Below, in pieces: positions 1 through 64,000 of a DNA stretch of 64,000 bases; within the stretch, counting starts at the first letter, position 1, and every line of letters begins with the position of its first letter. Below the pieces are notes generated by a model. It was not told the DNA's origin. It searched no databases and saw only the letters and a list, made by a program, of their open reading frames with translations. Both the position numbers and the translations under genes were made by a program. Origin of the DNA: Serpentinimonas raichei (GTDB taxonomy: Bacteria; Pseudomonadota; Gammaproteobacteria; Burkholderiales; Burkholderiaceae_C). The stretch covers positions 62,001 to 126,000 of the forward strand of contig NZ_AP014568.1 in the NCBI RefSeq assembly GCF_000828895.1, read 5' to 3'.

Positions 1-1293
1 TGCGTTGGGGCTGCCGGTTATTGCGAACGAGTGGCCGAAGATGATCGGCACGAAAAATCCCAGCAGCAGCACCGACGCTGCGGCTGCGAAGCCCAACACC
101 GGGCCACCTTGTTTGGGGTCAAAGCTCATGACGATCTGCTTGAACACGCTGGCGTTGCCGATACCCGCGCCAAGGAAAATGCCAAGCAGCAAGATGAAAA
201 ACAGCGTGAACTGATCACCCGAGGTCGGTGCGGTCAGGAAGGTAAGCCCAATGGCCGAGCTGCCCATCATCAGGAACACCAGCATCGTCATGTTTGATCC
301 GCCCAACTTGTCGGACAGGACGCCGCCGATCGACCGGGCCAGTGCGCCCACCAGCGGGCCGATCCAGGCATAGGCCAGCGGGTCGGGGGCGTTGGGCAGT
401 TGGCCGAATACCTCACTGATCAGCAACGGGGTCGAGGCAGCAAAGCCGGAGAAGGTGCCGAACGTGAAGGTGTAGAGGAGGGTCTGAATCCAGGTGTGTT
501 TGAGCTTGACGATTTGGAACTGTTCCACGAAGGAGCCGCGCAAGGGGTGGTTCTTCATGCCAAAGAGCACCAGCACGGCTGTAATCAGCGTCGGGATCAG
601 CCAGATATAGACTGCGTTTTGCGGGTACATCTGGATTTCGCGCACGGCTGCTTGGGTGTGCGGGTCGGTAACCTTAAAGACCAGCGCGTCGCCAGCAATC
701 GCGCCGAATAGGCCGACGCTGACGGCCATGGGCACGAGGAACTGTGCGGTCGATACCCCCAAGTTGCCAAAGCCGACGGTGAAGCCCAGCGCGGTGCCGC
801 CGATGCGCTTGGGGAACCACAGGCTGATGTTGGCCGCAGTGGACGACATCTGCCCGCCTGCGCACAAGCCGGCGACGCCGGACCAGAACAGCAGCGTCGC
901 GAACGACGTGGTCGGATCCTGCACCGCATGACCGATGCCAAAGATCGGGATCAGCAGCGCCAGCGTGAAGATGAAGGTGGTCCACATGCCTCCGATCTTG
1001 AGCACCAGGAAGGTGTGCGGGAAGCGCGCCAGCGCACCCATCAGCAGCGCCATCGCTGGCAGCCAGAAGCGCTGGTCGACGGTGAGTTCAAAACCCAAGC
1101 CCGGCAGACGCACCACCAGCGCGCTCCAAGTAAACCAGACTGCGAAAGCCAAGTGCAACGCAAGAGCGGCGATGATCAGGGTGCGGATCGCTTGCCACTT
1201 GTGGCAGGCCCAAAAAACGGGGTCTTCAGGCCGCCACTCGGCGACGTCGGTCCATGCAGTCGGCTTCTGCGGGGCACCGGGTCGGTGGTTCAT
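1..1293 (-). CDS. NarK-type nitrate/nitrite MFS transporter, 3' end cut by window
   Basis: The visible 431 residues form a multi-pass inner-membrane protein of the nitrate/nitrite porter (NNP) branch of the MFS. The N-terminal W-x-PEDP-x-FW stretch, the ANISLWFPK helix motif and the late ALTGSP-like motif (here AITGSPNA) line up with NarK as I remember it. Only the last few dozen residues are missing. The start ATG at 1293 is preceded by AGGAG. It lies 171 bases behind fdsD on the same strand, so it is probably the last gene of the formate dehydrogenase operon. No nitrate reductase gene is visible, so the substrate (nitrate, nitrite or another small anion) is inferred from family only. Confidence 0.85.
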   Translation of the reverse strand, partial: MNHRPGAPQKPTAWTDVAEWRPEDPVFWACHKWQAIRTLIIAALALHLAFAVWFTWSALVVRLPGLGFELTVDQRFWLPAMALLMGALARFPHTFLVLKIGGMWTTFIFTLALLIPIFGIGHAVQDPTTSFATLLFWSGVAGLCAGGQMSSTAANISLWFPKRIGGTALGFTVGFGNLGVSTAQFLVPMAVSVGLFGAIAGDALVFKVTDPHTQAAVREIQMYPQNAVYIWLIPTLITAVLVLFGMKNHPLRGSFVEQFQIVKLKHTWIQTLLYTFTFGTFSGFAASTPLLISEVFGQLPNAPDPLAYAWIGPLVGALARSIGGVLSDKLGGSNMTMLVFLMMGSSAIGLTFLTAPTSGDQFTLFFILLLGIFLGAGIGNASVFKQIVMSFDPKQGGPVLGFAAAASVLLLGFFVPIIFGHSFAITGSPNA

Positions 1294-1464
1294 GCACTCT
1301 CCTGCTTGGTCTCGGGCTGGGTGCAGAGCCTGCGCATCCGCTTGCTGGCCACATGCTGCCGTGGGCGCTGCGGCTGCTGCGCTGGTATGGGCGTCCGCGC
1401 TTGGACGGGCGGCCGGGTTGAGCGGCCGTCCCATCCAAGCCCAAACGCCTTCAGCCAGAGGGCC

Positions 1465-1767
1465 TCAAGCCTTGGGCGGCCCGTAGTAGCTTTTTTTTGC
1501 CGCAGCCTCGTCTTGCAGCAGGCGCGCGCCGGCCACCACTTGGGGCGCTAGGCCGTGGGCGCCGGCTTCGATGTGCGCCAGCAGCGCCGCGCGCATGCGC
1601 GGCTCCCAGTAGCTACGCAGGTGGTTGCGCACGCCCTCGGCGGCGCGCTCGGGCGGGTAGGGGGCAAAGAAATCGCCGATCTGCCCGGCCATGGTCAGCA
1701 GGCGCTCGAGCTCCATCACGGCCGGCTCGGCGCTGGGTGGGGCGTGGAGGTGCGCGGGGCTGCTCAT
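1465..1767 (-). CDS. fdsD: Formate dehydrogenase delta subunit FdsD
   Basis: A 100-residue soluble protein of the FdsD family, the small subunit found with NAD-dependent molybdenum formate dehydrogenases. It is proposed to help assemble or stabilise the Mo subunit. The body LERLLTMAGQIGDFF followed by a Tyr/Pro-rich segment and a downstream HLRSYWEPRMR motif is typical of the family. The start ATG overlaps the fdsA stop in an ATGA junction, so translation is probably coupled. The same frame stays open far upstream, but that part is antisense-like shadow inside fdsA. The length matches the family. Confidence 0.88.
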   Translation of the reverse strand: MSSPAHLHAPPSAEPAVMELERLLTMAGQIGDFFAPYPPERAAEGVRNHLRSYWEPRMRAALLAHIEAGAHGLAPQVVAGARLLQDEAAAKKSYYGPPKA

Positions 1768-3899
1768 GCCAGCACCTCGCTGGCTTGGGTGCTGGCAGCG
1801 CTCACGCCCGCCGGCGCGGCGACGCGCAGCACCTCGACCGCCGTGACCTTGTACTCGGGGCAGTTGGTGGCCCAGTCGGAGCGGTCTGAGGTGAGCGCGT
1901 TGACGCGCGACTCGGCGTGGTGGAAGGTGGTATAGACCACGCCCGGGTTGACGCGCTGCGAATACACCGCCTTGAGCTGCGTGCTGCCAAAGCGGCTGCT
2001 CACTTGCACCTGCTCGCCGTCGCGGATGCCGCGCGCGATGGCGTCGGCGGCGCTGATTTCGAGCACGTCTTCGGGGTGCCATTGGCTGTTGGCGCTGCGC
2101 CGGGTCTGGGTGCCGGCGTTGTATTGCGTGAGGATGCGGCCGGTGGTGAGCAGCAGCGGGTAGCGCTCGCTGCTGCGCTCGGTGGTGGGCACGTAGCCGG
2201 TGAGCATGAAGGTGCCCAAGCCGTTGGCGCGCGGGAAGCGCTCGAGGTGCAGCACCTCGGTGCCCTCGGGCGCCTTGGCATCGACCGGCCACTGCGCCGA
2301 GCCGACGCGCTCGAGCAGCTCGAACGACAGGCCGCTGTAGGCGGGGGTGAGGCTTGCCAGCTCCAGCAGCACCTCGCCGGCGTCGCGGTACTGGGTGGCG
2401 TAGCCCATGGCGTTCATCAGCCGCACCACGACCTCCCAGTCTTGCAGGCCGGCCAGCGGCGGCACCACCTGGCGCACCCGACTGACGCGGCGCTCGGCGT
2501 TGGTGAAGGTGCCGTCTTTTTCGAGCGCGGAGCTGCCCGGCAGCAGCACGTGCGCGTACTTTGAGGTTTCGTTGCGGTACAGGTCTTGCAGCACCACAAA
2601 CTCCATGTTGCGCATGGCGGCGATGACGTGGTTCTGGTTCGGGTCGCTCTGCACCGGGTCTTCGCCCATGATGAACATGCCGCGAAAGTCGCCGCCCACG
2701 GCGGCGTCAAACATATTGGGCAGGCGCAGACCCGGCTCGGGGTCTAGGGCCACGCCCCAACCGGCTTCGAAGCTGGCGCGCACCTCGGGGTCGGAGACGA
2801 AGCGATAGCCCGAATAGACGTGTGGCCAGCTGCCCAAGCAGCTGCCGCCCTGCACGTTGCCCTGCCCGCGCAAGGGGTTGACGCCCACGCCTTCGCGGCC
2901 CAGCATGCCGCAGGCCAGCGCCAGGTTGCCCAAGCACATGACGCCGGTCGAGCCTTGCGAATGCTCGGTCACGCCCAGGCCGTAGTAGATGGCCGAGTTG
3001 GGGCCGGCGGCATAGCGCCGCGCCAGCGTGCGGATGGCCTCGGGGTCGAGCCCGGCCTCGGGGCCGGCGACTTCGGGGGCGTAGCGCGGGTCGGATACCA
3101 GCGCCTGCCAGCGCTCGAACTCGGGCCACTCGCAGCGCTCGCGCACAAAGGCTTCGCGGTACAGGCCTTCGGTCACGATCACGTGCGCCACGCTGTTGAG
3201 CACAAGCACATTGGTGCCCGGGCGCAGCGCCAGATGCACCGTGGCCTGGCAGTGCGGCGACGACACGGTTTCGGTGCGCCGCGGGTCGATCACCAGCAGC
3301 GTGGCGCCTTGGCGCACGCGGCGCTTGAGCAGCGAGCCAAACACCGGGTGCCCCTCGGTGGGGTTGGCTCCCACCACCAAAATCACGTCGGCTTGCAAGA
3401 TCGAGTCGAAATGCTGGCTGGCCGCGCCCGCGCCGATGGTGGCCGAGAGGCCAAACTGGGTCGGGGAGTGGCAGATGCGCGCGCAGTTGTCGATGTTGTT
3501 GTTGCCAAACACGGCCCGCGCCAGTTTTTGCGTCAGGTAGATTTCTTCGTTGGTGCAGCGCGAGCTCGAGACCGCGCCGATCGAGCGCACACCGTGGCGC
3601 TGCTGCACGCCGCGCAGGCCCTGGGCCGTAAAGGCAATCGCCTCGTCCCAAGACGCCTCGCGCCACGGCTGGTCGATCGAATCGCGGATCAGCGGGGTGC
3701 GCACCCGGTCGGGCGCGTGGTAATAGTCGTAGGCGAAGCGGCCCTTGACGCAACTGTGGCCGTGGTTGGACTTGCCCTCTTTCCAGGGCAGCATGCGCAC
3801 GATGCGCCCGGCTCGGGTTTGCGCTTCCAGGCCGCAGCCCACGCCGCAGTAGGCGCAGACGGTGACGACGCTGCGTTCAGGTTGCAGTGGCAGTGGCAT
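1764..3899 (-). CDS. fdsA: NAD-dependent formate dehydrogenase, catalytic Mo-bisMGD half of FdsA
   Basis: This is the molybdopterin oxidoreductase part of FdsA, which oxidises formate to CO2 in the cytoplasm and passes electrons through Fe-S clusters to FdsB and NAD. Cys15, Cys18, Cys22 and Cys50 form the proximal [4Fe-4S] site. CARICHSPT contains the Mo-ligand Cys143 and neighbouring His144; it is a Cys enzyme, not a Sec one. In relatives such as Cupriavidus this domain is fused behind the N-terminal Fe-S domains in a polypeptide of about 950 residues. Here it is a separate 711-residue frame, offset +1 and overlapping the preceding gene by 23 bases. I chose ATG 3899 because GGAG lies 9 bases upstream; ATG 3914 is possible but has no ribosome site. 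Confidence 0.88.
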   Translation of the reverse strand: MPLPLQPERSVVTVCAYCGVGCGLEAQTRAGRIVRMLPWKEGKSNHGHSCVKGRFAYDYYHAPDRVRTPLIRDSIDQPWREASWDEAIAFTAQGLRGVQQRHGVRSIGAVSSSRCTNEEIYLTQKLARAVFGNNNIDNCARICHSPTQFGLSATIGAGAASQHFDSILQADVILVVGANPTEGHPVFGSLLKRRVRQGATLLVIDPRRTETVSSPHCQATVHLALRPGTNVLVLNSVAHVIVTEGLYREAFVRERCEWPEFERWQALVSDPRYAPEVAGPEAGLDPEAIRTLARRYAAGPNSAIYYGLGVTEHSQGSTGVMCLGNLALACGMLGREGVGVNPLRGQGNVQGGSCLGSWPHVYSGYRFVSDPEVRASFEAGWGVALDPEPGLRLPNMFDAAVGGDFRGMFIMGEDPVQSDPNQNHVIAAMRNMEFVVLQDLYRNETSKYAHVLLPGSSALEKDGTFTNAERRVSRVRQVVPPLAGLQDWEVVVRLMNAMGYATQYRDAGEVLLELASLTPAYSGLSFELLERVGSAQWPVDAKAPEGTEVLHLERFPRANGLGTFMLTGYVPTTERSSERYPLLLTTGRILTQYNAGTQTRRSANSQWHPEDVLEISAADAIARGIRDGEQVQVSSRFGSTQLKAVYSQRVNPGVVYTTFHHAESRVNALTSDRSDWATNCPEYKVTAVEVLRVAAPAGVSAASTQASEVLA

Positions 3900-4611
3900 G
3901 ATCGTAGGCTCCATCAAAAAGGCTTTTTTCAACCAGCGCCTGGCTCGGGCAGCTTTGCACGCAGGCCCCGCAACTGACGCAGTTGGACTCGAAAAACGGC
4001 TGGTTCTGGCCCGCCACCACCTGGGTCTCGAAGCCGCGCCCCTGCAGCGCCAGCGCGAACGTGCCCTGGATCTCTTCACAGGCGCGCACGCAGCGGCTGC
4101 AGACGATGCACTTGGCCGGGTCGAACACGAAGTAGGGGTTGGACTGATCGACCGGGGCCTGGGCGTGGCTGGCACCGGCCGACCCATAGGGGTGGCTGTG
4201 CACCCCGACTTGCTCCAGCGTTTGGTGAAACTCGCTCCAGCCGCCTTGCACCTCGTCGGCCGGAAAGTCGGACAAATACAGCTCCAGCACGCCCCGGCGC
4301 AGCGCCTGCAGCTTGGGCGAGGCGGTGCGCACCACCATGCCCGCTTCGACCGGGGTGGTGCAACTGGCCGGATAGCCGCGCTTGCCGTCGATCTCGACCA
4401 GGCAGACCCGGCAACTGCCAAAGGGTTCGAGCGTGTCGCAGGCGCACAGCTTGGGCACCTGGCACCCGGCTTGGGTGGCCGCCAGCAGCACCGAGCTGCC
4501 GGCGGGTACCGTCACCGGCACCCCGTCGATCTGCAGCGCCACCGGCGGGCCGTCGCGTGGCGGCGTGCCATAGTCGATATCGGCTTTGAGTTGACGCAGT
4601 TCACTCCACAT
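3877..4611 (-). CDS. Separate N-terminal Fe-S half of formate dehydrogenase FdsA
   Basis: A 244-residue electron-transfer protein equal to the first quarter of a normal FdsA. A [2Fe-2S] ferredoxin domain comes first, with cysteines in CQVPKLCACD and CRVC and a later Cys near SCTT. A NuoG-like linker follows, then a two-cluster ferredoxin domain (CIVCSRCVRAC and CVSCGACVQSC). It ends in a short Ala-Thr tail just where fused relatives continue into the catalytic domain. The start overlaps the end of fdsB by 11 bases, so it is translated in series with it. Whether the split is natural, programmed or a sequencing error cannot be told from the DNA; the shift lies after an A6/T5 stretch at about 3913-3932. 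Confidence 0.85.
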   Translation of the reverse strand: MWSELRQLKADIDYGTPPRDGPPVALQIDGVPVTVPAGSSVLLAATQAGCQVPKLCACDTLEPFGSCRVCLVEIDGKRGYPASCTTPVEAGMVVRTASPKLQALRRGVLELYLSDFPADEVQGGWSEFHQTLEQVGVHSHPYGSAGASHAQAPVDQSNPYFVFDPAKCIVCSRCVRACEEIQGTFALALQGRGFETQVVAGQNQPFFESNCVSCGACVQSCPSQALVEKSLFDGAYDHATATAT

Positions 4612-6172
4612 CAGATGTCTCCTTGGCTGGGTCGGGACGGGGCAGGCCGAAATCGGCCGGGAAGAGCCGGATCGCCGAACGCACCGGGTACGGGGTCATG
4701 CCACCCAGCGCGCACAAAGAGGCGTGCTCCATGACTTCGCACAGCGCCTCCAGTTCGGCCGCGCGCTCTGGCTGGCCGGGCTCGCGCTGCATGCGCTCGA
4801 TCAGTTCGCGCCCGCGCACGGCGCCGATGCGGCACGGCGTGCACTTGCCGCAGCTCTCGATGGCGGTGAAATGCATGGCGTAGCGCGCCAGCTCAGCCAT
4901 GTCGGCGCGGTCGTCAAAGACCACGATGCCGCCATGCCCGACCATGGCCTGGTGCTGCGCCAGCGTCTCGTACTCCAGCGGCAGGTCGAGTTGGGCCGCG
5001 CTCAGATAAGCCCCGAGCGGGCCGCCGATCTGCACCGCTTTCACCGGCCGGCCGCTGGCGGTGCCGCCGCCAAAGTCTTCGATCAGCTCGCGCAGGCTCA
5101 CGCCAAAGGCTTTCTCGACCAGCCCCGGCGTGCGCAGGTTGCCCGCGAGCTGGATCGGCAGCGTGCCGCGCGAGCGCCCGGCCCCGTAGTCGGCGTAAAA
5201 CGCCGCCCCGCGCGCAAAAATCACGGGCACGGTGGCCAAGGAAACCACGTTGTGCACCAAGGTGGGCTGGCCAAACAGGCCGCGCACGGCGGGCAGCGGC
5301 GGGCGTGCCCGCACCAAGCCGCGCTTGCCTTCCAGGCTTTCGAGCAGGGCGCTCTCTTCGCCGCAAATGTAGGCCCCGGCCCCGACGCGCAACTCGATGT
5401 CGAAGGCCAAGTCGCTACCCGCTACCCGCTCGCCCAGCCAGCCGGCTTGGCGCGCCCGCTCCAGCGCCTGCCCCATGATGGCGATGGCCTGCGGGTACTC
5501 CGAGCGCAGGTAGATGTAGCCCCGGCTGGCTCCGACCGCGTAAGCGGCGATCGCCATGCCCTCGATCAACTGGTACGGGTCACCCTCCATCGCCATGCGG
5601 TCGGAGTAGGTGCCGGAGTCGCCCTCGTCGGCGTTGCAGACCACGTATTTGGGCGCCGCCGATTGGTCGGCCACGGTGCGCCATTTGATGCCGGCGGGGA
5701 ATGCAGCCCCACCGCGCCCGCGCAACCCGGATTGTGCGATTTCGTCGACGCAGCCGGCCGGGCCCAGCTCAAAGGCGCGCCGCAGGCCAGCCCAACCGCC
5801 ATGCTCGGCGTAGTCGTCCAGGCTGAGCGGGTCGGTCAGGCCAGCGCGGGCAAAGGTCAGGCGCTCTTGGCGGCGCAACCAGTCGAGTTGATCGACCAGC
5901 CCGATGCAGCTCGGGTGCGCCCCGCCATGCAGCAGGCCGGCCTCGAACAGGGCCGGCACCTGATCGGCGCTGACGCGGGCGTAGCCCACGCGCCCGGCCG
6001 GGGTGGCCACTTCGAGCAGCGGCTCCTGCCAGAACAGGCCGCGGCTGCTGTTGCGCACCAGCCGGATCGGGGCGCCCCGGCGCAGGGCGTGGAACTGCAA
6101 GGCGGCGGCGAGCTGGTCGGCGCCGAGCGCTTGCGCCACCGAATCGTTGGGCACGTACAGGGTGGTGCTCAT
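4601..6172 (-). CDS. fdsB: NAD-dependent formate dehydrogenase beta subunit (diaphorase) FdsB
   Basis: A 523-residue NuoF-like flavoprotein that carries the FMN and NAD(H) site and reduces NAD with electrons from formate. An N-terminal thioredoxin-like region of about 130 residues precedes the NADH/FMN core, with the GRGGAAFPAGIKW loop and the VVCNADEGDSGT motif. The SLBB segment follows, and the C-terminal ESCGKCTPCRIG motif plus a later Cys ligate a [4Fe-4S] cluster. The size fits FdsB. ATG 6172 overlaps the fdsG stop in ATGA, and the 3' end overlaps the next Fe-S gene, indicating one transcript and translational coupling through the whole operon. Confidence 0.93.
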   Translation of the reverse strand: MSTTLYVPNDSVAQALGADQLAAALQFHALRRGAPIRLVRNSSRGLFWQEPLLEVATPAGRVGYARVSADQVPALFEAGLLHGGAHPSCIGLVDQLDWLRRQERLTFARAGLTDPLSLDDYAEHGGWAGLRRAFELGPAGCVDEIAQSGLRGRGGAAFPAGIKWRTVADQSAAPKYVVCNADEGDSGTYSDRMAMEGDPYQLIEGMAIAAYAVGASRGYIYLRSEYPQAIAIMGQALERARQAGWLGERVAGSDLAFDIELRVGAGAYICGEESALLESLEGKRGLVRARPPLPAVRGLFGQPTLVHNVVSLATVPVIFARGAAFYADYGAGRSRGTLPIQLAGNLRTPGLVEKAFGVSLRELIEDFGGGTASGRPVKAVQIGGPLGAYLSAAQLDLPLEYETLAQHQAMVGHGGIVVFDDRADMAELARYAMHFTAIESCGKCTPCRIGAVRGRELIERMQREPGQPERAAELEALCEVMEHASLCALGGMTPYPVRSAIRLFPADFGLPRPDPAKETSDVE

Positions 6173-6687
6173 GCGCGCAGCTCCTCGGTTTGCTGGATCA
6201 GGGCCTCGGCTTGCGCCAGCCCGACCCGGGCATGCAGTTGCCCGTCGAGCATCAGCGCCGGTGAGGCCGCGCACAGCCCGAGGCAATAGACCGATTCGAG
6301 CGCCCAGGTGCCGTCGGCACGCGGTTGGTCGAGCGTGCAACCCAGCCGTTGCTCCAGCCCGGCGGTGAGTTCCCGGCTGCCCATGGCCTGACACGACTCG
6401 GCTTGGCAGACGCGCAACCGGTGCTGCGCCGGCGGTTGGCTGCGAAAATCGTGATAGAAGCTGATGACGCCGTGCACCTCGGCGCGCGAGAGCCCCAAGG
6501 CACGCGCGATGCGCGGCACGGTGCTGGAGGGCACGTAACCGAAGGCGGCTTGCACCTCGTGCAGCAGCGGCAGCAGGCCGCCGGGCACCTTGCGCCAGCG
6601 CTCGAGCAGCGGAGTCAGCTTGTCGGGCGCCGCTTGGTCGGGATGGGGTGCGGCTGGCGCGGCCGCGGGGCTTGGTAGGGTGCTCAT
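6169..6687 (-). CDS. fdsG: NAD-dependent formate dehydrogenase gamma subunit FdsG
   Basis: A 172-residue NuoE-like subunit with a thioredoxin-fold [2Fe-2S] domain. Cluster ligands are seen as CQAESC and, about 40 residues later, CLGLC. The N-terminal helical part (LLPLLHEVQAAFGYVP) is the usual NuoE start. It bridges electrons to FdsB. ATG 6687 lies 13 bases after the fdhD stop and its stop overlaps fdsB. A Pro/Ala-rich N-terminal tail of about 20 residues is the only variable part. Confidence 0.92.
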   Translation of the reverse strand: MSTLPSPAAAPAAPHPDQAAPDKLTPLLERWRKVPGGLLPLLHEVQAAFGYVPSSTVPRIARALGLSRAEVHGVISFYHDFRSQPPAQHRLRVCQAESCQAMGSRELTAGLEQRLGCTLDQPRADGTWALESVYCLGLCAASPALMLDGQLHARVGLAQAEALIQQTEELRA

Positions 6688-6700
6688 GCGTCTCCTTGGG

Positions 6701-7546
6701 CTAGTTGTCGATGGGGGCGGTGAGGGAGGTGTAAATGGGTTCGAGCGCGGCGATGCGCCCGGCCGCGCTGTAGGCGGTGAACGAGCGGCCACGGGCAAAG
6801 CCGATCAGGGTCTGGCCGCACTGGTTGGCCAAGCTGACGCCGAGCTTGGTGGGTGCCGACACCGCCACCAGCACCGTGATGCCAAAGGTGGCGGCCTTTT
6901 GCACCATCTCGAAACTGGCGCGGCTGCTCACCAGGGCAAAGCCGCTGGCCGGGTCGGTGCCGCGCGCGGCCAGGGCGCCGATGAGTTTGTCCAGCGCGTT
7001 GTGGCGCCCCACGTCTTCGCGCACGCAGCAGATGCGGCCGTCAGGCTGGCACCAGGCGGCGGCATGCGTGGCCCCGGTGCGGTTGCGCAGCGCTTGCAGC
7101 GGCTCCAGCTCGGTCAGCGCGCGCTCGATGGCCTCGGTACCCAAGCGCGGGCCGCGACCGCGCAAATCGGGCAGCGGCCGCAGCACGCCGGGCAGGCTTT
7201 CGGTGCCGCACAGGCCGCAGCCGCTGCGCCCCACCAGGTTGCGCTGGCGCAGCGCCAGCAAAGGCTCCAGCGCCGGTGTGGCGATCTCGATCGCCAAGCG
7301 CGCACTGCTGCTGCCCACCCAGGTCTGCACGGATTCGTATTGATCCTGCCGTGCAATGCCTTCGCTGAGGGTGAAGCCGAGCGCCAGATCGTCTAGGTCG
7401 GCCGGGCTGGCCATCATCACCGCGAAAGGCGTGGCGTTGTATTCGATGGCCACGGGGATTTCCTCGGCCAGTTCGTCCAGCGCAGCCCGGCGCGTGCCGT
7501 CGCGCCAACACCAGACCGGTTGAGTGCTTGCACTAGAATAGCTCAT
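6701..7546 (-). CDS. fdhD: FdhD/FdsC sulfur carrier for formate dehydrogenase
   Basis: A 281-residue FdhD-family protein (called FdsC in fds operons). It moves sulfur from a cysteine desulfurase to the Mo cofactor and inserts or protects the bis-MGD in the formate dehydrogenase. The CGLCG loop carries the sulfur-accepting cysteines; EDVGRHNALDKLIG and SSRASFEMVQKAA are family signatures. It is the first gene of the minus-strand operon, whereas fdsC usually lies after fdsA in the classic fdsGBACD order. I chose ATG 7546, just before SYSSAS; in-frame residues further upstream show no family similarity. No strong ribosome site is visible. Confidence 0.9.
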   Translation of the reverse strand: MSYSSASTQPVWCWRDGTRRAALDELAEEIPVAIEYNATPFAVMMASPADLDDLALGFTLSEGIARQDQYESVQTWVGSSSARLAIEIATPALEPLLALRQRNLVGRSGCGLCGTESLPGVLRPLPDLRGRGPRLGTEAIERALTELEPLQALRNRTGATHAAAWCQPDGRICCVREDVGRHNALDKLIGALAARGTDPASGFALVSSRASFEMVQKAATFGITVLVAVSAPTKLGVSLANQCGQTLIGFARGRSFTAYSAAGRIAALEPIYTSLTAPIDN

Positions 7547-7724
7547 GGGGGAAACCCTAATTAACGCATTCAAAAACCAAAGCTTGTATTCGCGGATTTT
7601 ATCCAATAAAAAAACCTGCCGTGTTGTGTGTCTTTTGTAGGGTCGCGAAAGCGTCAACAAGATTGGCTTGCAGTGCGGATGCAAATGACCTGGAAGTCGC
7701 GAAAAATTCAGAAAAAGCTTATAT

Positions 7725-7742
7725 AGTTCTTTTCTGAGAACT
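7725..7742. promoter_or_regulatory. Palindrome in the AT-rich region before fdhD
   Basis: AGTTCT-6-AGAACT is a perfect 6-bp-arm inverted repeat in the AT-rich 320 bases between fdhD and the inserted element at 7871. A regulator-binding site for the formate dehydrogenase operon is plausible but unproven. A six-base arm can arise by chance, although the local base composition is much lower in GC than the genes. Confidence 0.3.
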
Positions 7743-7870
7743 TTAGTTCCGATTAAATAGATTGGGACTTTCCCTAGTGTGTTTTTGATGCTTCTAGGGC
7801 ATATACTCGCACGTCCGCAGGGCAAGCCCAGCGGCGCGTTTAAGCTCTGGTCTTGCTGATCCATCCACTT

Positions 7871-8009
7871 GGCGCTGTTCGGGTTAAGTGTTGATGGGTG
7901 CTTGATGAATACCAGCAAGTCCCTGAATCACAAGGTTTTTTTCAATCAGATGTGGTAGGCGAACTGAGGGGCATCAGCTCACTTGTCCATGCCTAACCTG
8001 AACAGCGCC
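7871..8009. mobile_element. MITE-like element, 139 bp, with 8-bp target duplication
   Basis: The ends are GGCGCTGTTCGGGTTA (7871-7886) and TAACCTGAACAGCGCC (7994-8009), inverted repeats matching at 15 of 16 bases. ATCCACTT occurs directly outside both ends (7863-7870 and 8010-8017), as expected for an 8-bp target-site duplication. There is no coding capacity inside. An 8-bp duplication is known for several IS families (ISL3, IS1595, ISAs1), so a parent element cannot be named. The right end lies immediately before the ribosome site of the transporter gene at 8029, so the native 5' region of that gene has been displaced. Confidence 0.72.
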
Positions 8010-8028
8010 ATCCACTTGAGGAGACACA

Positions 8029-9381
8029 ATGAAATCCAACGCCTCCCCGGCCCCCACCTGGCTGGGAATCGATCTGGTCAAAAACCGCTGGATCTTTCCC
8101 TTGTTGGGCGCGCTCACCACCTTGATCGGTGGCGCCGCCTATGCCTTTAGCGTGTTTGTGCGCCCGCTCGAAGCCGAATTCGGCTGGACCCGCGCCGAAA
8201 CCGTTGCCGCCTTTTCCACCGCCATGTTCGTGTTTGGCATTCTGATGTTCGTCGGCGGTTATTTCGTGGACAAATACGGCCCAAAAATCGTGTTCTTTGT
8301 GGGCGCGGCCTTTTTGGCCACGTCGCAGATTCTTTCGGCGCAAATCGACACCGTGGTTGAACTGGTGCTGACCTTTGGCGTGGTCGGCGGCATCGGTTTG
8401 GGCCTGACTTACACCGCGGCCACGGTGGCGGTGAGCTCGCGCTGGTTCCCGGACAAAAAGGGCACGGCGATCGGCTTTGCGGTGCTGGGTTTTGGTTTGG
8501 GGGCGGCGGTGGCGGGGCCGGTCTGGACCGCCAGCATCGCCGCCATCGGCTGGCGTGAAACCTATATGTGGACTGGGGCCGTGTTTGCAATCGGTCTATT
8601 CATCATCGGCACGGTACTGCGCTTTCCACCCGCCGACTGGCATTTCGTGCCCGGCCGCGGCTGGGAGCCCATGGACGATGCCACCGCCGCTGCCGCCCGT
8701 GGCAAAAACGAGGTCGCCATCAACCCGAACGACCTAACCTTCGCCGAGGCCGCACGCACACCGCAGATGTGGCTCACCGGAGCCATGTTCTTCCTGAGCA
8801 TCTTTGGTGGCCTGATGGCGGTTTCGCAACTGGCGGCCTTTGCCCGCGACGCCCAGCCGACCGGCATCGGCATGGCCGCCGCCGCCGCCGGCTTGGTGGT
8901 GATGACCATGGCCATCTTCAATGGCGCGGGGCGCCCGACTTGGGGCGCCATCTCCGACATCATCGGCATCCGCAACGCCTACATGATCGTGATCTGCCTC
9001 ATGATCGCCGCCATGCTGACCCTGAGCATCGCCGCCACGCCGACCGTGATGTTCGTGGCTGCTGGGCTCACCGGCTTTGCCTTTGGCGGCATACTGGCCC
9101 TGAACCCGATCCTGACCACGGCCTTCTTTGGCTCCACCTACGTCGCGCGCATCTACGGCTTGGTGTATTTGATCGGCTTTGGCGGCGGCGGCTTCTTCGG
9201 GCCGATGGTGGGCGGCATGGTGCGCACCCAAACCGGCAGCTACGACATGGCCTTCCTGAGCGCGGCCGCCACCGCCACCGTGGCGCTGATACTGGCCTAC
9301 TTCTTGGTGCCCAAGAGCGGGCAGGAGCACCTCAAGCGCCCGGGCCCAGCAGCGGTGCCGCCGACCACAGTCGCTGCCTAA
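8029..9381 (+). CDS. OFA-family MFS transporter (oxalate/formate antiporter-like)
   Basis: A 450-residue MFS permease of the inner membrane with twelve predicted helices. It opens with the OFA-type NRWIFPLLGALTTLIGGAAYAFSVF-like first helix and the GYFVDKYGPK loop between helices 2 and 3. OFA members exchange oxalate, formate or other small monocarboxylates. Its position divergent from the formate dehydrogenase operon supports formate or oxalate import, which is inference. A strong GAGGAG ribosome site precedes ATG 8029. The 139-bp MITE-like insertion ends 8 bases before that site. Substrate residues cannot be judged by eye. Confidence 0.85.
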   Translation: MKSNASPAPTWLGIDLVKNRWIFPLLGALTTLIGGAAYAFSVFVRPLEAEFGWTRAETVAAFSTAMFVFGILMFVGGYFVDKYGPKIVFFVGAAFLATSQILSAQIDTVVELVLTFGVVGGIGLGLTYTAATVAVSSRWFPDKKGTAIGFAVLGFGLGAAVAGPVWTASIAAIGWRETYMWTGAVFAIGLFIIGTVLRFPPADWHFVPGRGWEPMDDATAAAARGKNEVAINPNDLTFAEAARTPQMWLTGAMFFLSIFGGLMAVSQLAAFARDAQPTGIGMAAAAAGLVVMTMAIFNGAGRPTWGAISDIIGIRNAYMIVICLMIAAMLTLSIAATPTVMFVAAGLTGFAFGGILALNPILTTAFFGSTYVARIYGLVYLIGFGGGGFFGPMVGGMVRTQTGSYDMAFLSAAATATVALILAYFLVPKSGQEHLKRPGPAAVPPTTVAA

Positions 9382-9514
9382 AGGCGTCGTCCGTTTACAC
9401 TCCTACGGGGCGCATCCGGCGTGGCCGCACAGGCTGCGCCGGGTGCTGCCCGTCTGAGGCCACACCATTCATCGGCGGCCTATTGATCAACAGTCTTGTG
9501 GCGTGGCGCTGAAT

Positions 9515-10522
9515 ATGGACGTTTTGCTTGGTTTTTTTCATACTTTCCTGACCCAGTTTCAAACGCCCACGCTGGCGTTTTTGTTGGGTGGGATGTTGGC
9601 TGCTGCGCTGGGCAGCAAGCTCGATATACCGGATGCGATTTACCGCTTCTGCGTTTTCATGCTTTTGATGCGCATCGGTATTCAAGGCGGCATGGAGATT
9701 CGCGAAGGCGATATCGGGGCCATGCTGCTGCCGGCATTGTTCAGTGCCGTAATCGGCATGACGATTGTGGTATTGGGCTGGTTGACCTTGGCGCGCTTGC
9801 GCGGCGTGCGCATGGACGATGCGCTGGCCACGGCCGGTTTGTTTGGTGCTGTCAGTGCCTCGACCATGGCAGCCGGCATGTTCATGCTGGAAGACGAAGG
9901 CATATTTTTTGAGGCTTGGGTGCCCGCTTTGTATCCCTTCATGGATATTCCGGCCTTGGTGTTGGCGATTGTGTTGGCCAACCTGTATCTGAGCAAAAAG
10001 AATGGCGGTTCTGGTCAGCGGGTAGCGATCTGGCCCATCGTCAAGGAAAGCCTGCAAGGGCCGGCGCTGTCGGCCATGTTGCTGGGTTTGGCGATTGGCC
10101 TGTTCACGCGCCCCGAAGTGGTATTTGAAGGATTTTACGATTTGCTGTTCCGTGGCCTGCTGACGGTGCTGATGGTGACCATGGGCATCGAGGCCTGGCA
10201 GCGCTTGAGCGAATTGCGCAAGGTGGCGCATTGGTACATTGCCTACGCCTTTGTCATGCCCATCGTGCACGGCTTGATTGGCTTTGGCTTGGGCTATATT
10301 GCGCACCTGCTGGCGGGCTTTAGCCCCGGTGGCGTGATTTTACTGGCGATCATCGCCGCCTCGAGTTCCGACATTTCCGGCCCGCCCACGCTGCGTGCTG
10401 GCATTCCGACGGCCAATCCTTCGTCCTACATAGGCTCATCGACCGGGGTCGGCACGCCAGTGGCGATTGCCATCTGCATTCCGCTGTTCTTGATCCTGGG
10501 TCAAGCGGTTTTTGATCTATGA
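9515..10522 (+). CDS. sbtA: SbtA-type sodium-dependent bicarbonate transporter
   Basis: A 335-residue membrane protein of the SbtA (DUF897) family, which imports bicarbonate with sodium in cyanobacteria and many other bacteria. About ten hydrophobic helices are arranged as two similar halves. Conserved pieces seen are LGSKLDIPDAIY, FGAVSASTMAAG in the first half, and SSSDISGPPTLRAG with a late GTPVAIAICIP in the second. I chose ATG 9515; GTG 9503 in frame is an alternative, and neither has a clear ribosome site. Its stop overlaps the next gene (ATGA). Base composition is visibly lower in GC than the neighbours, which suggests transfer. Confidence 0.9.
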   Translation: MDVLLGFFHTFLTQFQTPTLAFLLGGMLAAALGSKLDIPDAIYRFCVFMLLMRIGIQGGMEIREGDIGAMLLPALFSAVIGMTIVVLGWLTLARLRGVRMDDALATAGLFGAVSASTMAAGMFMLEDEGIFFEAWVPALYPFMDIPALVLAIVLANLYLSKKNGGSGQRVAIWPIVKESLQGPALSAMLLGLAIGLFTRPEVVFEGFYDLLFRGLLTVLMVTMGIEAWQRLSELRKVAHWYIAYAFVMPIVHGLIGFGLGYIAHLLAGFSPGGVILLAIIAASSSDISGPPTLRAGIPTANPSSYIGSSTGVGTPVAIAICIPLFLILGQAVFDL

Positions 10523-10863
10523 TTCAACCCACTGATCGGGGTGTAAAAATGATGAACAAAGCCAAAAAAGTGGTGGTGGTCACCGAGAAAATCTTGCTCG
10601 GGAAAATCGTCGATTTGATACTGGCGGCCGGTGCGACCGGCTACACCGCAGTACTGGCCAGCGGTCAGGGCGGCCGGGGGGTGCGCACCGATGCCTTGAC
10701 CGGGCACGGTGATATTTTTAGCAACATCAGGATTGAAGTCATCACCGTGAGCGACGAAGTGGCGCAAAAAATCATCGACCAGGTGATTGCGAAGTATTTC
10801 AACAACTATTCCGGCATCGCTTACATAGAAGATGTTTGGGTGGCCAGGAGGGATCATTTCTGA
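10519..10863 (+). CDS. sbtB: SbtB-like PII-family regulator of SbtA
   Basis: A 114-residue (104 from the in-frame ATG at 10549) PII-like ferredoxin-fold protein. The core KVVVVTEKILLGKIVDLIL, the T-loop region GQGGRGVR and the helix DEVAQKIIDQVIAKYF followed by a final strand IAYIEDVWVA fit SbtB. In cyanobacteria, cAMP- and adenine-nucleotide-bound SbtB binds SbtA and closes the transporter. The cysteine-containing C-terminal R-loop extension of some cyanobacterial SbtB is absent; the protein ends ARRDHF. It overlaps sbtA by 4 bases, so the two are made together. GC is low for the region. Confidence 0.87.
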   Translation: MIQPTDRGVKMMNKAKKVVVVTEKILLGKIVDLILAAGATGYTAVLASGQGGRGVRTDALTGHGDIFSNIRIEVITVSDEVAQKIIDQVIAKYFNNYSGIAYIEDVWVARRDHF

Positions 10864-10971
10864 GCTTGAAGGTACGGTTTTTTGCTTTCACAGGGTGCGC
10901 ATCCGCTCCTTGTTTCGTGCGCTGGTGTGGGCGGTTGGCTGCACCGCTGTGGTGGGCAAACGCTAGAACTT

Positions 10972-11601
10972 ATGCAGGATCATCCCGTTTTAGATCGTGG
11001 GCAGTGGGCTCAGGCCCTGATACAAGGGCGGCACAGCACCTCGCCGCGGCGCTTGGGCGCGCCGGGGCCCGATGCGGCGCAGCAGCAGCTCATACTGGCC
11101 GCTGCGGGGGCTGCGCCCGATCACGGCCGCATCCTGCCTTGGCGCCTGATCGAGGTGCCGCTGGACCAGCGCGCGCGCTTGGGGGCAGCCTTTGCCGAGG
11201 CCTTGCTGGAGCGCGACCCGCAAGCCACGGCCGAGCAACTGGCGCAGGCGGCCGAGAAAGCGCAGCGCGCGCCTTGGCTGTTGCTGGCGCTGCTGCGTTT
11301 GGGGCACGCTGGGGCTGTGGGGGCCGAAATCCCAGAGCACGAGCGGCTGCTGGCCACTGGGGCGGCGCTGCAAAACATGCTGCTGCAAGCCAGTTCCTTG
11401 GGCTTGGGCTCCAGCCTGACCAGCGGCCAGGCGCTGCAGTCGGGCCCGCTGCGGCGTCTGTTTGGCTTGGCTGAAGAAGAAAAGGCGCTGTGTTTTGTCA
11501 ACTTCGGCCATGTGGCGCAGCCGCGTGCGGTGCGACAGCGGCCCGCAGTGGCCGATTACTTTAGTCGCTGGGCTCCTGAACCGGGTCGGGAGTCACCATG
11601 A
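10972..11601 (+). CDS. Nitroreductase-family protein (YdjA-like)
   Basis: A 209-residue FMN-dependent nitroreductase-fold protein. The N-terminal RRLGAPGPDAAQQQLILAAA resembles the family's FMN-binding start (usually RRS-x-R-x-F), followed by a proline-containing PDHGRILPWRLIEV block. The C-terminal half has NMLLQASSLGLGSSLTSG, the usual active-site wall, and LCFVNFGH. The substrate is unknown; YdjA-type enzymes are small NAD(P)H oxidoreductases. ATG 10972 is preferred over an upstream in-frame TTG. It is coupled to mobA by an ATGA overlap, which hints at co-transcription but does not define the function. Confidence 0.82.
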   Translation: MQDHPVLDRGQWAQALIQGRHSTSPRRLGAPGPDAAQQQLILAAAGAAPDHGRILPWRLIEVPLDQRARLGAAFAEALLERDPQATAEQLAQAAEKAQRAPWLLLALLRLGHAGAVGAEIPEHERLLATGAALQNMLLQASSLGLGSSLTSGQALQSGPLRRLFGLAEEEKALCFVNFGHVAQPRAVRQRPAVADYFSRWAPEPGRESP

Positions 11602-12245
11602 CGGCGCCCACGCTTGGCCTGGCCGAGCCGGTGACGGCCTTGGTGCTGGCGGGCGGGCGCGGCAGCCGCATGGGCGGAGTGGACAAGGGCTTGCTGCGTG
11701 TGCAAGGGGCCCCGCTGGTGCAGTGGGCGCTGCAGCGGCTGCGCGCCCAAGCCGGAGTGGCCCCGGTTGAAATGGCCATCAACGCCAACCGCCAATTGGC
11801 CGACTATGCCGCCTTTGGGGTGCCGGTGTGGCCCGACCCGGTGCCGGGTTTTGTCGGCCCCTTGGCCGGTTTTGCGGCTGGTTTGCAGCACTGCCGCACA
11901 CCCTTGCTGCTGACGGTGCCCTGCGATGTGCCGCAGTTCCCGCTCGATCTGCTGCTGCGTTTGCGCCAGGCCCTGCGGCAAGAGCAGGCCGACCTGGCGC
12001 TCGCGGCGGCGCCGGACGAGGCCGGGGCGACGCGCTGGCAACCGGTTTTTTGTTTGCTGCGCACCGGACTGCGCCAGAGCCTGCTCGACTCCCTCGAACA
12101 GGGCGAATGCAAGGTGCAGCATTGGGCGCGCAAGCACCGTTGCGCCGTGGTGAACTTCGATGCCGCCACCGACGACCCGCTGGCCTTTCGCAACCTCAAT
12201 ACGCCCGAGCAGGTGCGCGCCTTGGAGGCAGAGCGGGCTGATTAG
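11598..12245 (+). CDS. mobA: Molybdenum cofactor guanylyltransferase MobA
   Basis: A 215-residue nucleotidyltransferase that joins GMP to Mo-molybdopterin to give the guanine dinucleotide cofactor used by FdsA. The GT-A-like N-terminus ALVLAGGRGSRMGGVDKGL binds GTP. PVWPDPVPGFVGPLAG and the metal-binding VPCDVP motif follow, and a late NLNTPE tail is typical of the family. It overlaps the previous gene by ATGA and converges with the protease gene, sharing 4 bases. Proximity to the formate dehydrogenase and moaC makes a Mo-enzyme neighbourhood. Confidence 0.93.
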   Translation: MTAPTLGLAEPVTALVLAGGRGSRMGGVDKGLLRVQGAPLVQWALQRLRAQAGVAPVEMAINANRQLADYAAFGVPVWPDPVPGFVGPLAGFAAGLQHCRTPLLLTVPCDVPQFPLDLLLRLRQALRQEQADLALAAAPDEAGATRWQPVFCLLRTGLRQSLLDSLEQGECKVQHWARKHRCAVVNFDAATDDPLAFRNLNTPEQVRALEAERAD

Positions 12246-13837
12246 CGGATCGGCAGCGCCTGTTCGCGCACCCGTTCTTCGACGTGGCGCAGCCGCGCAT
12301 CGATGATCGACTGTTCGATGTGATCGACCGCGCCCGCCGTCTGCCCCAACTGGCGCGCCGCGCGCAGCCGCTCCAGCGCGCCGGGGGCGTCGAGCTGGGC
12401 CAGCCGCGCCTCGGCCTCGGCGCGGGCGGCGCGCACCGGCTGCTGCTGCGCCAGATGCAGCCCGGCCAGCGTTTGCCACGCCAAGGCGTCGCCGGGGTGC
12501 AGGCTGGTGCGCGCTTGCAGGCGCGCGATGGCCAGCCGCTGCAGTTCGGGGCCGTGCTGCAAGCTGGCTTGGGCCGCCAGCAGCAGCGCGGCGCGGCGCT
12601 CCGATTGCAGGGCCGCCGCCAGCAGATCGTTTAGCGCCTGCTGTTGCGCCAAGGGCAGCGCCTGCGGCGGCAGCAGCAGCAACAGCTCCAGGTGCAGCCA
12701 GCGCAGTTGCTCCTGGGTGGCGGGGTCGGCTGGCTCGTGCGCTTGCAGTTGGCGCAAGCCCTGCAAGGCCAGCGCCGGCTCGCGCAGCCGCGCGGCGGCC
12801 AGGGTGGCGGCGTAGAGCCGGCCCAGTTCCTCCGGCCCGGGGGCGCGGCCCACGGCTGGCGTGGCAGGCGCACCGGCGGCCGGGCGCAGCGTGGCGGCCA
12901 AGGCTTGCAGCCGATCGCTGCCGGTTTCGGACAACACGCGCGCCCGCGCCGCCATCAGCGCGTGCACCGGCGCCGGAATCGGGCTTTGGGCCTGGCGCAG
13001 CGGCTCCAGTTCGTAAAGCCGCGCCTGCATGTCGGCGCTGCGCTCGGCCGTCATGGGGTGGGTGCGCAGGTAGGGGAAAGAGCCGCCGTCGTTGAGCCGC
13101 GCTGCGGCTTGCAGCTTGTCGAACAGGGTGACGAAACCCCGGCCGTCGAAACCGGCCTCGGTCATGATACCCAGCCCAACCCGGTCCGCTTCGCGCTCCA
13201 TGTCGCGCGAGAAATTGAGCTGCCCTTGCAGCGCCAGCGCCTGCCCGCCCATCACGGCGGCGCTGGCCACGTCGGCGTTGCGCGAGGCATTGGCCGCCAG
13301 CGCGCCCAAGATCATGGCCCCGATCACCCACGGCGTTTGCTGCTGGCGGCGCTCGAACAGCCGTGCGATGTGGCGCTGCGACACGTGCGCCAGCTCGTGC
13401 GCCAGCACGGCGGCGATTTCGTCGGCGCTGGTGCTGATGGCCAACAGCCCCAGGTGCAGGCCCAGATAGCCGCCCGGCAGGGCAAAGGCGTTCACGCTGC
13501 GGTCGCGGCTGAGCAGCAGCTCCCAGGCAAAGCGCTCAGCCAGTTCGGGTGACACGTCGCCACGGCGCTGCGCCGCCTGCATCAGTGGCTGCCAGATGGT
13601 TTGCAGGTAGTCGTGCAGCAGCGGGTCGTCGAGGTAGTCGGGGCTGCGAAAGAGCGAGCGCGCGATCTCGTCGCCCAAGCGCCGCTCTTGCGCCAGCGAG
13701 AGCGCGCTGGCGTCGCCCAAGGCGGGCAGATGGGGGGTGGCCGCCGCCGCGGGTTGCGCTGCCATGGGCGCGAGCAGCGTGGTCAAGCCCAAAGCCAGCA
13801 GCCAAGGCCGACAGCGGTGCAACAGTTTCGATCTCAT
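12242..13837 (-). CDS. M48-family periplasmic metalloprotease, BepA/YfgC-like
   Basis: A 531-residue exported zinc protease. The signal peptide ends around residue 33. HELAH at 147-151 and Glu216 in READ are the expected zinc ligands and catalytic Glu of M48 enzymes. From about residue 280 the protein is a long Leu/Ala/Gln-rich helical region consistent with TPR repeats, as in BepA. BepA watches outer-membrane protein assembly, cutting stalled LptD, and the same role is inferred here. The gene is transcribed alone and its stop overlaps that of mobA. Confidence 0.88.
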   Translation of the reverse strand: MRSKLLHRCRPWLLALGLTTLLAPMAAQPAAAATPHLPALGDASALSLAQERRLGDEIARSLFRSPDYLDDPLLHDYLQTIWQPLMQAAQRRGDVSPELAERFAWELLLSRDRSVNAFALPGGYLGLHLGLLAISTSADEIAAVLAHELAHVSQRHIARLFERRQQQTPWVIGAMILGALAANASRNADVASAAVMGGQALALQGQLNFSRDMEREADRVGLGIMTEAGFDGRGFVTLFDKLQAAARLNDGGSFPYLRTHPMTAERSADMQARLYELEPLRQAQSPIPAPVHALMAARARVLSETGSDRLQALAATLRPAAGAPATPAVGRAPGPEELGRLYAATLAAARLREPALALQGLRQLQAHEPADPATQEQLRWLHLELLLLLPPQALPLAQQQALNDLLAAALQSERRAALLLAAQASLQHGPELQRLAIARLQARTSLHPGDALAWQTLAGLHLAQQQPVRAARAEAEARLAQLDAPGALERLRAARQLGQTAGAVDHIEQSIIDARLRHVEERVREQALPIR

Positions 13838-13914
13838 GCCCGTATGATGCCAGCTTGGCGGAAAAATTGCGTTCGCCTTCGCTCCCTTGATCCCACACCA
13901 CCCCTGCTCCCAAA

Positions 13915-14403
13915 ATGCCCGATCAGCTCACCCATTTCGACGCCCAAGGCCAGGCCCACATGGTCGATGTGGGCGACAAGGCCGCCACGCGCCGCTTGGC
14001 GGTGGCCGAGGGCCTGATCCGGCTCGAAGCGGCCACCTTGAGGCTGATCGAGGACGGCAGTGCCAAAAAAGGCGATGTGCTGGGGGTGGCGCGGCTGGCC
14101 GGCATCATGGCGGCCAAAAAAACCAGCGAGCTGATCCCGCTCTGTCACCCGGTGGCCCTGACCCGGGTGGCGTTGGAGTTTGAGTTGCTGCCCGACCCGC
14201 CCGCCGTGCGCTGCACCGCCAGCGCCGAGACGGTGGGGCCGACCGGGGTCGAGATGGAAGCCCTGACTGCCGTGCAAGTGGCCTTGCTCACGATTTATGA
14301 CATGTGCAAGGCGGTGGACCGGGGCATGGAGATCACCGGGGTGCGGCTGCTGCAAAAAGAAGGCGGGCGCTCGGGCAGTTACCGCCACCCCAGCGCCCCT
14401 TAA
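13915..14403 (+). CDS. moaC: Cyclic pyranopterin monophosphate synthase MoaC
   Basis: A 162-residue MoaC that completes the first step of molybdopterin synthesis, turning 3',8-cyclo-GTP into cyclic pyranopterin monophosphate. Signature pieces are HMVDVGDK near the start, [18 protein letters not shown] with the catalytic Lys, and [11 protein letters not shown] with YDMCKAVD. Its length fits. It is divergent from the protease gene with only 77 bases between, and no other moa gene is visible here. Confidence 0.95.
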
Positions 14404-14434
14404 TCCAGCCCCTGCCCAGCCGCGGCCCAACGCT

Positions 14435-15802
14435 TTAGCGTCCGGGCTCGTCGTCCTCGTCGGCCCCGTTGGCCAGCAAGTCGGCAGGGGCGCCAGCGGG
14501 CAGGTCTTCCACGCCGCGCAGTTTGCGCTCGATGGCGCGTGTGCGCACCCCAATGTCGCCGAACTTTCGGGAGGCGGCGTCGATGGACTTGTGGGTGGCA
14601 TCGACGATTTCGCCAAATTTTTTGAACTCGGTTTTGACCGCCGACAAAATGAGCCAGACCTCGGACGAGCGCTTCTCGATCGCCAGCGTGCGAAAGCCCA
14701 GCCGCAGGCTGTTGAGCATGGCCGCCAGCGTGGTGGGGCCGGCGACCACGATGCGCCAGTCGTTTTGCAGCGCCTCGATCATGCCGGGCAAGCGGCAGAC
14801 TTCGGCAAACAGGCCCTCGGTGGGCAGAAACAACACCGCAAAGTCGGTGGTGTGCGGCGGGCTCAGGTATTTGCTGGCGATTTTGCGCGCCTCCAGCCGG
14901 ATCGAGGCCTCGAAGGCGGCGCTGGCCGATTGAATCAGGGCCTTGTCGGCGTTCTCGTGCGCGTCTAGCAGGCGCTGGTAGTGCTCGACCGGGTATTTGG
15001 CGTCGATCGGCAGCCAGACCGGTTGCTCGTCGGTCTTGCCCGGCATTTTGATGGCGAATTCGACCAGTTCGTTGCTGCCCGGCACCGTCTTGACGTTTTG
15101 CGCGTACTGATCGGGGGTGAGCAGGCCTTCGATCAGGGCCCCGAGCTGCACCTCGCCCCAGGTGCCGCGGCTGCGCACATTGCTCATGACGCGCTTGAGG
15201 TCGCCCACGCTGCCGGCCAGCAGCTTCATCTCGCCCAGGCCGTTATGCACCTGCTCCAGCCGCTCGCTCACCAGTTTGAACGATTCGCCCAGCCGCTGCT
15301 CCAGCGTGGCGTGCAGCTTTTCGTCCACCGTCAGGCGCATTTGTTCGAGCCGGGCGCCGTTGTCGGCCTGGATGGCGGCCAGCCGCTCGTTGAGGGCGGC
15401 GCGCAACTGCTCGGCGTGTTGCAGGTTGTCGGCCGCCAGTTGCGTCAGGCTGCGGCCCAGTTCGTGGCGCAGCGCCAGCAGCGCCTCGCCGGTTTCGCGC
15501 CGGCCGTGCCGGGCTTCCTCCACCGTTTTGGCCAGTTGTTCGTCGAGGCGCTGGCGCGCCGCCTCCTGCGCCAGCGCCGAACTGGCGCTGAAGGCCTGGA
15601 TGTGCAGCTCGATGCGGGCGCAGGCGGCTTCGCTGCGCGCGCTGGCCTGGGTCAGCGCCAGCAGCGATTGTTCGAGCGCGCTCAGGCGCAGCAGCAGCTC
15701 GGGCGCGGCCTCGGGGCGCGGGCGGCGCAGCAACAGCACCAGTTGCAGCGCCAGCGTGCCCAGCAGACCCAGGGCCAGCAGCGCCAGCAACCAGTCGTTC
15801 AT
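14435..15802 (-). CDS. rmuC: DNA recombination protein RmuC homologue
   Basis: A 455-residue membrane-anchored protein with one N-terminal helix (about 4-25). Next is a long Gln/Ala/Arg/Glu-rich coiled coil to about residue 190, then the RmuC nuclease-like domain with GTWGEVQLGALIE, LPIDAKYP and FLPTEGLFAEV. RmuC limits inversions and is thought to act on DNA ends; the PD-(D/E)xK-like fold is family knowledge. A short acidic tail (DEDDEPGR) ends it. It sits 16 bases after the 3-hydroxybutyryl-CoA dehydrogenase gene, without functional link. Confidence 0.93.
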   Translation of the reverse strand: MNDWLLALLALGLLGTLALQLVLLLRRPRPEAAPELLLRLSALEQSLLALTQASARSEAACARIELHIQAFSASSALAQEAARQRLDEQLAKTVEEARHGRRETGEALLALRHELGRSLTQLAADNLQHAEQLRAALNERLAAIQADNGARLEQMRLTVDEKLHATLEQRLGESFKLVSERLEQVHNGLGEMKLLAGSVGDLKRVMSNVRSRGTWGEVQLGALIEGLLTPDQYAQNVKTVPGSNELVEFAIKMPGKTDEQPVWLPIDAKYPVEHYQRLLDAHENADKALIQSASAAFEASIRLEARKIASKYLSPPHTTDFAVLFLPTEGLFAEVCRLPGMIEALQNDWRIVVAGPTTLAAMLNSLRLGFRTLAIEKRSSEVWLILSAVKTEFKKFGEIVDATHKSIDAASRKFGDIGVRTRAIERKLRGVEDLPAGAPADLLANGADEDDEPGR

Positions 15803-15818
15803 GATGGGGCCGGGTGCC

Positions 15819-16670
15819 TCAGTAGCTGTACACGCCGCGCCCGCTCTTGCGGCCCAGGCGGCCGGCGGCGACCAGCTCCTTGAGCAGCGGGCAGGGGCGG
15901 TATTTGCTGTCGTTGAACTCGCTCACAAAGACGTTCATCACCGCCAGGCAGACGTCGAGCCCGATCAGGTCGGCCAGCGCCAGCGGGCCGATCGGGTGGT
16001 TGCAGCCCAGCTTCATGCCGGCGTCGATGTCTTCGGCGCTGGCCAGCCCTTCGGCGAGCACGAAAAAAGCCTCGTTGATCATCGGGATCAGCACCCGGTT
16101 GACGACGAAGCCGGGCGCGTTCTTGACCGTGATCGGCGTCTTGCCCAGCTTGAGCGCCAGCGCCTGCACTGCGGCATGGGTGGCGTCGCTGGTTTGCAGG
16201 CCGCGGATCAGTTCGACCAGCGCCATCATCGGCACCGGGTTGAAGAAGTGCATGCCGATGAAGCGCTCCGGCCGCCCGCTCAGCGCCGCCAACTGGGTGA
16301 TGCTGATCGAACTGGTGTTGGTGGCGACCACGGCCTCGGGCGCCAGCAGGGCGTCGAGCTGGCGCAGGATTTTGATTTTGAGTTCGAGGTTTTCGGTGGC
16401 GGCCTCGATCACCAGTTGCGCCCCTTGCAGCGCGGCGGTGTCGGTGCCGACCTGGATGCGCGCCAGCGCGGCGTCTTTGTCGGCGGCGCTGATTTTGTCC
16501 TTCTTGAGCAGGCGCTCCAGGCTGCCGGTGACGGCGGCCAAGCCCTTTTGCACCGCGGCTTCGCTGATGTCAACCAGCACGACCGATACGCCGTTGAGTG
16601 CGCAGACCTGCGCGATGCCGTGGCCCATGGTGCCCGCGCCGACGATGCCGACGGTTTGGATTTCGCTCAT
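15819..16670 (-). CDS. 3-hydroxybutyryl-CoA dehydrogenase
   Basis: A 283-residue NAD-dependent dehydrogenase of the HBD/PaaH family, interconverting 3-hydroxybutyryl-CoA and acetoacetyl-CoA. The Rossmann start GIVGAGTMGHGIAQVCA, the ATNTSSISIT block, the catalytic GMHFFNPVP His region with Glu in ATEN, and the C-terminal NAPGFVVNR and DLIGLDV motifs are all present. ATG 16670 has GGAGAG just upstream; the in-frame residues before it are not conserved. It faces the same way as the phasin gene upstream, but a terminator separates them. Confidence 0.94.
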   Translation of the reverse strand: MSEIQTVGIVGAGTMGHGIAQVCALNGVSVVLVDISEAAVQKGLAAVTGSLERLLKKDKISAADKDAALARIQVGTDTAALQGAQLVIEAATENLELKIKILRQLDALLAPEAVVATNTSSISITQLAALSGRPERFIGMHFFNPVPMMALVELIRGLQTSDATHAAVQALALKLGKTPITVKNAPGFVVNRVLIPMINEAFFVLAEGLASAEDIDAGMKLGCNHPIGPLALADLIGLDVCLAVMNVFVSEFNDSKYRPCPLLKELVAAGRLGRKSGRGVYSY

Positions 16671-16744
16671 GAAAACTCTCCTGAAGTGGGGGGGTGATGG
16701 CGGATGAGGCAATAGGGTCATTATGCCTTTGGCCAGTGACCGCG

Positions 16745-16781
16745 AAAAAAAACCCCGAGGCCGTGAAGCGCTCGGGGTTTT
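16745..16781 (-). terminator. Intrinsic terminator after the phasin gene
   Basis: On the minus strand a CCCCGAG...CTCGGGG stem with an 11-base loop region is followed by eight T. It lies between the end of the phasin gene and the start of the dehydrogenase gene, so it should end phasin transcripts. Confidence 0.85.
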
Positions 16782-16847
16782 AGGCTCCGCCGACGTGGGC
16801 CGGATCGAGTCCGGCTTAGGCGGGCGGCAGGCCTGGATCGGCCTCGA

Positions 16848-17402
16848 TCAGGCGGCCGATTTGCTGGAGCGGGCAGCCGGTTTGGCGCTGCTCACGGCGG
16901 TGCTGGTGACGGCGTTGAAGTTGGCTTCGGCCAGCTCGCTGGCTTGCTTGACGGCTTTTTGCACCGATTCCATGGCGGCGCTGGCGGTGGACACGGCGCT
17001 TTTCACAGCAGCCACGGCCGACTCAGAGCCTTGGGGCGCGTTTTTCACGGCGCTGTCCACGGCGGCGACGAACTGCTTTTGGGCATCCGATGCTTGCGCT
17101 TCGGCTACTTTGCTCAGCTCGGCACCCATGCCGGTGGCGATGTCGTACAGGTGGCGGCTGTAGGAGGCGGCTTTCTCGGCCATCGGCTGCAGGGCGGCGC
17201 TTTGCAGGGCGACCACGTCTTGCAGGTCTTTGGCGCCCAGCACGGCTTGGGCGTGGCTGGCGGTTTCGGACAGCGAAGCGCGGGCGGCTTGCAGGTTCAG
17301 TTCGTTCAGGCGCTCGACGCTGGCCAGCGCCTTGGAGCTCAGATCGAACAGGGTGGAGACTTGGGCTTTTTGGGCGGCGAGGATTTGTTCAACGGTCAAC
17401 AT
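16848..17402 (-). CDS. Phasin, polyhydroxyalkanoate granule protein
   Basis: A 184-residue amphipathic helical protein of the PhaP-type phasin family. It starts with [25 protein letters not shown] sequence, has [10 protein letters not shown] and ends with an Ala/Ser/Lys-rich tail. Phasins coat PHA granules and limit their size. It has AAGGA about 8 bases before ATG 17402, two PhaR-like operator motifs upstream and a strong terminator behind. The adjacent 3-hydroxybutyryl-CoA dehydrogenase fits a storage-polymer context, but no PHA synthase is in the window. Confidence 0.92.
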
Positions 17403-17493
17403 GGCAAGGTTCCTTAGAAGGGTGAAGGCAAAAAACTGACAGTTCGAAAACTGTAGCGCGCGTTTGCGTCAAAACCGTGTCAGCCCGGTTATG

Positions 17494-17563
17494 CTGCGCT
17501 GCAACATGGTTCCAAGTATAGGGTGCTTTGCGCGATTTGCAAGTGTTTTTTGTTGCGGTGCAG
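17494..17563. promoter_or_regulatory. Two PhaR-like operator motifs upstream of the phasin gene
   Basis: CTGC-GCT-GCAA at 17494-17504 and TTGC-GGT-GCAG at 17553-17563 are copies of one motif in opposite orientation. Each is one base away from the palindrome CTGC-N3-GCAG reported for the granule-sensing repressor PhaR. Their centres lie 59 bases apart, 90-160 bases before the phasin start. Confidence 0.5.
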
Positions 17564-17691
17564 CAAAAATCCCACAAAAACCCGGCGCAGGCCGGGGCGT
17601 GCCGTTGCTGCTATGTTTGGAACTCTGGCCGCCACCGGTATCGAATGGCTGGCCTCTTTCAATCTCGGTTCCATTCATACACAGGAAATTC

Positions 17692-18159
17692 ATGCTCTAC
17701 GCTGCCCTCAAAACCATCCACCTGCTCGCGGTCATCGTCTGGCTGGGCGGCATGGTCTTTGCCCTGTTCTTTCTGCGCCCGGCTGCGGCGTCGCTCGATC
17801 CCGCGGTGCGCCTGCCGCTGCTGCACGATGTGTTTGGGCGCTTTTTCAAGGCCATTTTGGCGGTCTCGCTGATCACCTTGTTCACCGGTCTGTGGATGAT
17901 CGGCAACGTGGCGCGGGCAGTCGCCGAGGGCGGCGGCGGCTTCACCATGCCGCTGGATTGGAAAGTCATGTCCACCTTGGGCGTGCTGATGGTCCTGATT
18001 TTTGGCCACGTCCGCTTTGCTCTGTACAAGCGCTGCGACAAGGCGGTGCAAGCCAAGGACTGGCCAGCGGCTGGGGCGGTGATGGAAAAAATCCGGCTCT
18101 GGGTGCTGGTCAACCTGGCGCTGGGCGTGTTCATCGTCGCCTTTACCTTGCTCACCTGA
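17692..18159 (+). CDS. CopD-like small integral membrane protein
   Basis: A 155-residue inner-membrane protein with four predicted helices: TIHLLAVIVWLGGMVFALFFL, a second helix around AILAVSLITLFTGLWMI, then MSTLGVLMVLIFGHVRFAL, and a last one at the C-terminus. The His-Leu-x6-Trp pattern in helix 1 resembles the CopD/CopD-like domain used in copper or haem handling. Function is otherwise unknown. ATG 17692 has AGGAAA upstream; open frame before it is in the phasin regulatory region and is not conserved-looking. Confidence 0.75.
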   Translation: MLYAALKTIHLLAVIVWLGGMVFALFFLRPAAASLDPAVRLPLLHDVFGRFFKAILAVSLITLFTGLWMIGNVARAVAEGGGGFTMPLDWKVMSTLGVLMVLIFGHVRFALYKRCDKAVQAKDWPAAGAVMEKIRLWVLVNLALGVFIVAFTLLT

Positions 18160-18208
18160 GCCCGGAATAGGGCCCCCACCCAAGGCCCACTCCCGTGGTG
18201 GCCGCTGC

Positions 18209-20884
18209 CTAGTGCCCCGATTGCGGCCCTTGCAGCGGCAGATCGAGGTGGCGCAGGTCCGAGTCTTCGGGGTGCACCACGATCGAGAAGCCGAGCTTGC
18301 GCCCGAGCGCCAACATGCCGGAGTTTTCGCGCAGCACCGCCCCCACGATGCGCTGGGTGCCGTTGGCGCGCAGGTAGCGGATCAGCTTGTCCATCAAAAT
18401 CCAGCCCAGCCGGTGCCCCTTCATGTCGGAACGCACCAGCACGCCGAATTCGGCCTCGATGTTGTCCGGGTCGCCGAGGCCGCGCACGTCGCCGATCATT
18501 TCCTCGCTGCCGTCGGGCAGGGGCAGGGTGGCGATGAAGGCCATTTCGCGCTCGTAGTCGATCTGCGTCATGCGCGCCAGTTCGCTGTGCTCGAAGCTGC
18601 GCCGGCTGTAGAACAGGCGCAGGCGGATGTCTTCGGGGTCGAGTTGGGCAAAAAAGCTGTCCAGCAGCGCCTCGTCTTCGGGGCGGATGGGGCGCAGCGT
18701 CAGGGTGCGGCCGTCGGCAAAGGGCAGGGTCTCGATCAGCTCCAGCGGGTAGGGCCGGATGGCGAACTGCGCCGCCCCGCCTGGGCGCAGGCCGCTCAGG
18801 CGCAGCCGCGCATCGAGCACCAGCGCGCCCTCGGGGTTGAGCAGCAGCGGGTTGATGTCGAGCTCAGCGATTTCGGGCACCTCGGCCAGCAGTTGCGACA
18901 CCGCCACCAGCGCATCGACCAGCGCCTCTTGGTTGGCGGCCGGCACGTTGCGGTAGCCTTGCAGCAGCTTGGCAACCCGGGTGCGCTCGACCAGCGAGCG
19001 CGCCAGCTTGCCGTTGAGCGGCGGCAGCGCCACGGCGCGGTCCGCCAGCACCTCGACCGCCACCCCGCCCTGCCCAAACAGGATCACTGGCCCAAACAGC
19101 GGGTCCACGCGCGAGCCAATGATGAGCTCGTGTGCGTGGGCCCGCCGCGCCATGGGTTGCACGGTAAAGCCTTCGATGCGCGCTTGCGGTTGCAGGTGCG
19201 CCACGCGTTCCAGCATGGAGCGCGCCGCCTGCTCGACTTCGGCGGCGTTGTGCAAGTCCAGCCGCACCCCGCCCACGTCGGATTTGTGCGTGATGTCGTG
19301 CGAGAGGATTTTGAGCACCACCGGGTAGCCCAGCGTTTCGGCGGCATAGACGGCGGCTTGCGCCTCGGGCGGCACCACGCGGGTGGGCGTGACCGGCAAG
19401 CCGGCGCGTTTGAGCAGTTCTTTGGTTTCGGGCTCGGTGAGCCACTCGCGCCCGTCGGCCAGCACGAACTCGACCAGTTCGCGGATGCCGGGCAAGTCCA
19501 TGCGGCTGTGCAGCGGCGCAGCGGGCGGGGTCTCCATCAGGTCGATCTGGTGGTGCCGGTGCAGGCGCAGCGAGGCAAAGGCGCGCACCGCGTCTTCCGG
19601 GGTGTCGTAATCGGGGATGCCGGCAGCACGAAACAGCGCACTGGCCGCGGCCACGGCTTGGGTGCCGAGCCAGCAGCCCAGCACGCGCACCGGCTTTTCG
19701 CTCGCCAGCGGCAGCAGCGCCTGCGCGATCTCGAGGCTGGGCACGTGGCCGGTGGGGGCGTGCAGCAGCAGCACCGCGCAGTCGCGCTCGCGCAGCAAAA
19801 TGCGCAGGGCGTCGAGGTAGCGCTGCGGCGGCGCGTCGCCACCGATGTCGACCGGGTTGGCGCGCGACCAGCCGGCGGGCAGCACCGCGTCGAGCTCGGC
19901 GATGCGCTCGGCGCTCAGGCGCGCCAGCCGCACGCGGGCGTAGTCGGCGGCGTCGGCGGCCAGTACCCCGGCCCCGCCGCCGTTGGTGAGCACGATCAGC
20001 GCTTCGCTGCGGTTGTCACGAAAGCGCGCCAGCAGTTCGGCGGCCATGAACAGGTGTTGCAAGCGAAACACACGCAACATGCCGGCGCGCGACACGGCGG
20101 CGTCAAAAACGCGGTCGCTGCCCGCCAGCGCGGCGCTGTGGGTGGAGGCGGCCTGCTGGCCCTGGCCCGAGCGCCCGCCCTTGACCACGATCAGCGGCTT
20201 GTTGCGCGCCGCCACGCGTGCGGCCGACAAAAACTTGCGCGGCTCGTCCAGCGTTTCGACGTAGAGCATGATGGCGCGCGTGCGCGCATCGCTGGCCAGG
20301 TAGTCGAGCACATCGGCAAAATCGACGTCGGCGTGCTCACCCAGCGAGATGAAGTGCGAAAAGCCGATCTGGCGCGAGCTGGCCCAGTCCATCATGGCTG
20401 TGACCAAGGCCGCCGACTGCGACACAAACGCCACCGAACCGGGCTGCGCGCTCACCTGCGCCAGGCTGGTGTTGAGCCCCAGGTGCGGCACCAGCAGGCC
20501 GGTGCAGTCGGGGCCCAAAATGCGCAGCGCATAGGGGCGCGCCGCCGCCAACATGGCCTGTGTTTGATCATCACTCAAGCCTGCGCTCACCACCACCGCC
20601 GCCTTGCAGCCGCGTGCCCCCAAAGCGCCGACCAAGCCCGGCACAGTGGCGGCCGGGGTGCAGATCACGGCCAGATCGGGCGCTTGCGGCAGCTCGGCCA
20701 CGCTGTGCCAGACCTTGTGCTCGCCCAACTGGCGCAGGCGCGGGTTGACGGCGTAGAGCGTGCCCTTGAACTCGGCCGCCAGTCGGTTCCAGATGGCGGT
20801 GCCGTCGCGTTGCGGCCGGTCCGAGGCCCCAAACACCGCGACGCTGCGCGGGGCCAACAAAGCGTGCAAATGGCGGGTCATCAT
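18209..20884 (-). CDS. Pat-type protein lysine acetyltransferase (acyl-CoA synthetase-like + GNAT)
   Basis: An 891-residue protein. An ADP-forming acyl-CoA synthetase-like part comes first: a CoA-binding domain opening with HLHALLAPRSVAVFGAS, a succinyl-CoA ligase-like flavodoxin region, and an ATP-grasp region around residues 470-690. It is followed by a GNAT acetyltransferase domain (about 715-880) with the AEFGVLVRSDMKGHRLGWIL acetyl-CoA loop. This layout is that of PatZ/YfiQ, which acetylates acetyl-CoA synthetase and other metabolic enzymes. The start overlaps the upstream DUF502 gene by ATGA. A full antisense open frame exists but is a composition effect. Confidence 0.88.
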   Translation of the reverse strand: MMTRHLHALLAPRSVAVFGASDRPQRDGTAIWNRLAAEFKGTLYAVNPRLRQLGEHKVWHSVAELPQAPDLAVICTPAATVPGLVGALGARGCKAAVVVSAGLSDDQTQAMLAAARPYALRILGPDCTGLLVPHLGLNTSLAQVSAQPGSVAFVSQSAALVTAMMDWASSRQIGFSHFISLGEHADVDFADVLDYLASDARTRAIMLYVETLDEPRKFLSAARVAARNKPLIVVKGGRSGQGQQAASTHSAALAGSDRVFDAAVSRAGMLRVFRLQHLFMAAELLARFRDNRSEALIVLTNGGGAGVLAADAADYARVRLARLSAERIAELDAVLPAGWSRANPVDIGGDAPPQRYLDALRILLRERDCAVLLLHAPTGHVPSLEIAQALLPLASEKPVRVLGCWLGTQAVAAASALFRAAGIPDYDTPEDAVRAFASLRLHRHHQIDLMETPPAAPLHSRMDLPGIRELVEFVLADGREWLTEPETKELLKRAGLPVTPTRVVPPEAQAAVYAAETLGYPVVLKILSHDITHKSDVGGVRLDLHNAAEVEQAARSMLERVAHLQPQARIEGFTVQPMARRAHAHELIIGSRVDPLFGPVILFGQGGVAVEVLADRAVALPPLNGKLARSLVERTRVAKLLQGYRNVPAANQEALVDALVAVSQLLAEVPEIAELDINPLLLNPEGALVLDARLRLSGLRPGGAAQFAIRPYPLELIETLPFADGRTLTLRPIRPEDEALLDSFFAQLDPEDIRLRLFYSRRSFEHSELARMTQIDYEREMAFIATLPLPDGSEEMIGDVRGLGDPDNIEAEFGVLVRSDMKGHRLGWILMDKLIRYLRANGTQRIVGAVLRENSGMLALGRKLGFSIVVHPEDSDLRHLDLPLQGPQSGH

Positions 20885-21501
20885 GGTTGTTTGCGCGGTG
20901 GCATCCAGGCGATTAGGGCGGAGCGCATGGCTTCTTCGACGCTCATGTCGATCGGCGTGAGCCATGCGCGCGGGACGAACACAGTGTAGCCGCCGATCAT
21001 GTAGCCCATGGGCAGATAGACGGCCACCCGATCACCCTGTGTGAAGCCCAGCGGCAGGCCCTCTACGTGGCTGCGCGTGATCAGCCCGACCACTTCCAGC
21101 GGTTGCTCGGGCCAGCGCAGCAGCACCACCTGCTGCGTGGCTTCGCCCGGGCTTTGCGGCGAAAAATAATCGGCAAAGCTCTTGAGCGAGTTGTAGATGC
21201 TGCGCACCACCGGCGTGTTGGTAAAGGGCAGTTCGACCCAGTTGAACAGGCGCGAGGTGTCTTGGCGCGAAATCAGGTAGCCGGTCAGGATGATGATGCC
21301 GATCGCCACCAGCAACCCCAAGCCGGGGATGTAGAGGCTGCCCAGCAGCGGGCGGATCAGGTAGGAGGCCAGCGATTCCGACCACGTCACCAAGGCAAAC
21401 AGCAGATAGACCGTGAGCAGCAGCGGCAAAATGGTGATCAGGCCGCGCAGGAAGTATTGCGACAGGCGCTTGGCGAGGGCAGGCAGGCGGGTGGAATCCA
21501 T
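20881..21501 (-). CDS. DUF502 membrane protein
   Basis: A 206-residue DUF502 family protein with two N-terminal transmembrane helices (FLRGLITILPLLLTVYLLFAL and IPGLGLLVAIGIIILTGYLI). A soluble domain follows with FTNTPVVRSIYNSLKSFADYF and a late GYMIGGYTVFVPR, both typical of the family. Its biochemical role is unknown; members occur widely in proteobacteria. ATG 21501 begins at MDSTRL, and the in-frame upstream extension is Pro/Arg-rich noise. It is coupled to pat by ATGA. Confidence 0.88.
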   Translation of the reverse strand: MDSTRLPALAKRLSQYFLRGLITILPLLLTVYLLFALVTWSESLASYLIRPLLGSLYIPGLGLLVAIGIIILTGYLISRQDTSRLFNWVELPFTNTPVVRSIYNSLKSFADYFSPQSPGEATQQVVLLRWPEQPLEVVGLITRSHVEGLPLGFTQGDRVAVYLPMGYMIGGYTVFVPRAWLTPIDMSVEEAMRSALIAWMPPRKQP

Positions 21502-21640
21502 GGGTGGCGCTCGGTTGAATGCTGCAAGCGTGACAGTTTCCTGCAGCTCTGCCAATTGTGCGCGATGATCGGGGGCGGCGGCGAGCGGACGCGCTGCAGG
21601 TGTTGGGCTGGCAACGGGTTGGCTGGCCAAGAAAGGGGAT

Positions 21641-22012
21641 ATGGGCAAATTGTTGGATGGATTGGCGTGGTTGCTGGGCGCACTGCTGCGCCTGGCGCTG
21701 TGGGTGCTCCTGCTCGGGTTTGGGCTGCTGCTGCTGGTGGTGGCGCTGCCTTTGCTGCTGCTGGGTGCCTTGTGGGCTTTGCTGCGCGGCCGGCGCGTGG
21801 CGGTGCCGCTGGCGGCCGAGCTGCTGCGCCGCCGGGCCCAGCAGCACATGCGCGGGCGCGGCTGGGGCGGTGGCGGCGGGCGTGGCGGTGCGAGCAAGGG
21901 CCGCGTCGACGAGGTGGTCGATGTGGAGGCGCGCGAAGTCAGCGAGGCGGCGCCGCGCCCGGATGCGGAGCGCCCAAGCCCGGAGCGCCCAGACCAGACG
22001 CCGCCGCGTTAG
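21641..22012 (+). CDS. Small hypothetical membrane protein
   Basis: A 123-residue protein of unknown function. An N-terminal hydrophobic hairpin of about 45 residues (two leucine-rich helices) is followed by an Arg-rich stretch, a Gly-rich patch around residue 75 and a Pro/Glu/Arg tail. AAAGGGG lies 3 bases before ATG 21641, a good ribosome site, which is the main support that it is real. It is divergent from the DUF502 gene and converges with rsmI with 9 bases between. I recognise no family. Confidence 0.55.
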   Translation: MGKLLDGLAWLLGALLRLALWVLLLGFGLLLLVVALPLLLLGALWALLRGRRVAVPLAAELLRRRAQQHMRGRGWGGGGGRGGASKGRVDEVVDVEAREVSEAAPRPDAERPSPERPDQTPPR

Positions 22013-22021
22013 CGCGGCTGG

Positions 22022-22951
22022 CTAGCGCGGCTGGCGCTGCAAGGCCGCCGCGTACAGCGCGTTGCGCGGTGCGCCGCTGATTTCGGCGCACAGGCGCACG
22101 GCGGTTTTTAGGGGCAGCTCGGGCAGCAGCAAATCGAGCACGCGCAGCGCCTCGGCCTCGGGGCCGCTGTCGGGTCCGGCGGGCGCAGCGGCCTCGGGCG
22201 GGTGCAGCAGCAAGGCAAACTCGCCGCGCAGGCGCTGCGCCTTGGCATCCAGCCAAGCGGGCAGTTCGGCGCAGGGCAGGGTGGCCACTTCCTCAAACTG
22301 CTTGGTGAGTTCGCGCCCCACCGTGAGGCGGCGCGGACCCAGCGCCGCCAGCTCGCGCGCCAGCGCCGGCAGGCGGTGCGGGGCCTCCAGCAGCACGCAG
22401 GCCTGGGGCTGCTGCGCCAGCCGGCGCAGCGCCTGCTCGCGCGCCGCCCCTTTGGCGGGCAAAAAACCGACGAAGGCAAAACCCGGCGCCGCTTCGGGCC
22501 CGACCCAGCCCGCCACGCTGAGCAAGGCGGTCAGGCTGCTGGCACCGGGCAGCGGCACGCAGCGCAGGCCCGCGCTGGCCACCGCTTGGCACAGGCGCGC
22601 GCCGGGGTCGCTGATGCCGGGGGTGCCGGCGTCGCTCACATAGGCGATGCGCTCGCCCGCTTGCAGCCGCGCCACCACGGCGGCGGCGGCTTCGCGTTCG
22701 TTGTGCTGGTGCAAGGCCAGCAAGGGGCGCTCGATGCCATAGGCGCGCAGCAGCGCGCCGCTGTGGCGCGTGTCTTCGCAAGCCACGGCATCGACTTGTT
22801 GCAGCAGGTGCAGCGCGCGCAGCGTGATGTCGGCCAAGTTGCCGATCGGTGTCGCCACCAGATACAGCGCGCCAGCCGGATAATGCTGCGCACCAGCCAC
22901 GGCCTGGGCGGCTTGCAGGGCCAAAGCACCCAAAGGGTTGATTGTGAGCAT
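22022..22951 (-). CDS. rsmI: 16S rRNA 2'-O-ribose C1402 methyltransferase RsmI
   Basis: A 309-residue tetrapyrrole-methylase-fold enzyme that methylates the ribose of C1402 in 16S rRNA. Signatures: GALYLVATPIGNLADITLRAL at the start (read in parts), CEDTRHSG, YVSDAGTPGISDPG and LPGASS. The C-terminal helical part is normal in length. The only ATG near the conserved start is 22951, and it overlaps the start codon of divergent yraN (CATG). No ribosome site is visible in front of it. Confidence 0.93.
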   Translation of the reverse strand: MLTINPLGALALQAAQAVAGAQHYPAGALYLVATPIGNLADITLRALHLLQQVDAVACEDTRHSGALLRAYGIERPLLALHQHNEREAAAAVVARLQAGERIAYVSDAGTPGISDPGARLCQAVASAGLRCVPLPGASSLTALLSVAGWVGPEAAPGFAFVGFLPAKGAAREQALRRLAQQPQACVLLEAPHRLPALARELAALGPRRLTVGRELTKQFEEVATLPCAELPAWLDAKAQRLRGEFALLLHPPEAAAPAGPDSGPEAEALRVLDLLLPELPLKTAVRLCAEISGAPRNALYAAALQRQPR

Positions 22952-23405
22952 GAACGAAGAAAAAAAACCGACCACCACACCGACCAAAGCTGCGGCGTCC
23001 AAGGCCGCGCCAGCCGCCAAGGCACAAGCCCAGAGCAGCAAGGCACAAGGCGACGCCGCCGAGGCGCAGGCCTTGGCCTACCTGCAGCGCCAAGGCCTGC
23101 GGCTGGTGTGGCGCAATTTTCGCACGCCGGGGCGCGGCGGCGGCGAGATTGACCTGATCCTGCGCGAGCCCGATGGCACGCTGGTGTTCGTGGAAGTGCG
23201 CCAGCGCCGCCGCAGCAGCCACGGCGGGGCGGCGGCATCGGTGTCGGCGCTCAAGCAGCGGCGCTTGCTGTTTGCGGCGCGGCACTATTTGCTGCGGCTG
23301 GAACAGGTGCCGCCGTGCCGCTTCGACGTGCTGGCGCTGCAGGGCGCGGGCGAGTCGCTGCAAATCGAATGGCTGCGCGCCGCCTTCTGCGCCGACGGAT
23401 TTTGA
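22950..23405 (+). CDS. yraN: YraN family nuclease-like protein (UPF0102)
   Basis: A 151-residue protein with a Lys/Ala/Thr-rich N-terminal tail of about 35 residues and then the UPF0102 core: GDAAEAQALAYLQRQGLRLV, GGEIDLILRE, and VFVEVRQRR. The E...D...E-x-R pattern is a PD-(D/E)xK-like nuclease site. Its role is not settled. It stands between rsmI and a dolP-like gene, as in the enterobacterial rsmI-yraN-dolP region but without lpoA and diaA. ATG 22950 is preferred; an in-frame TTG at 22938 is possible. Confidence 0.88.
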   Translation: MNEEKKPTTTPTKAAASKAAPAAKAQAQSSKAQGDAAEAQALAYLQRQGLRLVWRNFRTPGRGGGEIDLILREPDGTLVFVEVRQRRRSSHGGAAASVSALKQRRLLFAARHYLLRLEQVPPCRFDVLALQGAGESLQIEWLRAAFCADGF

Positions 23406-23474
23406 CGCTCCCCCCCCGCACGGGTATCATTGCCGCCCACGTGAGCACGCATCGGGCGCGCAAGGAGTTTGGTA

Positions 23475-24143
23475 ATGGTTACACGCATGTTTTCCGGCCA
23501 CGGCCGTCTGTTGGCGCTGTCGGCGCTGGCGCTGGCGGCTGGCATGGGCCTGTCGGCCTGCGCGCCGCTGATCGCGGGCGGGGCCGTGGCCACCACGGTG
23601 CTGGTCGCTACCGACCGCCGCACCTCGGGCGCCATGGTCGAAGACCAGGGCATCGAGATGCGCGCTGCCAACCGCCTGCGCGCCGAGTTGGGCAACCGCG
23701 GCCGCGTCAACGTGACCAGCTACAACCGGCGTGTGCTCATCACCGGCGAAGTGGCCAGCGAGACCGATCGCGCACTGGCGCTGCGCATCGTGGGCGCGGT
23801 AGAAAACGTGCAGGGGGTGGTCGATGAGCTGGCGGTGACGGGTACACCCTCGCTCACCGCGCGCGCAGCCGACCGGCTGGTGAGCGCGCGCGTGCGCGCC
23901 GGCCTGATCGACGCGCCCGACCTTTCATCCAACGCCTTTTTGATCGTCACCGAGCGCGGCACCGTGTATCTGATGGGCCGCGTGACGCCGCGCGAAGCCG
24001 ACCGCGCCACCGAAATCGCACGCCGCACTTCGGGCGTGCAGCGCGTGGTGCGGGTGTTCGAACTCATCACCGAAGAAGAGCTGGCGCGCATCGCGCCACC
24101 CCCGGCGCCGGCCCCGGCCAGAGCGGCACCAACCCCCAACTAA
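23475..24143 (+). CDS. BON-domain outer-membrane lipoprotein, DolP-like
   Basis: A 222-residue lipoprotein. The signal peptide ends in a lipobox LSAC at about residues 28-31. Two BON domains follow (around 65-125 and 135-200), each with the V-x-[IV]-G-x-V core (RRVLITGEVAS and GTVYLMGRVT). A Pro/Ala tail ends it. DolP binds anionic lipid at division sites and supports envelope integrity; its position just after yraN matches that. AAGGAG lies 8 bases before ATG 23475. Confidence 0.88.
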   Translation: MVTRMFSGHGRLLALSALALAAGMGLSACAPLIAGGAVATTVLVATDRRTSGAMVEDQGIEMRAANRLRAELGNRGRVNVTSYNRRVLITGEVASETDRALALRIVGAVENVQGVVDELAVTGTPSLTARAADRLVSARVRAGLIDAPDLSSNAFLIVTERGTVYLMGRVTPREADRATEIARRTSGVQRVVRVFELITEEELARIAPPPAPAPARAAPTPN

Positions 24144-24149
24144 CGCGGC

Positions 24150-25052
24150 CTAGCGCAGCCGCCGCACCAGGCTGGAGGTGTCCCAGCGGCCGCCGCCCAT
24201 GCGCTGCACATCTGCGTAAAACTGGTCCACCAGCGCCGTTACGGGCAGCGCGGCCCCGTTGCGCCGCGCCTCGGCCAGCACCAAGCCGAGGTCTTTGCGC
24301 ATCCAGTCCACCGCAAAGCCAAAATCGAAGCGATCCGCCACCATGGTCGGGCCGCGCTGCTGCATCTGCCAGCTCTGCGCCGCCCCTTGGCCGATCACCT
24401 CCAGCACCTGCCCCATGTCGAGCCCGGCGCGCTGACCAAAAGCCACCGCCTCGCTCAGGCCCTGCAGCAGCCCGGCGATGCAGATCTGGTTCACCATTTT
24501 GGTGAGCTGCCCGGCCCCGCTGGGCCCCATCAGCGTCACGGCGCGGGCATAGGCCTGCAGCGTGGGGCGTGCGCGCTCGAAGGCCTGGTGCGCGCCGCCG
24601 CACATGAGCGTGAGCTGCCCGTTTTGCGCCCCCACCTCGCCGCCCGAGACTGGGGCATCGAGAAAATGCAGCCCCTGGGCGCGGGCGCAGGCATCGAGCT
24701 CGCGCGCCAACTCCACCGAGGCCGTGCTGTGGTCCACCAGCAGCGCACCCGCCGCCAAGCCCGCCAGGGCGCCGTGCTCGCCCAGCAGCACGGCGCGCAC
24801 GTCGGCGTCGTTGCCCACGCAGCACAGCACCAGTTCGGCCCCTTGCGCCGCCAGGCGCGGCGTGGGCTGGCTGCTGCCGCCAAACTCGGCCACCCAGGCC
24901 TGCGCCTTGGCCGGGTTGCGGTTGTAAACGGTGACGCGGTGCCCGGCGCGCGCCAAGTGGCCAGCCATGGGAAAGCCCATCGCCCCTAGGCCGATGAAGG
25001 CCAGCTTGGTGGGCGCTGCAGCAGCGTAGGATTTGGGGTTCAGGCTGGGCAT
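24150..25052 (-). CDS. NAD(P)-dependent beta-hydroxyacid dehydrogenase family protein
   Basis: A 300-residue member of the 3-hydroxyisobutyrate/tartronate-semialdehyde reductase family. Seen: the Rossmann motif FIGLGAMGFPMAGHLARAGH, the substrate motif DAPVSGGEVGAQNGQLT, and the catalytic Lys block GAGQLTKMVNQI. The second domain is of normal length with DFGFAVDWMRKDLGL. The exact substrate cannot be set. Ten bases separate it from the dolP-like stop on the other strand, and it lies 12 bases behind pilU, perhaps by read-through. Confidence 0.88.
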   Translation of the reverse strand: MPSLNPKSYAAAAPTKLAFIGLGAMGFPMAGHLARAGHRVTVYNRNPAKAQAWVAEFGGSSQPTPRLAAQGAELVLCCVGNDADVRAVLLGEHGALAGLAAGALLVDHSTASVELARELDACARAQGLHFLDAPVSGGEVGAQNGQLTLMCGGAHQAFERARPTLQAYARAVTLMGPSGAGQLTKMVNQICIAGLLQGLSEAVAFGQRAGLDMGQVLEVIGQGAAQSWQMQQRGPTMVADRFDFGFAVDWMRKDLGLVLAEARRNGAALPVTALVDQFYADVQRMGGGRWDTSSLVRRLR

Positions 25053-25064
25053 GGCGAGAGATTT

Positions 25065-26201
25065 TTAAACGATGTGCAAGTGTTCGGTGCCCGCTGCGAG
25101 GTCGGTGTTGCGGGCGCGCTGGCTGTGCAGCTTGATGCGCAGCTTGAGGTCGTTTTGCGAGTCGGCGTTGCGGATGGCGTCCTCGAAGCTGATCAGGTTG
25201 GCCTCGAAGGCGTCGAACAACGATTGATCGAAGGTCTGCATCCCGCTCTCGCGGCTCTTGCGCATGGTCTCTTTGAGCTCATTGATCTCGCCCTTCATGA
25301 TCTGGTCCGCGATCAAGCCACTGTGCAGCAGGATTTCCACCACCGCGTGGCGGCCCTTGCCGTCTTGGCGCGGCAGCAGACGCTGCGCCACCATGCCGCG
25401 CACGTTGAGCGACACGTCTTTGAGGATCTGCATGTGCACTTCGTCGGGGAAGAAGTTGATGATGCGCTCCATCGCCTGGTTGGCGCTGTTGGCGTGCAGC
25501 GTGGCCAGGCACAAATGCCCGGTTTCCGAGAAGGAAATGGCGTGCTGCATAGTTTCCCGGTCGCGGATTTCGCCCATCAAAATCACGTTCGGGGCCTGGC
25601 GCAGCGAGTTTTTCAGGGCAATGCCCCAGTCGTCGGTGTCCAGCCCCACCTCGCGCTGGGTCACGATGCAGTTCTTGTGCTGGTGCACAAACTCCACCGG
25701 GTCTTCGATGGTCACGATGTGGTCGTGCGTGTGCTCGTTGCGCCAGTCCACCATGGCCGCCAGCGTGGTCGATTTGCCGGAACCGGTGCCGCCCACCAGG
25801 ATGCAGATGCCGCGCTTGGCCAAGGCCAGGTTCTTGAGCACCTGCGGCAGACCCAGCTCGTCGATGGTCGGAATTTTGGCCGGAATGGTGCGCATCACCA
25901 GCCCCACCTTGCCCATTTGCACAAAGGCGTTGACGCGAAAGCGCCCGATGCCACCGGGCGAGATGGCGAAGTTGCACTCCATGCTGCGCTCGAACTCGGC
26001 CGACTGCTTGTCGTTCATGATGGCGCGCGCCAGCGCCTGCGTGTGCTGTCCGCTGAGCGGCTGCGGCGAGACCTTGGTGATCTTGCCATCGACCTTGATC
26101 GCGGGCGGGAAGTCGGCGGTGAGAAACAAGTCGCTGCCGCTGCGGCTCACCATGAGCCGCAGCAGGTCGTTGACAAATTGGCTGGCTTGATCGCGTTCCA
26201 T
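25065..26201 (-). CDS. pilU: Twitching motility ATPase PilU
   Basis: A 378-residue hexameric type II/IV secretion-type ATPase, the helper of PilT in type IV pilus retraction. Seen: PAS-like N-domain with SGSDLFLTADFPP, Walker A GGTGSGKST, the Asp box IVTIEDPVEFVH, Walker B ILMGEIRDRETM and the His box GHLCLATLHANSA. The longer C-terminal tail (to EHLHIV) separates PilU from PilT. It follows pilT after 34 bases on the same strand. Confidence 0.95.
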   Translation of the reverse strand: MERDQASQFVNDLLRLMVSRSGSDLFLTADFPPAIKVDGKITKVSPQPLSGQHTQALARAIMNDKQSAEFERSMECNFAISPGGIGRFRVNAFVQMGKVGLVMRTIPAKIPTIDELGLPQVLKNLALAKRGICILVGGTGSGKSTTLAAMVDWRNEHTHDHIVTIEDPVEFVHQHKNCIVTQREVGLDTDDWGIALKNSLRQAPNVILMGEIRDRETMQHAISFSETGHLCLATLHANSANQAMERIINFFPDEVHMQILKDVSLNVRGMVAQRLLPRQDGKGRHAVVEILLHSGLIADQIMKGEINELKETMRKSRESGMQTFDQSLFDAFEANLISFEDAIRNADSQNDLKLRIKLHSQRARNTDLAAGTEHLHIV

Positions 26202-26235
26202 GCGGTTCCTTTGGCTGGTGCGAGCGGGTCCGGTT

Positions 26236-27279
26236 TCAACCGGGGAAGTTTTCGGGGATTTTGGCTTTGGCGCGCGCCTCGGCCACGTGCACGCGGTTGC
26301 CGCGCACCAGGTTCATCAGGCTCTGATCCAGCGTCTGCATGCCAAAGCCATTGCCGGTCTGAATCGCCGAATACATCTGCGCCACCTTGTTTTCGCGGAT
26401 CAGGTTGCGGATCGCCGGGGTGCCGATCATGATCTCGTGCGCCGCCACGCGGCCATTGCCATCGGCGGTCTTGAGCAGGGACTGCGAGATCACCGCCACC
26501 AGCGATTCCGACAGCATGGCGCGCACCATCTCTTTTTCTTCGGGCGGAAACACATCGACGATGCGGTCGATGGTCTTGGCGGCGCTGGAGGTGTGCAATG
26601 TGCCAAAAACCAGGTGCCCGGTCTCGGCCGCAGTCATGGCCAGGCGGATGGTTTCTAGGTCGCGCATCTCACCCACCAGCACCACGTCTGGGTCTTCGCG
26701 CAGGGCCGAGCGCAGGGCGGCGGCAAAGCTGTGCGTCATGGTGCTGACTTCGCGCTGGTTGATCAGGCTTTTCTTGGACTCGTGCACGAACTCGATCGGG
26801 TCTTCGATGGTCAGGATGTGGCCATAGTCGTTCTCGTTGCGGTGGTTCACCAGCGCCGCCAGGGTGGTGGATTTGCCGGAGCCGGTCGGGCCGGTGACCA
26901 GCACCAAACCACGCGGCTTGAGCGCGAGATCGGCAAAAATTTTGGGGCAATTGAGGTCTTCGAGCGTGAGGATTTTGGACGGAATGGTGCGAAACACCGC
27001 CGCCGCACCGCGCTTTTGGTTGAAGGCGTTGACGCGAAAGCGCGCCAAGCCATCGATCTCGAACGAAAAATCGACTTCCAAGAATTCCTCGTAGTGCTTG
27101 CGCTGCGAGTCGGTCATGATGTCGTAGACCATGGTGTGCACCTGCTTGTGCTGCAGCGGCTCGACGTTGAGGCGCCGCACGTCGCCGTGCACCCGTATCA
27201 TCGGTGGCAGGCCGGCCGAGAGGTGCAGGTCCGAGGCTTTGTTTTTGTGGCTGAAAGCCAGCAACTGGGTGATGTCCAT
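26236..27279 (-). CDS. pilT: Type IV pilus retraction ATPase PilT
   Basis: A 347-residue PilT that depolymerises type IV pili for twitching and DNA uptake. MDITQLLAFSHKNKASDLHLS is the usual start (read in parts). Walker A GPTGSGKST, Walker B VVLVGEMRD and the retraction motif AIRNLIRENK near the C-terminus are intact. ATG 27279 is the conserved start; the frame runs further upstream over the antisense of yggS and is not real there. It is divergent from yggS with 33 bases between. Confidence 0.97.
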   Translation of the reverse strand: MDITQLLAFSHKNKASDLHLSAGLPPMIRVHGDVRRLNVEPLQHKQVHTMVYDIMTDSQRKHYEEFLEVDFSFEIDGLARFRVNAFNQKRGAAAVFRTIPSKILTLEDLNCPKIFADLALKPRGLVLVTGPTGSGKSTTLAALVNHRNENDYGHILTIEDPIEFVHESKKSLINQREVSTMTHSFAAALRSALREDPDVVLVGEMRDLETIRLAMTAAETGHLVFGTLHTSSAAKTIDRIVDVFPPEEKEMVRAMLSESLVAVISQSLLKTADGNGRVAAHEIMIGTPAIRNLIRENKVAQMYSAIQTGNGFGMQTLDQSLMNLVRGNRVHVAEARAKAKIPENFPG

Positions 27280-27312
27280 CGACTCGTCCAAATTTGATAC
27301 GACCGCTGCATT

Positions 27313-28032
27313 ATGACAACGATTGACGACCGGCTGCGGCAGGTGCGCGCGCGCATCGCCTCGGCCTGTGCCCGGCATGGGCGCGACCCGGCCGAGGTGC
27401 ACCTGCTGGCGGTGAGCAAAACCTGGGGCCCGGATGCGGTCTGGCAAGCCTGGCAGGCCGGGCAGCGCGAATTTGGCGAGAACTACGTGCAAGAAGGCGT
27501 AGAGAAAATCAGCGCGCTGCGCGCCCTTGGGGCCAGCGACCTGGTGTGGCACTTCATCGGGCCGCTGCAGAGCAACAAAACGCGCGCCGTGGCCGAGCAT
27601 TTCGACTGGGTACACGGCATCGACCGGTTCAAAATCGCCCAGCGCCTAAGCGAGCAGCGCCCGCCGGGGCTGGGGCCGCTGCAGGTGTGCATCCAGGTGA
27701 ACTTGGATGGCGGGGCCAACAAGGCCGGCGTGCCCGCGGCCGAAGCGCTGGCGCTGGCGCAGCAGGTGGCAGCGCTGCCGCGCCTGCAACTGCGTGGCCT
27801 GATGTGCATCCCCGAACCCGCGCCAAACTTTGCCGCCGCCTGCCGCGTGTTTGGGCAACTGGCGGCGCTGCGGGGGCAGTTGCAGGCGCCCTTGTCGGGC
27901 TTGGCGCTCGACACCCTGTCGATGGGCATGAGCGACGACCTCGAGGCGGCCATCGCCAGCGGCAGCACGCTGCTGCGGGTGGGGAGCGCGATTTTCGGGC
28001 CGCGTGCCTACGCGTCGGGCAAGGAGAAGTAA
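27313..28032 (+). CDS. PLP homeostasis protein YggS
   Basis: A 239-residue alanine-racemase-fold pyridoxal phosphate binding protein (PLPHP). LLAVSKTWG carries the PLP lysine; GENYVQEGVEKI, WHFIGPLQSNK, LRGLMCIP and LSMGMSDDLEAAIASGST are family blocks. It buffers PLP and affects amino- and keto-acid levels; it is not an enzyme so far as known. No ribosome site is visible before ATG 27313, and the leader shared with pilT is only 33 bases. Its 3' end overlaps the convergent kinase gene by 25 bases. Confidence 0.94.
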   Translation: MTTIDDRLRQVRARIASACARHGRDPAEVHLLAVSKTWGPDAVWQAWQAGQREFGENYVQEGVEKISALRALGASDLVWHFIGPLQSNKTRAVAEHFDWVHGIDRFKIAQRLSEQRPPGLGPLQVCIQVNLDGGANKAGVPAAEALALAQQVAALPRLQLRGLMCIPEPAPNFAAACRVFGQLAALRGQLQAPLSGLALDTLSMGMSDDLEAAIASGSTLLRVGSAIFGPRAYASGKEK

Positions 28033-29462
28033 AAGCTGCTGCCCTGATCGGGTACGCCCTCGGCCCAGATGCGCCCACCGTGGCGCTCGACAATGCGCCG
28101 GCACAGCGCCAGCCCAATGCCCACGCCCTCGAAATCGCGCGCCCGGTGCAGGCGCTGGAACACGCCAAACAGGCGCTCGGCGCGTTGCGGATCGAAGCCC
28201 ACGCCGTTGTCTTGCACCCAAAACACCGTCTCGGGCGAGCCATTGGGGCTGTGTTGCGCGCGCCAGCCGATGCGAATTTCGGCCACGGGGCGCGGTCGGC
28301 TGTACTTGAGCGCGTTCGACAAAAGGTTGTCCCACACCTGGCTGAGCAGCCGCGCATCGCCCTGCACAGGGGGCAAATCGGGTGGCAGTTGCCAGCACAG
28401 GCACTCGCTCGGGCGTTGCAGCGCAGGGTCGTGCTGCAGCCGGTTCAGGCTGGAACGCAGCAAATCGCCCATGGCCACGGGGTGCCGCTGCAGCGCCGCC
28501 CGGCCCAGGCGCGAAAAGGCCAGCAAGCCGTCGATGAGCTGACTCATGTGCTCGGCGGCGCCGCCGATGGTCTCGAGGTGCCGCTGCGCCTCTGGCCCGA
28601 GCTCGGGCCCCAGGTCTTCGCGCAGCAGCTCCAGGTAGCTGCCGATGTGGCGCAGCGGCGCGCGCAGGTCGTGCGAAACCGAGGCGGTAAAGGCCTCTAG
28701 GTCGTGGTTGATTTCCAGCAACTGGCGCGTGCGCTCTTGCACCCGGACTTCGAGCGCGGCGTTGAGGTGTTCCAGCAGCTCGAGCAGCCGCTTGGTCTCG
28801 GTGTTGTCGCGCATCAGGCAGGCGTAGCCGTGCGTCTGGCCGCTGTGCGGGTCGTGCAAGGCGGTGAGCAGCGTGTGCGCCCACAGCAGGCTGCCGTCGG
28901 CGCGCCGCTGCCAGCCCGGGGTCTCGCTCTGCCCCAGCAGGGCGGCGCGCTCCAGCCCCAGCGCCAAGGGGTCGGGTGCGCTGGGGTCGGGCTCTGTGCC
29001 CGGGGTCGGGCTCTGTGTCTGGTGTGGGGCTGCGGGCTGCGCGCTGGCCGGCTCGCGCACCGGGGTGAAGCGCGCCACGCTCTGGCCCAGCATCTGCTCG
29101 GCGCGAAAGCCCAGCAAGCGCTCGGCGCTCGGCGTCCAGTCGCACACCCGCCCCTCGGCGTCGAGGAAGAAAATGGCGGCGTCGCGCAGGCTCTCGGCCA
29201 GCAGTTGCCAGTGTGCGCCGGGGCTGTGCGGGTCGTAGGCGTGCTGGGCAATAGGCCCGGGCAGGCCGTGCTGCGCCGATGGGGGCTGGACTGCGTCACG
29301 ATCAAGTCGGTCGTGTGCCTGGTAGTCGCCGGGGTCGTCTAGGCCCTGTAGGCCCTGTGTTGAGTCTGTCGTGGGCGCGTCGTCGGCAACCCGGCCCAGC
29401 TCATCGTAGAGGCTGGTAAAAAAAGAGGGCGGCAGCTTGTCCTCGAAGGCGGCGGGCGTCAT
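28008..29462 (-). CDS. PAS-domain sensor histidine kinase, orphan
   Basis: A 484-residue soluble two-component kinase. An acidic, low-complexity N-terminus precedes a PAS-like region (about 85-225) with FFLDAEGRVCDWTPSAERLLGF and a Pro/Thr-rich insertion. A coiled linker leads to the HisKA H-box SVSHDLRAPLRHI, and the HATPase domain has DNLLSNALKYS, VQDNGVGFDP, and GVGIGLALCRRIVERHGG. The arrangement resembles the output half of phytochrome-like kinases, without the chromophore domains. No response regulator gene is adjacent, so the partner is unknown. The insert contains a short imperfect tandem repeat (about 28985-29020). Confidence 0.86.
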   Translation of the reverse strand: MTPAAFEDKLPPSFFTSLYDELGRVADDAPTTDSTQGLQGLDDPGDYQAHDRLDRDAVQPPSAQHGLPGPIAQHAYDPHSPGAHWQLLAESLRDAAIFFLDAEGRVCDWTPSAERLLGFRAEQMLGQSVARFTPVREPASAQPAAPHQTQSPTPGTEPDPSAPDPLALGLERAALLGQSETPGWQRRADGSLLWAHTLLTALHDPHSGQTHGYACLMRDNTETKRLLELLEHLNAALEVRVQERTRQLLEINHDLEAFTASVSHDLRAPLRHIGSYLELLREDLGPELGPEAQRHLETIGGAAEHMSQLIDGLLAFSRLGRAALQRHPVAMGDLLRSSLNRLQHDPALQRPSECLCWQLPPDLPPVQGDARLLSQVWDNLLSNALKYSRPRPVAEIRIGWRAQHSPNGSPETVFWVQDNGVGFDPQRAERLFGVFQRLHRARDFEGVGIGLALCRRIVERHGGRIWAEGVPDQGSSFYFSLPDA

Positions 29463-29536
29463 GATCGGACTGTAGCCGATCCGGCCAGCTCGCTCACAGG
29501 CGCATCCTTGGCGGACAAGCGCGCGCTTTAAGGGTT

Positions 29537-29950
29537 TTAAACAAAGGTCGTGGCCGAAACCCCGAAGCGCTGGCTCAGCGCCCGCACTTGCCGAATGTTC
29601 AGCTCGCGTTTGCCGGTCAGGATTTCAGAGACCACGCCTTGGCTACCGATCTCGGCAAGTTCGCTTTGCTTGAGGCCGTGCTGCTCCATCAGGAATTTCA
29701 GGGCTTGCACGCCGGTGGTCTCGGGCAGGGGGTGATGCGCAGCCTCGTAGTCCTCGATCAGGTCGCCCACGATTTCAACCAGATCCATGGCGGGATGGTT
29801 TTCGTCGCCTTGCGTTTCATCCAGCAGGGCATCAAGCATTGCGCTCATCCGTGCGTAGTGTGCTTCATCCCGGATGGGGGCGATGTTGGTGGTGGTGCGG
29901 AACTGCTCCCAGGCCGGGAGCAGGTGCTTGATGTCGATATGTGCATTCAT
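29537..29950 (-). CDS. higA: HigA-type antitoxin with HTH domain
   Basis: A 137-residue antitoxin. The N-terminal half is helical and acidic (LDALLDETQGDENHP, LVEIVGDLIEDYE); the C-terminal half is an XRE-type helix-turn-helix (LMEQHGLKQSELAEIGSQGVVSEILTGKR). This layout is that of HigA proteins that both bind the toxin and repress the operon. It follows the toxin gene by 27 bases, the toxin-first order of higBA modules. Confidence 0.9.
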   Translation of the reverse strand: MNAHIDIKHLLPAWEQFRTTTNIAPIRDEAHYARMSAMLDALLDETQGDENHPAMDLVEIVGDLIEDYEAAHHPLPETTGVQALKFLMEQHGLKQSELAEIGSQGVVSEILTGKRELNIRQVRALSQRFGVSATTFV

Positions 29951-29977
29951 GAGGTGCTGCTCCTTGAAACTGCGCGA

Positions 29978-30271
29978 TCAGGCGCCGGTTTTCCAGGCTC
30001 CTTTGTCGTAATCCCGGTGCGTGAGCACCGCCTTGATGTAAACAATCTGCTTCTCAAATCGGATGTATGCGATCAGGCGGTATTTGTTGCCGCCGATATC
30101 AAACACCACCAACGGGCCCACCTTGTCCACCGCGTTGAAGGCGGCTTTGAGCTCAGCCCAGTTGGCAAACCGGTTTTTTTCAATCACCCGCCGCCACCCC
30201 TGCAAGGGGGCTTCGGCCTGAGGATGCTCGGCAGCGAAGGCCCGCAAGGCACTGTTGCTGATGATTTTCAT
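29978..30271 (-). CDS. higB: HigB-type mRNA interferase toxin
   Basis: A 97-residue RelE-fold toxin of the HigB family that cleaves mRNA on the ribosome. Seen: MKIISNSALRAFAAEHP, WAELKAAFNAVDKVG, NKYRLIAYIRFEKQIVYIKAVLTHRDYDK; the late Tyr-x-Lys, HRDYDK block is the usual C-terminal active region. ATG 30271 is the start; the promoter and a palindromic operator lie directly before it. The module looks complete. Confidence 0.9.
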   Translation of the reverse strand: MKIISNSALRAFAAEHPQAEAPLQGWRRVIEKNRFANWAELKAAFNAVDKVGPLVVFDIGGNKYRLIAYIRFEKQIVYIKAVLTHRDYDKGAWKTGA

Positions 30272-30277
30272 GGTGGC

Positions 30278-30305
30278 ATTATATCTCATATTGAGATCGA
30301 CGCAA
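30278..30305 (-). promoter_or_regulatory. higBA promoter with palindromic operator
   Basis: On the minus strand a perfect TATAAT (30278-30283) stands 16 bases after TTGCGT (30300-30305). Between them lies ATCTCA-TAT-TGAGAT (30283-30297), a perfect 15-base palindrome. A repressor there, presumably HigA, would block RNA polymerase. The leader to the higB start is only a few bases. Confidence 0.7.
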
Positions 30306-30354
30306 GTCGGCCACGCCAAATCTGCAAGCCAGCAGCGCGTAAAAACCGCTACAG

Positions 30355-30424
30355 CCGGGGTTGAGCAGGCCTTTGGGGTCGAAGGCGCGCTTGACGCCAA
30401 ACAGCTCACAGCGGCGCAGTTTGG
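30355..30424 (-). pseudogene. Fragment of glcD with internal deletion
   Basis: On the minus strand this segment reads LRRCELFG joined directly to VKRAFDPKGLLNPG. Both pieces occur in the intact glcD, where about 40 residues separate them. The first 44 bases (30355-30398) match 31396-31439 at 42 positions, and the next piece matches about 31563-31589 with one mismatch and one extra T. It lies between higB and hepT, so broken glcD sequence sits on the far side of the hepT-mntA module. The rest of 30306-30442 shows nothing. Confidence 0.82.
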
Positions 30425-30442
30425 CTCTGCGTCACATTTTGT

Positions 30443-30865
30443 TCATGCGCGCGCATCCAGTGCCCGCATCACGGCTCGGGCAAAAGCGGTGAAGTCTTGC
30501 AGGTGGTGTTGAGCGATGGCATGCACGATGTGCCAGTTGATGGCATCGTAGTTGTGCATGGCCAAATTTCTGAACCCGACGGCTTTTTTCAGTTGATCGG
30601 CCAGTTGTGCATCGACCACACCCGCTTGCGCCAGCAGGTCAAATGTTTGTCCCATCGTGGCGGGTGGGGGCAGTTCGCTGGCGGCGATGAAGTGCGCCCC
30701 GATGTCCACGCAGAGCTGCACGGCGCGGCTCAGGTTGAGGGATACGATGTCTTGCAGGTCAAAATCGGTTGCTAGCGTGGTGGCGTCGGCGGGGCAGCGT
30801 GTGTGCACGCGGTGCAGGCAGCGGCGCAGCGATTCCAGCTTTTGTTCCACTATTTCCCGATCCAT
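30443..30865 (-). CDS. hepT: HepT-like HEPN toxin
   Basis: A 140-residue HEPN-domain protein of the DUF86/HepT family, a helical bundle RNase or tRNA-targeting toxin. The catalytic R-x4-H-x-Y motif is intact in FRNLAMHNYDAI. It overlaps the upstream nucleotidyltransferase gene by 16 bases and forms a type VII toxin-antitoxin pair with it. In studied cases MntA silences HepT by adding AMP to the Tyr of this motif. Confidence 0.9.
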   Translation of the reverse strand: MDREIVEQKLESLRRCLHRVHTRCPADATTLATDFDLQDIVSLNLSRAVQLCVDIGAHFIAASELPPPATMGQTFDLLAQAGVVDAQLADQLKKAVGFRNLAMHNYDAINWHIVHAIAQHHLQDFTAFARAVMRALDARA

Positions 30866-31275
30866 GCGAGCCGCCTTTCTTGCAGTATTCGATTTTGCAG
30901 GGGCAAGAAGTCGGCCTCATCAGTCAGGTGCCGGCTGATCAATAGTCCGTGTGCCGCAACGCTACCGAGCACTCGACGGCCGTGCCGGACGATCTGGCCA
31001 AGCAGGGGCTGGCCGACGGTATGCAAGTCTATGAGGTCAACGGGGCGCCCAGTGCGGGTGGCCAAGGCGCAGACCAAGGCCATTTTCTGCTCGGCGCTCA
31101 GGGCGTGGCGGGCGGCCACGGCAATGTCAAGATCGCTGCTTGGTGTGGCGCGGCCTTGCGCGACCGAGCCGAACACGATGGCCAGCAACAGCCCAGGAAA
31201 CCCGTCGAGCACGGCGCGCAAGCTGGCGTCGGAATCGCTCGTGGCGGTGGGTTGCAAGGTGGGTGCTTTGGTCAT
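30850..31275 (-). CDS. mntA: MntA-type nucleotidyltransferase antitoxin
   Basis: A 141-residue minimal nucleotidyltransferase. The GS-x10-D-x-D motif is complete (GSVAQGRATPSSDLDIAV), and a further Asp lies in RPVDLIDL. In the HepT-MntA system this enzyme AMPylates the HEPN toxin and neutralises it. It is the first gene of the pair here. Only 26 bases separate its start from the end of glcD. Confidence 0.9.
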   Translation of the reverse strand: MTKAPTLQPTATSDSDASLRAVLDGFPGLLLAIVFGSVAQGRATPSSDLDIAVAARHALSAEQKMALVCALATRTGRPVDLIDLHTVGQPLLGQIVRHGRRVLGSVAAHGLLISRHLTDEADFLPLQNRILQERRLAWIGK

Positions 31276-31301
31276 GGCGGCGGTTCAAAAAATTCCTGCG
31301 G

Positions 31302-32825
31302 TCAAAAACGCTCCAGCTCCGGAAACGCCAGCCGGCCGCCGCGCACCAGCATCTTGCCGTACTCGGCGCAGCGGTGCAGGGTTGGGATCACCTTGCCGGG
31401 GTTGAGCAGGCCTTTGGGGTCGAAGGCGCGTTTCACGCCCAGCATCTGCTCGCGCTCCTCGGGGCTGAACTGCACGCACATCGAGCTGAGCTTTTCCACG
31501 CCCACGCCGTGCTCGCCGGTGATGGTGCCGCCCATGGCGACGCTGGTTTCCAGAATGTCGGCGCCAAACAGCTCGCAGCGGCGCAGTTGGTCCGGGTCGC
31601 TGGCGTCGAACAAAATCAGCGGGTGCAGGTTGCCGTCGCCGGCGTGGAACACATTGGCGCAGCGCAGACCGTACTTTTGCTCCATGGCCTGGATCGCCAG
31701 CAGGATGTCGGCCAGGCGCTTGCGCGGAATGGTGCTGTCCATGCACATGTAGTCGGGGCTGATGCGCCCCGAGGCCGGGAAGGCGTTTTTGCGCCCGCTC
31801 CAAAAGCGCAGCCGCTCGGCCTCGCTCTGGCTCACGGCAATCGCGCGCGCGCCGCACTCGCGCAGCACCGCGCTCATGCGGCCGATTTCTTCTTCCACTT
31901 CTTCGGGCGTGCCGTCGCTCTCGCACAGCAGGATGGCGGCGGCGTCGAGGTCGTAGCCGGCGTGCACGAAATCTTCCACGGCAGCGGTCATGGGCTTGTC
32001 CATCATCTCCAGCCCGGCCGGGATGATGCCCGCTGCAATCACACCCGCCACCGCGTCGCCGGCCTGGCGCACGTCGTCGAAGCTGGCCATGATGCAGCGC
32101 GCCAGTTGCGGGCGCGGCGTCAGGCGCAGGGTGATTTCGCTCACCACCGCCAGCATGCCCTCGCTGCCCACCAGCAGCGCCAGCAAGTCCAGCCCCGGGC
32201 TGTCGAAGGCGCTGCCGCCCAAGCGCAGTGGCTCACCGGCCATGGTGAAGCCATCGACTTGCAGCACGTTGTGCAGCGTCAGGCCGTACTTGAGGCAGTG
32301 CACCCCGCCCGAGTTTTCGGCCACGTTGCCGCCGATGGTGCAGGCGATCTGGCTGCTCGGGTCGGGCGCGTAATACAAGCCGTGGGCGGCGGCGGCCTCA
32401 CTCACCGCCAGGTTGCGCACCCCGGACTGCACCACGGCGGTTTGCGCCAGCGGGTCGATGCGCAGGATGCGGTTGAACTTGGCCAGGCTCAGCGTCACGC
32501 CCAAGGCGTGCGGCATGGCCCCGCCCGACAGGCCGGTGCCGGCCCCACGCGCCACCACCGGCACCTCGAGCAAATGGCAAGTGCGCAGCACCGCCTGCAC
32601 CTGCTCAAAGGTTTCGGGCAGCGCCACCGCCAGCGGGCGCTCGCGGTAGGCCGTCAGGCCGTCGCACTCGTAGGGGGTGGTGTCTTCCAGGGTGTGCAGC
32701 AGGGCGTGGCCGGGCAGCACCGCGGCCAGTGCGCGCACCACTTCGGCTTGGCGCTGGGCGCGCTGGGCAGCGGGGCCGCTGCTGGCAGGCTGGGGCGGTT
32801 GGCTTAAGGCAAGGGCGGTATTCAT
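31302..32825 (-). CDS. glcD: FAD-linked oxidase, glycolate/D-lactate dehydrogenase GlcD-like
   Basis: A 507-residue flavoprotein of the VAO/PCMH family. The FAD domain shows VARGAGTGLSGGAMP, PDPSSQIACTIGGNVAENSGG and GSEGMLAVVSEITLRL. The FAD-oxidase C domain follows with VFHAGDGNLHPLILFD, GGTITGEHGVGVEK and FDPKGLLNPGKV. It should oxidise a D-2-hydroxy acid such as glycolate to the keto acid. No glcE or glcF follows; the 3' neighbour is the hepT-mntA module, and degraded pieces of this gene lie at 30.36 and 33.5 kb. No ribosome site is obvious before ATG 32825. Confidence 0.9.
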   Translation of the reverse strand: MNTALALSQPPQPASSGPAAQRAQRQAEVVRALAAVLPGHALLHTLEDTTPYECDGLTAYRERPLAVALPETFEQVQAVLRTCHLLEVPVVARGAGTGLSGGAMPHALGVTLSLAKFNRILRIDPLAQTAVVQSGVRNLAVSEAAAAHGLYYAPDPSSQIACTIGGNVAENSGGVHCLKYGLTLHNVLQVDGFTMAGEPLRLGGSAFDSPGLDLLALLVGSEGMLAVVSEITLRLTPRPQLARCIMASFDDVRQAGDAVAGVIAAGIIPAGLEMMDKPMTAAVEDFVHAGYDLDAAAILLCESDGTPEEVEEEIGRMSAVLRECGARAIAVSQSEAERLRFWSGRKNAFPASGRISPDYMCMDSTIPRKRLADILLAIQAMEQKYGLRCANVFHAGDGNLHPLILFDASDPDQLRRCELFGADILETSVAMGGTITGEHGVGVEKLSSMCVQFSPEEREQMLGVKRAFDPKGLLNPGKVIPTLHRCAEYGKMLVRGGRLAFPELERF

Positions 32826-32918
32826 GCCGCCGCAGTGTAGGGCATGGGGCCCAAGTCGGGTGTGAAAAAATTGGGCCTAGGGATTGAAGCCGCCACCGGG
32901 TCGAAAGCCGTGGCAGGG

Positions 32919-32948
32919 CCTTGAAATTTTCATCATGGGCCGCTATCT
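32919..32948 (+). promoter_or_regulatory. Possible heat-shock (sigma-32) promoter of hsp20
   Basis: CCTTGAAA followed after 13 bases by CCGCTATCT resembles the sigma-32 pattern CTTGAAA / CCCCATnT. It stands about 78 bases before the small heat-shock gene. The -35 part is good, the -10 part only partial. Confidence 0.4.
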
Positions 32949-33025
32949 TGTGTGGGCGGCCGCAAAGGGTTTGCGGCGCCTTGAGTCCCACACACTGCAT
33001 TGGCAAGCAAAGGAGTGCACACATC

Positions 33026-33451
33026 ATGTACCACCTCATTCCCCGTGGCAGCCTGTTCGACGACTTTTTCAAGGACATGGCGTCTCCCGGCTTTTTCATC
33101 AAACCGCTGCACGGCGACGCGCTGCCGCAGTCGATCAAGGTCGATGTGAGCGAAACGCCCGTGGCCTACCAGGTGCAGGCCGAAATCCCCGGTGTGGCGC
33201 GCGAAGACGTCCACGTCACCATCGACGGCAGCATCGTGAGCCTGCGCGCTGAAATCAAGCAGCAAGACCGCCAGACCTCCGACGACAAGCTGCTGCGCAG
33301 CGAACGCTACTACGGCTCGGTGGCGCGCAGCTTCCAGTTGCCGCTCGAGATCGACGAGGCCGAGGCCAAAGCCAAGTACGACAACGGCGTGCTCACGCTC
33401 ACACTGCCCAAGAAGCGCGGCCGCAGCGGCCAGCGGCTGGCGATCGAGTGA
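33026..33451 (+). CDS. Small heat-shock protein, Hsp20/alpha-crystallin family
   Basis: A 141-residue holdase chaperone. A short N-terminal region (SLFDDFFKDM) precedes an alpha-crystallin domain (about 35-130) with IKVDVSETPVAYQVQAEIPG, ERYYGSVARSFQLP and the late A-x-x-x-NGVLTLTLPK motif (KYDNGVLTLTLPKK). It binds unfolding proteins in large oligomers. AAAGGAG lies about 10 bases before ATG 33026; a possible heat-shock promoter and a hairpin at the stop frame it as a single-gene unit. Confidence 0.95.
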   Translation: MYHLIPRGSLFDDFFKDMASPGFFIKPLHGDALPQSIKVDVSETPVAYQVQAEIPGVAREDVHVTIDGSIVSLRAEIKQQDRQTSDDKLLRSERYYGSVARSFQLPLEIDEAEAKAKYDNGVLTLTLPKKRGRSGQRLAIE

Positions 33452-33468
33452 GGGAGCGGCCTCCCTCA
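33449..33468 (+). terminator. Hairpin overlapping the hsp20 stop codon
   Basis: TGAGGGAG-CGGC-CTCCCTCA is a perfect 8-bp stem with a 4-base loop that begins at the stop codon. It has no T run, so it may slow or protect the transcript rather than end it on its own. Confidence 0.5.
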
Positions 33469-33553
33469 CCCCAGCGCTCCATGGTGCTGGTGCGCCAGCA
33501 CCGGCACCTCCAGCAAGTGGCAGGTGCGCAACACTGCCTGCACCTGCGCAAAT
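33466..33553 (-). pseudogene. Chimeric remnant: glcD piece joined to lysR 3' end
   Basis: Positions 33499-33553 match glcD at 32556-32610 at roughly seven bases in eight (encoding QVQAVLRTCHLLEVPV in both). Positions 33466-33504 match the 3' end of the lysR gene at 42005-42043 with a few mismatches and one gap (CWRTSTMERW here, CWRTGTMERW in LysR). The two pieces meet within a few shared bases. Both keep the strand of their parents. The following stretch to 33730 has no gene and no further feature I can support. Confidence 0.75.
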
Positions 33554-33730
33554 GCCATCGCGGGCGCCTGCGGCTGTGTGGGTTTTGAGCAACATTTGAA
33601 GCCGCGCAATTTTATCTGTCTGGCGCAGCCATGCGGCCAAGCTGCTATGTATACTGTCATCGTGCGTGGCACAAACGGTGTTATGCTTCTTTGCGTCATT
33701 GGTTCTAGATATTTTTTTGGAGGAAACCTC

Positions 33731-33967
33731 ATGAAACTTAAACCCACACTGGCTGCCTTGTTCGCAGCCGCGCTCATCACTTCCCCCGTGCTGGCCCAAA
33801 CGCCTGCTCCGGTTGCTGCGCCTGCACCGGCTGGTGCTGCAGCGGCAGGGGCCGGGGCAGTGGGCGGCGTTGCCACCACCACCTTGGTGCTGGGTGCAGT
33901 GGCTGCTGCGGTGGTGGTTTCCGCCATTGCCGGTGATGGCACGGTGGCCACGGTAGCCACTCAGTAA
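33731..33967 (+). CDS. Small exported GfcA-like protein
   Basis: A 78-residue protein with a signal peptide cut after about residue 22 (SPVLA-Q). An Ala/Pro-rich linker and one hydrophobic Val/Ala/Gly segment (TTTLVLGAVAAAVVVSAIAG) follow, ending DGTVATVATQ. In E. coli group-4 capsule operons the first gene, gfcA, encodes a protein of just this plan, and here too it stands first before gfcB. Similarity is in layout and composition, so the name is tentative. GGAGG lies 7 bases before the ATG. A TATACT hexamer at about 33655 may be part of its promoter. Confidence 0.65.
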   Translation: MKLKPTLAALFAAALITSPVLAQTPAPVAAPAPAGAAAAGAGAVGGVATTTLVLGAVAAAVVVSAIAGDGTVATVATQ

Positions 33968-33990
33968 CCCGGCTCAACCCCAGCCTGCTT

Positions 33991-34725
33991 GTGCGCAGCG
34001 CAGATCGCAGGCTGGCTAGGGTGTTTCCTTTGGCTTTGCTGTGGCCCGCAGTGGTGGCCGCAGCGCTTGTGCTTTCCGGGTGCGCCACTCCTACCGCGCC
34101 CACCGTTCGTGTGGTGGGTTCTCTGCTCAGCCCTTTGTGGACCGGGTCACCCCAAGCCGCCGCTTTTGCTGCGCGGCTCAACCCTGCGCTCACCTACCTC
34201 TACTTGGCCGAAGACGGTCACGCGCCGGTCTTTTTGGCTTTGGGTTACATAGAGCCCAGCCAGCCATCCACTTTGGTTTGGTATTCGGCCGCGCAAGAGG
34301 TGTTGCGCACTCAAGGCGGCCGCCTCGTGGGCCTTACCGAGCAGTCTGCCAGCTCGGCCCGGTTGCGCTTCGATCAGGGCATTCCAGTTTGGCCCACTGC
34401 AACTGCCGGCCCGACCACCTACACCCGCTCATGGGATTTTCCCAATCGCTACCGCTTTGGCCTGCCCGATCAGGTGCAGTTGCACCCGCGCGGCTGGCAG
34501 CAAGTGCCGCCTGCCTTGCTGCGCCATGTGCGCTCCCAGCTCCAAAGCAGCGCCTACGCTCAGTGGCAGTGGTTTGAGGAAACCTCCACCCTCATGCCGC
34601 CTGCTTGGTTCGCCGTGGCTGCGCTAGCCGGGCAGCAGCAGGTGGTGTACTCCTACCAGTGCCTGTCGGCCGAGCGCTGCTTTCATCTGGCGCCTTGGCC
34701 CCTTGCACTCACCCCGCTTCCATGA
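33991..34725 (+). CDS. gfcB: GfcB/YjbF-type capsule lipoprotein
   Basis: A 244-residue lipoprotein with lipobox LSGC (Cys at about residue 31) and the YjbF/GfcB domain: ARLNPALTYLYLAEDG, ALGYIEPSQPSTLVWYSAAQEVLRTQGGRLVGL (read in parts), ending in a Cys-containing strand YSYQCLSAERC. GfcB proteins sit at the outer membrane and are needed for group-4 capsule or YjbEFGH polysaccharide secretion. The start is taken as GTG 33991; GTG 34021 would give a shorter signal peptide. It overlaps the next gene by ATGA. Confidence 0.85.
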   Translation: MRSADRRLARVFPLALLWPAVVAAALVLSGCATPTAPTVRVVGSLLSPLWTGSPQAAAFAARLNPALTYLYLAEDGHAPVFLALGYIEPSQPSTLVWYSAAQEVLRTQGGRLVGLTEQSASSARLRFDQGIPVWPTATAGPTTYTRSWDFPNRYRFGLPDQVQLHPRGWQQVPPALLRHVRSQLQSSAYAQWQWFEETSTLMPPAWFAVAALAGQQQVVYSYQCLSAERCFHLAPWPLALTPLP

Positions 34726-37700
34726 GCTTGCGCATACATCCCTTGGCGCTGGCTTTGCTCAGCGTTTTTGCTGTCATGTCGGTCGAGGGTGCAGGGGCAG
34801 CCGAGCGCGCCCTAGGGCCCGAACCGGCGCCGGGCGAGCGCCTCAGTGCTTGGGCCTTGCGTGTGCATGGCCCGCTGGCCGACACCACAGCCTTGCACTG
34901 GCACGCCCAAAGCGAGCGCCAGCCGCAGCACCTGTTGCGCGAGGCGGTGCTGGCCGGCCTCGAATCGGCGCGGCAGCGCGGTGATTTAAGTGCCCAAGCA
35001 CACGAAACCTTGAGCGCTTGGTTGTTGGCCCTGCCGGTTACCGGGCGCCTCACGCTGGCCACGCACGACCCCCGGGCCCTGCAAGTCATGCCCGAGAGCG
35101 ACCCGCAAGCCGGGCCCGGCCACAGTTTTGTGCACTTTGCGCGCCCCACCCAGGTGGTGGTGCTCAATTCCTCTGGCCTGCCCTGCCTGCTGCGGCACCA
35201 GCCAGGTGCTTGGGCACAAGACTATCTGCAAGCCTGCGCCCGGCTCCACGCCGCACACAGCCCGCCCGTGGATACGGTGTGGGTGGCGCAGGCCGACGGG
35301 CGGGTGCAAAGCTTTGGCGTAGCCCCTTGGAACCTCAGCCCCCAGTACCAGCCCAGCCCAGGTGCTTGGATCTGGGCACCCGAGCGCAACTCGGGCCTTG
35401 GCCCCGAACTCTCGTCCAACTTGGCGCGCTTGCTGGCCACCCAGGCACCGCCCGACGCCCACCCCGCTTTACAAGGCCACAGCACACCCGCCGCCGCCGT
35501 GGCCTTGGCGCAACCCAATCTGCACCACGAGCCGCGTGGCCCCGTGCTCACCGGCAACGACTGGGGCGAACTGGGCCTGCTGCAAACCCCCAGTGCCCGC
35601 ATGGGGCCGGCCGGCACCGTGCGCACCAGCATCAGCCAGGTGCAGCCCTACACCCGCCTCAACTTCATGCTGCAGCCGCTCGATTGGCTCCAGTTTGGCT
35701 TTCGCTACACCGATATTGGCAACCGCCTCTACGGCCCGGCCATCGCGGGCGATCAGTCGCTCAAAGACAAATCCATCGATCTCAAGTTGCGTTTAAGCCC
35801 CGAAAGCGCCACCTGGCCCGCCATCGCCCTGGGCGTGCGCGACATCGGCGGCACCGGCCTGTTTGCCAGCGAATACCTGGTGGCCAGCAAGCGCTGGGGC
35901 AACTGGGATGCCTCCCTCGGCCTGGGTTGGGGCAATATGGGCAGCCGCGGCAACGTGAGCAACCCCTTGCGTTTGTTGGGTAGCCGCTTCGAGCAGCGCG
36001 CCGCCGCCGACGTGGGCCAGGGCGGCGATTTCAACCTCAACAAGCTGTTTACCGGACCCGCCGCCGTGTTTGGTGGCGTGCAGTGGGCCTCACCCAGCAG
36101 CCCGTGGGTGTTCAAGGCCGAGCTCGACGGCAACAGCTACCAGGCCGAGCCGCTGGACAACGCGCAGCCGGTCGATTCCCCTATCAATTTGGGCGTGGTG
36201 TACCGCTGGGGCCCCACGGTCGAGCTGGCGCTCTCGTGGCAGCGCGGCAACCGGGTGGCGTTTGGCCTCACGCTGCAAGGCAACCTAGGCCAGGCCTACG
36301 TGCCCAAACTGCTCGACCCGGTCTTGCCCGCCTTGCGCACCCAAATGCCGGCCGCCTTGCCCGCTGCGGGTTGGGCCGATGTGGCCAGCGAAATCAACCG
36401 CTTCACCAGTTGGCAAGTGCAGTCGGTCAAGCAAACGCACGACCAAGCCTTGGTGGTGGCCGAGATCGATCCGTCGCCGTACCTGGAGCAGCGCATCGAG
36501 CGCGCCATCCGCGTCATGCACGCGCTGGCCCCGGCCTCTGTGCGCAGCTTCAGGCTGCAGCTCACACGGCACGCCCTGCCCTTGTCGGAGCTGCACATCG
36601 ACCGCACCGAATGGCTGCTGCAGCAAACCCAAGCGCTGCCCCCTTCGCAGGCGCTGGTGGCGCAGCAGCCGCACAACTTGGCCTTTGCCCCGATTGAGCA
36701 AAGCAGTGCACCGCCGGATCACTGGCAGGCCAATCCGCCCCGTTTTAGCGCCCAATGGGCACCCACGTTTAGCCAGATCATCGGCGGCCCCGATGGCTTC
36801 TTGCTGTACCAGTTGGGTGTGGGGGCCGATGCCCAGTGGCGCTTGACGCAGCGCACTTGGGTGAGCGGCAATGCGCACCTGCGCCTGATCGACAACTTTG
36901 ACCGCTTCAACTTCCCGGGCCACAGCGCGCTGCCTCGGGTGCGCACCTACATCCGCGAATACGTCACCAGCAGCCGCTTGACGCTGCCGCGCTTGCAGCT
37001 CACCCACGCCCGGCACCTCGGGGGCAACCACTACGCCAGCGTGTATGCGGGGCTGCTCGAAAGCATGTACGGCGGTGTGGGGGCCGAGTGGCTGTACCGG
37101 CCCTTCGGGCGCTCGTGGTCCTTCGGGGTGGACATCAACCACGTGCAGCAGCGCGGCTTTAGGCAAGATTTTTCGTTTCGCGATTACCGCGTCACCACCG
37201 GCCACGCCACCCTCAATTGGGACACCGGCTGGAACGACGTGCACGTCAAAATCCAAGCCGGGCGCTACCTGGCGGGTGACCACGGAGCCACGCTCGACAT
37301 CAGCCGCACCTTTCGCAACGGCACCTCCATTGGGGCCTGGGCCACCCTCACCGACGTGCCCTTTGCCGTTTTTGGCGAGGGCAGCTTCGACAAAGGCATC
37401 TACATCCGCATCCCCTTCGATGCCATGTTGCCCATCTCCACCTCCGGCGTGGCCAACTTGAGCTGGCAGCCCCTCACGCGCGACGGTGGGGCGCGCCTCA
37501 ACCGTTCCGACACACTCTTTGACCTCACCCAAGCGCGCAGCGGTCGGGCCCTGTTTTGGCGTCCGGCCGCGCCCCAGCCGCGGCGCAGCGCCGAGCGCAC
37601 CGCGTATGTGCTGCAAGAGCCCACGCCGCAGCCCTTTGACGACCCGCTCTCCAGTGCCGGCCAGCTATTCGATCAAGTGGGTGCCGTACCCACCCAAACA

Positions 37701-38294
37701 TGGCTGTGGGCTGGGGCGGCGGTGTTGGGCAGCGCCTTGCTCGACCGCAGCGCCGACCGCTGGGCCGCACGCAACCAAGGCGGCAACTGGGATCGGCTAG
37801 GGGATGTGGGCAATGCGCTGCCATTGGCTTTCACCGCCGGCTCGGCCCTGTTGGCCACCGGCGTGGCAGGCCCCGCCGCTTCTGGCACCGCGCAAACGGC
37901 CCTGCTGGCCGGTGCCGGTGCGTTGGGGGCGAGCATGGTAGTGCGCACCCTGGCGGGCCGCAGCCGGCCGCTGCAAGGGCAAGGCAGCAGCCAATTCGAA
38001 GGCCCGGGTTCGGGTTCACACCGCTCCAGCTTCACCTCCAACCACACCGCGCTGGCTTTTGCCCTGGTCACCCCCTTTGCGCGCCAGCACCAAATGCCCT
38101 GGCTCTATGGGCTGGCGGCAGCCACGGCGCTGGGGCGGGTGCAGCAGCGCGAGCACTGGCTGTCCGACACCGTGGGCGGTGCCCTGCTGGGTTATGGCAT
38201 TGGCACCCTGCTGTCGCTGCAGCAAGAAAACCCCGAGCGCGGCCCGCGTGTGCGCCTGACCGCACACTCGATACATGCCGACTGGAGCTTTTGA
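34722..38294 (+). CDS. GfcC-YjbH(GfcD)-PAP2 three-domain fusion
   Basis: A 1190-residue exported protein. The signal peptide ends near residue 23. Residues about 30-245 fit GfcC (beta-grasp capsule protein). About 278-945 fit the YjbH/GfcD outer-membrane beta-barrel, opening with NDWGELGLLQTPSARM and rich in alternating aromatic strands. About 980-1175 is a PAP2 phosphatase-like domain: R1080-S-R1082-P, S-N-H1108 where most enzymes have SGH, and R1139-x5-H1145-x3-D1149, so the catalytic His pair, Arg and Asp are kept. E. coli has GfcC and GfcD as separate proteins without PAP2. The start overlaps the gfcB stop (ATGA). The PAP2 domain might dephosphorylate a polyprenyl or lipid phosphate during export, which is inference. 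Confidence 0.85.
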   Translation: MSLRIHPLALALLSVFAVMSVEGAGAAERALGPEPAPGERLSAWALRVHGPLADTTALHWHAQSERQPQHLLREAVLAGLESARQRGDLSAQAHETLSAWLLALPVTGRLTLATHDPRALQVMPESDPQAGPGHSFVHFARPTQVVVLNSSGLPCLLRHQPGAWAQDYLQACARLHAAHSPPVDTVWVAQADGRVQSFGVAPWNLSPQYQPSPGAWIWAPERNSGLGPELSSNLARLLATQAPPDAHPALQGHSTPAAAVALAQPNLHHEPRGPVLTGNDWGELGLLQTPSARMGPAGTVRTSISQVQPYTRLNFMLQPLDWLQFGFRYTDIGNRLYGPAIAGDQSLKDKSIDLKLRLSPESATWPAIALGVRDIGGTGLFASEYLVASKRWGNWDASLGLGWGNMGSRGNVSNPLRLLGSRFEQRAAADVGQGGDFNLNKLFTGPAAVFGGVQWASPSSPWVFKAELDGNSYQAEPLDNAQPVDSPINLGVVYRWGPTVELALSWQRGNRVAFGLTLQGNLGQAYVPKLLDPVLPALRTQMPAALPAAGWADVASEINRFTSWQVQSVKQTHDQALVVAEIDPSPYLEQRIERAIRVMHALAPASVRSFRLQLTRHALPLSELHIDRTEWLLQQTQALPPSQALVAQQPHNLAFAPIEQSSAPPDHWQANPPRFSAQWAPTFSQIIGGPDGFLLYQLGVGADAQWRLTQRTWVSGNAHLRLIDNFDRFNFPGHSALPRVRTYIREYVTSSRLTLPRLQLTHARHLGGNHYASVYAGLLESMYGGVGAEWLYRPFGRSWSFGVDINHVQQRGFRQDFSFRDYRVTTGHATLNWDTGWNDVHVKIQAGRYLAGDHGATLDISRTFRNGTSIGAWATLTDVPFAVFGEGSFDKGIYIRIPFDAMLPISTSGVANLSWQPLTRDGGARLNRSDTLFDLTQARSGRALFWRPAAPQPRRSAERTAYVLQEPTPQPFDDPLSSAGQLFDQVGAVPTQTWLWAGAAVLGSALLDRSADRWAARNQGGNWDRLGDVGNALPLAFTAGSALLATGVAGPAASGTAQTALLAGAGALGASMVVRTLAGRSRPLQGQGSSQFEGPGSGSHRSSFTSNHTALAFALVTPFARQHQMPWLYGLAAATALGRVQQREHWLSDTVGGALLGYGIGTLLSLQQENPERGPRVRLTAHSIHADWSF

Positions 38295-38318
38295 AGCCGC
38301 CCCCAAGCTGTTTACAAT
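38291..38318 (+). promoter_or_regulatory. Sigma-70-like promoter before the wza-like gene
   Basis: TTGAAG (38291-38296) and TACAAT (38313-38318) with a 16-base spacer overlap the stop codon of the fusion gene. It would allow the wza-like and wzz-like genes to be transcribed apart from the gfc genes. Confidence 0.5.
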
Positions 38319-38346
38319 CCGCACAACTGTTTTCCTAGGGATGTCC

Positions 38347-40725
38347 ATGAAATTTGCCAAGCGCCTAAGCCATAAGTGTGCCCAGTTCGTCTGTGCCGTG
38401 GTTTTAGGAGCATCAGTGGGTGCTGCCAGTGCCCAAGTGGTGGGTGCGCCGGCACCCGTCGGCGGTTTCGGTGCGGCACCCGCTGCTTCTGCTGGCTCTG
38501 CCGTTCTGGGTATGCCGGCCGGGATGTTGGCATTGCCGGGCTTGCCAACCCAAGCAGGTGGGGCAACACCTGGCACACTAGGCGCTGGTACGGGGCTGCA
38601 GCCAGCCGCTGCAGCAGCCAATGCTCCCAGCCCAACACCTCAAGAGTTGACTGCAGGCCCCAGCCGGCCAGCGCTTGCAACCGTGGTTGCGCCCACGCAG
38701 TTTCAAAGCTTTGTGCAGCAAAGCACCGGTCAGTTGTTGCCCATTTTTGGGGCCCAGCTCTTTGCGCAGCCGCAGACCTTTGCCCCCATCAGCAACATTG
38801 CCGTGCCCGGCAGCTATGTATTGGGCCCCGGCGACACCGTTCAGCTCAATGTGTGGGGCTTGGCCGACTTTGCGGCCGCGCTCACCATCGACCGCCATGG
38901 CCAGGTGCAGGTGCCCCGGGCCGGCCCACTCACGCTGGCCGGCGTGCGCGCCGAGCAGCTAGAGGGCGTATTGCGCAACCACCTGGGCCGCGTGCTGGTC
39001 AATTTCGAGCTTTCGGCCACCGTGGCCAACTTGCGCAGCATCCAAGTGTATGTGGTGGGGCAGGCCAGCCGTCCTGGTACCTACACCATCTCCAGCCTCA
39101 GCACCCTCATCAACGCCCTCTTTGCCAGTGGCGGACCCAGCGCCAACGGCTCCATGCGCGCCATCGAACTGCGCCGCGCCAACCGCACCGTCACCACGCT
39201 CGACCTATACCGTTTCATCGCCCTAGGCGACAAGTCGCAAGACGTGCTGCTGCAGCCCGGCGACGTCATCGTCATCCCACCAGTAGGCCCACAGGTGGCG
39301 GTCACCGGTGCATTTGATCAAGCCGCGCTGTACGAGCTCAAACCCGGCGCAACCATCTCCGATGTGCTCGCCCCCGGTGGTGGGGTGCCGGTGCTGGCAG
39401 CCACCCAAATGGCCTTGCTGGAGCGCATCGATCCACAAGCCATCCCAGCGCGCCAAGTGGCCCAGCTGGCGCTCGACGCCGCCGGCCTGCGCACCGTGCT
39501 GCGCGATGGCGACATCCTAACCCTGCTCTCCATCAGCCCAGAGTTTGCCAACGCTGTCACGCTGCAAGGTGCGGTGGCAGCGCCCCTGCGCCACCCGTGG
39601 ACGCCGGGCATGCGCCTGTCACAGCTCATCCCGCAGACCGAGGCGCTTATCCAGGCCAACTTCTTTCAGCGCCAAAACCAATTGGTGCAACTGATTGGCG
39701 GGCCGCAAGGGGGCGCGCAAGCCCTGCAGCGCCATTTCCAGATCAACGCCGAAGCCATCAACTGGGACTACGCCGTCATCGAGCGGCTCAACCGCCAAAC
39801 CCTGCAGCGCCAGCTCATCCCCTTCAACCTGGGCCGTTTGGTGCTGCAGCGCGACGCCACCCAAGACCTCGAACTCCAGCCTGGCGATGTGGTCACCATT
39901 TTCACCCTCAGCGACTTGCAAGCCCCGCTGCAGCGCCAAGAGCGCGTGGTGCGCATCGAAGGCGAGGTGGCGGTGCCCGGTGTTTATGTGGCCCTGCCCG
40001 GCGAAACGCTGCCCCAGCTCATCCGCCGCATTGGCGGGCTTACCCCGCACGCCTATGTGTTTGGCACCCACTTGGCGCGCGAATCGGTGCGGCGCCAGCA
40101 GCAGCAAAACCTTGACCAACTCATTGCCCGCCTCGAATCTGGCTTGCAAGCCCAATCTGCGCAACAAGTTGCCGCGTTGCAAGGTGGAGCCGATGCAGCC
40201 CGCGCCAGCATCTTGATCGAAGCCCAGCGCGAAGCGCAGCGCCAGCAGGTGCAGCGCCTGCGCACCATGCGCAGCAACGGCCGCGTGGCGCTCGAAATCG
40301 ACCCACGCGACACCAGCTTGGCGGCCCTGCCCAACTTGCCGCTGGAAAACGGCGACCACATCGTGGTGCCCAGCGTGCCCGGCTTCGTGTCTGCCTTTGG
40401 CGCGGTCAACAACGAAAACACCTTCATCTTCAGGCCCGGCCGCACCGTGGGCGATGTGTTTCGCTTGGCCGGCCTCACGGCCGAAGCCGACGCCTCGCAA
40501 GCCTTTGTGCTGCGCGCCGATGGCACCATCTTGGCCAGTGCAGACCAGGGCGGCTGGTTTGGGGGCGGGCTAGAGGCTGTGGCGCTCATGCCCGGCGACA
40601 CCGTGGTGGTGCCGCAGCGCGAAGTGCGCGAAACCGGCTGGAACCTGTTCTTGCGCAACGCACGCGACATCACCCAGGTGCTGGCCAACCTCGGCTTGGG
40701 GCTCGCCGCCCTGCGCACCCTCTAA
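38347..40725 (+). CDS. Wza/GfcE-type polysaccharide export protein, enlarged and non-lipidated
   Basis: A 792-residue exported protein. The signal peptide ends in AASA-Q and no lipobox cysteine follows, unlike classic Wza. An Ala/Pro-rich stretch of about 110 residues precedes the polysaccharide export domain (YVLGPGDTVQLNVWGLADF). Several SLBB/beta-grasp repeats follow, for example SIQVYVVGQASRPGTYTISS, VVRIEGEVAVPGVYVALPGE and the late HIVVPSVPGFVSAFGAV, with a Gln-rich helix between. This is about twice the length of E. coli Wza. It should form the outer-membrane export channel for the polymer. I chose ATG 38347 for its TAGGG site; ATG 38341 is next to it. Confidence 0.85.
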   Translation: MKFAKRLSHKCAQFVCAVVLGASVGAASAQVVGAPAPVGGFGAAPAASAGSAVLGMPAGMLALPGLPTQAGGATPGTLGAGTGLQPAAAAANAPSPTPQELTAGPSRPALATVVAPTQFQSFVQQSTGQLLPIFGAQLFAQPQTFAPISNIAVPGSYVLGPGDTVQLNVWGLADFAAALTIDRHGQVQVPRAGPLTLAGVRAEQLEGVLRNHLGRVLVNFELSATVANLRSIQVYVVGQASRPGTYTISSLSTLINALFASGGPSANGSMRAIELRRANRTVTTLDLYRFIALGDKSQDVLLQPGDVIVIPPVGPQVAVTGAFDQAALYELKPGATISDVLAPGGGVPVLAATQMALLERIDPQAIPARQVAQLALDAAGLRTVLRDGDILTLLSISPEFANAVTLQGAVAAPLRHPWTPGMRLSQLIPQTEALIQANFFQRQNQLVQLIGGPQGGAQALQRHFQINAEAINWDYAVIERLNRQTLQRQLIPFNLGRLVLQRDATQDLELQPGDVVTIFTLSDLQAPLQRQERVVRIEGEVAVPGVYVALPGETLPQLIRRIGGLTPHAYVFGTHLARESVRRQQQQNLDQLIARLESGLQAQSAQQVAALQGGADAARASILIEAQREAQRQQVQRLRTMRSNGRVALEIDPRDTSLAALPNLPLENGDHIVVPSVPGFVSAFGAVNNENTFIFRPGRTVGDVFRLAGLTAEADASQAFVLRADGTILASADQGGWFGGGLEAVALMPGDTVVVPQREVRETGWNLFLRNARDITQVLANLGLGLAALRTL

Positions 40726-40742
40726 GCAGACCAGTGCAGTCC

Positions 40743-41936
40743 ATGAACCCGCAAGCCAGCCCCAGCCAGCCCAACGGCACCCCAGATGAGGACGAAATCT
40801 CTCTGCTCGATCTGTTCGCCACCATCGCCGCCAACCTCAAGCTGCTCATCATTGCCCCCTTGCTGGTGGGCTTTGCGGTGCTGGGCATCAGTTTTTTGAT
40901 GACGCCCATCTACACCGCGCAAACCAAGTTTTTACCGCCCATGCAGCAGCAAAGCGCCGCCGCGGCTATGCTGCAGCAGCTCGGTGGGCTGGCGGGTTTG
41001 GCCGGTGCAGCGGGGGGCATTGCCGACCCGGCCGATCAGTTTGTGGCGTTTTTGGGCAGCCGCTCGGTTCAAGACAGCCTAGTCGAGCGCTTTGCCCTCA
41101 TGGAGCGCTACGAAAGCCGCAACCGCGAGGCAGCCGCCCGCTCTTTGGGCGAGCGCACCCGCATCAGCAGCGGCCGCGACGGCTTAATTACCATCGCATT
41201 CGACGACCCCGACCCCGCCTTCGCCGCCCAAGTGGCCAACGCCTACGTAGAAGAGCTAGGCCAGCTAGTAGGCCGCTTGGCGCTTACCGAGGCCCAGCAC
41301 CGGCGCAAGTTTTTTGAGCAGCATTTGGTCAAGGTCAGTGCCGACCTGCAAGAGGCCGAGCAAGCCCTAATGGCCACGGGTGTGAATGTGCGGGCACTCA
41401 ACATTCAGCCCGGTGCCGCCTTGCAAGCCGTGGCCCTGCTGCGCGCCCAGGTTACCGCACAAGAGGTGCAAGTGGCCAGCATGCGCACCCACCTCAGCGA
41501 AGCCGCCCCCGAGCTGCGCCAAGCCATGGCTACATTGGGTGCCCTGAGGGGGCAGCTAAACCGGCTCGATGCGCAAGAACGGGCCACCCCCAACACAGCG
41601 GCCGGCACCAACCCAAACAACCCCGGCTACTTTGCGCGCTTGCGCGAGTTCACGCTGCAGCAAACCCTGTTCGAGCTCATGGTCAAGCAATACGAAATGG
41701 CCCGGGTGGACGAATCGCGCGAAGGCGCCAGCATTCAAGTGCTCGACATCGCCCAAGCCCCCGAGCAGCGCTCCAGCCCGCGGCGCGCCATCATGGCCAC
41801 CATAGCCTCACTGGCTACGGGTTTTGCTTTGCTGTTGTTTGTATTTGTGCGCGAAGCCGTGCGCAATGCGGGTAATGACCCCGAAAGCTCGGCCAAAATG
41901 GCCAAGATACGGCGCAGTTTGGGTTTGCCTGCTTAG
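40743..41936 (+). CDS. Wzz-like polysaccharide co-polymerase without kinase domain
   Basis: A 397-residue inner-membrane protein of the Wzz/PCP family. Helix 1 lies around residues 32-54 (LKLLIIAPLLVGFAVLGISF) and helix 2 near 360-385 (TIASLATGFALLLFVFVREA) with the Pro-rich PEQRSSPRRA before it. The periplasmic coiled part sits between. Such proteins set polymer length and dock to the Wza channel. After helix 2 only about 25 residues remain, so there is no Wzc/Etk tyrosine-kinase domain. It starts 17 bases after the wza-like gene. No glycosyltransferases are adjacent. Confidence 0.87.
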   Translation: MNPQASPSQPNGTPDEDEISLLDLFATIAANLKLLIIAPLLVGFAVLGISFLMTPIYTAQTKFLPPMQQQSAAAAMLQQLGGLAGLAGAAGGIADPADQFVAFLGSRSVQDSLVERFALMERYESRNREAAARSLGERTRISSGRDGLITIAFDDPDPAFAAQVANAYVEELGQLVGRLALTEAQHRRKFFEQHLVKVSADLQEAEQALMATGVNVRALNIQPGAALQAVALLRAQVTAQEVQVASMRTHLSEAAPELRQAMATLGALRGQLNRLDAQERATPNTAAGTNPNNPGYFARLREFTLQQTLFELMVKQYEMARVDESREGASIQVLDIAQAPEQRSSPRRAIMATIASLATGFALLLFVFVREAVRNAGNDPESSAKMAKIRRSLGLPA

Positions 41937-41964
41937 TTGTCGGCAGGCAGGGGAAACCCAACCC

Positions 41965-42849
41965 TTACCCCAACGCCTTTTTCAGCCACTCGGCAAAAGC
42001 CGCGCACTCCCAGCGCTCCATGGTGCCGGTGCGCCAGCACAGGTAGTGCGCGTGCGGGCTGGGCACCGGGGTGCGAAAGGGCTCGGTTTCGCCCAAGCGC
42101 ACCAGCGAGCCATTTTCCAGCCACGGCGCGCCCAAGCGCAGCCGCACCAGCGCCACGCCCATGCCGGCGGCGGCACCGTCGCACATGAGACCGATGTCGT
42201 TGAACTGCGAGCCTTCACTGGGTTCGGGCCAGTCCAGGTGCTGGGCTGCAAACCAGGTGCGCCACGGCTCCAGCGGGCTGCGCAGCAGCGGCACGCCTTC
42301 GAGGTCTGACGCGGCCTCGAACGGGCCGTGTTCGCGCAGGAACGCGGGTGAGGCCAGCGGCAGCACGGCGTCTTTGACCAGGCAGATGTGCTCCACATCG
42401 GCGTAGCGCCCGGTGCCAAAGCGGATGGTGAGGTCGGCGTCTTCGGCCACCACGTCGAGCAGCGGAATGCTCACTTGCAGCGTGAGGTCGATCTCGGGGT
42501 AGGCTTGCGCAAACTGCTGCAGGCGTGGCTTCACCAGCGAGCGCGCAAAGGTGGGCGTGACCGCCAGCCGCAGCTTGCGCCGTCCGGGGCTGGGCTGGTG
42601 GCTGGGAAAGCGCTGCAGCGCCAGCAGCCCCTCGCGCACATGGGCCAGGTATTCGCTGCCCTCGGTGGTGAGCGAAAAATCGGCCCGGCCAAATAGTTTC
42701 ACGCCCAGCACCAGTTCGAGCTGCTTGACGCGGTGGCTGACGGCGCTGGGGGTGACGCACAGCTCTTCGGCCGCCTGCGTGACGCTGCGCAGCCGCGCCA
42801 GCGCCTCGAAGGTGAGCAGGCACTGGATGGGGGGGATGCGAACGGCCAT
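41965..42849 (-). CDS. LysR-family regulator, GcvA-like
   Basis: A 294-residue LysR-type transcription factor. The winged helix-turn-helix (about 5-65) includes FEALARLRSVTQAAEELCVTPSAVSHRVKQLE in parts; the substrate domain has RKLRLAVTPTFARSLVKPRL and IDLTLQVS. The conserved F(G)RADFSLTTEG turn and a late MCDGAAAGMGVALV block fit the GcvA group. The effector is unknown. It converges on the wzz-like gene with 28 bases between. A degraded copy of its last bases lies at 33.47 kb, on the other side of the polysaccharide genes. Confidence 0.92.
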   Translation of the reverse strand: MAVRIPPIQCLLTFEALARLRSVTQAAEELCVTPSAVSHRVKQLELVLGVKLFGRADFSLTTEGSEYLAHVREGLLALQRFPSHQPSPGRRKLRLAVTPTFARSLVKPRLQQFAQAYPEIDLTLQVSIPLLDVVAEDADLTIRFGTGRYADVEHICLVKDAVLPLASPAFLREHGPFEAASDLEGVPLLRSPLEPWRTWFAAQHLDWPEPSEGSQFNDIGLMCDGAAAGMGVALVRLRLGAPWLENGSLVRLGETEPFRTPVPSPHAHYLCWRTGTMERWECAAFAEWLKKALG

Positions 42850-42862
42850 GGACAGACGCCTT

Positions 42863-43288
42863 TTATAAAGCCAAGGCCCAAGGGTTGAGCGTTTGGGCGC
42901 CGGTGGGCTCGAAGTCGGCCAGGTTGCGGGTGACCACCACCAAGCCGTGCACCAGCGCGGTGGCGGCGATGAGCCCGTCGCGCACGGGGCGGGAGTCGGG
43001 CACGTGGAGCCGGGCGCTGCGCAGCGCCACGGCGGCATCGACGACCAAAATGCGGCCACTGAAAGCGGGCAAGACTTGCGTGTTCAGCCAAGCCCGCAGC
43101 GTGGCCCCTTGCGCGGCATCGCGGCGTTCGGCCAGCAGCACGCCAATTTCCAACTCTTGCACTGAAATCACCGACAGGTACAAGTCGGCGGCATCGACAC
43201 GGTCGGCCCAAGCCGCCACCCCCGCATCGGCCTTGCCGAGGCGGATTTTGCGCAATTCAGACAGCACATTCGTGTCGAGCAAATACAT
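42863..43288 (-). CDS. vapC: VapC/FitB-type PIN-domain toxin
   Basis: A 141-residue PIN-domain ribonuclease toxin. The acidic active-site residues are in place: Asp5 in LLDTNVLSE, Glu in ISVQELEIG, Asp in RPVRDGLIAATA and Asp in TRNLADF. It follows its antitoxin gene by 9 bases and its end lies 13 bases before the LysR start on the same strand. The module appears intact. Confidence 0.92.
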   Translation of the reverse strand: MYLLDTNVLSELRKIRLGKADAGVAAWADRVDAADLYLSVISVQELEIGVLLAERRDAAQGATLRAWLNTQVLPAFSGRILVVDAAVALRSARLHVPDSRPVRDGLIAATALVHGLVVVTRNLADFEPTGAQTLNPWALAL

Positions 43289-43297
43289 GGGCTGCGC

Positions 43298-43552
43298 TCA
43301 GGTGAACGCCGCCGCTTGGGCCAGGTCGCGCTGCGGCTGCAACTCAAGCTCTGGCACTTCGGGGCCGGGCATGGCGAGCAGATCGGCGATTTTGCTGCGC
43401 TCACCCGTGAGCTTTTTGTATTCATCAAACGACAGCAGGACGTGCGCGGGCCGCCCGCGGTCGGTGATGAAAACGGGGCCCTGCAAAGCCGCTTTCTTGG
43501 CCTTGCCGGCGTCTTGGTTGAACTCGCGGCTGGAAAAGGTGGTGACGGTCAT
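43298..43552 (-). CDS. Phd/YefM-type antitoxin partner of VapC
   Basis: An 84-residue antitoxin. The DNA-binding N-terminus (TVTTFSSREFNQDAGKAKKAAL) and the turn GPVFITDRGRPAHVLLSFDEYKKL are the Phd/YefM fold. The C-terminal tail (about 25 residues, Pro/Leu/Glu-rich) is the usual toxin-wrapping segment. It starts the operon and probably represses it. Confidence 0.9.
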   Translation of the reverse strand: MTVTTFSSREFNQDAGKAKKAALQGPVFITDRGRPAHVLLSFDEYKKLTGERSKIADLLAMPGPEVPELELQPQRDLAQAAAFT

Positions 43553-43592
43553 GGCACACCTCGGGGGTTTGTAGCAACGTACCCATTTTAGC

Positions 43593-44441
43593 TCAGCGAA
43601 ACACCACGGTCTTGTGGCCGTTGAGCAGCACCCGGTGTTCGCTGTGCCACTTGACGGCGCGCGCCAGCACCGCGCATTCGGTGTCGTGCCCGCTGGCGGC
43701 CAGGTCTTCCACGCTCAGGCTGTGGTCCACCCGGGCCACGTCTTGCTCGATGATCGGGCCTTCGTCGAGCGCGGCGGTCACGTAATGCGCCGTGGCCCCG
43801 ATCAACTTCACGCCGCGTTGGTGCGCCTGGTGGTAGGGTTTGGCGCCCTTGAAGCTGGGCAAAAAGCTGTGGTGGATGTTGATGGCGCGCCCGGCCAGTT
43901 GCTCGCACATGCCGTCCGAGAGGATTTGCATATAGCGCGCCAGCACCACCAGCTCGGCCTGCTCTTGCGCGATCAGTTCGAGCTGGCGCGCCTCCACCTC
44001 GGCCTTGTGGCCGGGGCGCAGCGGCAGGTGCTGGAAGGGGATGTTGTAGCTGGCGGCGAGCTGGTAGAAATCGCGGTGGTTGCTGACGATGGCGCGGATA
44101 TCGAGCCGCAGCAGGCCCGATTTCCAGCGAAACAGCAGGTCATTTAGGCAATGGCCCTGCTGGCTGACGAAGATCACGCAGCGCATCGGTTCGTGCCAGG
44201 CGTGCAAGCCCCAGCGCATCTGGTGCGCCTGCGCCAGCGCCTGCACCTGCTGGCGCAATTCGGGCTCGCTCACGCACTCGCAGACGAACTGCACGCGCAT
44301 GAAAAACAAGCCGGTGGCGTGGTCGTTGAACTGCGCCGCTTCTTCGATGTTGCCGCCGTGTTGCAGCAAAAAACCCGAGACCGCATGGACGATGCCGGGT
44401 TTGTCCGGGCACGAGAGCGTGAGCACATAAGTCGCATTCAT
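43593..44441 (-). CDS. purU: Formyltetrahydrofolate deformylase PurU
   Basis: A 282-residue enzyme that hydrolyses 10-formyl-THF to THF and formate. An ACT domain (about 5-85, TLSCPDKPGIVHAVSGFL) precedes the formyl-transferase-like catalytic domain: AIVSNHRDFYQLA, VLARYMQILSD, NIHHSFLPSFKGAKPYHQA, and TAALDEGPIIEQD with the catalytic Asp region. It makes formate, which the formate dehydrogenase at the other end of the window could use; that link is inference. Start taken at the ATG encoding NATYVLTL. Confidence 0.94.
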   Translation of the reverse strand: MNATYVLTLSCPDKPGIVHAVSGFLLQHGGNIEEAAQFNDHATGLFFMRVQFVCECVSEPELRQQVQALAQAHQMRWGLHAWHEPMRCVIFVSQQGHCLNDLLFRWKSGLLRLDIRAIVSNHRDFYQLAASYNIPFQHLPLRPGHKAEVEARQLELIAQEQAELVVLARYMQILSDGMCEQLAGRAINIHHSFLPSFKGAKPYHQAHQRGVKLIGATAHYVTAALDEGPIIEQDVARVDHSLSVEDLAASGHDTECAVLARAVKWHSEHRVLLNGHKTVVFR

Positions 44442-44588
44442 GCGGCGATTGTCGCTGAACGGGGGGCGGTGGCTTGCTTGCGCGGGTGCGTGGCACCAGC
44501 AAGTGGCTCCTGAAGCGGCTGATGCCACCGGAGCGCGGATAATTGGCCCCCAAGGCAGCGCCCATGCTGCAGACAACGGAGTTTGAGG

Positions 44589-45992
44589 ATGGATTTTGCG
44601 CTCGACGTGGTGGTGTTGGCTGCCGGCAAAGGCACGCGCATGAAAAGCCGCTGGCCCAAGGTGCTGCAGCGCCTCGGGGGCCAGCCCCTGCTGGCGCATG
44701 TGCTGCAGCAGGCGGCGCAACTGCAGGCGCGGCAAGCGGTGGTGGTGACCGGGCACGAGGCCGAGCAGGTGGAAGCGGCGCTGGCCGACTGGGGCGCGGC
44801 GCTGCCGCTGGCGCTGCGCTGCGTGCGCCAACAGCCCCAACTGGGCACTGGCCACGCGGTGCAGCAGGCGCTGCCGCTGTTGCCCGACGACGGGGTGACG
44901 CTGGTGCTCTCGGGCGATGTGCCCCTGACCGAGGCCGCCACGCTGCGCGCGCTGCTGGCGCTGTGCGCGGGCCAGCAACTGGCGCTGCTGACGCTGCGCC
45001 TGCCCGACCCGAGCGGCTACGGCCGGATCGAACGGGCCGCCGACGGCAGCGTGCAAGCCATCGTCGAGCACAAAGACGCCAGCGCGGCGCAATTGGCCAT
45101 AGACGAAATCTACAGCGGCATCATGGCCGCCCCGACGCGGCTGCTGCGCCCCTGGCTGGCGCAACTGGACAACCGCAATGCCCAAGGCGAGTACTACCTG
45201 ACCGACGTGGTGCGCCACGCGCGCGCAGCGGGCTGCCCGGTGCAGGCGCACCGCATAGACGACGCGCTGCAGGTGGCGGGCGTGAACAGCCCGGCGCAAC
45301 TGGCCGAGCTCGAACGCGCCTTGCAGCGCCGCCACGCCGAGCACCTAATGGCCCAAGGCGTGCGCCTAGCCGACCCGGCGCGGCTGGACGTGCGCGGCCG
45401 CCTGCATTGCGGGCAAGATGTGGAGATCGACATCAACTGCGTGTTCGAGGGCGAGGTGCACCTGGGCGACGGGGTGCGCATCGGGGCGAACTGCGTGATT
45501 GCCCAGGCCCGCATAGCAGCCGGGGCGCAGATTCTGCCCTTTAGCCACATCGACGGCCAGCGCGACCCGGTGCAGGTGGGGGCTGGTGCGCAAGTGGGGC
45601 CTTTTGCCCGCCTGCGCCCCGGCACCCGGCTCGGGCCCGAGGTGCACATCGGCAACTTTGTCGAAGTCAAAAACTCGACCCTCGCCGCCGGTGCCAAGGC
45701 CAATCACTTAGCCTACTTGGGCGATGCCACGGTGGGCGAGCGCGTGAACTACGGCGCGGGCAGCATCACCGCCAATTACGATGGCGCGGCCAAGCACCGC
45801 AGCGTGATCGAAGCCGACGTGCACGTGGGCAGCAACTGCGTGTTGGTGGCGCCCATCACCTTGGGCGCGGGCGGCACCATAGGGGCCGGATCGACCCTGA
45901 CCAAAAGCACCCCGCCAGGCGCGCTCACGGTGGCGCGCGGCAAGCAGATCAGCCTGCCGGGCTGGCAGCGGCCCAAGAAGGGCAAGGGCTGA
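44589..45992 (+). CDS. glmU: Bifunctional UDP-GlcNAc pyrophosphorylase / GlcN-1-P acetyltransferase GlmU
   Basis: A 467-residue two-domain enzyme making UDP-GlcNAc for peptidoglycan and surface sugars. The N-terminal uridyltransferase has VVVLAAGKGTRMKSRWPKVL, LGTGHAVQQALP and GDVPL. The C-terminal left-handed beta-helix acetyltransferase has many hexapeptide repeats (VHIGNFVEVKNSTLAAG, NYGAGSITANYDG). ATG 44589 is the usual start; in-frame TTG 44583 precedes it. glmS lies 1.6 kb downstream on the same strand, separated by three minus-strand genes. Confidence 0.96.
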   Translation: MDFALDVVVLAAGKGTRMKSRWPKVLQRLGGQPLLAHVLQQAAQLQARQAVVVTGHEAEQVEAALADWGAALPLALRCVRQQPQLGTGHAVQQALPLLPDDGVTLVLSGDVPLTEAATLRALLALCAGQQLALLTLRLPDPSGYGRIERAADGSVQAIVEHKDASAAQLAIDEIYSGIMAAPTRLLRPWLAQLDNRNAQGEYYLTDVVRHARAAGCPVQAHRIDDALQVAGVNSPAQLAELERALQRRHAEHLMAQGVRLADPARLDVRGRLHCGQDVEIDINCVFEGEVHLGDGVRIGANCVIAQARIAAGAQILPFSHIDGQRDPVQVGAGAQVGPFARLRPGTRLGPEVHIGNFVEVKNSTLAAGAKANHLAYLGDATVGERVNYGAGSITANYDGAAKHRSVIEADVHVGSNCVLVAPITLGAGGTIGAGSTLTKSTPPGALTVARGKQISLPGWQRPKKGKG

Positions 45993-46020
45993 GGCGGGTG
46001 CAGCCAGGGAGGCTCTGCAG

Positions 46021-46752
46021 CTATTGGGCAGAGGGCGGGGCGCAAGCTGGCTGGGGTGCCGCTTCGAGTTCACAAACGCGGTCGAAAATGAGGGTTGCGC
46101 ATTGGACGCAGTGGGCTTGCACGGTGCGCCAATCGTGCCAGCGCGGATCGAGGTTTTTGTACTCGGCCAGTTCGGTTTGCTCTAGGTCGTAGGGCAGGGC
46201 GTGAGCCAATTGGACTTGCAGTTGTTGCAGCGCCGACTCGCCGCTGGCCTGCGGATAGAGTCGGTCGAAGGCTTGCAGCGCAAGGGCTGCGTTTGAAGCG
46301 CCCATGTGCTCGGCCAAGGCCACGAAATCGAGATAGTCGCGGGTGGCGTTGCGTTTGAGGATCAGCAAGCCTTTGATGCGCAAAATCTCGGCAGGGGTCG
46401 GCAAGGTGATGCGTTGGCCGTGGTAGTCGAGTGCCGTGGTCTCGAGCGGCTGCTCGCGGATGAGTTGGCGCACACCGGTTTCGATGCCATCGAGGCTGCC
46501 CAAAATTTGCACCGGGCGCTGCACCCGAGCGGTTTTCCAGCCCGCAACCGACTCCAATTCTTGCAGCACGGCATCGAAACGGTGACGCAGATCGCCCAAT
46601 ACATGCCCGGCATCGCGCGAGAAGCGATGCTGGGCATGGAGGGCGGCTGCGGTGCCCCCCACCAGCACCGCTTCGGGCAGCAGGTGTTGCAGCCGGGCTG
46701 CGGCCGACAGCACCAGTTCCCAATCAGGCAGAGGCGCGGTGCTGCTGGGCAT
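46021..46752 (-). CDS. AbiEii-like nucleotidyltransferase, putative toxin
   Basis: A 243-residue protein resembling the AbiEii/AbiGii toxin family: AVLVGGTAAALHAQHRFSRDAGHVL near the start (read in parts), then ILGSLDGIETGVRQLI, PTPAEILRIKGLLILKRNATRDYLDFVALAEHMG. In family members I recall, the Ser is followed by a D-x-D metal pair; here it reads D-A-G, so the second acid may be missing and activity is doubtful. ATG 46752 is used; residues before it in frame are noise. It overlaps its small upstream partner by 29 bases. Confidence 0.68.
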   Translation of the reverse strand: MPSSTAPLPDWELVLSAAARLQHLLPEAVLVGGTAAALHAQHRFSRDAGHVLGDLRHRFDAVLQELESVAGWKTARVQRPVQILGSLDGIETGVRQLIREQPLETTALDYHGQRITLPTPAEILRIKGLLILKRNATRDYLDFVALAEHMGASNAALALQAFDRLYPQASGESALQQLQVQLAHALPYDLEQTELAEYKNLDPRWHDWRTVQAHCVQCATLIFDRVCELEAAPQPACAPPSAQ

Positions 46753-46951
46753 AGTGGCGCCAAAAGTGGTAGCGCTGGGCGTAGGGGTCGGCGGTGCGGG
46801 CCTGGCAGACCCGTTCGATTTTGTCCAGCAGGACGGGATCGGATAAAGCCGCCTGCCGCAATTCGGCCCAGTCGCCCCAGCGCCCACGCGCAATGGCATC
46901 ATCGATGGCGGCCAAGGTGTAGCGCTGGTGGTTGAGGTGGCGGTGCAGCAT
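46724..46951 (-). CDS. Small partner of the AbiEii-like protein, putative antitoxin
   Basis: A 75-residue basic-aromatic helical protein (HLNHQRYTLAAIDDAIARG, WAELRQAALSD, RYHFWRHYAQQH). It has no fold I can name; its place directly before and overlapping the AbiEii-like gene suggests the matching antitoxin or accessory protein. The function is inferred from pairing only. It starts 3 bases before the end of the SH3-domain gene. Confidence 0.62.
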   Translation of the reverse strand: MLHRHLNHQRYTLAAIDDAIARGRWGDWAELRQAALSDPVLLDKIERVCQARTADPYAQRYHFWRHYAQQHRASA

Positions 46952-46954
46952 GGC

Positions 46955-47413
46955 TCACCAGCCCCAGAGCAGCTCGCTGGCCACCCAGGCGTTGCCGCGG
47001 CCGTCGGGGCGCTGCACCTGCACCCAGTCGCCTTGGCGGCGCACGGTGCGCAAAATGTCGCCATAGACGGCGGTGTGCACCACGCGGTGCTGGGTGCCGG
47101 GGCCGGCGCGCAGGTTGGCGCGCGGGCTGCGCACGATGTGGTGCGGGGTGTCGCCCACCACGCGGCGCGCCACCCAGCCTTGGTCGCCTTCGAAGTCTTG
47201 CACGCGCAGCCAGTCGCCACGGCGCTCGAGCACCTGCAGCGGGTAGCCCTGCGACAGGCGCCAGAGCACTTCGGCGTTGGCGCTGGGGGCGGCGCGCATG
47301 TTGATGGTCGGGTTGCGCGCGCTCACCAAGTCTTGCGCCCACGCCGGAGCCAGCGCGGCCAGCCCAAGGGCGGCGGCAAGAAACAAAAGGCGGATGTGGG
47401 CCAGCCAGGGCAT
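46955..47413 (-). CDS. Exported protein with two bacterial SH3 domains
   Basis: A 152-residue secreted or periplasmic protein. The signal peptide ends around AWAQ (residue 27). Two SH3b repeats follow: NPTINMRAAPSANAEVLWRL...GDWLRVQDFEG and PRANLRAGPGTQHRVV...GDWVQVQRPDG, ending ASELLWGW. SH3b repeats often bind peptidoglycan. AAGGAG lies 8 bases before ATG 47413. No catalytic domain is attached. Confidence 0.87.
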   Translation of the reverse strand: MPWLAHIRLLFLAAALGLAALAPAWAQDLVSARNPTINMRAAPSANAEVLWRLSQGYPLQVLERRGDWLRVQDFEGDQGWVARRVVGDTPHHIVRSPRANLRAGPGTQHRVVHTAVYGDILRTVRRQGDWVQVQRPDGRGNAWVASELLWGW

Positions 47414-47578
47414 GCGTAAAACTCCTTGAAACAAAGATGGGTGTGAAGACTTGGGTGGACTGCAAAGCGCGCCCTAGGGTTCCCGGGTCGCTGCTTGCGC
47501 TGCAATGTGGGCGCTGCGCGCCGCATTTGCCGTTAGCATCGCGATTTCCCATTCTATTCTCAAGCAAGGTTATTCCCT

Positions 47579-49492
<1,914 letters not shown>

Positions 49493-49538
49493 GGGGGTGG
49501 GGGCGCGCCGCGCTGCTGTTGTGGTTAAACAACAAAAA

Positions 49539-49610
49539 CGCCACCTTGGTGTGGCGGCCGTCTAGACGGCCATATAAATCATTTTATTAAGGCATCTAAA
49601 TCAGTTTATT
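49539..49610. repeat. Hairpin, 16-bp palindrome and direct repeats between glmS and the first chemoreceptor
   Basis: CGCCAC-6-GTGGCG (49539-49556) is a hairpin with an oligo-T tail only on the minus strand. It runs into the perfect palindrome GGCCGTCTAGACGGCC (49556-49571). Next are AAATCATTTTATT (49576-49588) and AAATCAGTTTATT (49598-49610), direct repeats 22 bases apart in a strikingly AT-rich stretch before the chemoreceptor gene. They may be regulator sites. The rest of the gap to 49741 shows nothing else I can name. Confidence 0.6.
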
Positions 49611-49741
49611 TGGTCATTTATATCGGATAAAATGTTGCGTAGTTATTAATATAAGCCTCCAGCGTTCCTTGCAACGGCGGCCGTGTGGACACGGTCACGG
49701 GGTGTATCGAATTCGCAACAGTGGAACCACAGAAGCAAACC

Positions 49742-51316
49742 ATGCGCAACAACCAGCCCGTGACCCAGCAGGAATACGACTACCCCGACGACGCTACCCT
49801 GATGTCCACCACCGACGTGGACGGCCGCATCACCTACTGCAACGCCGCTTTCATTGAAACCAGTGGCTACAGCCGCGACGAGCTCATGGGCCAGCCGCAC
49901 AACCTGGTGCGCCACCCCGATATGCCGCCGGCCGCTTTTGCCGACATGTGGGCCACGCTCAAAGCGGGCAAGAGCTGGACCGCGTTGGTAAAAAACCGGC
50001 GCAAAAACGGCGACCACTACTGGGTGCGCGCCAACGCCACCCCGATGCTGCGCAACGGCCAGCTCACCGGCTACGTGTCGGTGCGCACCAAGCCGGCGCG
50101 TGCCGAAATCGAGCAGGCCGAGGCGCTTTACGCGCAAATGCGCGCGGGCCGTCTGAGCGGGCTCAAGCTGCACCAAGGCTTGCTGCTGCGCACCGGGCTG
50201 CTGGCGCCGTGGTCTTTCATCACCCAGACCATGTCCATGGCGTGGCGCATCCGGCTGGGTTTGGCGGGCATGTGGTTGATCTTTATGGCAGCGGTACAGC
50301 TGCTATCGCAATGGATGCCGCAGATTTTCAACCCTTCGTGGCAGGTGTTGATCGGGCTTGGGGTGATCAATCTGGTTGTTATGCTGCTGACCAACTGGTC
50401 GCTGCAGCAACAGATCGCGTGGCCCTTGCAAAATATGGCGCGGATGGCGCAAGACGTGGCGTCGGGCAACCTGCGCGAAACGCCGGGCCTAGACCGGGTC
50501 GATGAAATCGGCATGATCGCGCGCTCGCTCAACCAAGCCGGGCTCAACTTGCGCGCGCTGGTCGATGACGTCGGGGTGCAGGTCGGGGGCCTGAGCTCAA
50601 CCAGTGAGTACATAGCCAATTCAATTTCGAGCACGGAACAGACCGCCGCCAGCGTAGAGCAAACCGCAGCCTCGATGGAGCAGATTACGGCTACCGTGAA
50701 GGAAAACGCGGCCACCGCCACCGAGGCTGCTGCGCTGGCACAAGCCGCCAGTACCTCGGCCACCCACGGCGGCGCGGTGGTGCAGCAGGTCACGCAGACC
50801 ATGGACGGCATCTCTCAGAGCTCGCGCAAAATCGCCGACATCATCGGCGTCATCGACGGCATTGCCTTTCAGACCAACATCTTGGCGCTCAACGCCGCGG
50901 TCGAGGCGGCGCGGGCCGGCGAGGCTGGGCGCGGCTTTGCCGTGGTGGCCTCCGAGGTGCGCAGCCTGGCCGGGCGCAGCGCCGAAGCGGCGCGCGAGAT
51001 CAAGGGGCTGATCGGCGCCAGCGTCGAGCGCGTGGAATCGGGTGCGCGCCAAGTCGAACAGGCGCGCAAAAGCATCCAAGACATCGTCGATCAGGTGCAA
51101 CGCGTGTCCGTGCTCATCAACGAGATCAACAACGCCAGCGTCGAGCAAGCCGAAGGGGTGGCGCAGATCGGGCAGGCGTTGGTGCAGTTGGATCAATCGA
51201 CGCAGCAAAACGCGGCCCGGGCCGAAGAAGGCGCGCATGCGGCCGAAAGTCTGCACCACAAGGCGCTGCGTCTGAGTGAGGCGCTGGCGGTATATCAGCG
51301 CAGAACCACGGTGTAA
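49742..51316 (+). CDS. Aer-like PAS-domain methyl-accepting chemotaxis protein, copy 1
   Basis: A 524-residue chemoreceptor. A PAS domain (about 10-115, [26 protein letters not shown] in parts) resembles the redox-sensing domain of Aer. Two hydrophobic segments follow (about 175-225), then HAMP ([19 protein letters not shown]) and the signalling hairpin with the conserved tip [22 protein letters not shown] (read in parts). It should pass a redox or oxygen signal to CheA/CheW. The start begins MRNNQPV; upstream in-frame sequence is intergenic. It is nearly identical to the second copy outside the membrane region. Confidence 0.93.
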   Translation: MRNNQPVTQQEYDYPDDATLMSTTDVDGRITYCNAAFIETSGYSRDELMGQPHNLVRHPDMPPAAFADMWATLKAGKSWTALVKNRRKNGDHYWVRANATPMLRNGQLTGYVSVRTKPARAEIEQAEALYAQMRAGRLSGLKLHQGLLLRTGLLAPWSFITQTMSMAWRIRLGLAGMWLIFMAAVQLLSQWMPQIFNPSWQVLIGLGVINLVVMLLTNWSLQQQIAWPLQNMARMAQDVASGNLRETPGLDRVDEIGMIARSLNQAGLNLRALVDDVGVQVGGLSSTSEYIANSISSTEQTAASVEQTAASMEQITATVKENAATATEAAALAQAASTSATHGGAVVQQVTQTMDGISQSSRKIADIIGVIDGIAFQTNILALNAAVEAARAGEAGRGFAVVASEVRSLAGRSAEAAREIKGLIGASVERVESGARQVEQARKSIQDIVDQVQRVSVLINEINNASVEQAEGVAQIGQALVQLDQSTQQNAARAEEGAHAAESLHHKALRLSEALAVYQRRTTV

Positions 51317-51352
51317 CCATCCAAGCTGGTCAGTCGCAATCTGCCCATCTTG

Positions 51353-51433
51353 TCAGCCGGCTTGCTGGCGTTCGTAAAAGCGCCGTCCAGCGTCCAAGTC
51401 ATCGAGCGCCAAGGACAGCAGGCGGATGGTCAT
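51353..51433 (-). pseudogene. Truncated ParE/RelE-type toxin
   Basis: Only 26 codons remain: MTIRLLSLALDDLDAGRRFY then ERQQAG and a stop. This is the usual start of ParE-family toxins of the ParDE-like addiction-module-component pairs, which normally run to about 95-100 residues. The start overlaps the antitoxin stop by ATGA, so the operon layout is intact but the rest of the toxin is gone. The break lies 36 bases from the end of the first chemoreceptor gene. Confidence 0.7.
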
Positions 51434-51657
51434 GCCCGGCTGCGCGCACTCAAGATTTGTTTGGCGGCTTGCCAGTCGATGAACTCGGCTCGGCCCGCGC
51501 GCAGCGCAGTTTCAGCCTCCTGCAAGGCCTGCGCATGCCAATCCGGGGCGGCCTCGCTGTCGGGGGCGTCTAGGGTTTGGGACAGCGACTCCCACAGCGC
51601 CTCCATCAAACGCAGTTTTTGGGCCACCGGCATGGAGTCGATTTCGATAGCGTTCAT
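51430..51657 (-). CDS. Addiction-module component antitoxin, orphaned
   Basis: A 75-residue acidic helical protein of the 'putative addiction module component' family: PVAQKLRLMEALWESLSQ and, later, the W-H-A-x-L-x-E-x-E pattern (DWHAQALQEAETALRAG) followed by FIDWQAAKQIL. It pairs with ParE-type toxins, but the toxin behind it is truncated. The frame continues upstream of the ATG without family features. Confidence 0.82.
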   Translation of the reverse strand: MNAIEIDSMPVAQKLRLMEALWESLSQTLDAPDSEAAPDWHAQALQEAETALRAGRAEFIDWQAAKQILSARSRA

Positions 51658-51737
51658 GGAAGCAACCTCTGGTGCGGTAGTGTGGTTTGGTGGCGCCATG
51701 GTAGCAAAATCCCATGCTGTTTGGGTTTTTGGGTGCG

Positions 51738-51765
51738 GGCCAAAAGCGTGACGGTGGAGTGAGGC
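51738..51765 (+). repeat. Duplicated 3' end of glmS
   Basis: The 28 bases match 49468-49495, the last codons and stop of glmS, at 26 positions and would encode AKSVTVE-stop. Weaker similarity continues into the following ACAACAAAAA stretch. The distance to the original (2270) is close to the distance between the two chemoreceptor starts (2228), so it marks the joint of a tandem duplication. The remainder of 51658-51969 holds only the antitoxin leader and the chemoreceptor leader. Confidence 0.8.
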
Positions 51766-51969
51766 GACTGCGCGCGCGCAGCGCCGCAGTTGCAGGCGCA
51801 CAACAAAAAAGCCGCCATGTCGCAGCGCACCTATGCGCAGCCGACCATAACGCCATGCTGACGCACATCTATTGCTGTATGCTTTATAGGGTTTCTTGCT
51901 ACGATGGCTGTGGCGACAGAGCTTTTTGGTGTGAGGGAAATCTGGAACGTTAAACTACAGGACCGAACC

Positions 51970-53637
51970 ATGCGCAACAACCAGCCCGTGACCCAGCAGG
52001 AATACGACTACCCAGACGACGCCACCCTGATGTCCACCACCGACGTGGACAGCCGCATCACCTACTGCAACGCCGCCTTCATCGCCACCAGTGGCTACAG
52101 CCACGACGAGCTCATGGGCCAGCCGCACAACCTGGTGCGCCACCCCGACATGCCGCCGGCCGCCTTTGCCGATATGTGGGCCACGCTCAAAGCGGGCAAG
52201 AGCTGGACCGCGTTGGTAAAAAACCGGCGCAAAAACGGCGACCACTACTGGGTGCGCGCCAACGCCACCCCGATGCTGCGCAACGGCCAGCTCACCGGCT
52301 ACGTGTCGGTGCGCACCAAGCCGGCGCGTGCCGAAATCGAGCAGGCCGAGGCGCTTTACGCCCAGATGCGCGCGGGCCGACTCAGGGGCAAAACCATCCA
52401 CCAAGGTTTGCTGGTGCGCACCGGGCTGCTGGCGCCGTGGTCGTACCTGAGGCAAACCCTGTCGGTGGGTGGGCGCGTGTTTTTGGGGCTGGGCCTCATG
52501 TGGCTGATCGGCATCTTGGCGCTGCTGGGTGCGGCGTGGCTGGCGCCGGCTGTGTTCGCAAGCCCTTGGCAGGCGGTGGCGCTGTTGGCTGTGTTGCAGA
52601 CGCTGGCGCTGGGTGCGGGCACGGTGGCTTTGCAGCGCCAGATCGCTGCACCCTTGCGCCAGTTGGCGGCGCAGGCGCAAGACGTGGCCGCCGGCAACCT
52701 GCGCGAAACGCCGGGCCTGAACCGGGTCGATGAAATCGGCATGATCGCGCGCTCGCTCAACCAAGCCGGGCTCAACTTGCGCGCGCTGGTCGATGACGTC
52801 GGGGTGCAAGTTGGGGGTCTGAGCTCGACCAGCGAGCAGATCGCCCAAGGCAACCACGACCTGTCGGCGCGCACCGAGCAGACGGCGGCCAGCGTCGAAG
52901 AAACGGCGGCCTCGATGGAGCAGATCACCGCCACCGTGAAGCAAAACGCCGCCACCGCCACCGAGGCCACCGCGCTGGCGCAAGCCGCCAGCCAATCGGC
53001 CACCCGCGGCGGCACGGTGGTGCAGCAGGTCACGCAGACCATGGACGGCATCACCCAGAGCTCACGCAAAATCGCCGACATCATCGGCGTCATCGACGGC
53101 ATTGCGTTCCAGACCAACATCTTGGCGCTCAACGCGGCGGTCGAGGCGGCGCTGGCCGGTGAGGCCGGGCGCGGCTTTGCGGTGGTGGCCTCCGAGGTGC
53201 GCAGCTTGGCCGGGCGCAGCGCCGAAGCGGCGCGCGAGATCAAGGGGCTGATCGGCGCCAGCGTCGAGCGCGTGGAATCGGGTGCGCGCCAAGTCGAACA
53301 GGCGCGCCAGAGCATCCAAGACATCGTGGACCAAGTGCAGCGCGTGGCCGTGCTTATCAACGAGATCAACAACGCCAGCGTCGAGCAAGCCGAAGGGGTG
53401 GCGCAGATCGGGCAGGCGGTGGCGCAGTTGGACCAATCGACGCAGCAAAACGCGGCCTTGGTCGAAGAAGGCGCCGCCGCTGCTGAGAGCCTGCATGGCC
53501 AAGCGCTGCGCCTAGGCGAGGCTTTGGCGGTGTACCGAGCCGATGCAGAGCAGGCCCCAAGCGCACGGGCAGCGCAGCCCCAACGCACCCAGTCCACAGC
53601 CAAGGCACCCCTGCGGCTGGCGGCCAAGGCGGCCTGA
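51970..53637 (+). CDS. Aer-like PAS-domain methyl-accepting chemotaxis protein, copy 2
   Basis: A 555-residue chemoreceptor duplicated from its upstream neighbour. The PAS domain and signalling hairpin are nearly the same residue for residue. The membrane segment (about 160-225) is quite different: [22 protein letters not shown] and [20 protein letters not shown] replace the helices of copy 1. The segment after HAMP also differs ([20 protein letters not shown] here). The tip has AALAGE in place of AARAGE, a change in a usually fixed Arg. An Ala/Gln/Pro tail of about 30 residues is extra. AGGA stands before ATG 51970. Confidence 0.93.
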
Positions 53638-53823
53638 GCCACGGCACCAGACGCAGTGCGACGCAGCGCGGGCTCTGGGCAGCGCAGGCTTTGGGCGGGC
53701 TGGGTGGACGGGGGCTAAAATGCATGTTTGGTGCGCTCGCACGGCGTGCGCGCACCCAGCCCGGCCCGGTCGGCCGCTTTATTGAACCGCTTGCGCCGCC
53801 GGACGCGAGACCAGCTTTTTGCC

Positions 53824-56586
<2,763 letters not shown>

Positions 56587-56607
56587 CCGCAACTGAAAGA
56601 CACCGCC

Positions 56608-57837
56608 ATGCCTGTGAACTGGACCGCCCCTGATGCCGCCAGCCTGCACCCGGTGCCCGGCGTGCGCATCGGCGTGGCCGAAGCCGGGGTGCGCAAGCCC
56701 AACCGCAAAGACCTGACCGTGCTACTGCTCGAACCCGGCAGCGCCGTGGCCGGGGTGTTCACGCGCAACCGCTATTGCGCCGCGCCGGTGCAGGTGTGCC
56801 GCGAGCACCTAGAGGCGGGGGCTGCCATCCGTGCGCTGCTCATCAACACCGGCTGCGCCAACGCCGGCACCGGTGAGAGCGGCCTGGCGCACGCGCGCCA
56901 GACCTGCGCCGCGCTGGCCCAGCGGCTGGGCTTGCAGGCGCAGCAGGTGCTGCCTTTTTCCACCGGCGTGATCATGGAGCCGCTGCCGGTGCAGCGCGTG
57001 ATCGACGGGCTCGATGCCGCGCTGGCCGACGCCCAGCCCGCGCACTGGCTGCGCGCCGCCGAAGGCATCATGACCACCGACACCGTGGCCAAGGCCGCCA
57101 GCCGCCAGTTGCAGATCGGCGGCCAGACCGTGACCCTGTCTGGCATGGCCAAGGGCGCGGGCATGATCCGCCCCAACATGGCGACCATGCTCGGCTTTGT
57201 CGCCACCGACGCGCGCATCCAGCCGGCGCTGCTGCCCGAGCTGGCGCTGCGGCTGGCCGAGGTGTCGTTTAACCGCATCACCATCGACGGCGACACCTCC
57301 ACCAACGACTCCTTCATCCTGATCGCCACCGGGCAGGCAGCACACCCCGAGATCACTGACCTGGCCAGCCCCGACGGCCTGCTGCTGCTGGCGGCCCTGA
57401 CCGAGCTGGCGCAGACGCTGGCGCACGCCATCGTGCGCGACGGCGAGGGCGCGACCAAGTTCATCACCGTGCGCGTGGAGGGCGGGCGCGATGCCGCCGA
57501 ATGCCTGCAAGTGGCGTATGCGATTGCGCACTCGCCGCTGGTCAAAACCGCCTTCTACGCCAGCGACCCGAACCTGGGCCGCATTCTGGCGGCAGTGGGC
57601 TACGCCGGCATTGCCGACCTGGACCAAAACCAGATCGAGCTGCACCTCGACGACGTGCACGTGGTCACGCAGGGCGGGCGCCACCCCGGCTACACCGAGC
57701 AAGCGGGCGCGCGCGTGCTGCGCCAGAGCGAGATCACCATCCGCGTCGGGCTGGGCCGCGGCGCGGCGGCCGAGACGGTCTGGACTTGCGACCTGAGCCA
57801 CGAGTACGTGAGCATCAACGCCGATTACCGCTCCTAA
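56608..57837 (+). CDS. argJ: Bifunctional ornithine acetyltransferase / N-acetylglutamate synthase ArgJ
   Basis: A 409-residue ArgJ, which recycles the acetyl group from N-acetylornithine to glutamate in arginine synthesis. The autocleavage site is in [17 protein letters not shown] (cut before the Thr of ATML), giving alpha and beta chains. [30 protein letters not shown] [16 protein letters not shown], and [13 protein letters not shown] are conserved. It is 21 bases after secA and 18 bases before the ATPase gene. Confidence 0.96.
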
Positions 57838-57855
57838 AACGCGCGCCGCCTCCGC

Positions 57856-58770
57856 ATGAACGAAGCCTTTGAACGCCTGCTGCAGCGCGCCGAAACCCTG
57901 CTGGCGCGCATCGAAGCGGTGCTGCCGCAGCCCCTGAGCGCGCCCGATTGGGGCGCGGCGCTGGCTTGGCGCTACCGCAAACGCGGCGGTCACGGGCTGC
58001 TGGAGCCGGTGCGCCACATCGGGGCCATGGCGCTGTCCGACTTGCAAGAAATCGAACCACAAAAAGAGCGCCTGGTGCGCAACACGGCGCATTTCGTGCA
58101 GGGGCTGCCGGCCAACAACGTGCTGCTCACCGGGGCGCGCGGCACCGGCAAAAGCTCGCTCATCCGCGCCTGCCTGCACGCCTTGGCGCCGCAGGGGCTG
58201 CGCCTGATCGAAGTGGACAAGACCGACCTGACCGACTTGCCCGACATCGTGGCGCTGGTGGCCGAGCGCCCCGAGCGCTTCATCGTTTTTTGCGACGACC
58301 TCAGCTTCGAAGACGGCGAGCCCGGCTACAAGGCGCTCAAGTCGATGCTGGACGGATCGGTGGCCGCCAGCAGCCCCAATGTGCTGATTTATGCCACCAG
58401 CAACCGGCGCCACCTGCTGCCCGAATACCAGCGCGACAACCTCAGCCACCAACGCGACGAAGACGGCGAACTGCACCCCGGCGAAGCGGTGGAAGAAAAA
58501 ATCTCGCTCTCGGAGCGCTTCGGGCTCTGGATCAGCTTTTACCCCTTCAGCCAGGACGAATACCTGACCGTGGTGCGCCAGTGGCTGGGGCATTTTGGCG
58601 TGCCCGAGGCGGCGATCGAGGCCGCGCGCGGGCAGGCGCTGGTGTGGGCGCTCGAGCGCGGTTCGCGCAGCGGCCGGGTGGCGCACCAGTTTGCGCGCGA
58701 CTACGCCGGCAACCACCCGGCCAGCGCGGTGGCGGAATCTGGCGCAGCCCCACCCTCATTCCATCCATGA
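57856..58770 (+). CDS. DUF815 family AAA ATPase
   Basis: A 304-residue ATPase. Walker A lies in NVLLTGARGTGKSSLIRA (about residues 90-107), Walker B in FIVFCDDLSFEDGE, sensor 1 in VLIYATSNRRHL, and a late arginine block RSGRVAHQFARDY. The DUF815 family is widespread and its role is not established. It overlaps mutT by ATGA, so the two are probably translated together. Confidence 0.9.
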   Translation: MNEAFERLLQRAETLLARIEAVLPQPLSAPDWGAALAWRYRKRGGHGLLEPVRHIGAMALSDLQEIEPQKERLVRNTAHFVQGLPANNVLLTGARGTGKSSLIRACLHALAPQGLRLIEVDKTDLTDLPDIVALVAERPERFIVFCDDLSFEDGEPGYKALKSMLDGSVAASSPNVLIYATSNRRHLLPEYQRDNLSHQRDEDGELHPGEAVEEKISLSERFGLWISFYPFSQDEYLTVVRQWLGHFGVPEAAIEAARGQALVWALERGSRSGRVAHQFARDYAGNHPASAVAESGAAPPSFHP

Positions 58771-59249
58771 GCACGCCCCCGCTGCTGGTGGTGGACGCCA
58801 CGCAGCCGCGCGCGCCGGGGCACGGCCAGCGCCTGATCGAGGTGGCGGTGGGCGTGGTGTTCGACGCCCAAGGGCGTTTTTTGCTCACCAGCCGCCCGCC
58901 GGGCAAGGTCTATGCGGGTTACTGGGAGTTCCCCGGCGGCAAGATCGAGGCGGGTGAGAGCGCCGCGCAGGCGCTGCAGCGCGAGCTGCACGAGGAGCTG
59001 GGCTTGCGCATCGGCGGCGTGCAGCCGTGGCGCGAGCTGCGGGTGGACTATCCGCACGGCCTGGTGCGGCTGCAGGTGGGCTTGGTCAGCGACTGGGACG
59101 GCCCGCTGCAAATGCGCGAAGGGCAGCAGCACGCCTGGCAGACTTGGCCGGTGCAGGTGGCGCCGTTGTTGCCGGGCTCGGTGCCGCTGTTGCAGTGGTT
59201 GCAACCAGCGCCCTCAGGCGCAGAGCGTAAATTCGAGCTCGGTTTCTGA
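58767..59249 (+). CDS. mutT: Nudix hydrolase MutT, 8-oxo-dGTP diphosphatase
   Basis: A 160-residue Nudix protein. The Nudix box is complete: GGKIEAGESAAQALQREL followed by HEELGL. The preceding RPPGKVYAGYWEFPGG block is characteristic of MutT, which removes oxidised guanine nucleotides. The gene sits beside zapD-coaE-pilD, as is common in betaproteobacteria. Its 3' end overlaps that of zapD by 36 bases on the other strand. Confidence 0.92.
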   Translation: MSTPPLLVVDATQPRAPGHGQRLIEVAVGVVFDAQGRFLLTSRPPGKVYAGYWEFPGGKIEAGESAAQALQRELHEELGLRIGGVQPWRELRVDYPHGLVRLQVGLVSDWDGPLQMREGQQHAWQTWPVQVAPLLPGSVPLLQWLQPAPSGAERKFELGF

Positions 59250-59969
59250 CAAGCTGGCCAGTTGCGGCTTGCCGCTGCTGCCAGACTGCAACAGGCGCAC
59301 CGCAAAAAACATCCGGTTGCCGCTGATCTCGGGCACCAGTTGCAGCGCCGGGTCGATCCACAGCCGCAGCAACTGGTAGGTTTTGCCTTGGGCCAGGTTT
59401 TGCTGGAACTGGCCGTCGATGGCCATCACCTTTTGCGGGTGCGCCGTTTCGCGCAGCACGCTCAGCAGCACCTGCACCGGATCGAGCAGCGGTGCCAGCG
59501 TCTGCGCCCAGCCTTGCAGTTCCAACTGGCGCTGCTCGGGGCTGCGGTGCTGCCAGTCGTGGTAAGCAGGCAAGTCGAACTCGCAGGTGCCCCCCGGAAT
59601 GGCAATGCGGCTGCGCAGGGCCGCCAGCCATTCGTTGTCGGCCAGCGACTGGCCGATCTTGCCGCACTCTTGCAAGGCGGCGTACTGGGCCTCGAGCCGG
59701 GCGATGAACGCTTCCAGTGCCACCTCGGAGATGGCCGGATTGCCCCGATAGCCGAGGTACTGCTGCTTGAGGCGCTCCAGATCCTTGAGGATTTCGGTTT
59801 TCAAGTCGGAGCGCGCGCCGACTTCGAGCAGCTCGAACAGGGTGTGCAGGGCAAAATGATGCGACAGCGCCGAACTCTGTGCGCCGAGCTGGCCCAGCCG
59901 GTCGGCCAAACGCTCCAGCCGCAAGTAGGTGCGGATGCGTTCGTTGAACGGGTACTCGTAGAGGATCAC
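59214..59969 (-). CDS. zapD: Cell division protein ZapD
   Basis: A 251-residue ZapD (DUF1342) that bundles FtsZ filaments at the division site. YEYPFNERIRTYLRLERL at the start, a central helical domain and the C-terminal beta domain with PEISGNRMFFAVRLL are family features. Normal length. It lies 7 bases after coaE on the same strand. Confidence 0.94.
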   Translation of the reverse strand: MILYEYPFNERIRTYLRLERLADRLGQLGAQSSALSHHFALHTLFELLEVGARSDLKTEILKDLERLKQQYLGYRGNPAISEVALEAFIARLEAQYAALQECGKIGQSLADNEWLAALRSRIAIPGGTCEFDLPAYHDWQHRSPEQRQLELQGWAQTLAPLLDPVQVLLSVLRETAHPQKVMAIDGQFQQNLAQGKTYQLLRLWIDPALQLVPEISGNRMFFAVRLLQSGSSGKPQLASLSETELEFTLCA

Positions 59970-59976
59970 GCTTCGA

Positions 59977-60615
59977 TCATAGCCCGAATTGATGCCGTTG
60001 CTCGGCGTAAGCGCGCTGCACTTGGGCTTGCAATTGCGCCAGGGTGGTGGGGGCGTCGTTGTCTAGCACCACATCGGCCAGCGCCAGCCGCTCGGCCCGG
60101 CTGGCTTGCGCCGCCAGCACCGCCTGCACCTGCGCCAGCGGCCAGCCGTTGCGCTGCAACACGCGCGCGGTTTGGGTTTCGGGCGTGCAATCGACCACCC
60201 ACACCGCATCCACCTGCTCGCGCCAGTGCGGGGATTCGGCCAGCAAGGGCAGGTCGAGTACCACGCAGTCGCTGCGGCCCTGCTGCCGAATCTGCGCGCA
60301 AGCCTGCTCGATGGCGGCGCGCACCAGCGGGTGCACGATGGCTTCCAGCCGCTGGCGCGCCGCCGGCTGGGCAAAGACCAGCGCGCGCATCTGGTCCCGA
60401 TCCAGCGCCCCATCGGGCCCGATGAAGGCCGGGCCAAAGGTGGCGCGGATGGGCTCGATGGCGGCCCCACCGGGGGCGGTGCAGGCACGCGCCAGCGCGT
60501 CGGCGTCGAGCACCGGCGCGCCCAGCGCCTGCAGCATGGCCACCACCGTGCTCTTGCCGCTGCCGATGCCGCCGGTCAGGCCGATGCGCCAGGGAAGCTG
60601 AGGGTGGGCGCGCAT
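59977..60615 (-). CDS. coaE: Dephospho-CoA kinase CoaE
   Basis: A 212-residue P-loop kinase for the last step of coenzyme A synthesis. GLTGGIGSGKSTV is the Walker A; DADALARACTAPGG and VLDLPLLAES are the substrate blocks. It sits between pilD (20 bases upstream) and zapD, the usual betaproteobacterial order. The frame is open upstream across pilD but that part is shadow. Confidence 0.95.
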   Translation of the reverse strand: MRAHPQLPWRIGLTGGIGSGKSTVVAMLQALGAPVLDADALARACTAPGGAAIEPIRATFGPAFIGPDGALDRDQMRALVFAQPAARQRLEAIVHPLVRAAIEQACAQIRQQGRSDCVVLDLPLLAESPHWREQVDAVWVVDCTPETQTARVLQRNGWPLAQVQAVLAAQASRAERLALADVVLDNDAPTTLAQLQAQVQRAYAEQRHQFGL

Positions 60616-60635
60616 GGGGCCGGGCGGGACCTTGT

Positions 60636-61514
60636 TTAGAGCCCGACCCAGCCCAGCAGCGTGGCCGGGCCGAGCACCAGCGCCAGCAGGGCGCCAAACG
60701 CCAGAAACGGCCCGAACGGCACGTAGCCGCCCTCGCGCAGGCCGCTGCTGTATTTCATCGCCAGCCCGACCACCGCCCCGAGCACCGAGGCCAGCAGCAG
60801 GATCGGGATCAAGGCCTGCCAGCCCAACCAGGCCCCGAGCGCGGCAAAGAGCTTGAAGTCGCCATAGCCCATGCCCTCTTTGCCGGTGAGCAGCTTGAAG
60901 GCCCAGTAGATCGACCACAGCGACAAATAGCCCGCCACCGCGCCCCACAGCGCGTCGTCGAGCGCAAGGCCGCTCCAGCCCAGCGCCGCCGCCAGCAGGC
61001 CGGCCCACAGCAGCGGCAGCGTGATGTCGTCGGGCAGCAGCGTGGTGTCCCAGTCGATAAAGGCCAACGCCAGCACGGCGGCCACAAAACCCATCCAGGC
61101 CAGCGCCGGCCAGCCCGGGCCGTGCAGGTGCATCACCCAGGCAAAGCCCAGGCCGGTGAGCAGCTCCACCAGCGGGTAGCGCAGCCCGATCGGGGCCGCG
61201 CAGGCGCTGCAGCGGCCGCGCAGCAAGGCGTAGCTGAGCAGTGGGATGTTGTGGTACCAAGCAATGCCGGCACCGCAGGCCGGGCAGCGCGAGCGCGGCG
61301 TGAGCAGGTTGAGCGCCGGGGCTTGGGGGGCTTGGGGGGTCGAAGAAGGGACAGCAGGTGCAGCCGGGTGCAGCTCGGCGCATTCAGCGGCCCAGCGCCG
61401 CTCCAGCATGATCGGCAGCCGGTGTATCACCACATTGAGAAAGCTGCCAATCAGCAGGCCCAGTACGGCGGCCAAGCCTATGCCCAGCGGGCCAGTGAGG
61501 GTGTCCAGTGGCAT
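60636..61514 (-). CDS. pilD: Prepilin peptidase / N-methyltransferase PilD
   Basis: A 292-residue polytopic inner-membrane aspartic protease that cuts and methylates type IV prepilins. The cytoplasmic loop with two CxxC pairs (CPACGAG, CSACAAP) marks the methyltransferase part. The catalytic aspartates are in LAFIDWDTTLLPDD and GMGYGDFKL. An Ala/Pro-rich insert precedes the first CxxC. pilB and pilC, which often precede it, are not here; a repeat and a sugar locus stand instead. Confidence 0.94.
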   Translation of the reverse strand: MPLDTLTGPLGIGLAAVLGLLIGSFLNVVIHRLPIMLERRWAAECAELHPAAPAVPSSTPQAPQAPALNLLTPRSRCPACGAGIAWYHNIPLLSYALLRGRCSACAAPIGLRYPLVELLTGLGFAWVMHLHGPGWPALAWMGFVAAVLALAFIDWDTTLLPDDITLPLLWAGLLAAALGWSGLALDDALWGAVAGYLSLWSIYWAFKLLTGKEGMGYGDFKLFAALGAWLGWQALIPILLLASVLGAVVGLAMKYSSGLREGGYVPFGPFLAFGALLALVLGPATLLGWVGL

Positions 61515-61640
61515 GGGGCGACGCAAAGAGTGGAAGTGCTGGAAGTGTAAACGGGGCGGGGGTGTTAACGGGGCGGGAGGTGTCAAGCGGCAGAGGGCCG
61601 TCCCCGATTTCCCGCCCTGAGCCTAAGTCCGCCGTTGGCC

Positions 61641-61682
61641 CTGAGCCTGTCGAAGGGCTTGCCGTGGCTTCGACAGGCTCAG
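61641..61682. repeat. REP-like palindrome
   Basis: CTGAGCCTGTCGAAG (61641-61655) and CTTCGACAGGCTCAG (61668-61682) are perfect 15-base inverted repeats with a 12-base spacer, followed by CCCGAACGGG. I recall this core as a repeated extragenic palindrome in Burkholderiales. The rest of the gap 61515-61740 contains a short tandem repeat of a GGGGCGGG-bearing 18-mer (about 61548-61584) and no gene. Confidence 0.8.
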
Positions 61683-61740
61683 CCCGAACGGGTGGTGTTG
61701 ATCCCCACAACCGAAAAACCGTGGTCTGCCACAATCCCAC

Positions 61741-63705
61741 TCAACCCGCCTGCTGCTCTAGGTAAACCCAGTCCACAATCGCCTCGTTCGGGGTGTAGCC
61801 CGGCACCAGGTGCTGCAGTTGCAGGCGGATGGTGGGCACGTCGTTGTGCTGCATGGCCAAGTCGAGTTCGGCCAGGTGCCCTTCGAGCTGCGCCCAGGGC
61901 AAAAAATCGTCCTGCGCTTTGAGGATGCGCGGGTGCAGCGTGGGGCTGGGGTTGTCGCCCAGCAGCAGTTCTTCGTACAGCTTCTCGCCCGGGCGCAGGC
62001 CGCTGAGTTCGATGGCGATGTCGCCCGTGGGGTTGGCATCGTCTTGTACGCTCAGGCCCGAGAGCTCGATCATGCGCCGCGCCAGGTCGATGATGCGCAC
62101 CGGCTGCCCCATGTCCAGCACAAACACCTCGCCGCCCTTGGCCATGGCCCCGGCCTGGATGACGAGCTGCGCTGCCTCGGGGATGCTCATGAAGTAGCGC
62201 GTGATGTCGGGGTGCGTGAGCGTGAGCGGGCCGCCGTCGCGGATTTGCTGGCGAAACTTGGGCACCACCGAGCCCGATGAGCCCAGCACGTTGCCAAAGC
62301 GCACCATGGCAAAGCGGGTCGTGCCCGCGGTGCCCGCCGCGCCCGCCGATGCCGCCGCCAGCGCCTGCAGCACCATTTCGGCCAGGCGCTTGCTGGCGCC
62401 CATGATGTTGGTCGGGCGCACCGCTTTGTCGGTGCTCACCAGCACAAAATCGCTCACCCCCGCCTGCAGCGCCGCCTGCGCCGTGCGCAGCGTGCCCAGC
62501 ACGTTGTTCTTCACCCCTTCAGCCGGGTTGTGCTCCACCAGCGGCACGTGCTTGTAGGCGGCGGCGTGGTAGACCGTGTGCGGCTGCCAGGTTTGCATGA
62601 TTTCGTGCAGGCGCGCGGCGTCTTGCACCGAGGCCAGCAGCGGCAGCAGCTCGATCTGCCCCGGGTCGGCCCCGGCAGCGCCCGCTGTGCGCTTGTCTTC
62701 GAGCTCGTGGTGAATGGCGTAGAGGGCGAATTCGCTCTGCTCCAGCAGCAGCAGCTTGGCCGGCCGCACGGCCCAGATCTGGCGGCACAGTTCGCTGCCA
62801 ATGGAGCCACCCGCCCCCGTGACCAACACCACCTTGCCGACGATGTTTTTGGCCAGCAAAATGTGGTTGGGGGCCACCGGCTCGCGCCCGAGCAAGTCGT
62901 CGAGGTCGAGCTCGCGCACATCGGCCAGGCTCACCTTGCCCTGCGCCAGGTCGTTCATGCTGGGCAGCGTGCGCACCGCCACGTGCGCGGCACGCATTTG
63001 TTCGATCACCTCGTTGCGCCGCTTGCGCCCAATGTTGGGCATGGCCAGCAGCACATCGCGTATGCCTAGGGTGCGCGCCAGCACCGGCAGGTCGGCCGGG
63101 TTGTAGATGGGCAGCCCGTTGAGCACGTGGCCGTGCAGGCGCTCGTCGTCGTCGAGCAAACCGGCCACTTGCAGCTCGGGGCTGTGCTGCATGGCGGCGG
63201 CCAGTTGGCGCCCGCTTTGCCCGGCACCGTAGATCAGCACCCGGGGCCGCTGGGCGCGGCGCAGCAGGCCCTGGTACTGCTCGCCCAGCCAGTGCCGCGC
63301 CAGCGCGCGCGAAGCGCCCACAAACAGCAGCAGCAGCAGCGGCTGGATCAGGCCCACGGTGCGCGGCACGCCCGGCACCCCAATGGCGGTAAAAATCGCC
63401 GCATACAGCAGCGCATAGATTGCCACCGCCCGCGCCACCGCCAGCAGCGCTGGCCAGCCGCTGTAGCGGAAAATGGCCCGGTAAAGCCCCGAGACGATAA
63501 AGATCGGCAGCGCCAGCGCCACCGCGCCCGCCACCGCCCACCGCGCCGCCCCGCTGAGCGGCACCAGCTCGCCCAGGCGCAAATAAAACGCCAACCAGAC
63601 CGTGAGCACGCACAGCGCCAAGTCCACCAGCAGCGCCACGGCGCGCTTGGCGGGGCGGGGCAGGGCGAGGATGGGGGAGCTTAGTTTATGGAGCAACAGA
63701 TTCAT
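61741..63705 (-). CDS. Membrane-bound nucleotide-sugar 4,6-dehydratase, PglF/WbpM/CapD type
   Basis: A 654-residue inner-membrane enzyme. Four N-terminal helices (to about 130) lead to a CoA-binding-like Rossmann domain (VLIYGAGQSGRQL), then the SDR dehydratase domain: VLVTGAGGSIGSELCRQI, YHAAAYKHVPLVE, STDKAVRPTNIMGASKRLAE where Met replaces the usual Tyr of YxxxK as in PglF, and MVRFGNVLGSSGSVVP. It most likely turns UDP-GlcNAc into a 4-keto-6-deoxy sugar. It overlaps the upstream aminotransferase by 20 bases, which fits synthesis of a bacillosamine-type amino sugar. Confidence 0.92.
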   Translation of the reverse strand: MNLLLHKLSSPILALPRPAKRAVALLVDLALCVLTVWLAFYLRLGELVPLSGAARWAVAGAVALALPIFIVSGLYRAIFRYSGWPALLAVARAVAIYALLYAAIFTAIGVPGVPRTVGLIQPLLLLLFVGASRALARHWLGEQYQGLLRRAQRPRVLIYGAGQSGRQLAAAMQHSPELQVAGLLDDDERLHGHVLNGLPIYNPADLPVLARTLGIRDVLLAMPNIGRKRRNEVIEQMRAAHVAVRTLPSMNDLAQGKVSLADVRELDLDDLLGREPVAPNHILLAKNIVGKVVLVTGAGGSIGSELCRQIWAVRPAKLLLLEQSEFALYAIHHELEDKRTAGAAGADPGQIELLPLLASVQDAARLHEIMQTWQPHTVYHAAAYKHVPLVEHNPAEGVKNNVLGTLRTAQAALQAGVSDFVLVSTDKAVRPTNIMGASKRLAEMVLQALAAASAGAAGTAGTTRFAMVRFGNVLGSSGSVVPKFRQQIRDGGPLTLTHPDITRYFMSIPEAAQLVIQAGAMAKGGEVFVLDMGQPVRIIDLARRMIELSGLSVQDDANPTGDIAIELSGLRPGEKLYEELLLGDNPSPTLHPRILKAQDDFLPWAQLEGHLAELDLAMQHNDVPTIRLQLQHLVPGYTPNEAIVDWVYLEQQAG

Positions 63706-64000
63706 CCAATTTCAAACTACCAGAAGCCTCGTGCAGCACACCAGCGGCCACTGTGGCTGCCTGGTTCATCTCGGCCACGGTCAGCGTGGGGTGCACCAAA
63801 AACATCAGGCTGGTTGCGCCCATTTGCTTGGCAACAGGCAGCCGCTCGGCCGGCCGCCAGCCGGTGTGGTCAAAGGCTTTTTCCAGGTACACCTCGGAAC
63901 AACTGCCTTGGTAGCAGGGCACCCCTTGGGCATTGATGGCCTCGATGATGCGCTCGCGGCTCCAGCCGGTGGCCAGATTTTCGGGGCGCACATAGGCGTA
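63686..64000 (-). CDS. DegT/DnrJ/EryC1-type sugar aminotransferase, C-terminal part
   Basis: Only the last 104 residues are in the window. They fit the C-terminal small domain of PLP-dependent DegT-family aminotransferases: RERIIEAINAQGVPCYQG, YLEKAFDHTG, RLPVAKQMGATSLMFLVHPTLT and a final helix. Together with the dehydratase behind it, it would aminate the 4-keto sugar. The PLP lysine lies outside the window, so activity cannot be checked. Confidence 0.85.
   Translation of the reverse strand, partial: YAYVRPENLATGWSRERIIEAINAQGVPCYQGSCSEVYLEKAFDHTGWRPAERLPVAKQMGATSLMFLVHPTLTVAEMNQAATVAAGVLHEASGSLKLDESVAP

What the first reader, a model, noticed from the sequence alone, without database searches (positions are those of the whole stretch)
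34722..38294. GfcC, outer-membrane YjbH barrel and PAP2 phosphatase fused in one 1190-residue protein
Seen: one uninterrupted frame holds a GfcC-like region (about 30-245), a YjbH/GfcD-like barrel (about 278-945) and a PAP2-like domain with R1080/R1082-P, H1108 and R1139-x5-H1145-x3-D1149 conserved. Known: in E. coli gfcC and gfcD are separate, and the operon ends in the phosphatase/kinase pair etp-etk. Inferred: a phosphatase tied to an outer-membrane secretion protein could process a lipid carrier or lipid anchor at the export site, replacing or adding to control by tyrosine phosphorylation. The SNH in place of SGH may change its substrate. I know of no description of this fusion.
Basis: partly seen in the sequence, partly recalled or inferred. 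Interest (0 to 1): 0.82.

Follow-up and report, generated by a model that had tools for sequence, protein, structure and literature searches.

The report
Polysaccharide export barrel fused to phosphatase
A bacterial outer-membrane protein thought to help export surface polysaccharide carries, in the same chain, what looks like an intact lipid-phosphate phosphatase, and relatives of that phosphatase are attached to or encoded beside a second, unrelated capsule barrel, which points to an unrecognised enzyme step where polysaccharide leaves the cell.

The parts
33731..33967 (+). small Gly/Ala-rich protein, 78 aa, signal-like N-terminus by eye, in the position of gfcA/yjbE
   Evidence: sequence; no Pfam match near a cut-off; role by position only
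33991..34725 (+). GfcB/YjbF-like protein with LSGC lipobox (by eye)
   Evidence: Pfam YjbF 23.1 bits, E 6.9e-5, just under the cut-off of 25.9; overlaps the next ATG by 4 bp
34722..38294 (+). GfcC - YjbH/GfcD double barrel - PAP2 fusion protein, 1190 aa (P0001)
34722..34799 (+). probable Sec signal peptide, residues 1 to about 26
   Evidence: sequence only (hydrophobic stretch 8-26); no signal-peptide program was run
34800..35465 (+). GfcC-like domain, residues 27-248
35541..36284 (+). barrel 1, residues 274-521, 12 strands
36303..36686 (+). middle alpha/beta domain, residues about 528-655 (GfcD-M); a second copy stands before PAP2 in long homologues
   Evidence: DSSP; repeated YjbH-profile positions about 250-380 in L031, L040, L053, L064 and others
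36735..37481 (+). barrel 2, residues 672-920, 13 strands
37467..37643 (+). tail/linker, residues 916-974, between barrel 2 and PAP2
37644..38249 (+). PAP2 domain, residues 975-1176, low-hydropathy helix bundle
37944..37970 (+). PAP2 motif C1: R1075-x6-R1082-P1083 (K to R at the first position)
38037..38045 (+). PAP2 motif C2: S1106-N1107-H1108
38136..38168 (+). PAP2 motif C3: R1139-x5-H1145-x3-D1149
38275..40725 (+). [quoted passage not shown]
   Evidence: Pfam; start uncertain (38275 or 38347)
40734..41936 (+). Wzz-type polysaccharide co-polymerase, 400 aa, no kinase domain
   Evidence: Pfam Wzz 40.9 bits, no kinase/AAA match

Best explanation
The protein is an outer-membrane polysaccharide export/assembly protein (GfcC fused to the GfcD/YjbH double barrel) with its own phosphatase. 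The phosphatase belongs to a clade of exported PAP2 domains that have lost transmembrane hydrophobicity and work at the outer-membrane end of polysaccharide export. Steps shown: the fusion, the PAP2 fold (predicted), conserved catalytic residues, low hydropathy, fusion of the same PAP2 clade to two unrelated capsule/EPS barrels, and some free relatives beside OPX, Wzz-type, Wzi or sugar-transferase genes. Steps inferred: (a) the domain sits in the periplasm at the barrel mouth; (b) it uses the PAP2 phospho-histidine mechanism; (c) its substrate is the phosphate at the lipid end of the exported glycan (undecaprenyl-(pyro)phosphate end or anchor lipid), so that hydrolysis frees or trims the lipid end as the chain passes the barrel and commits it to release or surface anchoring. 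Confidence: about 0.9 that it is a catalytically competent phosphatase coupled to EPS/capsule export, about 0.4 for substrate (c). The figure below is for the whole statement, with (c) read broadly as a phosphorylated lipid or glycolipid in the export path.
Confidence: 0.6

Rival explanations
1. LpxE-like action on outer-membrane lipid: the domain removes phosphate from lipid A, LPS core or phospholipid next to the barrel and so tunes how the anionic polysaccharide is retained on the surface.
Against: Fold similarity does not give substrate, and B. subtilis PgpB is tied with LpxE. LPS phosphates in the outer leaflet would need a surface-facing domain.
Confidence: 0.22
2. Glycan-phosphate transferase: as in inositol-phosphorylceramide synthases of the PAP2 superfamily, the domain moves glycan-phosphate from the undecaprenyl carrier to an outer-membrane lipid, anchoring the polysaccharide.
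Confidence: 0.1
3. General periplasmic acid phosphatase for phosphate scavenging that was merely tethered to a large envelope protein.
Against: The two partner barrels seen are both capsule/EPS proteins, and some free kin sit in EPS loci, which scavenging does not predict.
Confidence: 0.1
4. Non-catalytic or structural module (plug, oligomerisation or docking part) that keeps the PAP2 fold.
For: Another C-terminal element of unclear role, the plug, exists in GfcD (PMC11494523).
Against: The catalytic positions are kept in 189-191 of 191 proteins over a wide range of divergence; three proteins (P0137, P0146, P0169) depart at one position.
Confidence: 0.05

Closest known systems
GfcD / YjbH of E. 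coli (PF06082), double-barrel outer-membrane protein
   Same: Same Pfam family at 764.9 bits, same 12 + 13 strand count in the model (counts for GfcD from PMC11494523), same order of GfcB-, GfcC-, GfcD- and OPX-like parts
OtnG of Burkholderia thailandensis, GfcC-GfcD fusion (PMC8592465, Discussion read)
   Same: GfcC and GfcD fused in one 995-aa protein
   Different: No PAP2 is mentioned; 995 aa fits the PAP2-less two-domain form (36 complete frames)
E. coli gfcABCDE-etp-etk group 4 capsule operon
   Same: GfcB-, C-, D- and E-like parts in the same order
   Different: No etp/etk here; PAP2 attached to D; Wzz-type protein without kinase
PgpB and LpxE lipid phosphatases (PAP2)
   Different: These are inner-membrane proteins (recalled; the 5jki title says transmembrane). 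The present domain has lost hydrophobicity and is tethered to an outer-membrane barrel
cpsACP/orf2, PAP2 gene between galF and wzi in Klebsiella-type K loci (PMC3438125, PMC6258164, PMC9176290 passages; PMC6247091 section part; that cpsACP and orf2 are one gene is inferred from position)
   Same: A PAP2 gene in a capsule locus beside wzi. In KL175 and KL176 wzi is replaced by four sequences including GfcC and YjbH genes, three of which have counterparts in KL33 and KL40, also without wzi (PMC9176290). orf2 is listed under low-capsule mutants (PMC6247091). The order galF-PAP2-Wzi-OPX-phosphatase-kinase was read in an E. coli chromosome (L231)
   Different: Tested on the L231 gene: 13.1 bits to the present PAP2 profile, hydrophobic (mean 0.70), C1 pattern not found and last Asp of motif C3 replaced. 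Another PAP2 lineage, so a parallel and not a member of this clade
YfiM-type lipocone domains fused to outer-membrane barrels (PMC12419801, passages read)
   Same: A lipid head-group enzyme fold fused to an outer-membrane barrel, proposed to link or release polysaccharide
   Different: Different fold and family; in the two PAP2 passages seen, PAP2 is an operon neighbour and an example of soluble descendants

Membership tests
YjbH/GfcD (PF06082) | Profile match over the curated cut-off, full length | tested here: met
   764.9 bits, positions 2-657 of 658, cut-off 24
YjbH/GfcD (PF06082) | Two barrels, 12 and 13 strands, with a middle domain | tested here: met
YjbH/GfcD (PF06082) | Outer-membrane location | not testable with these tools
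   shown for E. coli GfcD (PMC8592465); inferred here
GfcC | GfcC fold and C-terminal Pfam domain | tested here: met
PAP2 superfamily | Profile match over the cut-off | tested here: met
   44.6 bits, cut-off 27.2
PAP2 superfamily | PAP2 helix-bundle fold | tested here: met
PAP2 superfamily | Motifs K-x6-RP, PSGH, SR-x5-H-x3-D (motif wording recalled) | tested here: met
   catalytic Arg, His, Arg, His, Asp all present; departures from the wording: K to R1075, PSG to TSN, S to G1138
PAP2 superfamily | Phosphatase activity | not testable with these tools
   needs an assay
Undecaprenyl-diphosphate phosphatase (NCBIfam NF008813) | Equivalog score | tested here: not met
   13.3 bits against a cut-off of 229
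Class A (PhoN-like) soluble acid phosphatases | Closest fold among PAP2 types | tested here: inconclusive
Group 4 capsule operon with etp-etk | Tyrosine phosphatase/kinase pair in the operon | tested here: not met
   none among the operon proteins scanned; no WZC_N in the genome; the two LMWPc genes lie at C1:1311956 and C1:1993774, far from the operon near C1:100000
Klebsiella-type cpsACP/orf2 | Same PAP2 lineage as the present domain | tested here: not met
   13.1 bits to my profile, hydrophobic, motifs C1 and C3 altered, tested on the E. coli copy L231:10285-10914

The most novel reading that the evidence does not exclude
The barrel-tethered PAP2 domains are a dedicated enzyme of polysaccharide export at the outer membrane. 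They cut (or transfer) the phosphate linkage between glycan and its lipid as the chain passes the barrel. This is the step that decides release or lipid anchoring in these Gram-negative capsule and EPS systems, and the enzyme occurs as a free exported protein, a Wzi fusion or a GfcC-GfcD fusion.
Probability: 0.3. Interest if true: 0.88.

Novelty: new variant of a known kind. Interest (0 to 1): 0.68.

Why it matters
How Gram-negative capsule and EPS chains are freed from their lipid carrier or held at the surface is unsettled: a 2025 review says the exact mechanism of retention is not known (PMC12220298, passage), and the anchor of some group 4 polysaccharides is uncharacterised (PMC11494523, part read). 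A catalytic domain tied to both GfcD/YjbH and Wzi gives this question an enzyme with recognisable catalytic residues, which can be mutated one at a time in non-pathogenic Betaproteobacteria. It could also help explain why PAP2 genes sit in capsule loci.

Tried and rejected
Sequencing error or chance join: rejected.

SNH as a special signature: rejected, the position is variable.

PAP2 as the cell's general undecaprenyl-PP recycling enzyme: unlikely, since BacA is present and a same-genus genome has no PAP2 match.

Ordinary hydrophobic inner-membrane PAP2 simply appended: rejected on hydropathy.

Tyrosine-control replacement: the local association is strong uncorrected (Fisher p 7e-5), but there are only 3 independent pairs (none the other way); left open.

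Homology of Klebsiella-type cpsACP/orf2 to this clade: tested on the E. coli copy and not met.

phmmer of the whole protein against PDB sequences gave nothing at E 10. tblastn of a free exported PAP2 against plasmids gave no match. Foldseek of the domain alone gave no PDB row at E 0.001 (best 5jki, 4.2e-3). The first divergent galF place opened (L230) had an O-antigen locus and no PAP2; the second (L231) had it. The paper on multi-barrel proteins is not held, so whether it mentions PAP2 is unknown to me.

Not done: geometry of PAP2 relative to the membrane, because model coordinates cannot be read here. No signal-peptide program was run. The third structural-library job, two VIA jobs and the viral collection were not used.

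Full report
WHAT IS THERE. Window 34722-38294 (+) is a single frame of 1190 codons. Upstream lie a 78-aa protein in the place of gfcA/yjbE and a GfcB/YjbF-like protein (Pfam YjbF at 23.1 bits, slightly below its cut-off) whose stop overlaps the fusion's ATG by 4 bp; overlaps of 1-4 bp are described for gfcB-gfcC and gfcC-gfcD (PMC8592465, Discussion). Downstream lie an OPX protein and a Wzz-type protein without a kinase domain. The genome is one contig of 2.57 Mb. A close relative of the protein is named Serpentinimonas (P0003, 81% identity).

CONSERVATION. In a MAFFT alignment of the 191 proteins then in hand (P0001 and the hits; 186 YjbH-type, 5 Wzi-type), R1080, P1083, S1106, R1139, H1145 and D1149 are 191/191, R1082 190 and H1108 189; the first residue of motif C1 is R in 127, K in 63 and E in 1; the middle residue of S-x-H is N in 143 and G in 10. 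The hits were collected by words from the first 500 residues, so their intact PAP2 sites are not a product of the search; those were collected by the PAP2 part.

HOW COMMON; 1211 proteins at E 0.001, the 120 best listed, all with PAP2 and YjbH; the rest were not seen; of 80 loci (the best of 551), 36 carry GfcC+YjbH+PAP2 in one frame, 39 have complete frames without PAP2 (36 GfcC+YjbH, 3 YjbH with GfcC in a separate frame) and 5 are cut by contig ends. Named members include Rhodoferax, Macromonas bipunctata, Variovorax ginsengisoli and Gallionella, with many Betaproteobacteria MAGs. On a YjbH tree the PAP2 label needs 7 changes when cut rows are left out, and well-supported branches force at least 5 for the PAP2-less group; one row (L142) has a very long branch. 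In 120 genomes of the own family YjbH occurs in 12 and PAP2 in 108; the one other genome of the genus in that sample has neither.

THE PAP2 DOMAIN HAS CHANGED CHARACTER. The median Kyte-Doolittle mean of fused PAP2 is 0.03 (n = 191) against 0.83 for 21 ordinary PAP2 frames of the family, namely those that my profile picked up in 30 fetched loci; 178 of 191 have no 19-residue window over 1.6, against 1 of 21. A hydrophobic PAP2 would be expected to stay in the inner membrane, so this loss fits a domain that travels to the outer membrane (inference). In homologues of roughly 1300-1600 codons (stop to stop) a second copy of the middle domain of GfcD stands between barrel 2 and PAP2. That domain is placed at the periplasmic entrance of barrel 2 in GfcD (PMC11494523), which favours a periplasmic PAP2. 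Against this, 13 strands would leave the chain outside unless the tail (residues 916-974) runs back through the lumen. Topology is therefore open.

A SECOND PARTNER. Searching with the tail alone (111 hits) gave, besides YjbH proteins, five fusions of Wzi (PF14052) with PAP2, confirmed. A search with one of them found 377 proteins; all 120 listed carry Wzi and PAP2. In the 122 Wzi-PAP2 proteins in hand the C3 motif is present in 122, C1 in 118 and C2 in 114 by pattern, median hydropathy is 0.01, and 89 have no window over 1.6. On a tree the fused PAP2 domains are one clade apart from ordinary PAP2, and Wzi-type domains appear in two places inside YjbH-type ones. In the family sample one Wzi-PAP2 frame was also found (L127); most other long PAP2 frames looked at there showed no YjbH or Wzi match.

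FREE RELATIVES. Because the protein search only returns proteins of similar length, I searched whole genomes with the domain (369 genomes) and with a profile (and 369 genomes). The five hits outside the own genome are frames of 276-421 aa with low hydropathy, several with a signal sequence or lipobox by eye. Of the 22 regions read from the 32 matching genomes, one (L188) is again a YjbH-PAP2 fusion. Of the 21 others, 6 lie beside export genes: PAP2 overlapping Wzi on the same strand (L189, L191), PAP2-OPX-Wzi in line (L192), PAP2 divergent to OPX-Wzz (L151, L205) and PAP2 beside a sugar transferase (L154; L151 also has one). All six are among the 9 that score at least 90 bits on my profile, a cut chosen after seeing the scores. 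The 12 weaker ones show none of these genes; one (L197) has a Wzb-profile hit. Several stretches are cut by contig ends. Control: 0 of 20 loci of ordinary PAP2 from the own family, where L212 has only weak Wzb/Wzc-profile hits of 24 and 20 bits; the control differs in taxonomy from the kin. The EPS-linked free kin and the fused ones do not form a single clade (AU p 0.0005), so the link exists in several branches of the exported group.

KINASE QUESTION. Within flanks of at least 6.5 kb, Wzc-type kinases are near 0 of 12 PAP2-fused loci and 17 of 25 loci without PAP2, and Wzb near 0 of 12 and 15 of 25; the profiles were seeded from PAP2-less loci. Independent pairs number 3, of which on average 1.8 go the expected way for Wzc and none the other. 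This is suggestive only.

PUBLISHED PARALLEL. Klebsiella K loci keep galF, cpsACP, wzi, wza, wzb and wzc (PMC9176290 passage). The gene after galF is annotated as a phosphatidic acid phosphatase (orf2, PMC3438125; also PMC6258164) or PAP2 family protein (PMC6247091); that cpsACP and orf2 are one gene is my inference from position. In KL175 and KL176 wzi is replaced by four sequences including GfcC and YjbH genes, three with counterparts in KL33 and KL40, also without wzi. In a density-TraDISort screen orf2 is listed under low-capsule mutants. An E. coli chromosome with this gene order was read (L231), and that PAP2 gene matches in 553 of 5426 E. coli genomes, 469 over at least 80% of its length. 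Tested against the present clade it is not a member: 13.1 bits, mean hydropathy 0.70, motifs C1 and C3 altered. So PAP2 has become linked to capsule barrels in at least two lineages of the superfamily.

MECHANISM. Shown: an intact PAP2 site, on a low-hydropathy domain, joined to or encoded with outer-membrane polysaccharide proteins of two unrelated kinds. Inferred: it acts on phosphate at the lipid end of the exported glycan or on a neighbouring outer-membrane lipid. GfcD has been modelled as a lateral gate for lipid-anchored polysaccharide (PMC11494523), and Wzi is needed for surface retention rather than export (passages); the common element is the attachment or release end of the polymer, which is why I prefer this substrate to general carrier recycling. 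BacA is present in the genome.

PRIOR WORK. Ten library searches turned up no description of a PAP2 fusion to YjbH/GfcD or Wzi. I saw listings for most papers and passages or sections of those cited; the library lacks most subscription papers. Database labels such as 'YjbH domain-containing protein' and 'membrane-associated phospholipid phosphatase' exist for members. The GfcC-GfcD fusion was known (PMC8592465).

VERDICT. New variant of a known kind, interest 0.68.

Noticed in passing
window 61744-63705 (-) and L085 (genome C1:125500-145000): The only PF02397 sugar transferase match of the genome lies in a pgl/cap-like sugar locus 20-25 kb from the export operon (dehydratase, DegT aminotransferases, PglD-like acetyltransferase, GT4 transferases, epimerases).
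   Followed up: partly
L085:9103-11415: Two low-GC frames (third-position GC 0.25-0.29), one with no Pfam match and one glycosyltransferase, inside this GC-rich locus; probably foreign.
   Followed up: no
own genome G000: No Wzx-type flippase match (PF01943) although 13 of 14 control genomes have it; a 600-aa ABC transporter (L085:14359-16158) near the sugar genes may flip the lipid-linked glycan.
   Followed up: partly
L031, L040, L053, L064 and similar loci: A second copy of the GfcD middle domain stands between barrel 2 and PAP2 in the long members.
   Followed up: partly
P0128: A YjbH-PAP2 protein of 969 aa in which Pfam also sees an alpha/beta-hydrolase at the N-terminus (residues 28-172), scores near the cut-offs.
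   Followed up: no
L213:8219-8791: One control locus holds a second PAP2 frame of 191 aa with low hydropathy (-0.04); the ordinary PAP2 for which it was fetched lies nearby.
   Followed up: no
OPX proteins of L004, L013, L016, L020, L151, L192, L205: Several large OPX proteins score weakly (25-34 bits) against my GfcC profile, in line with published class 2 OPX with a GfcC module (PMC9603273 passage).
   Followed up: no
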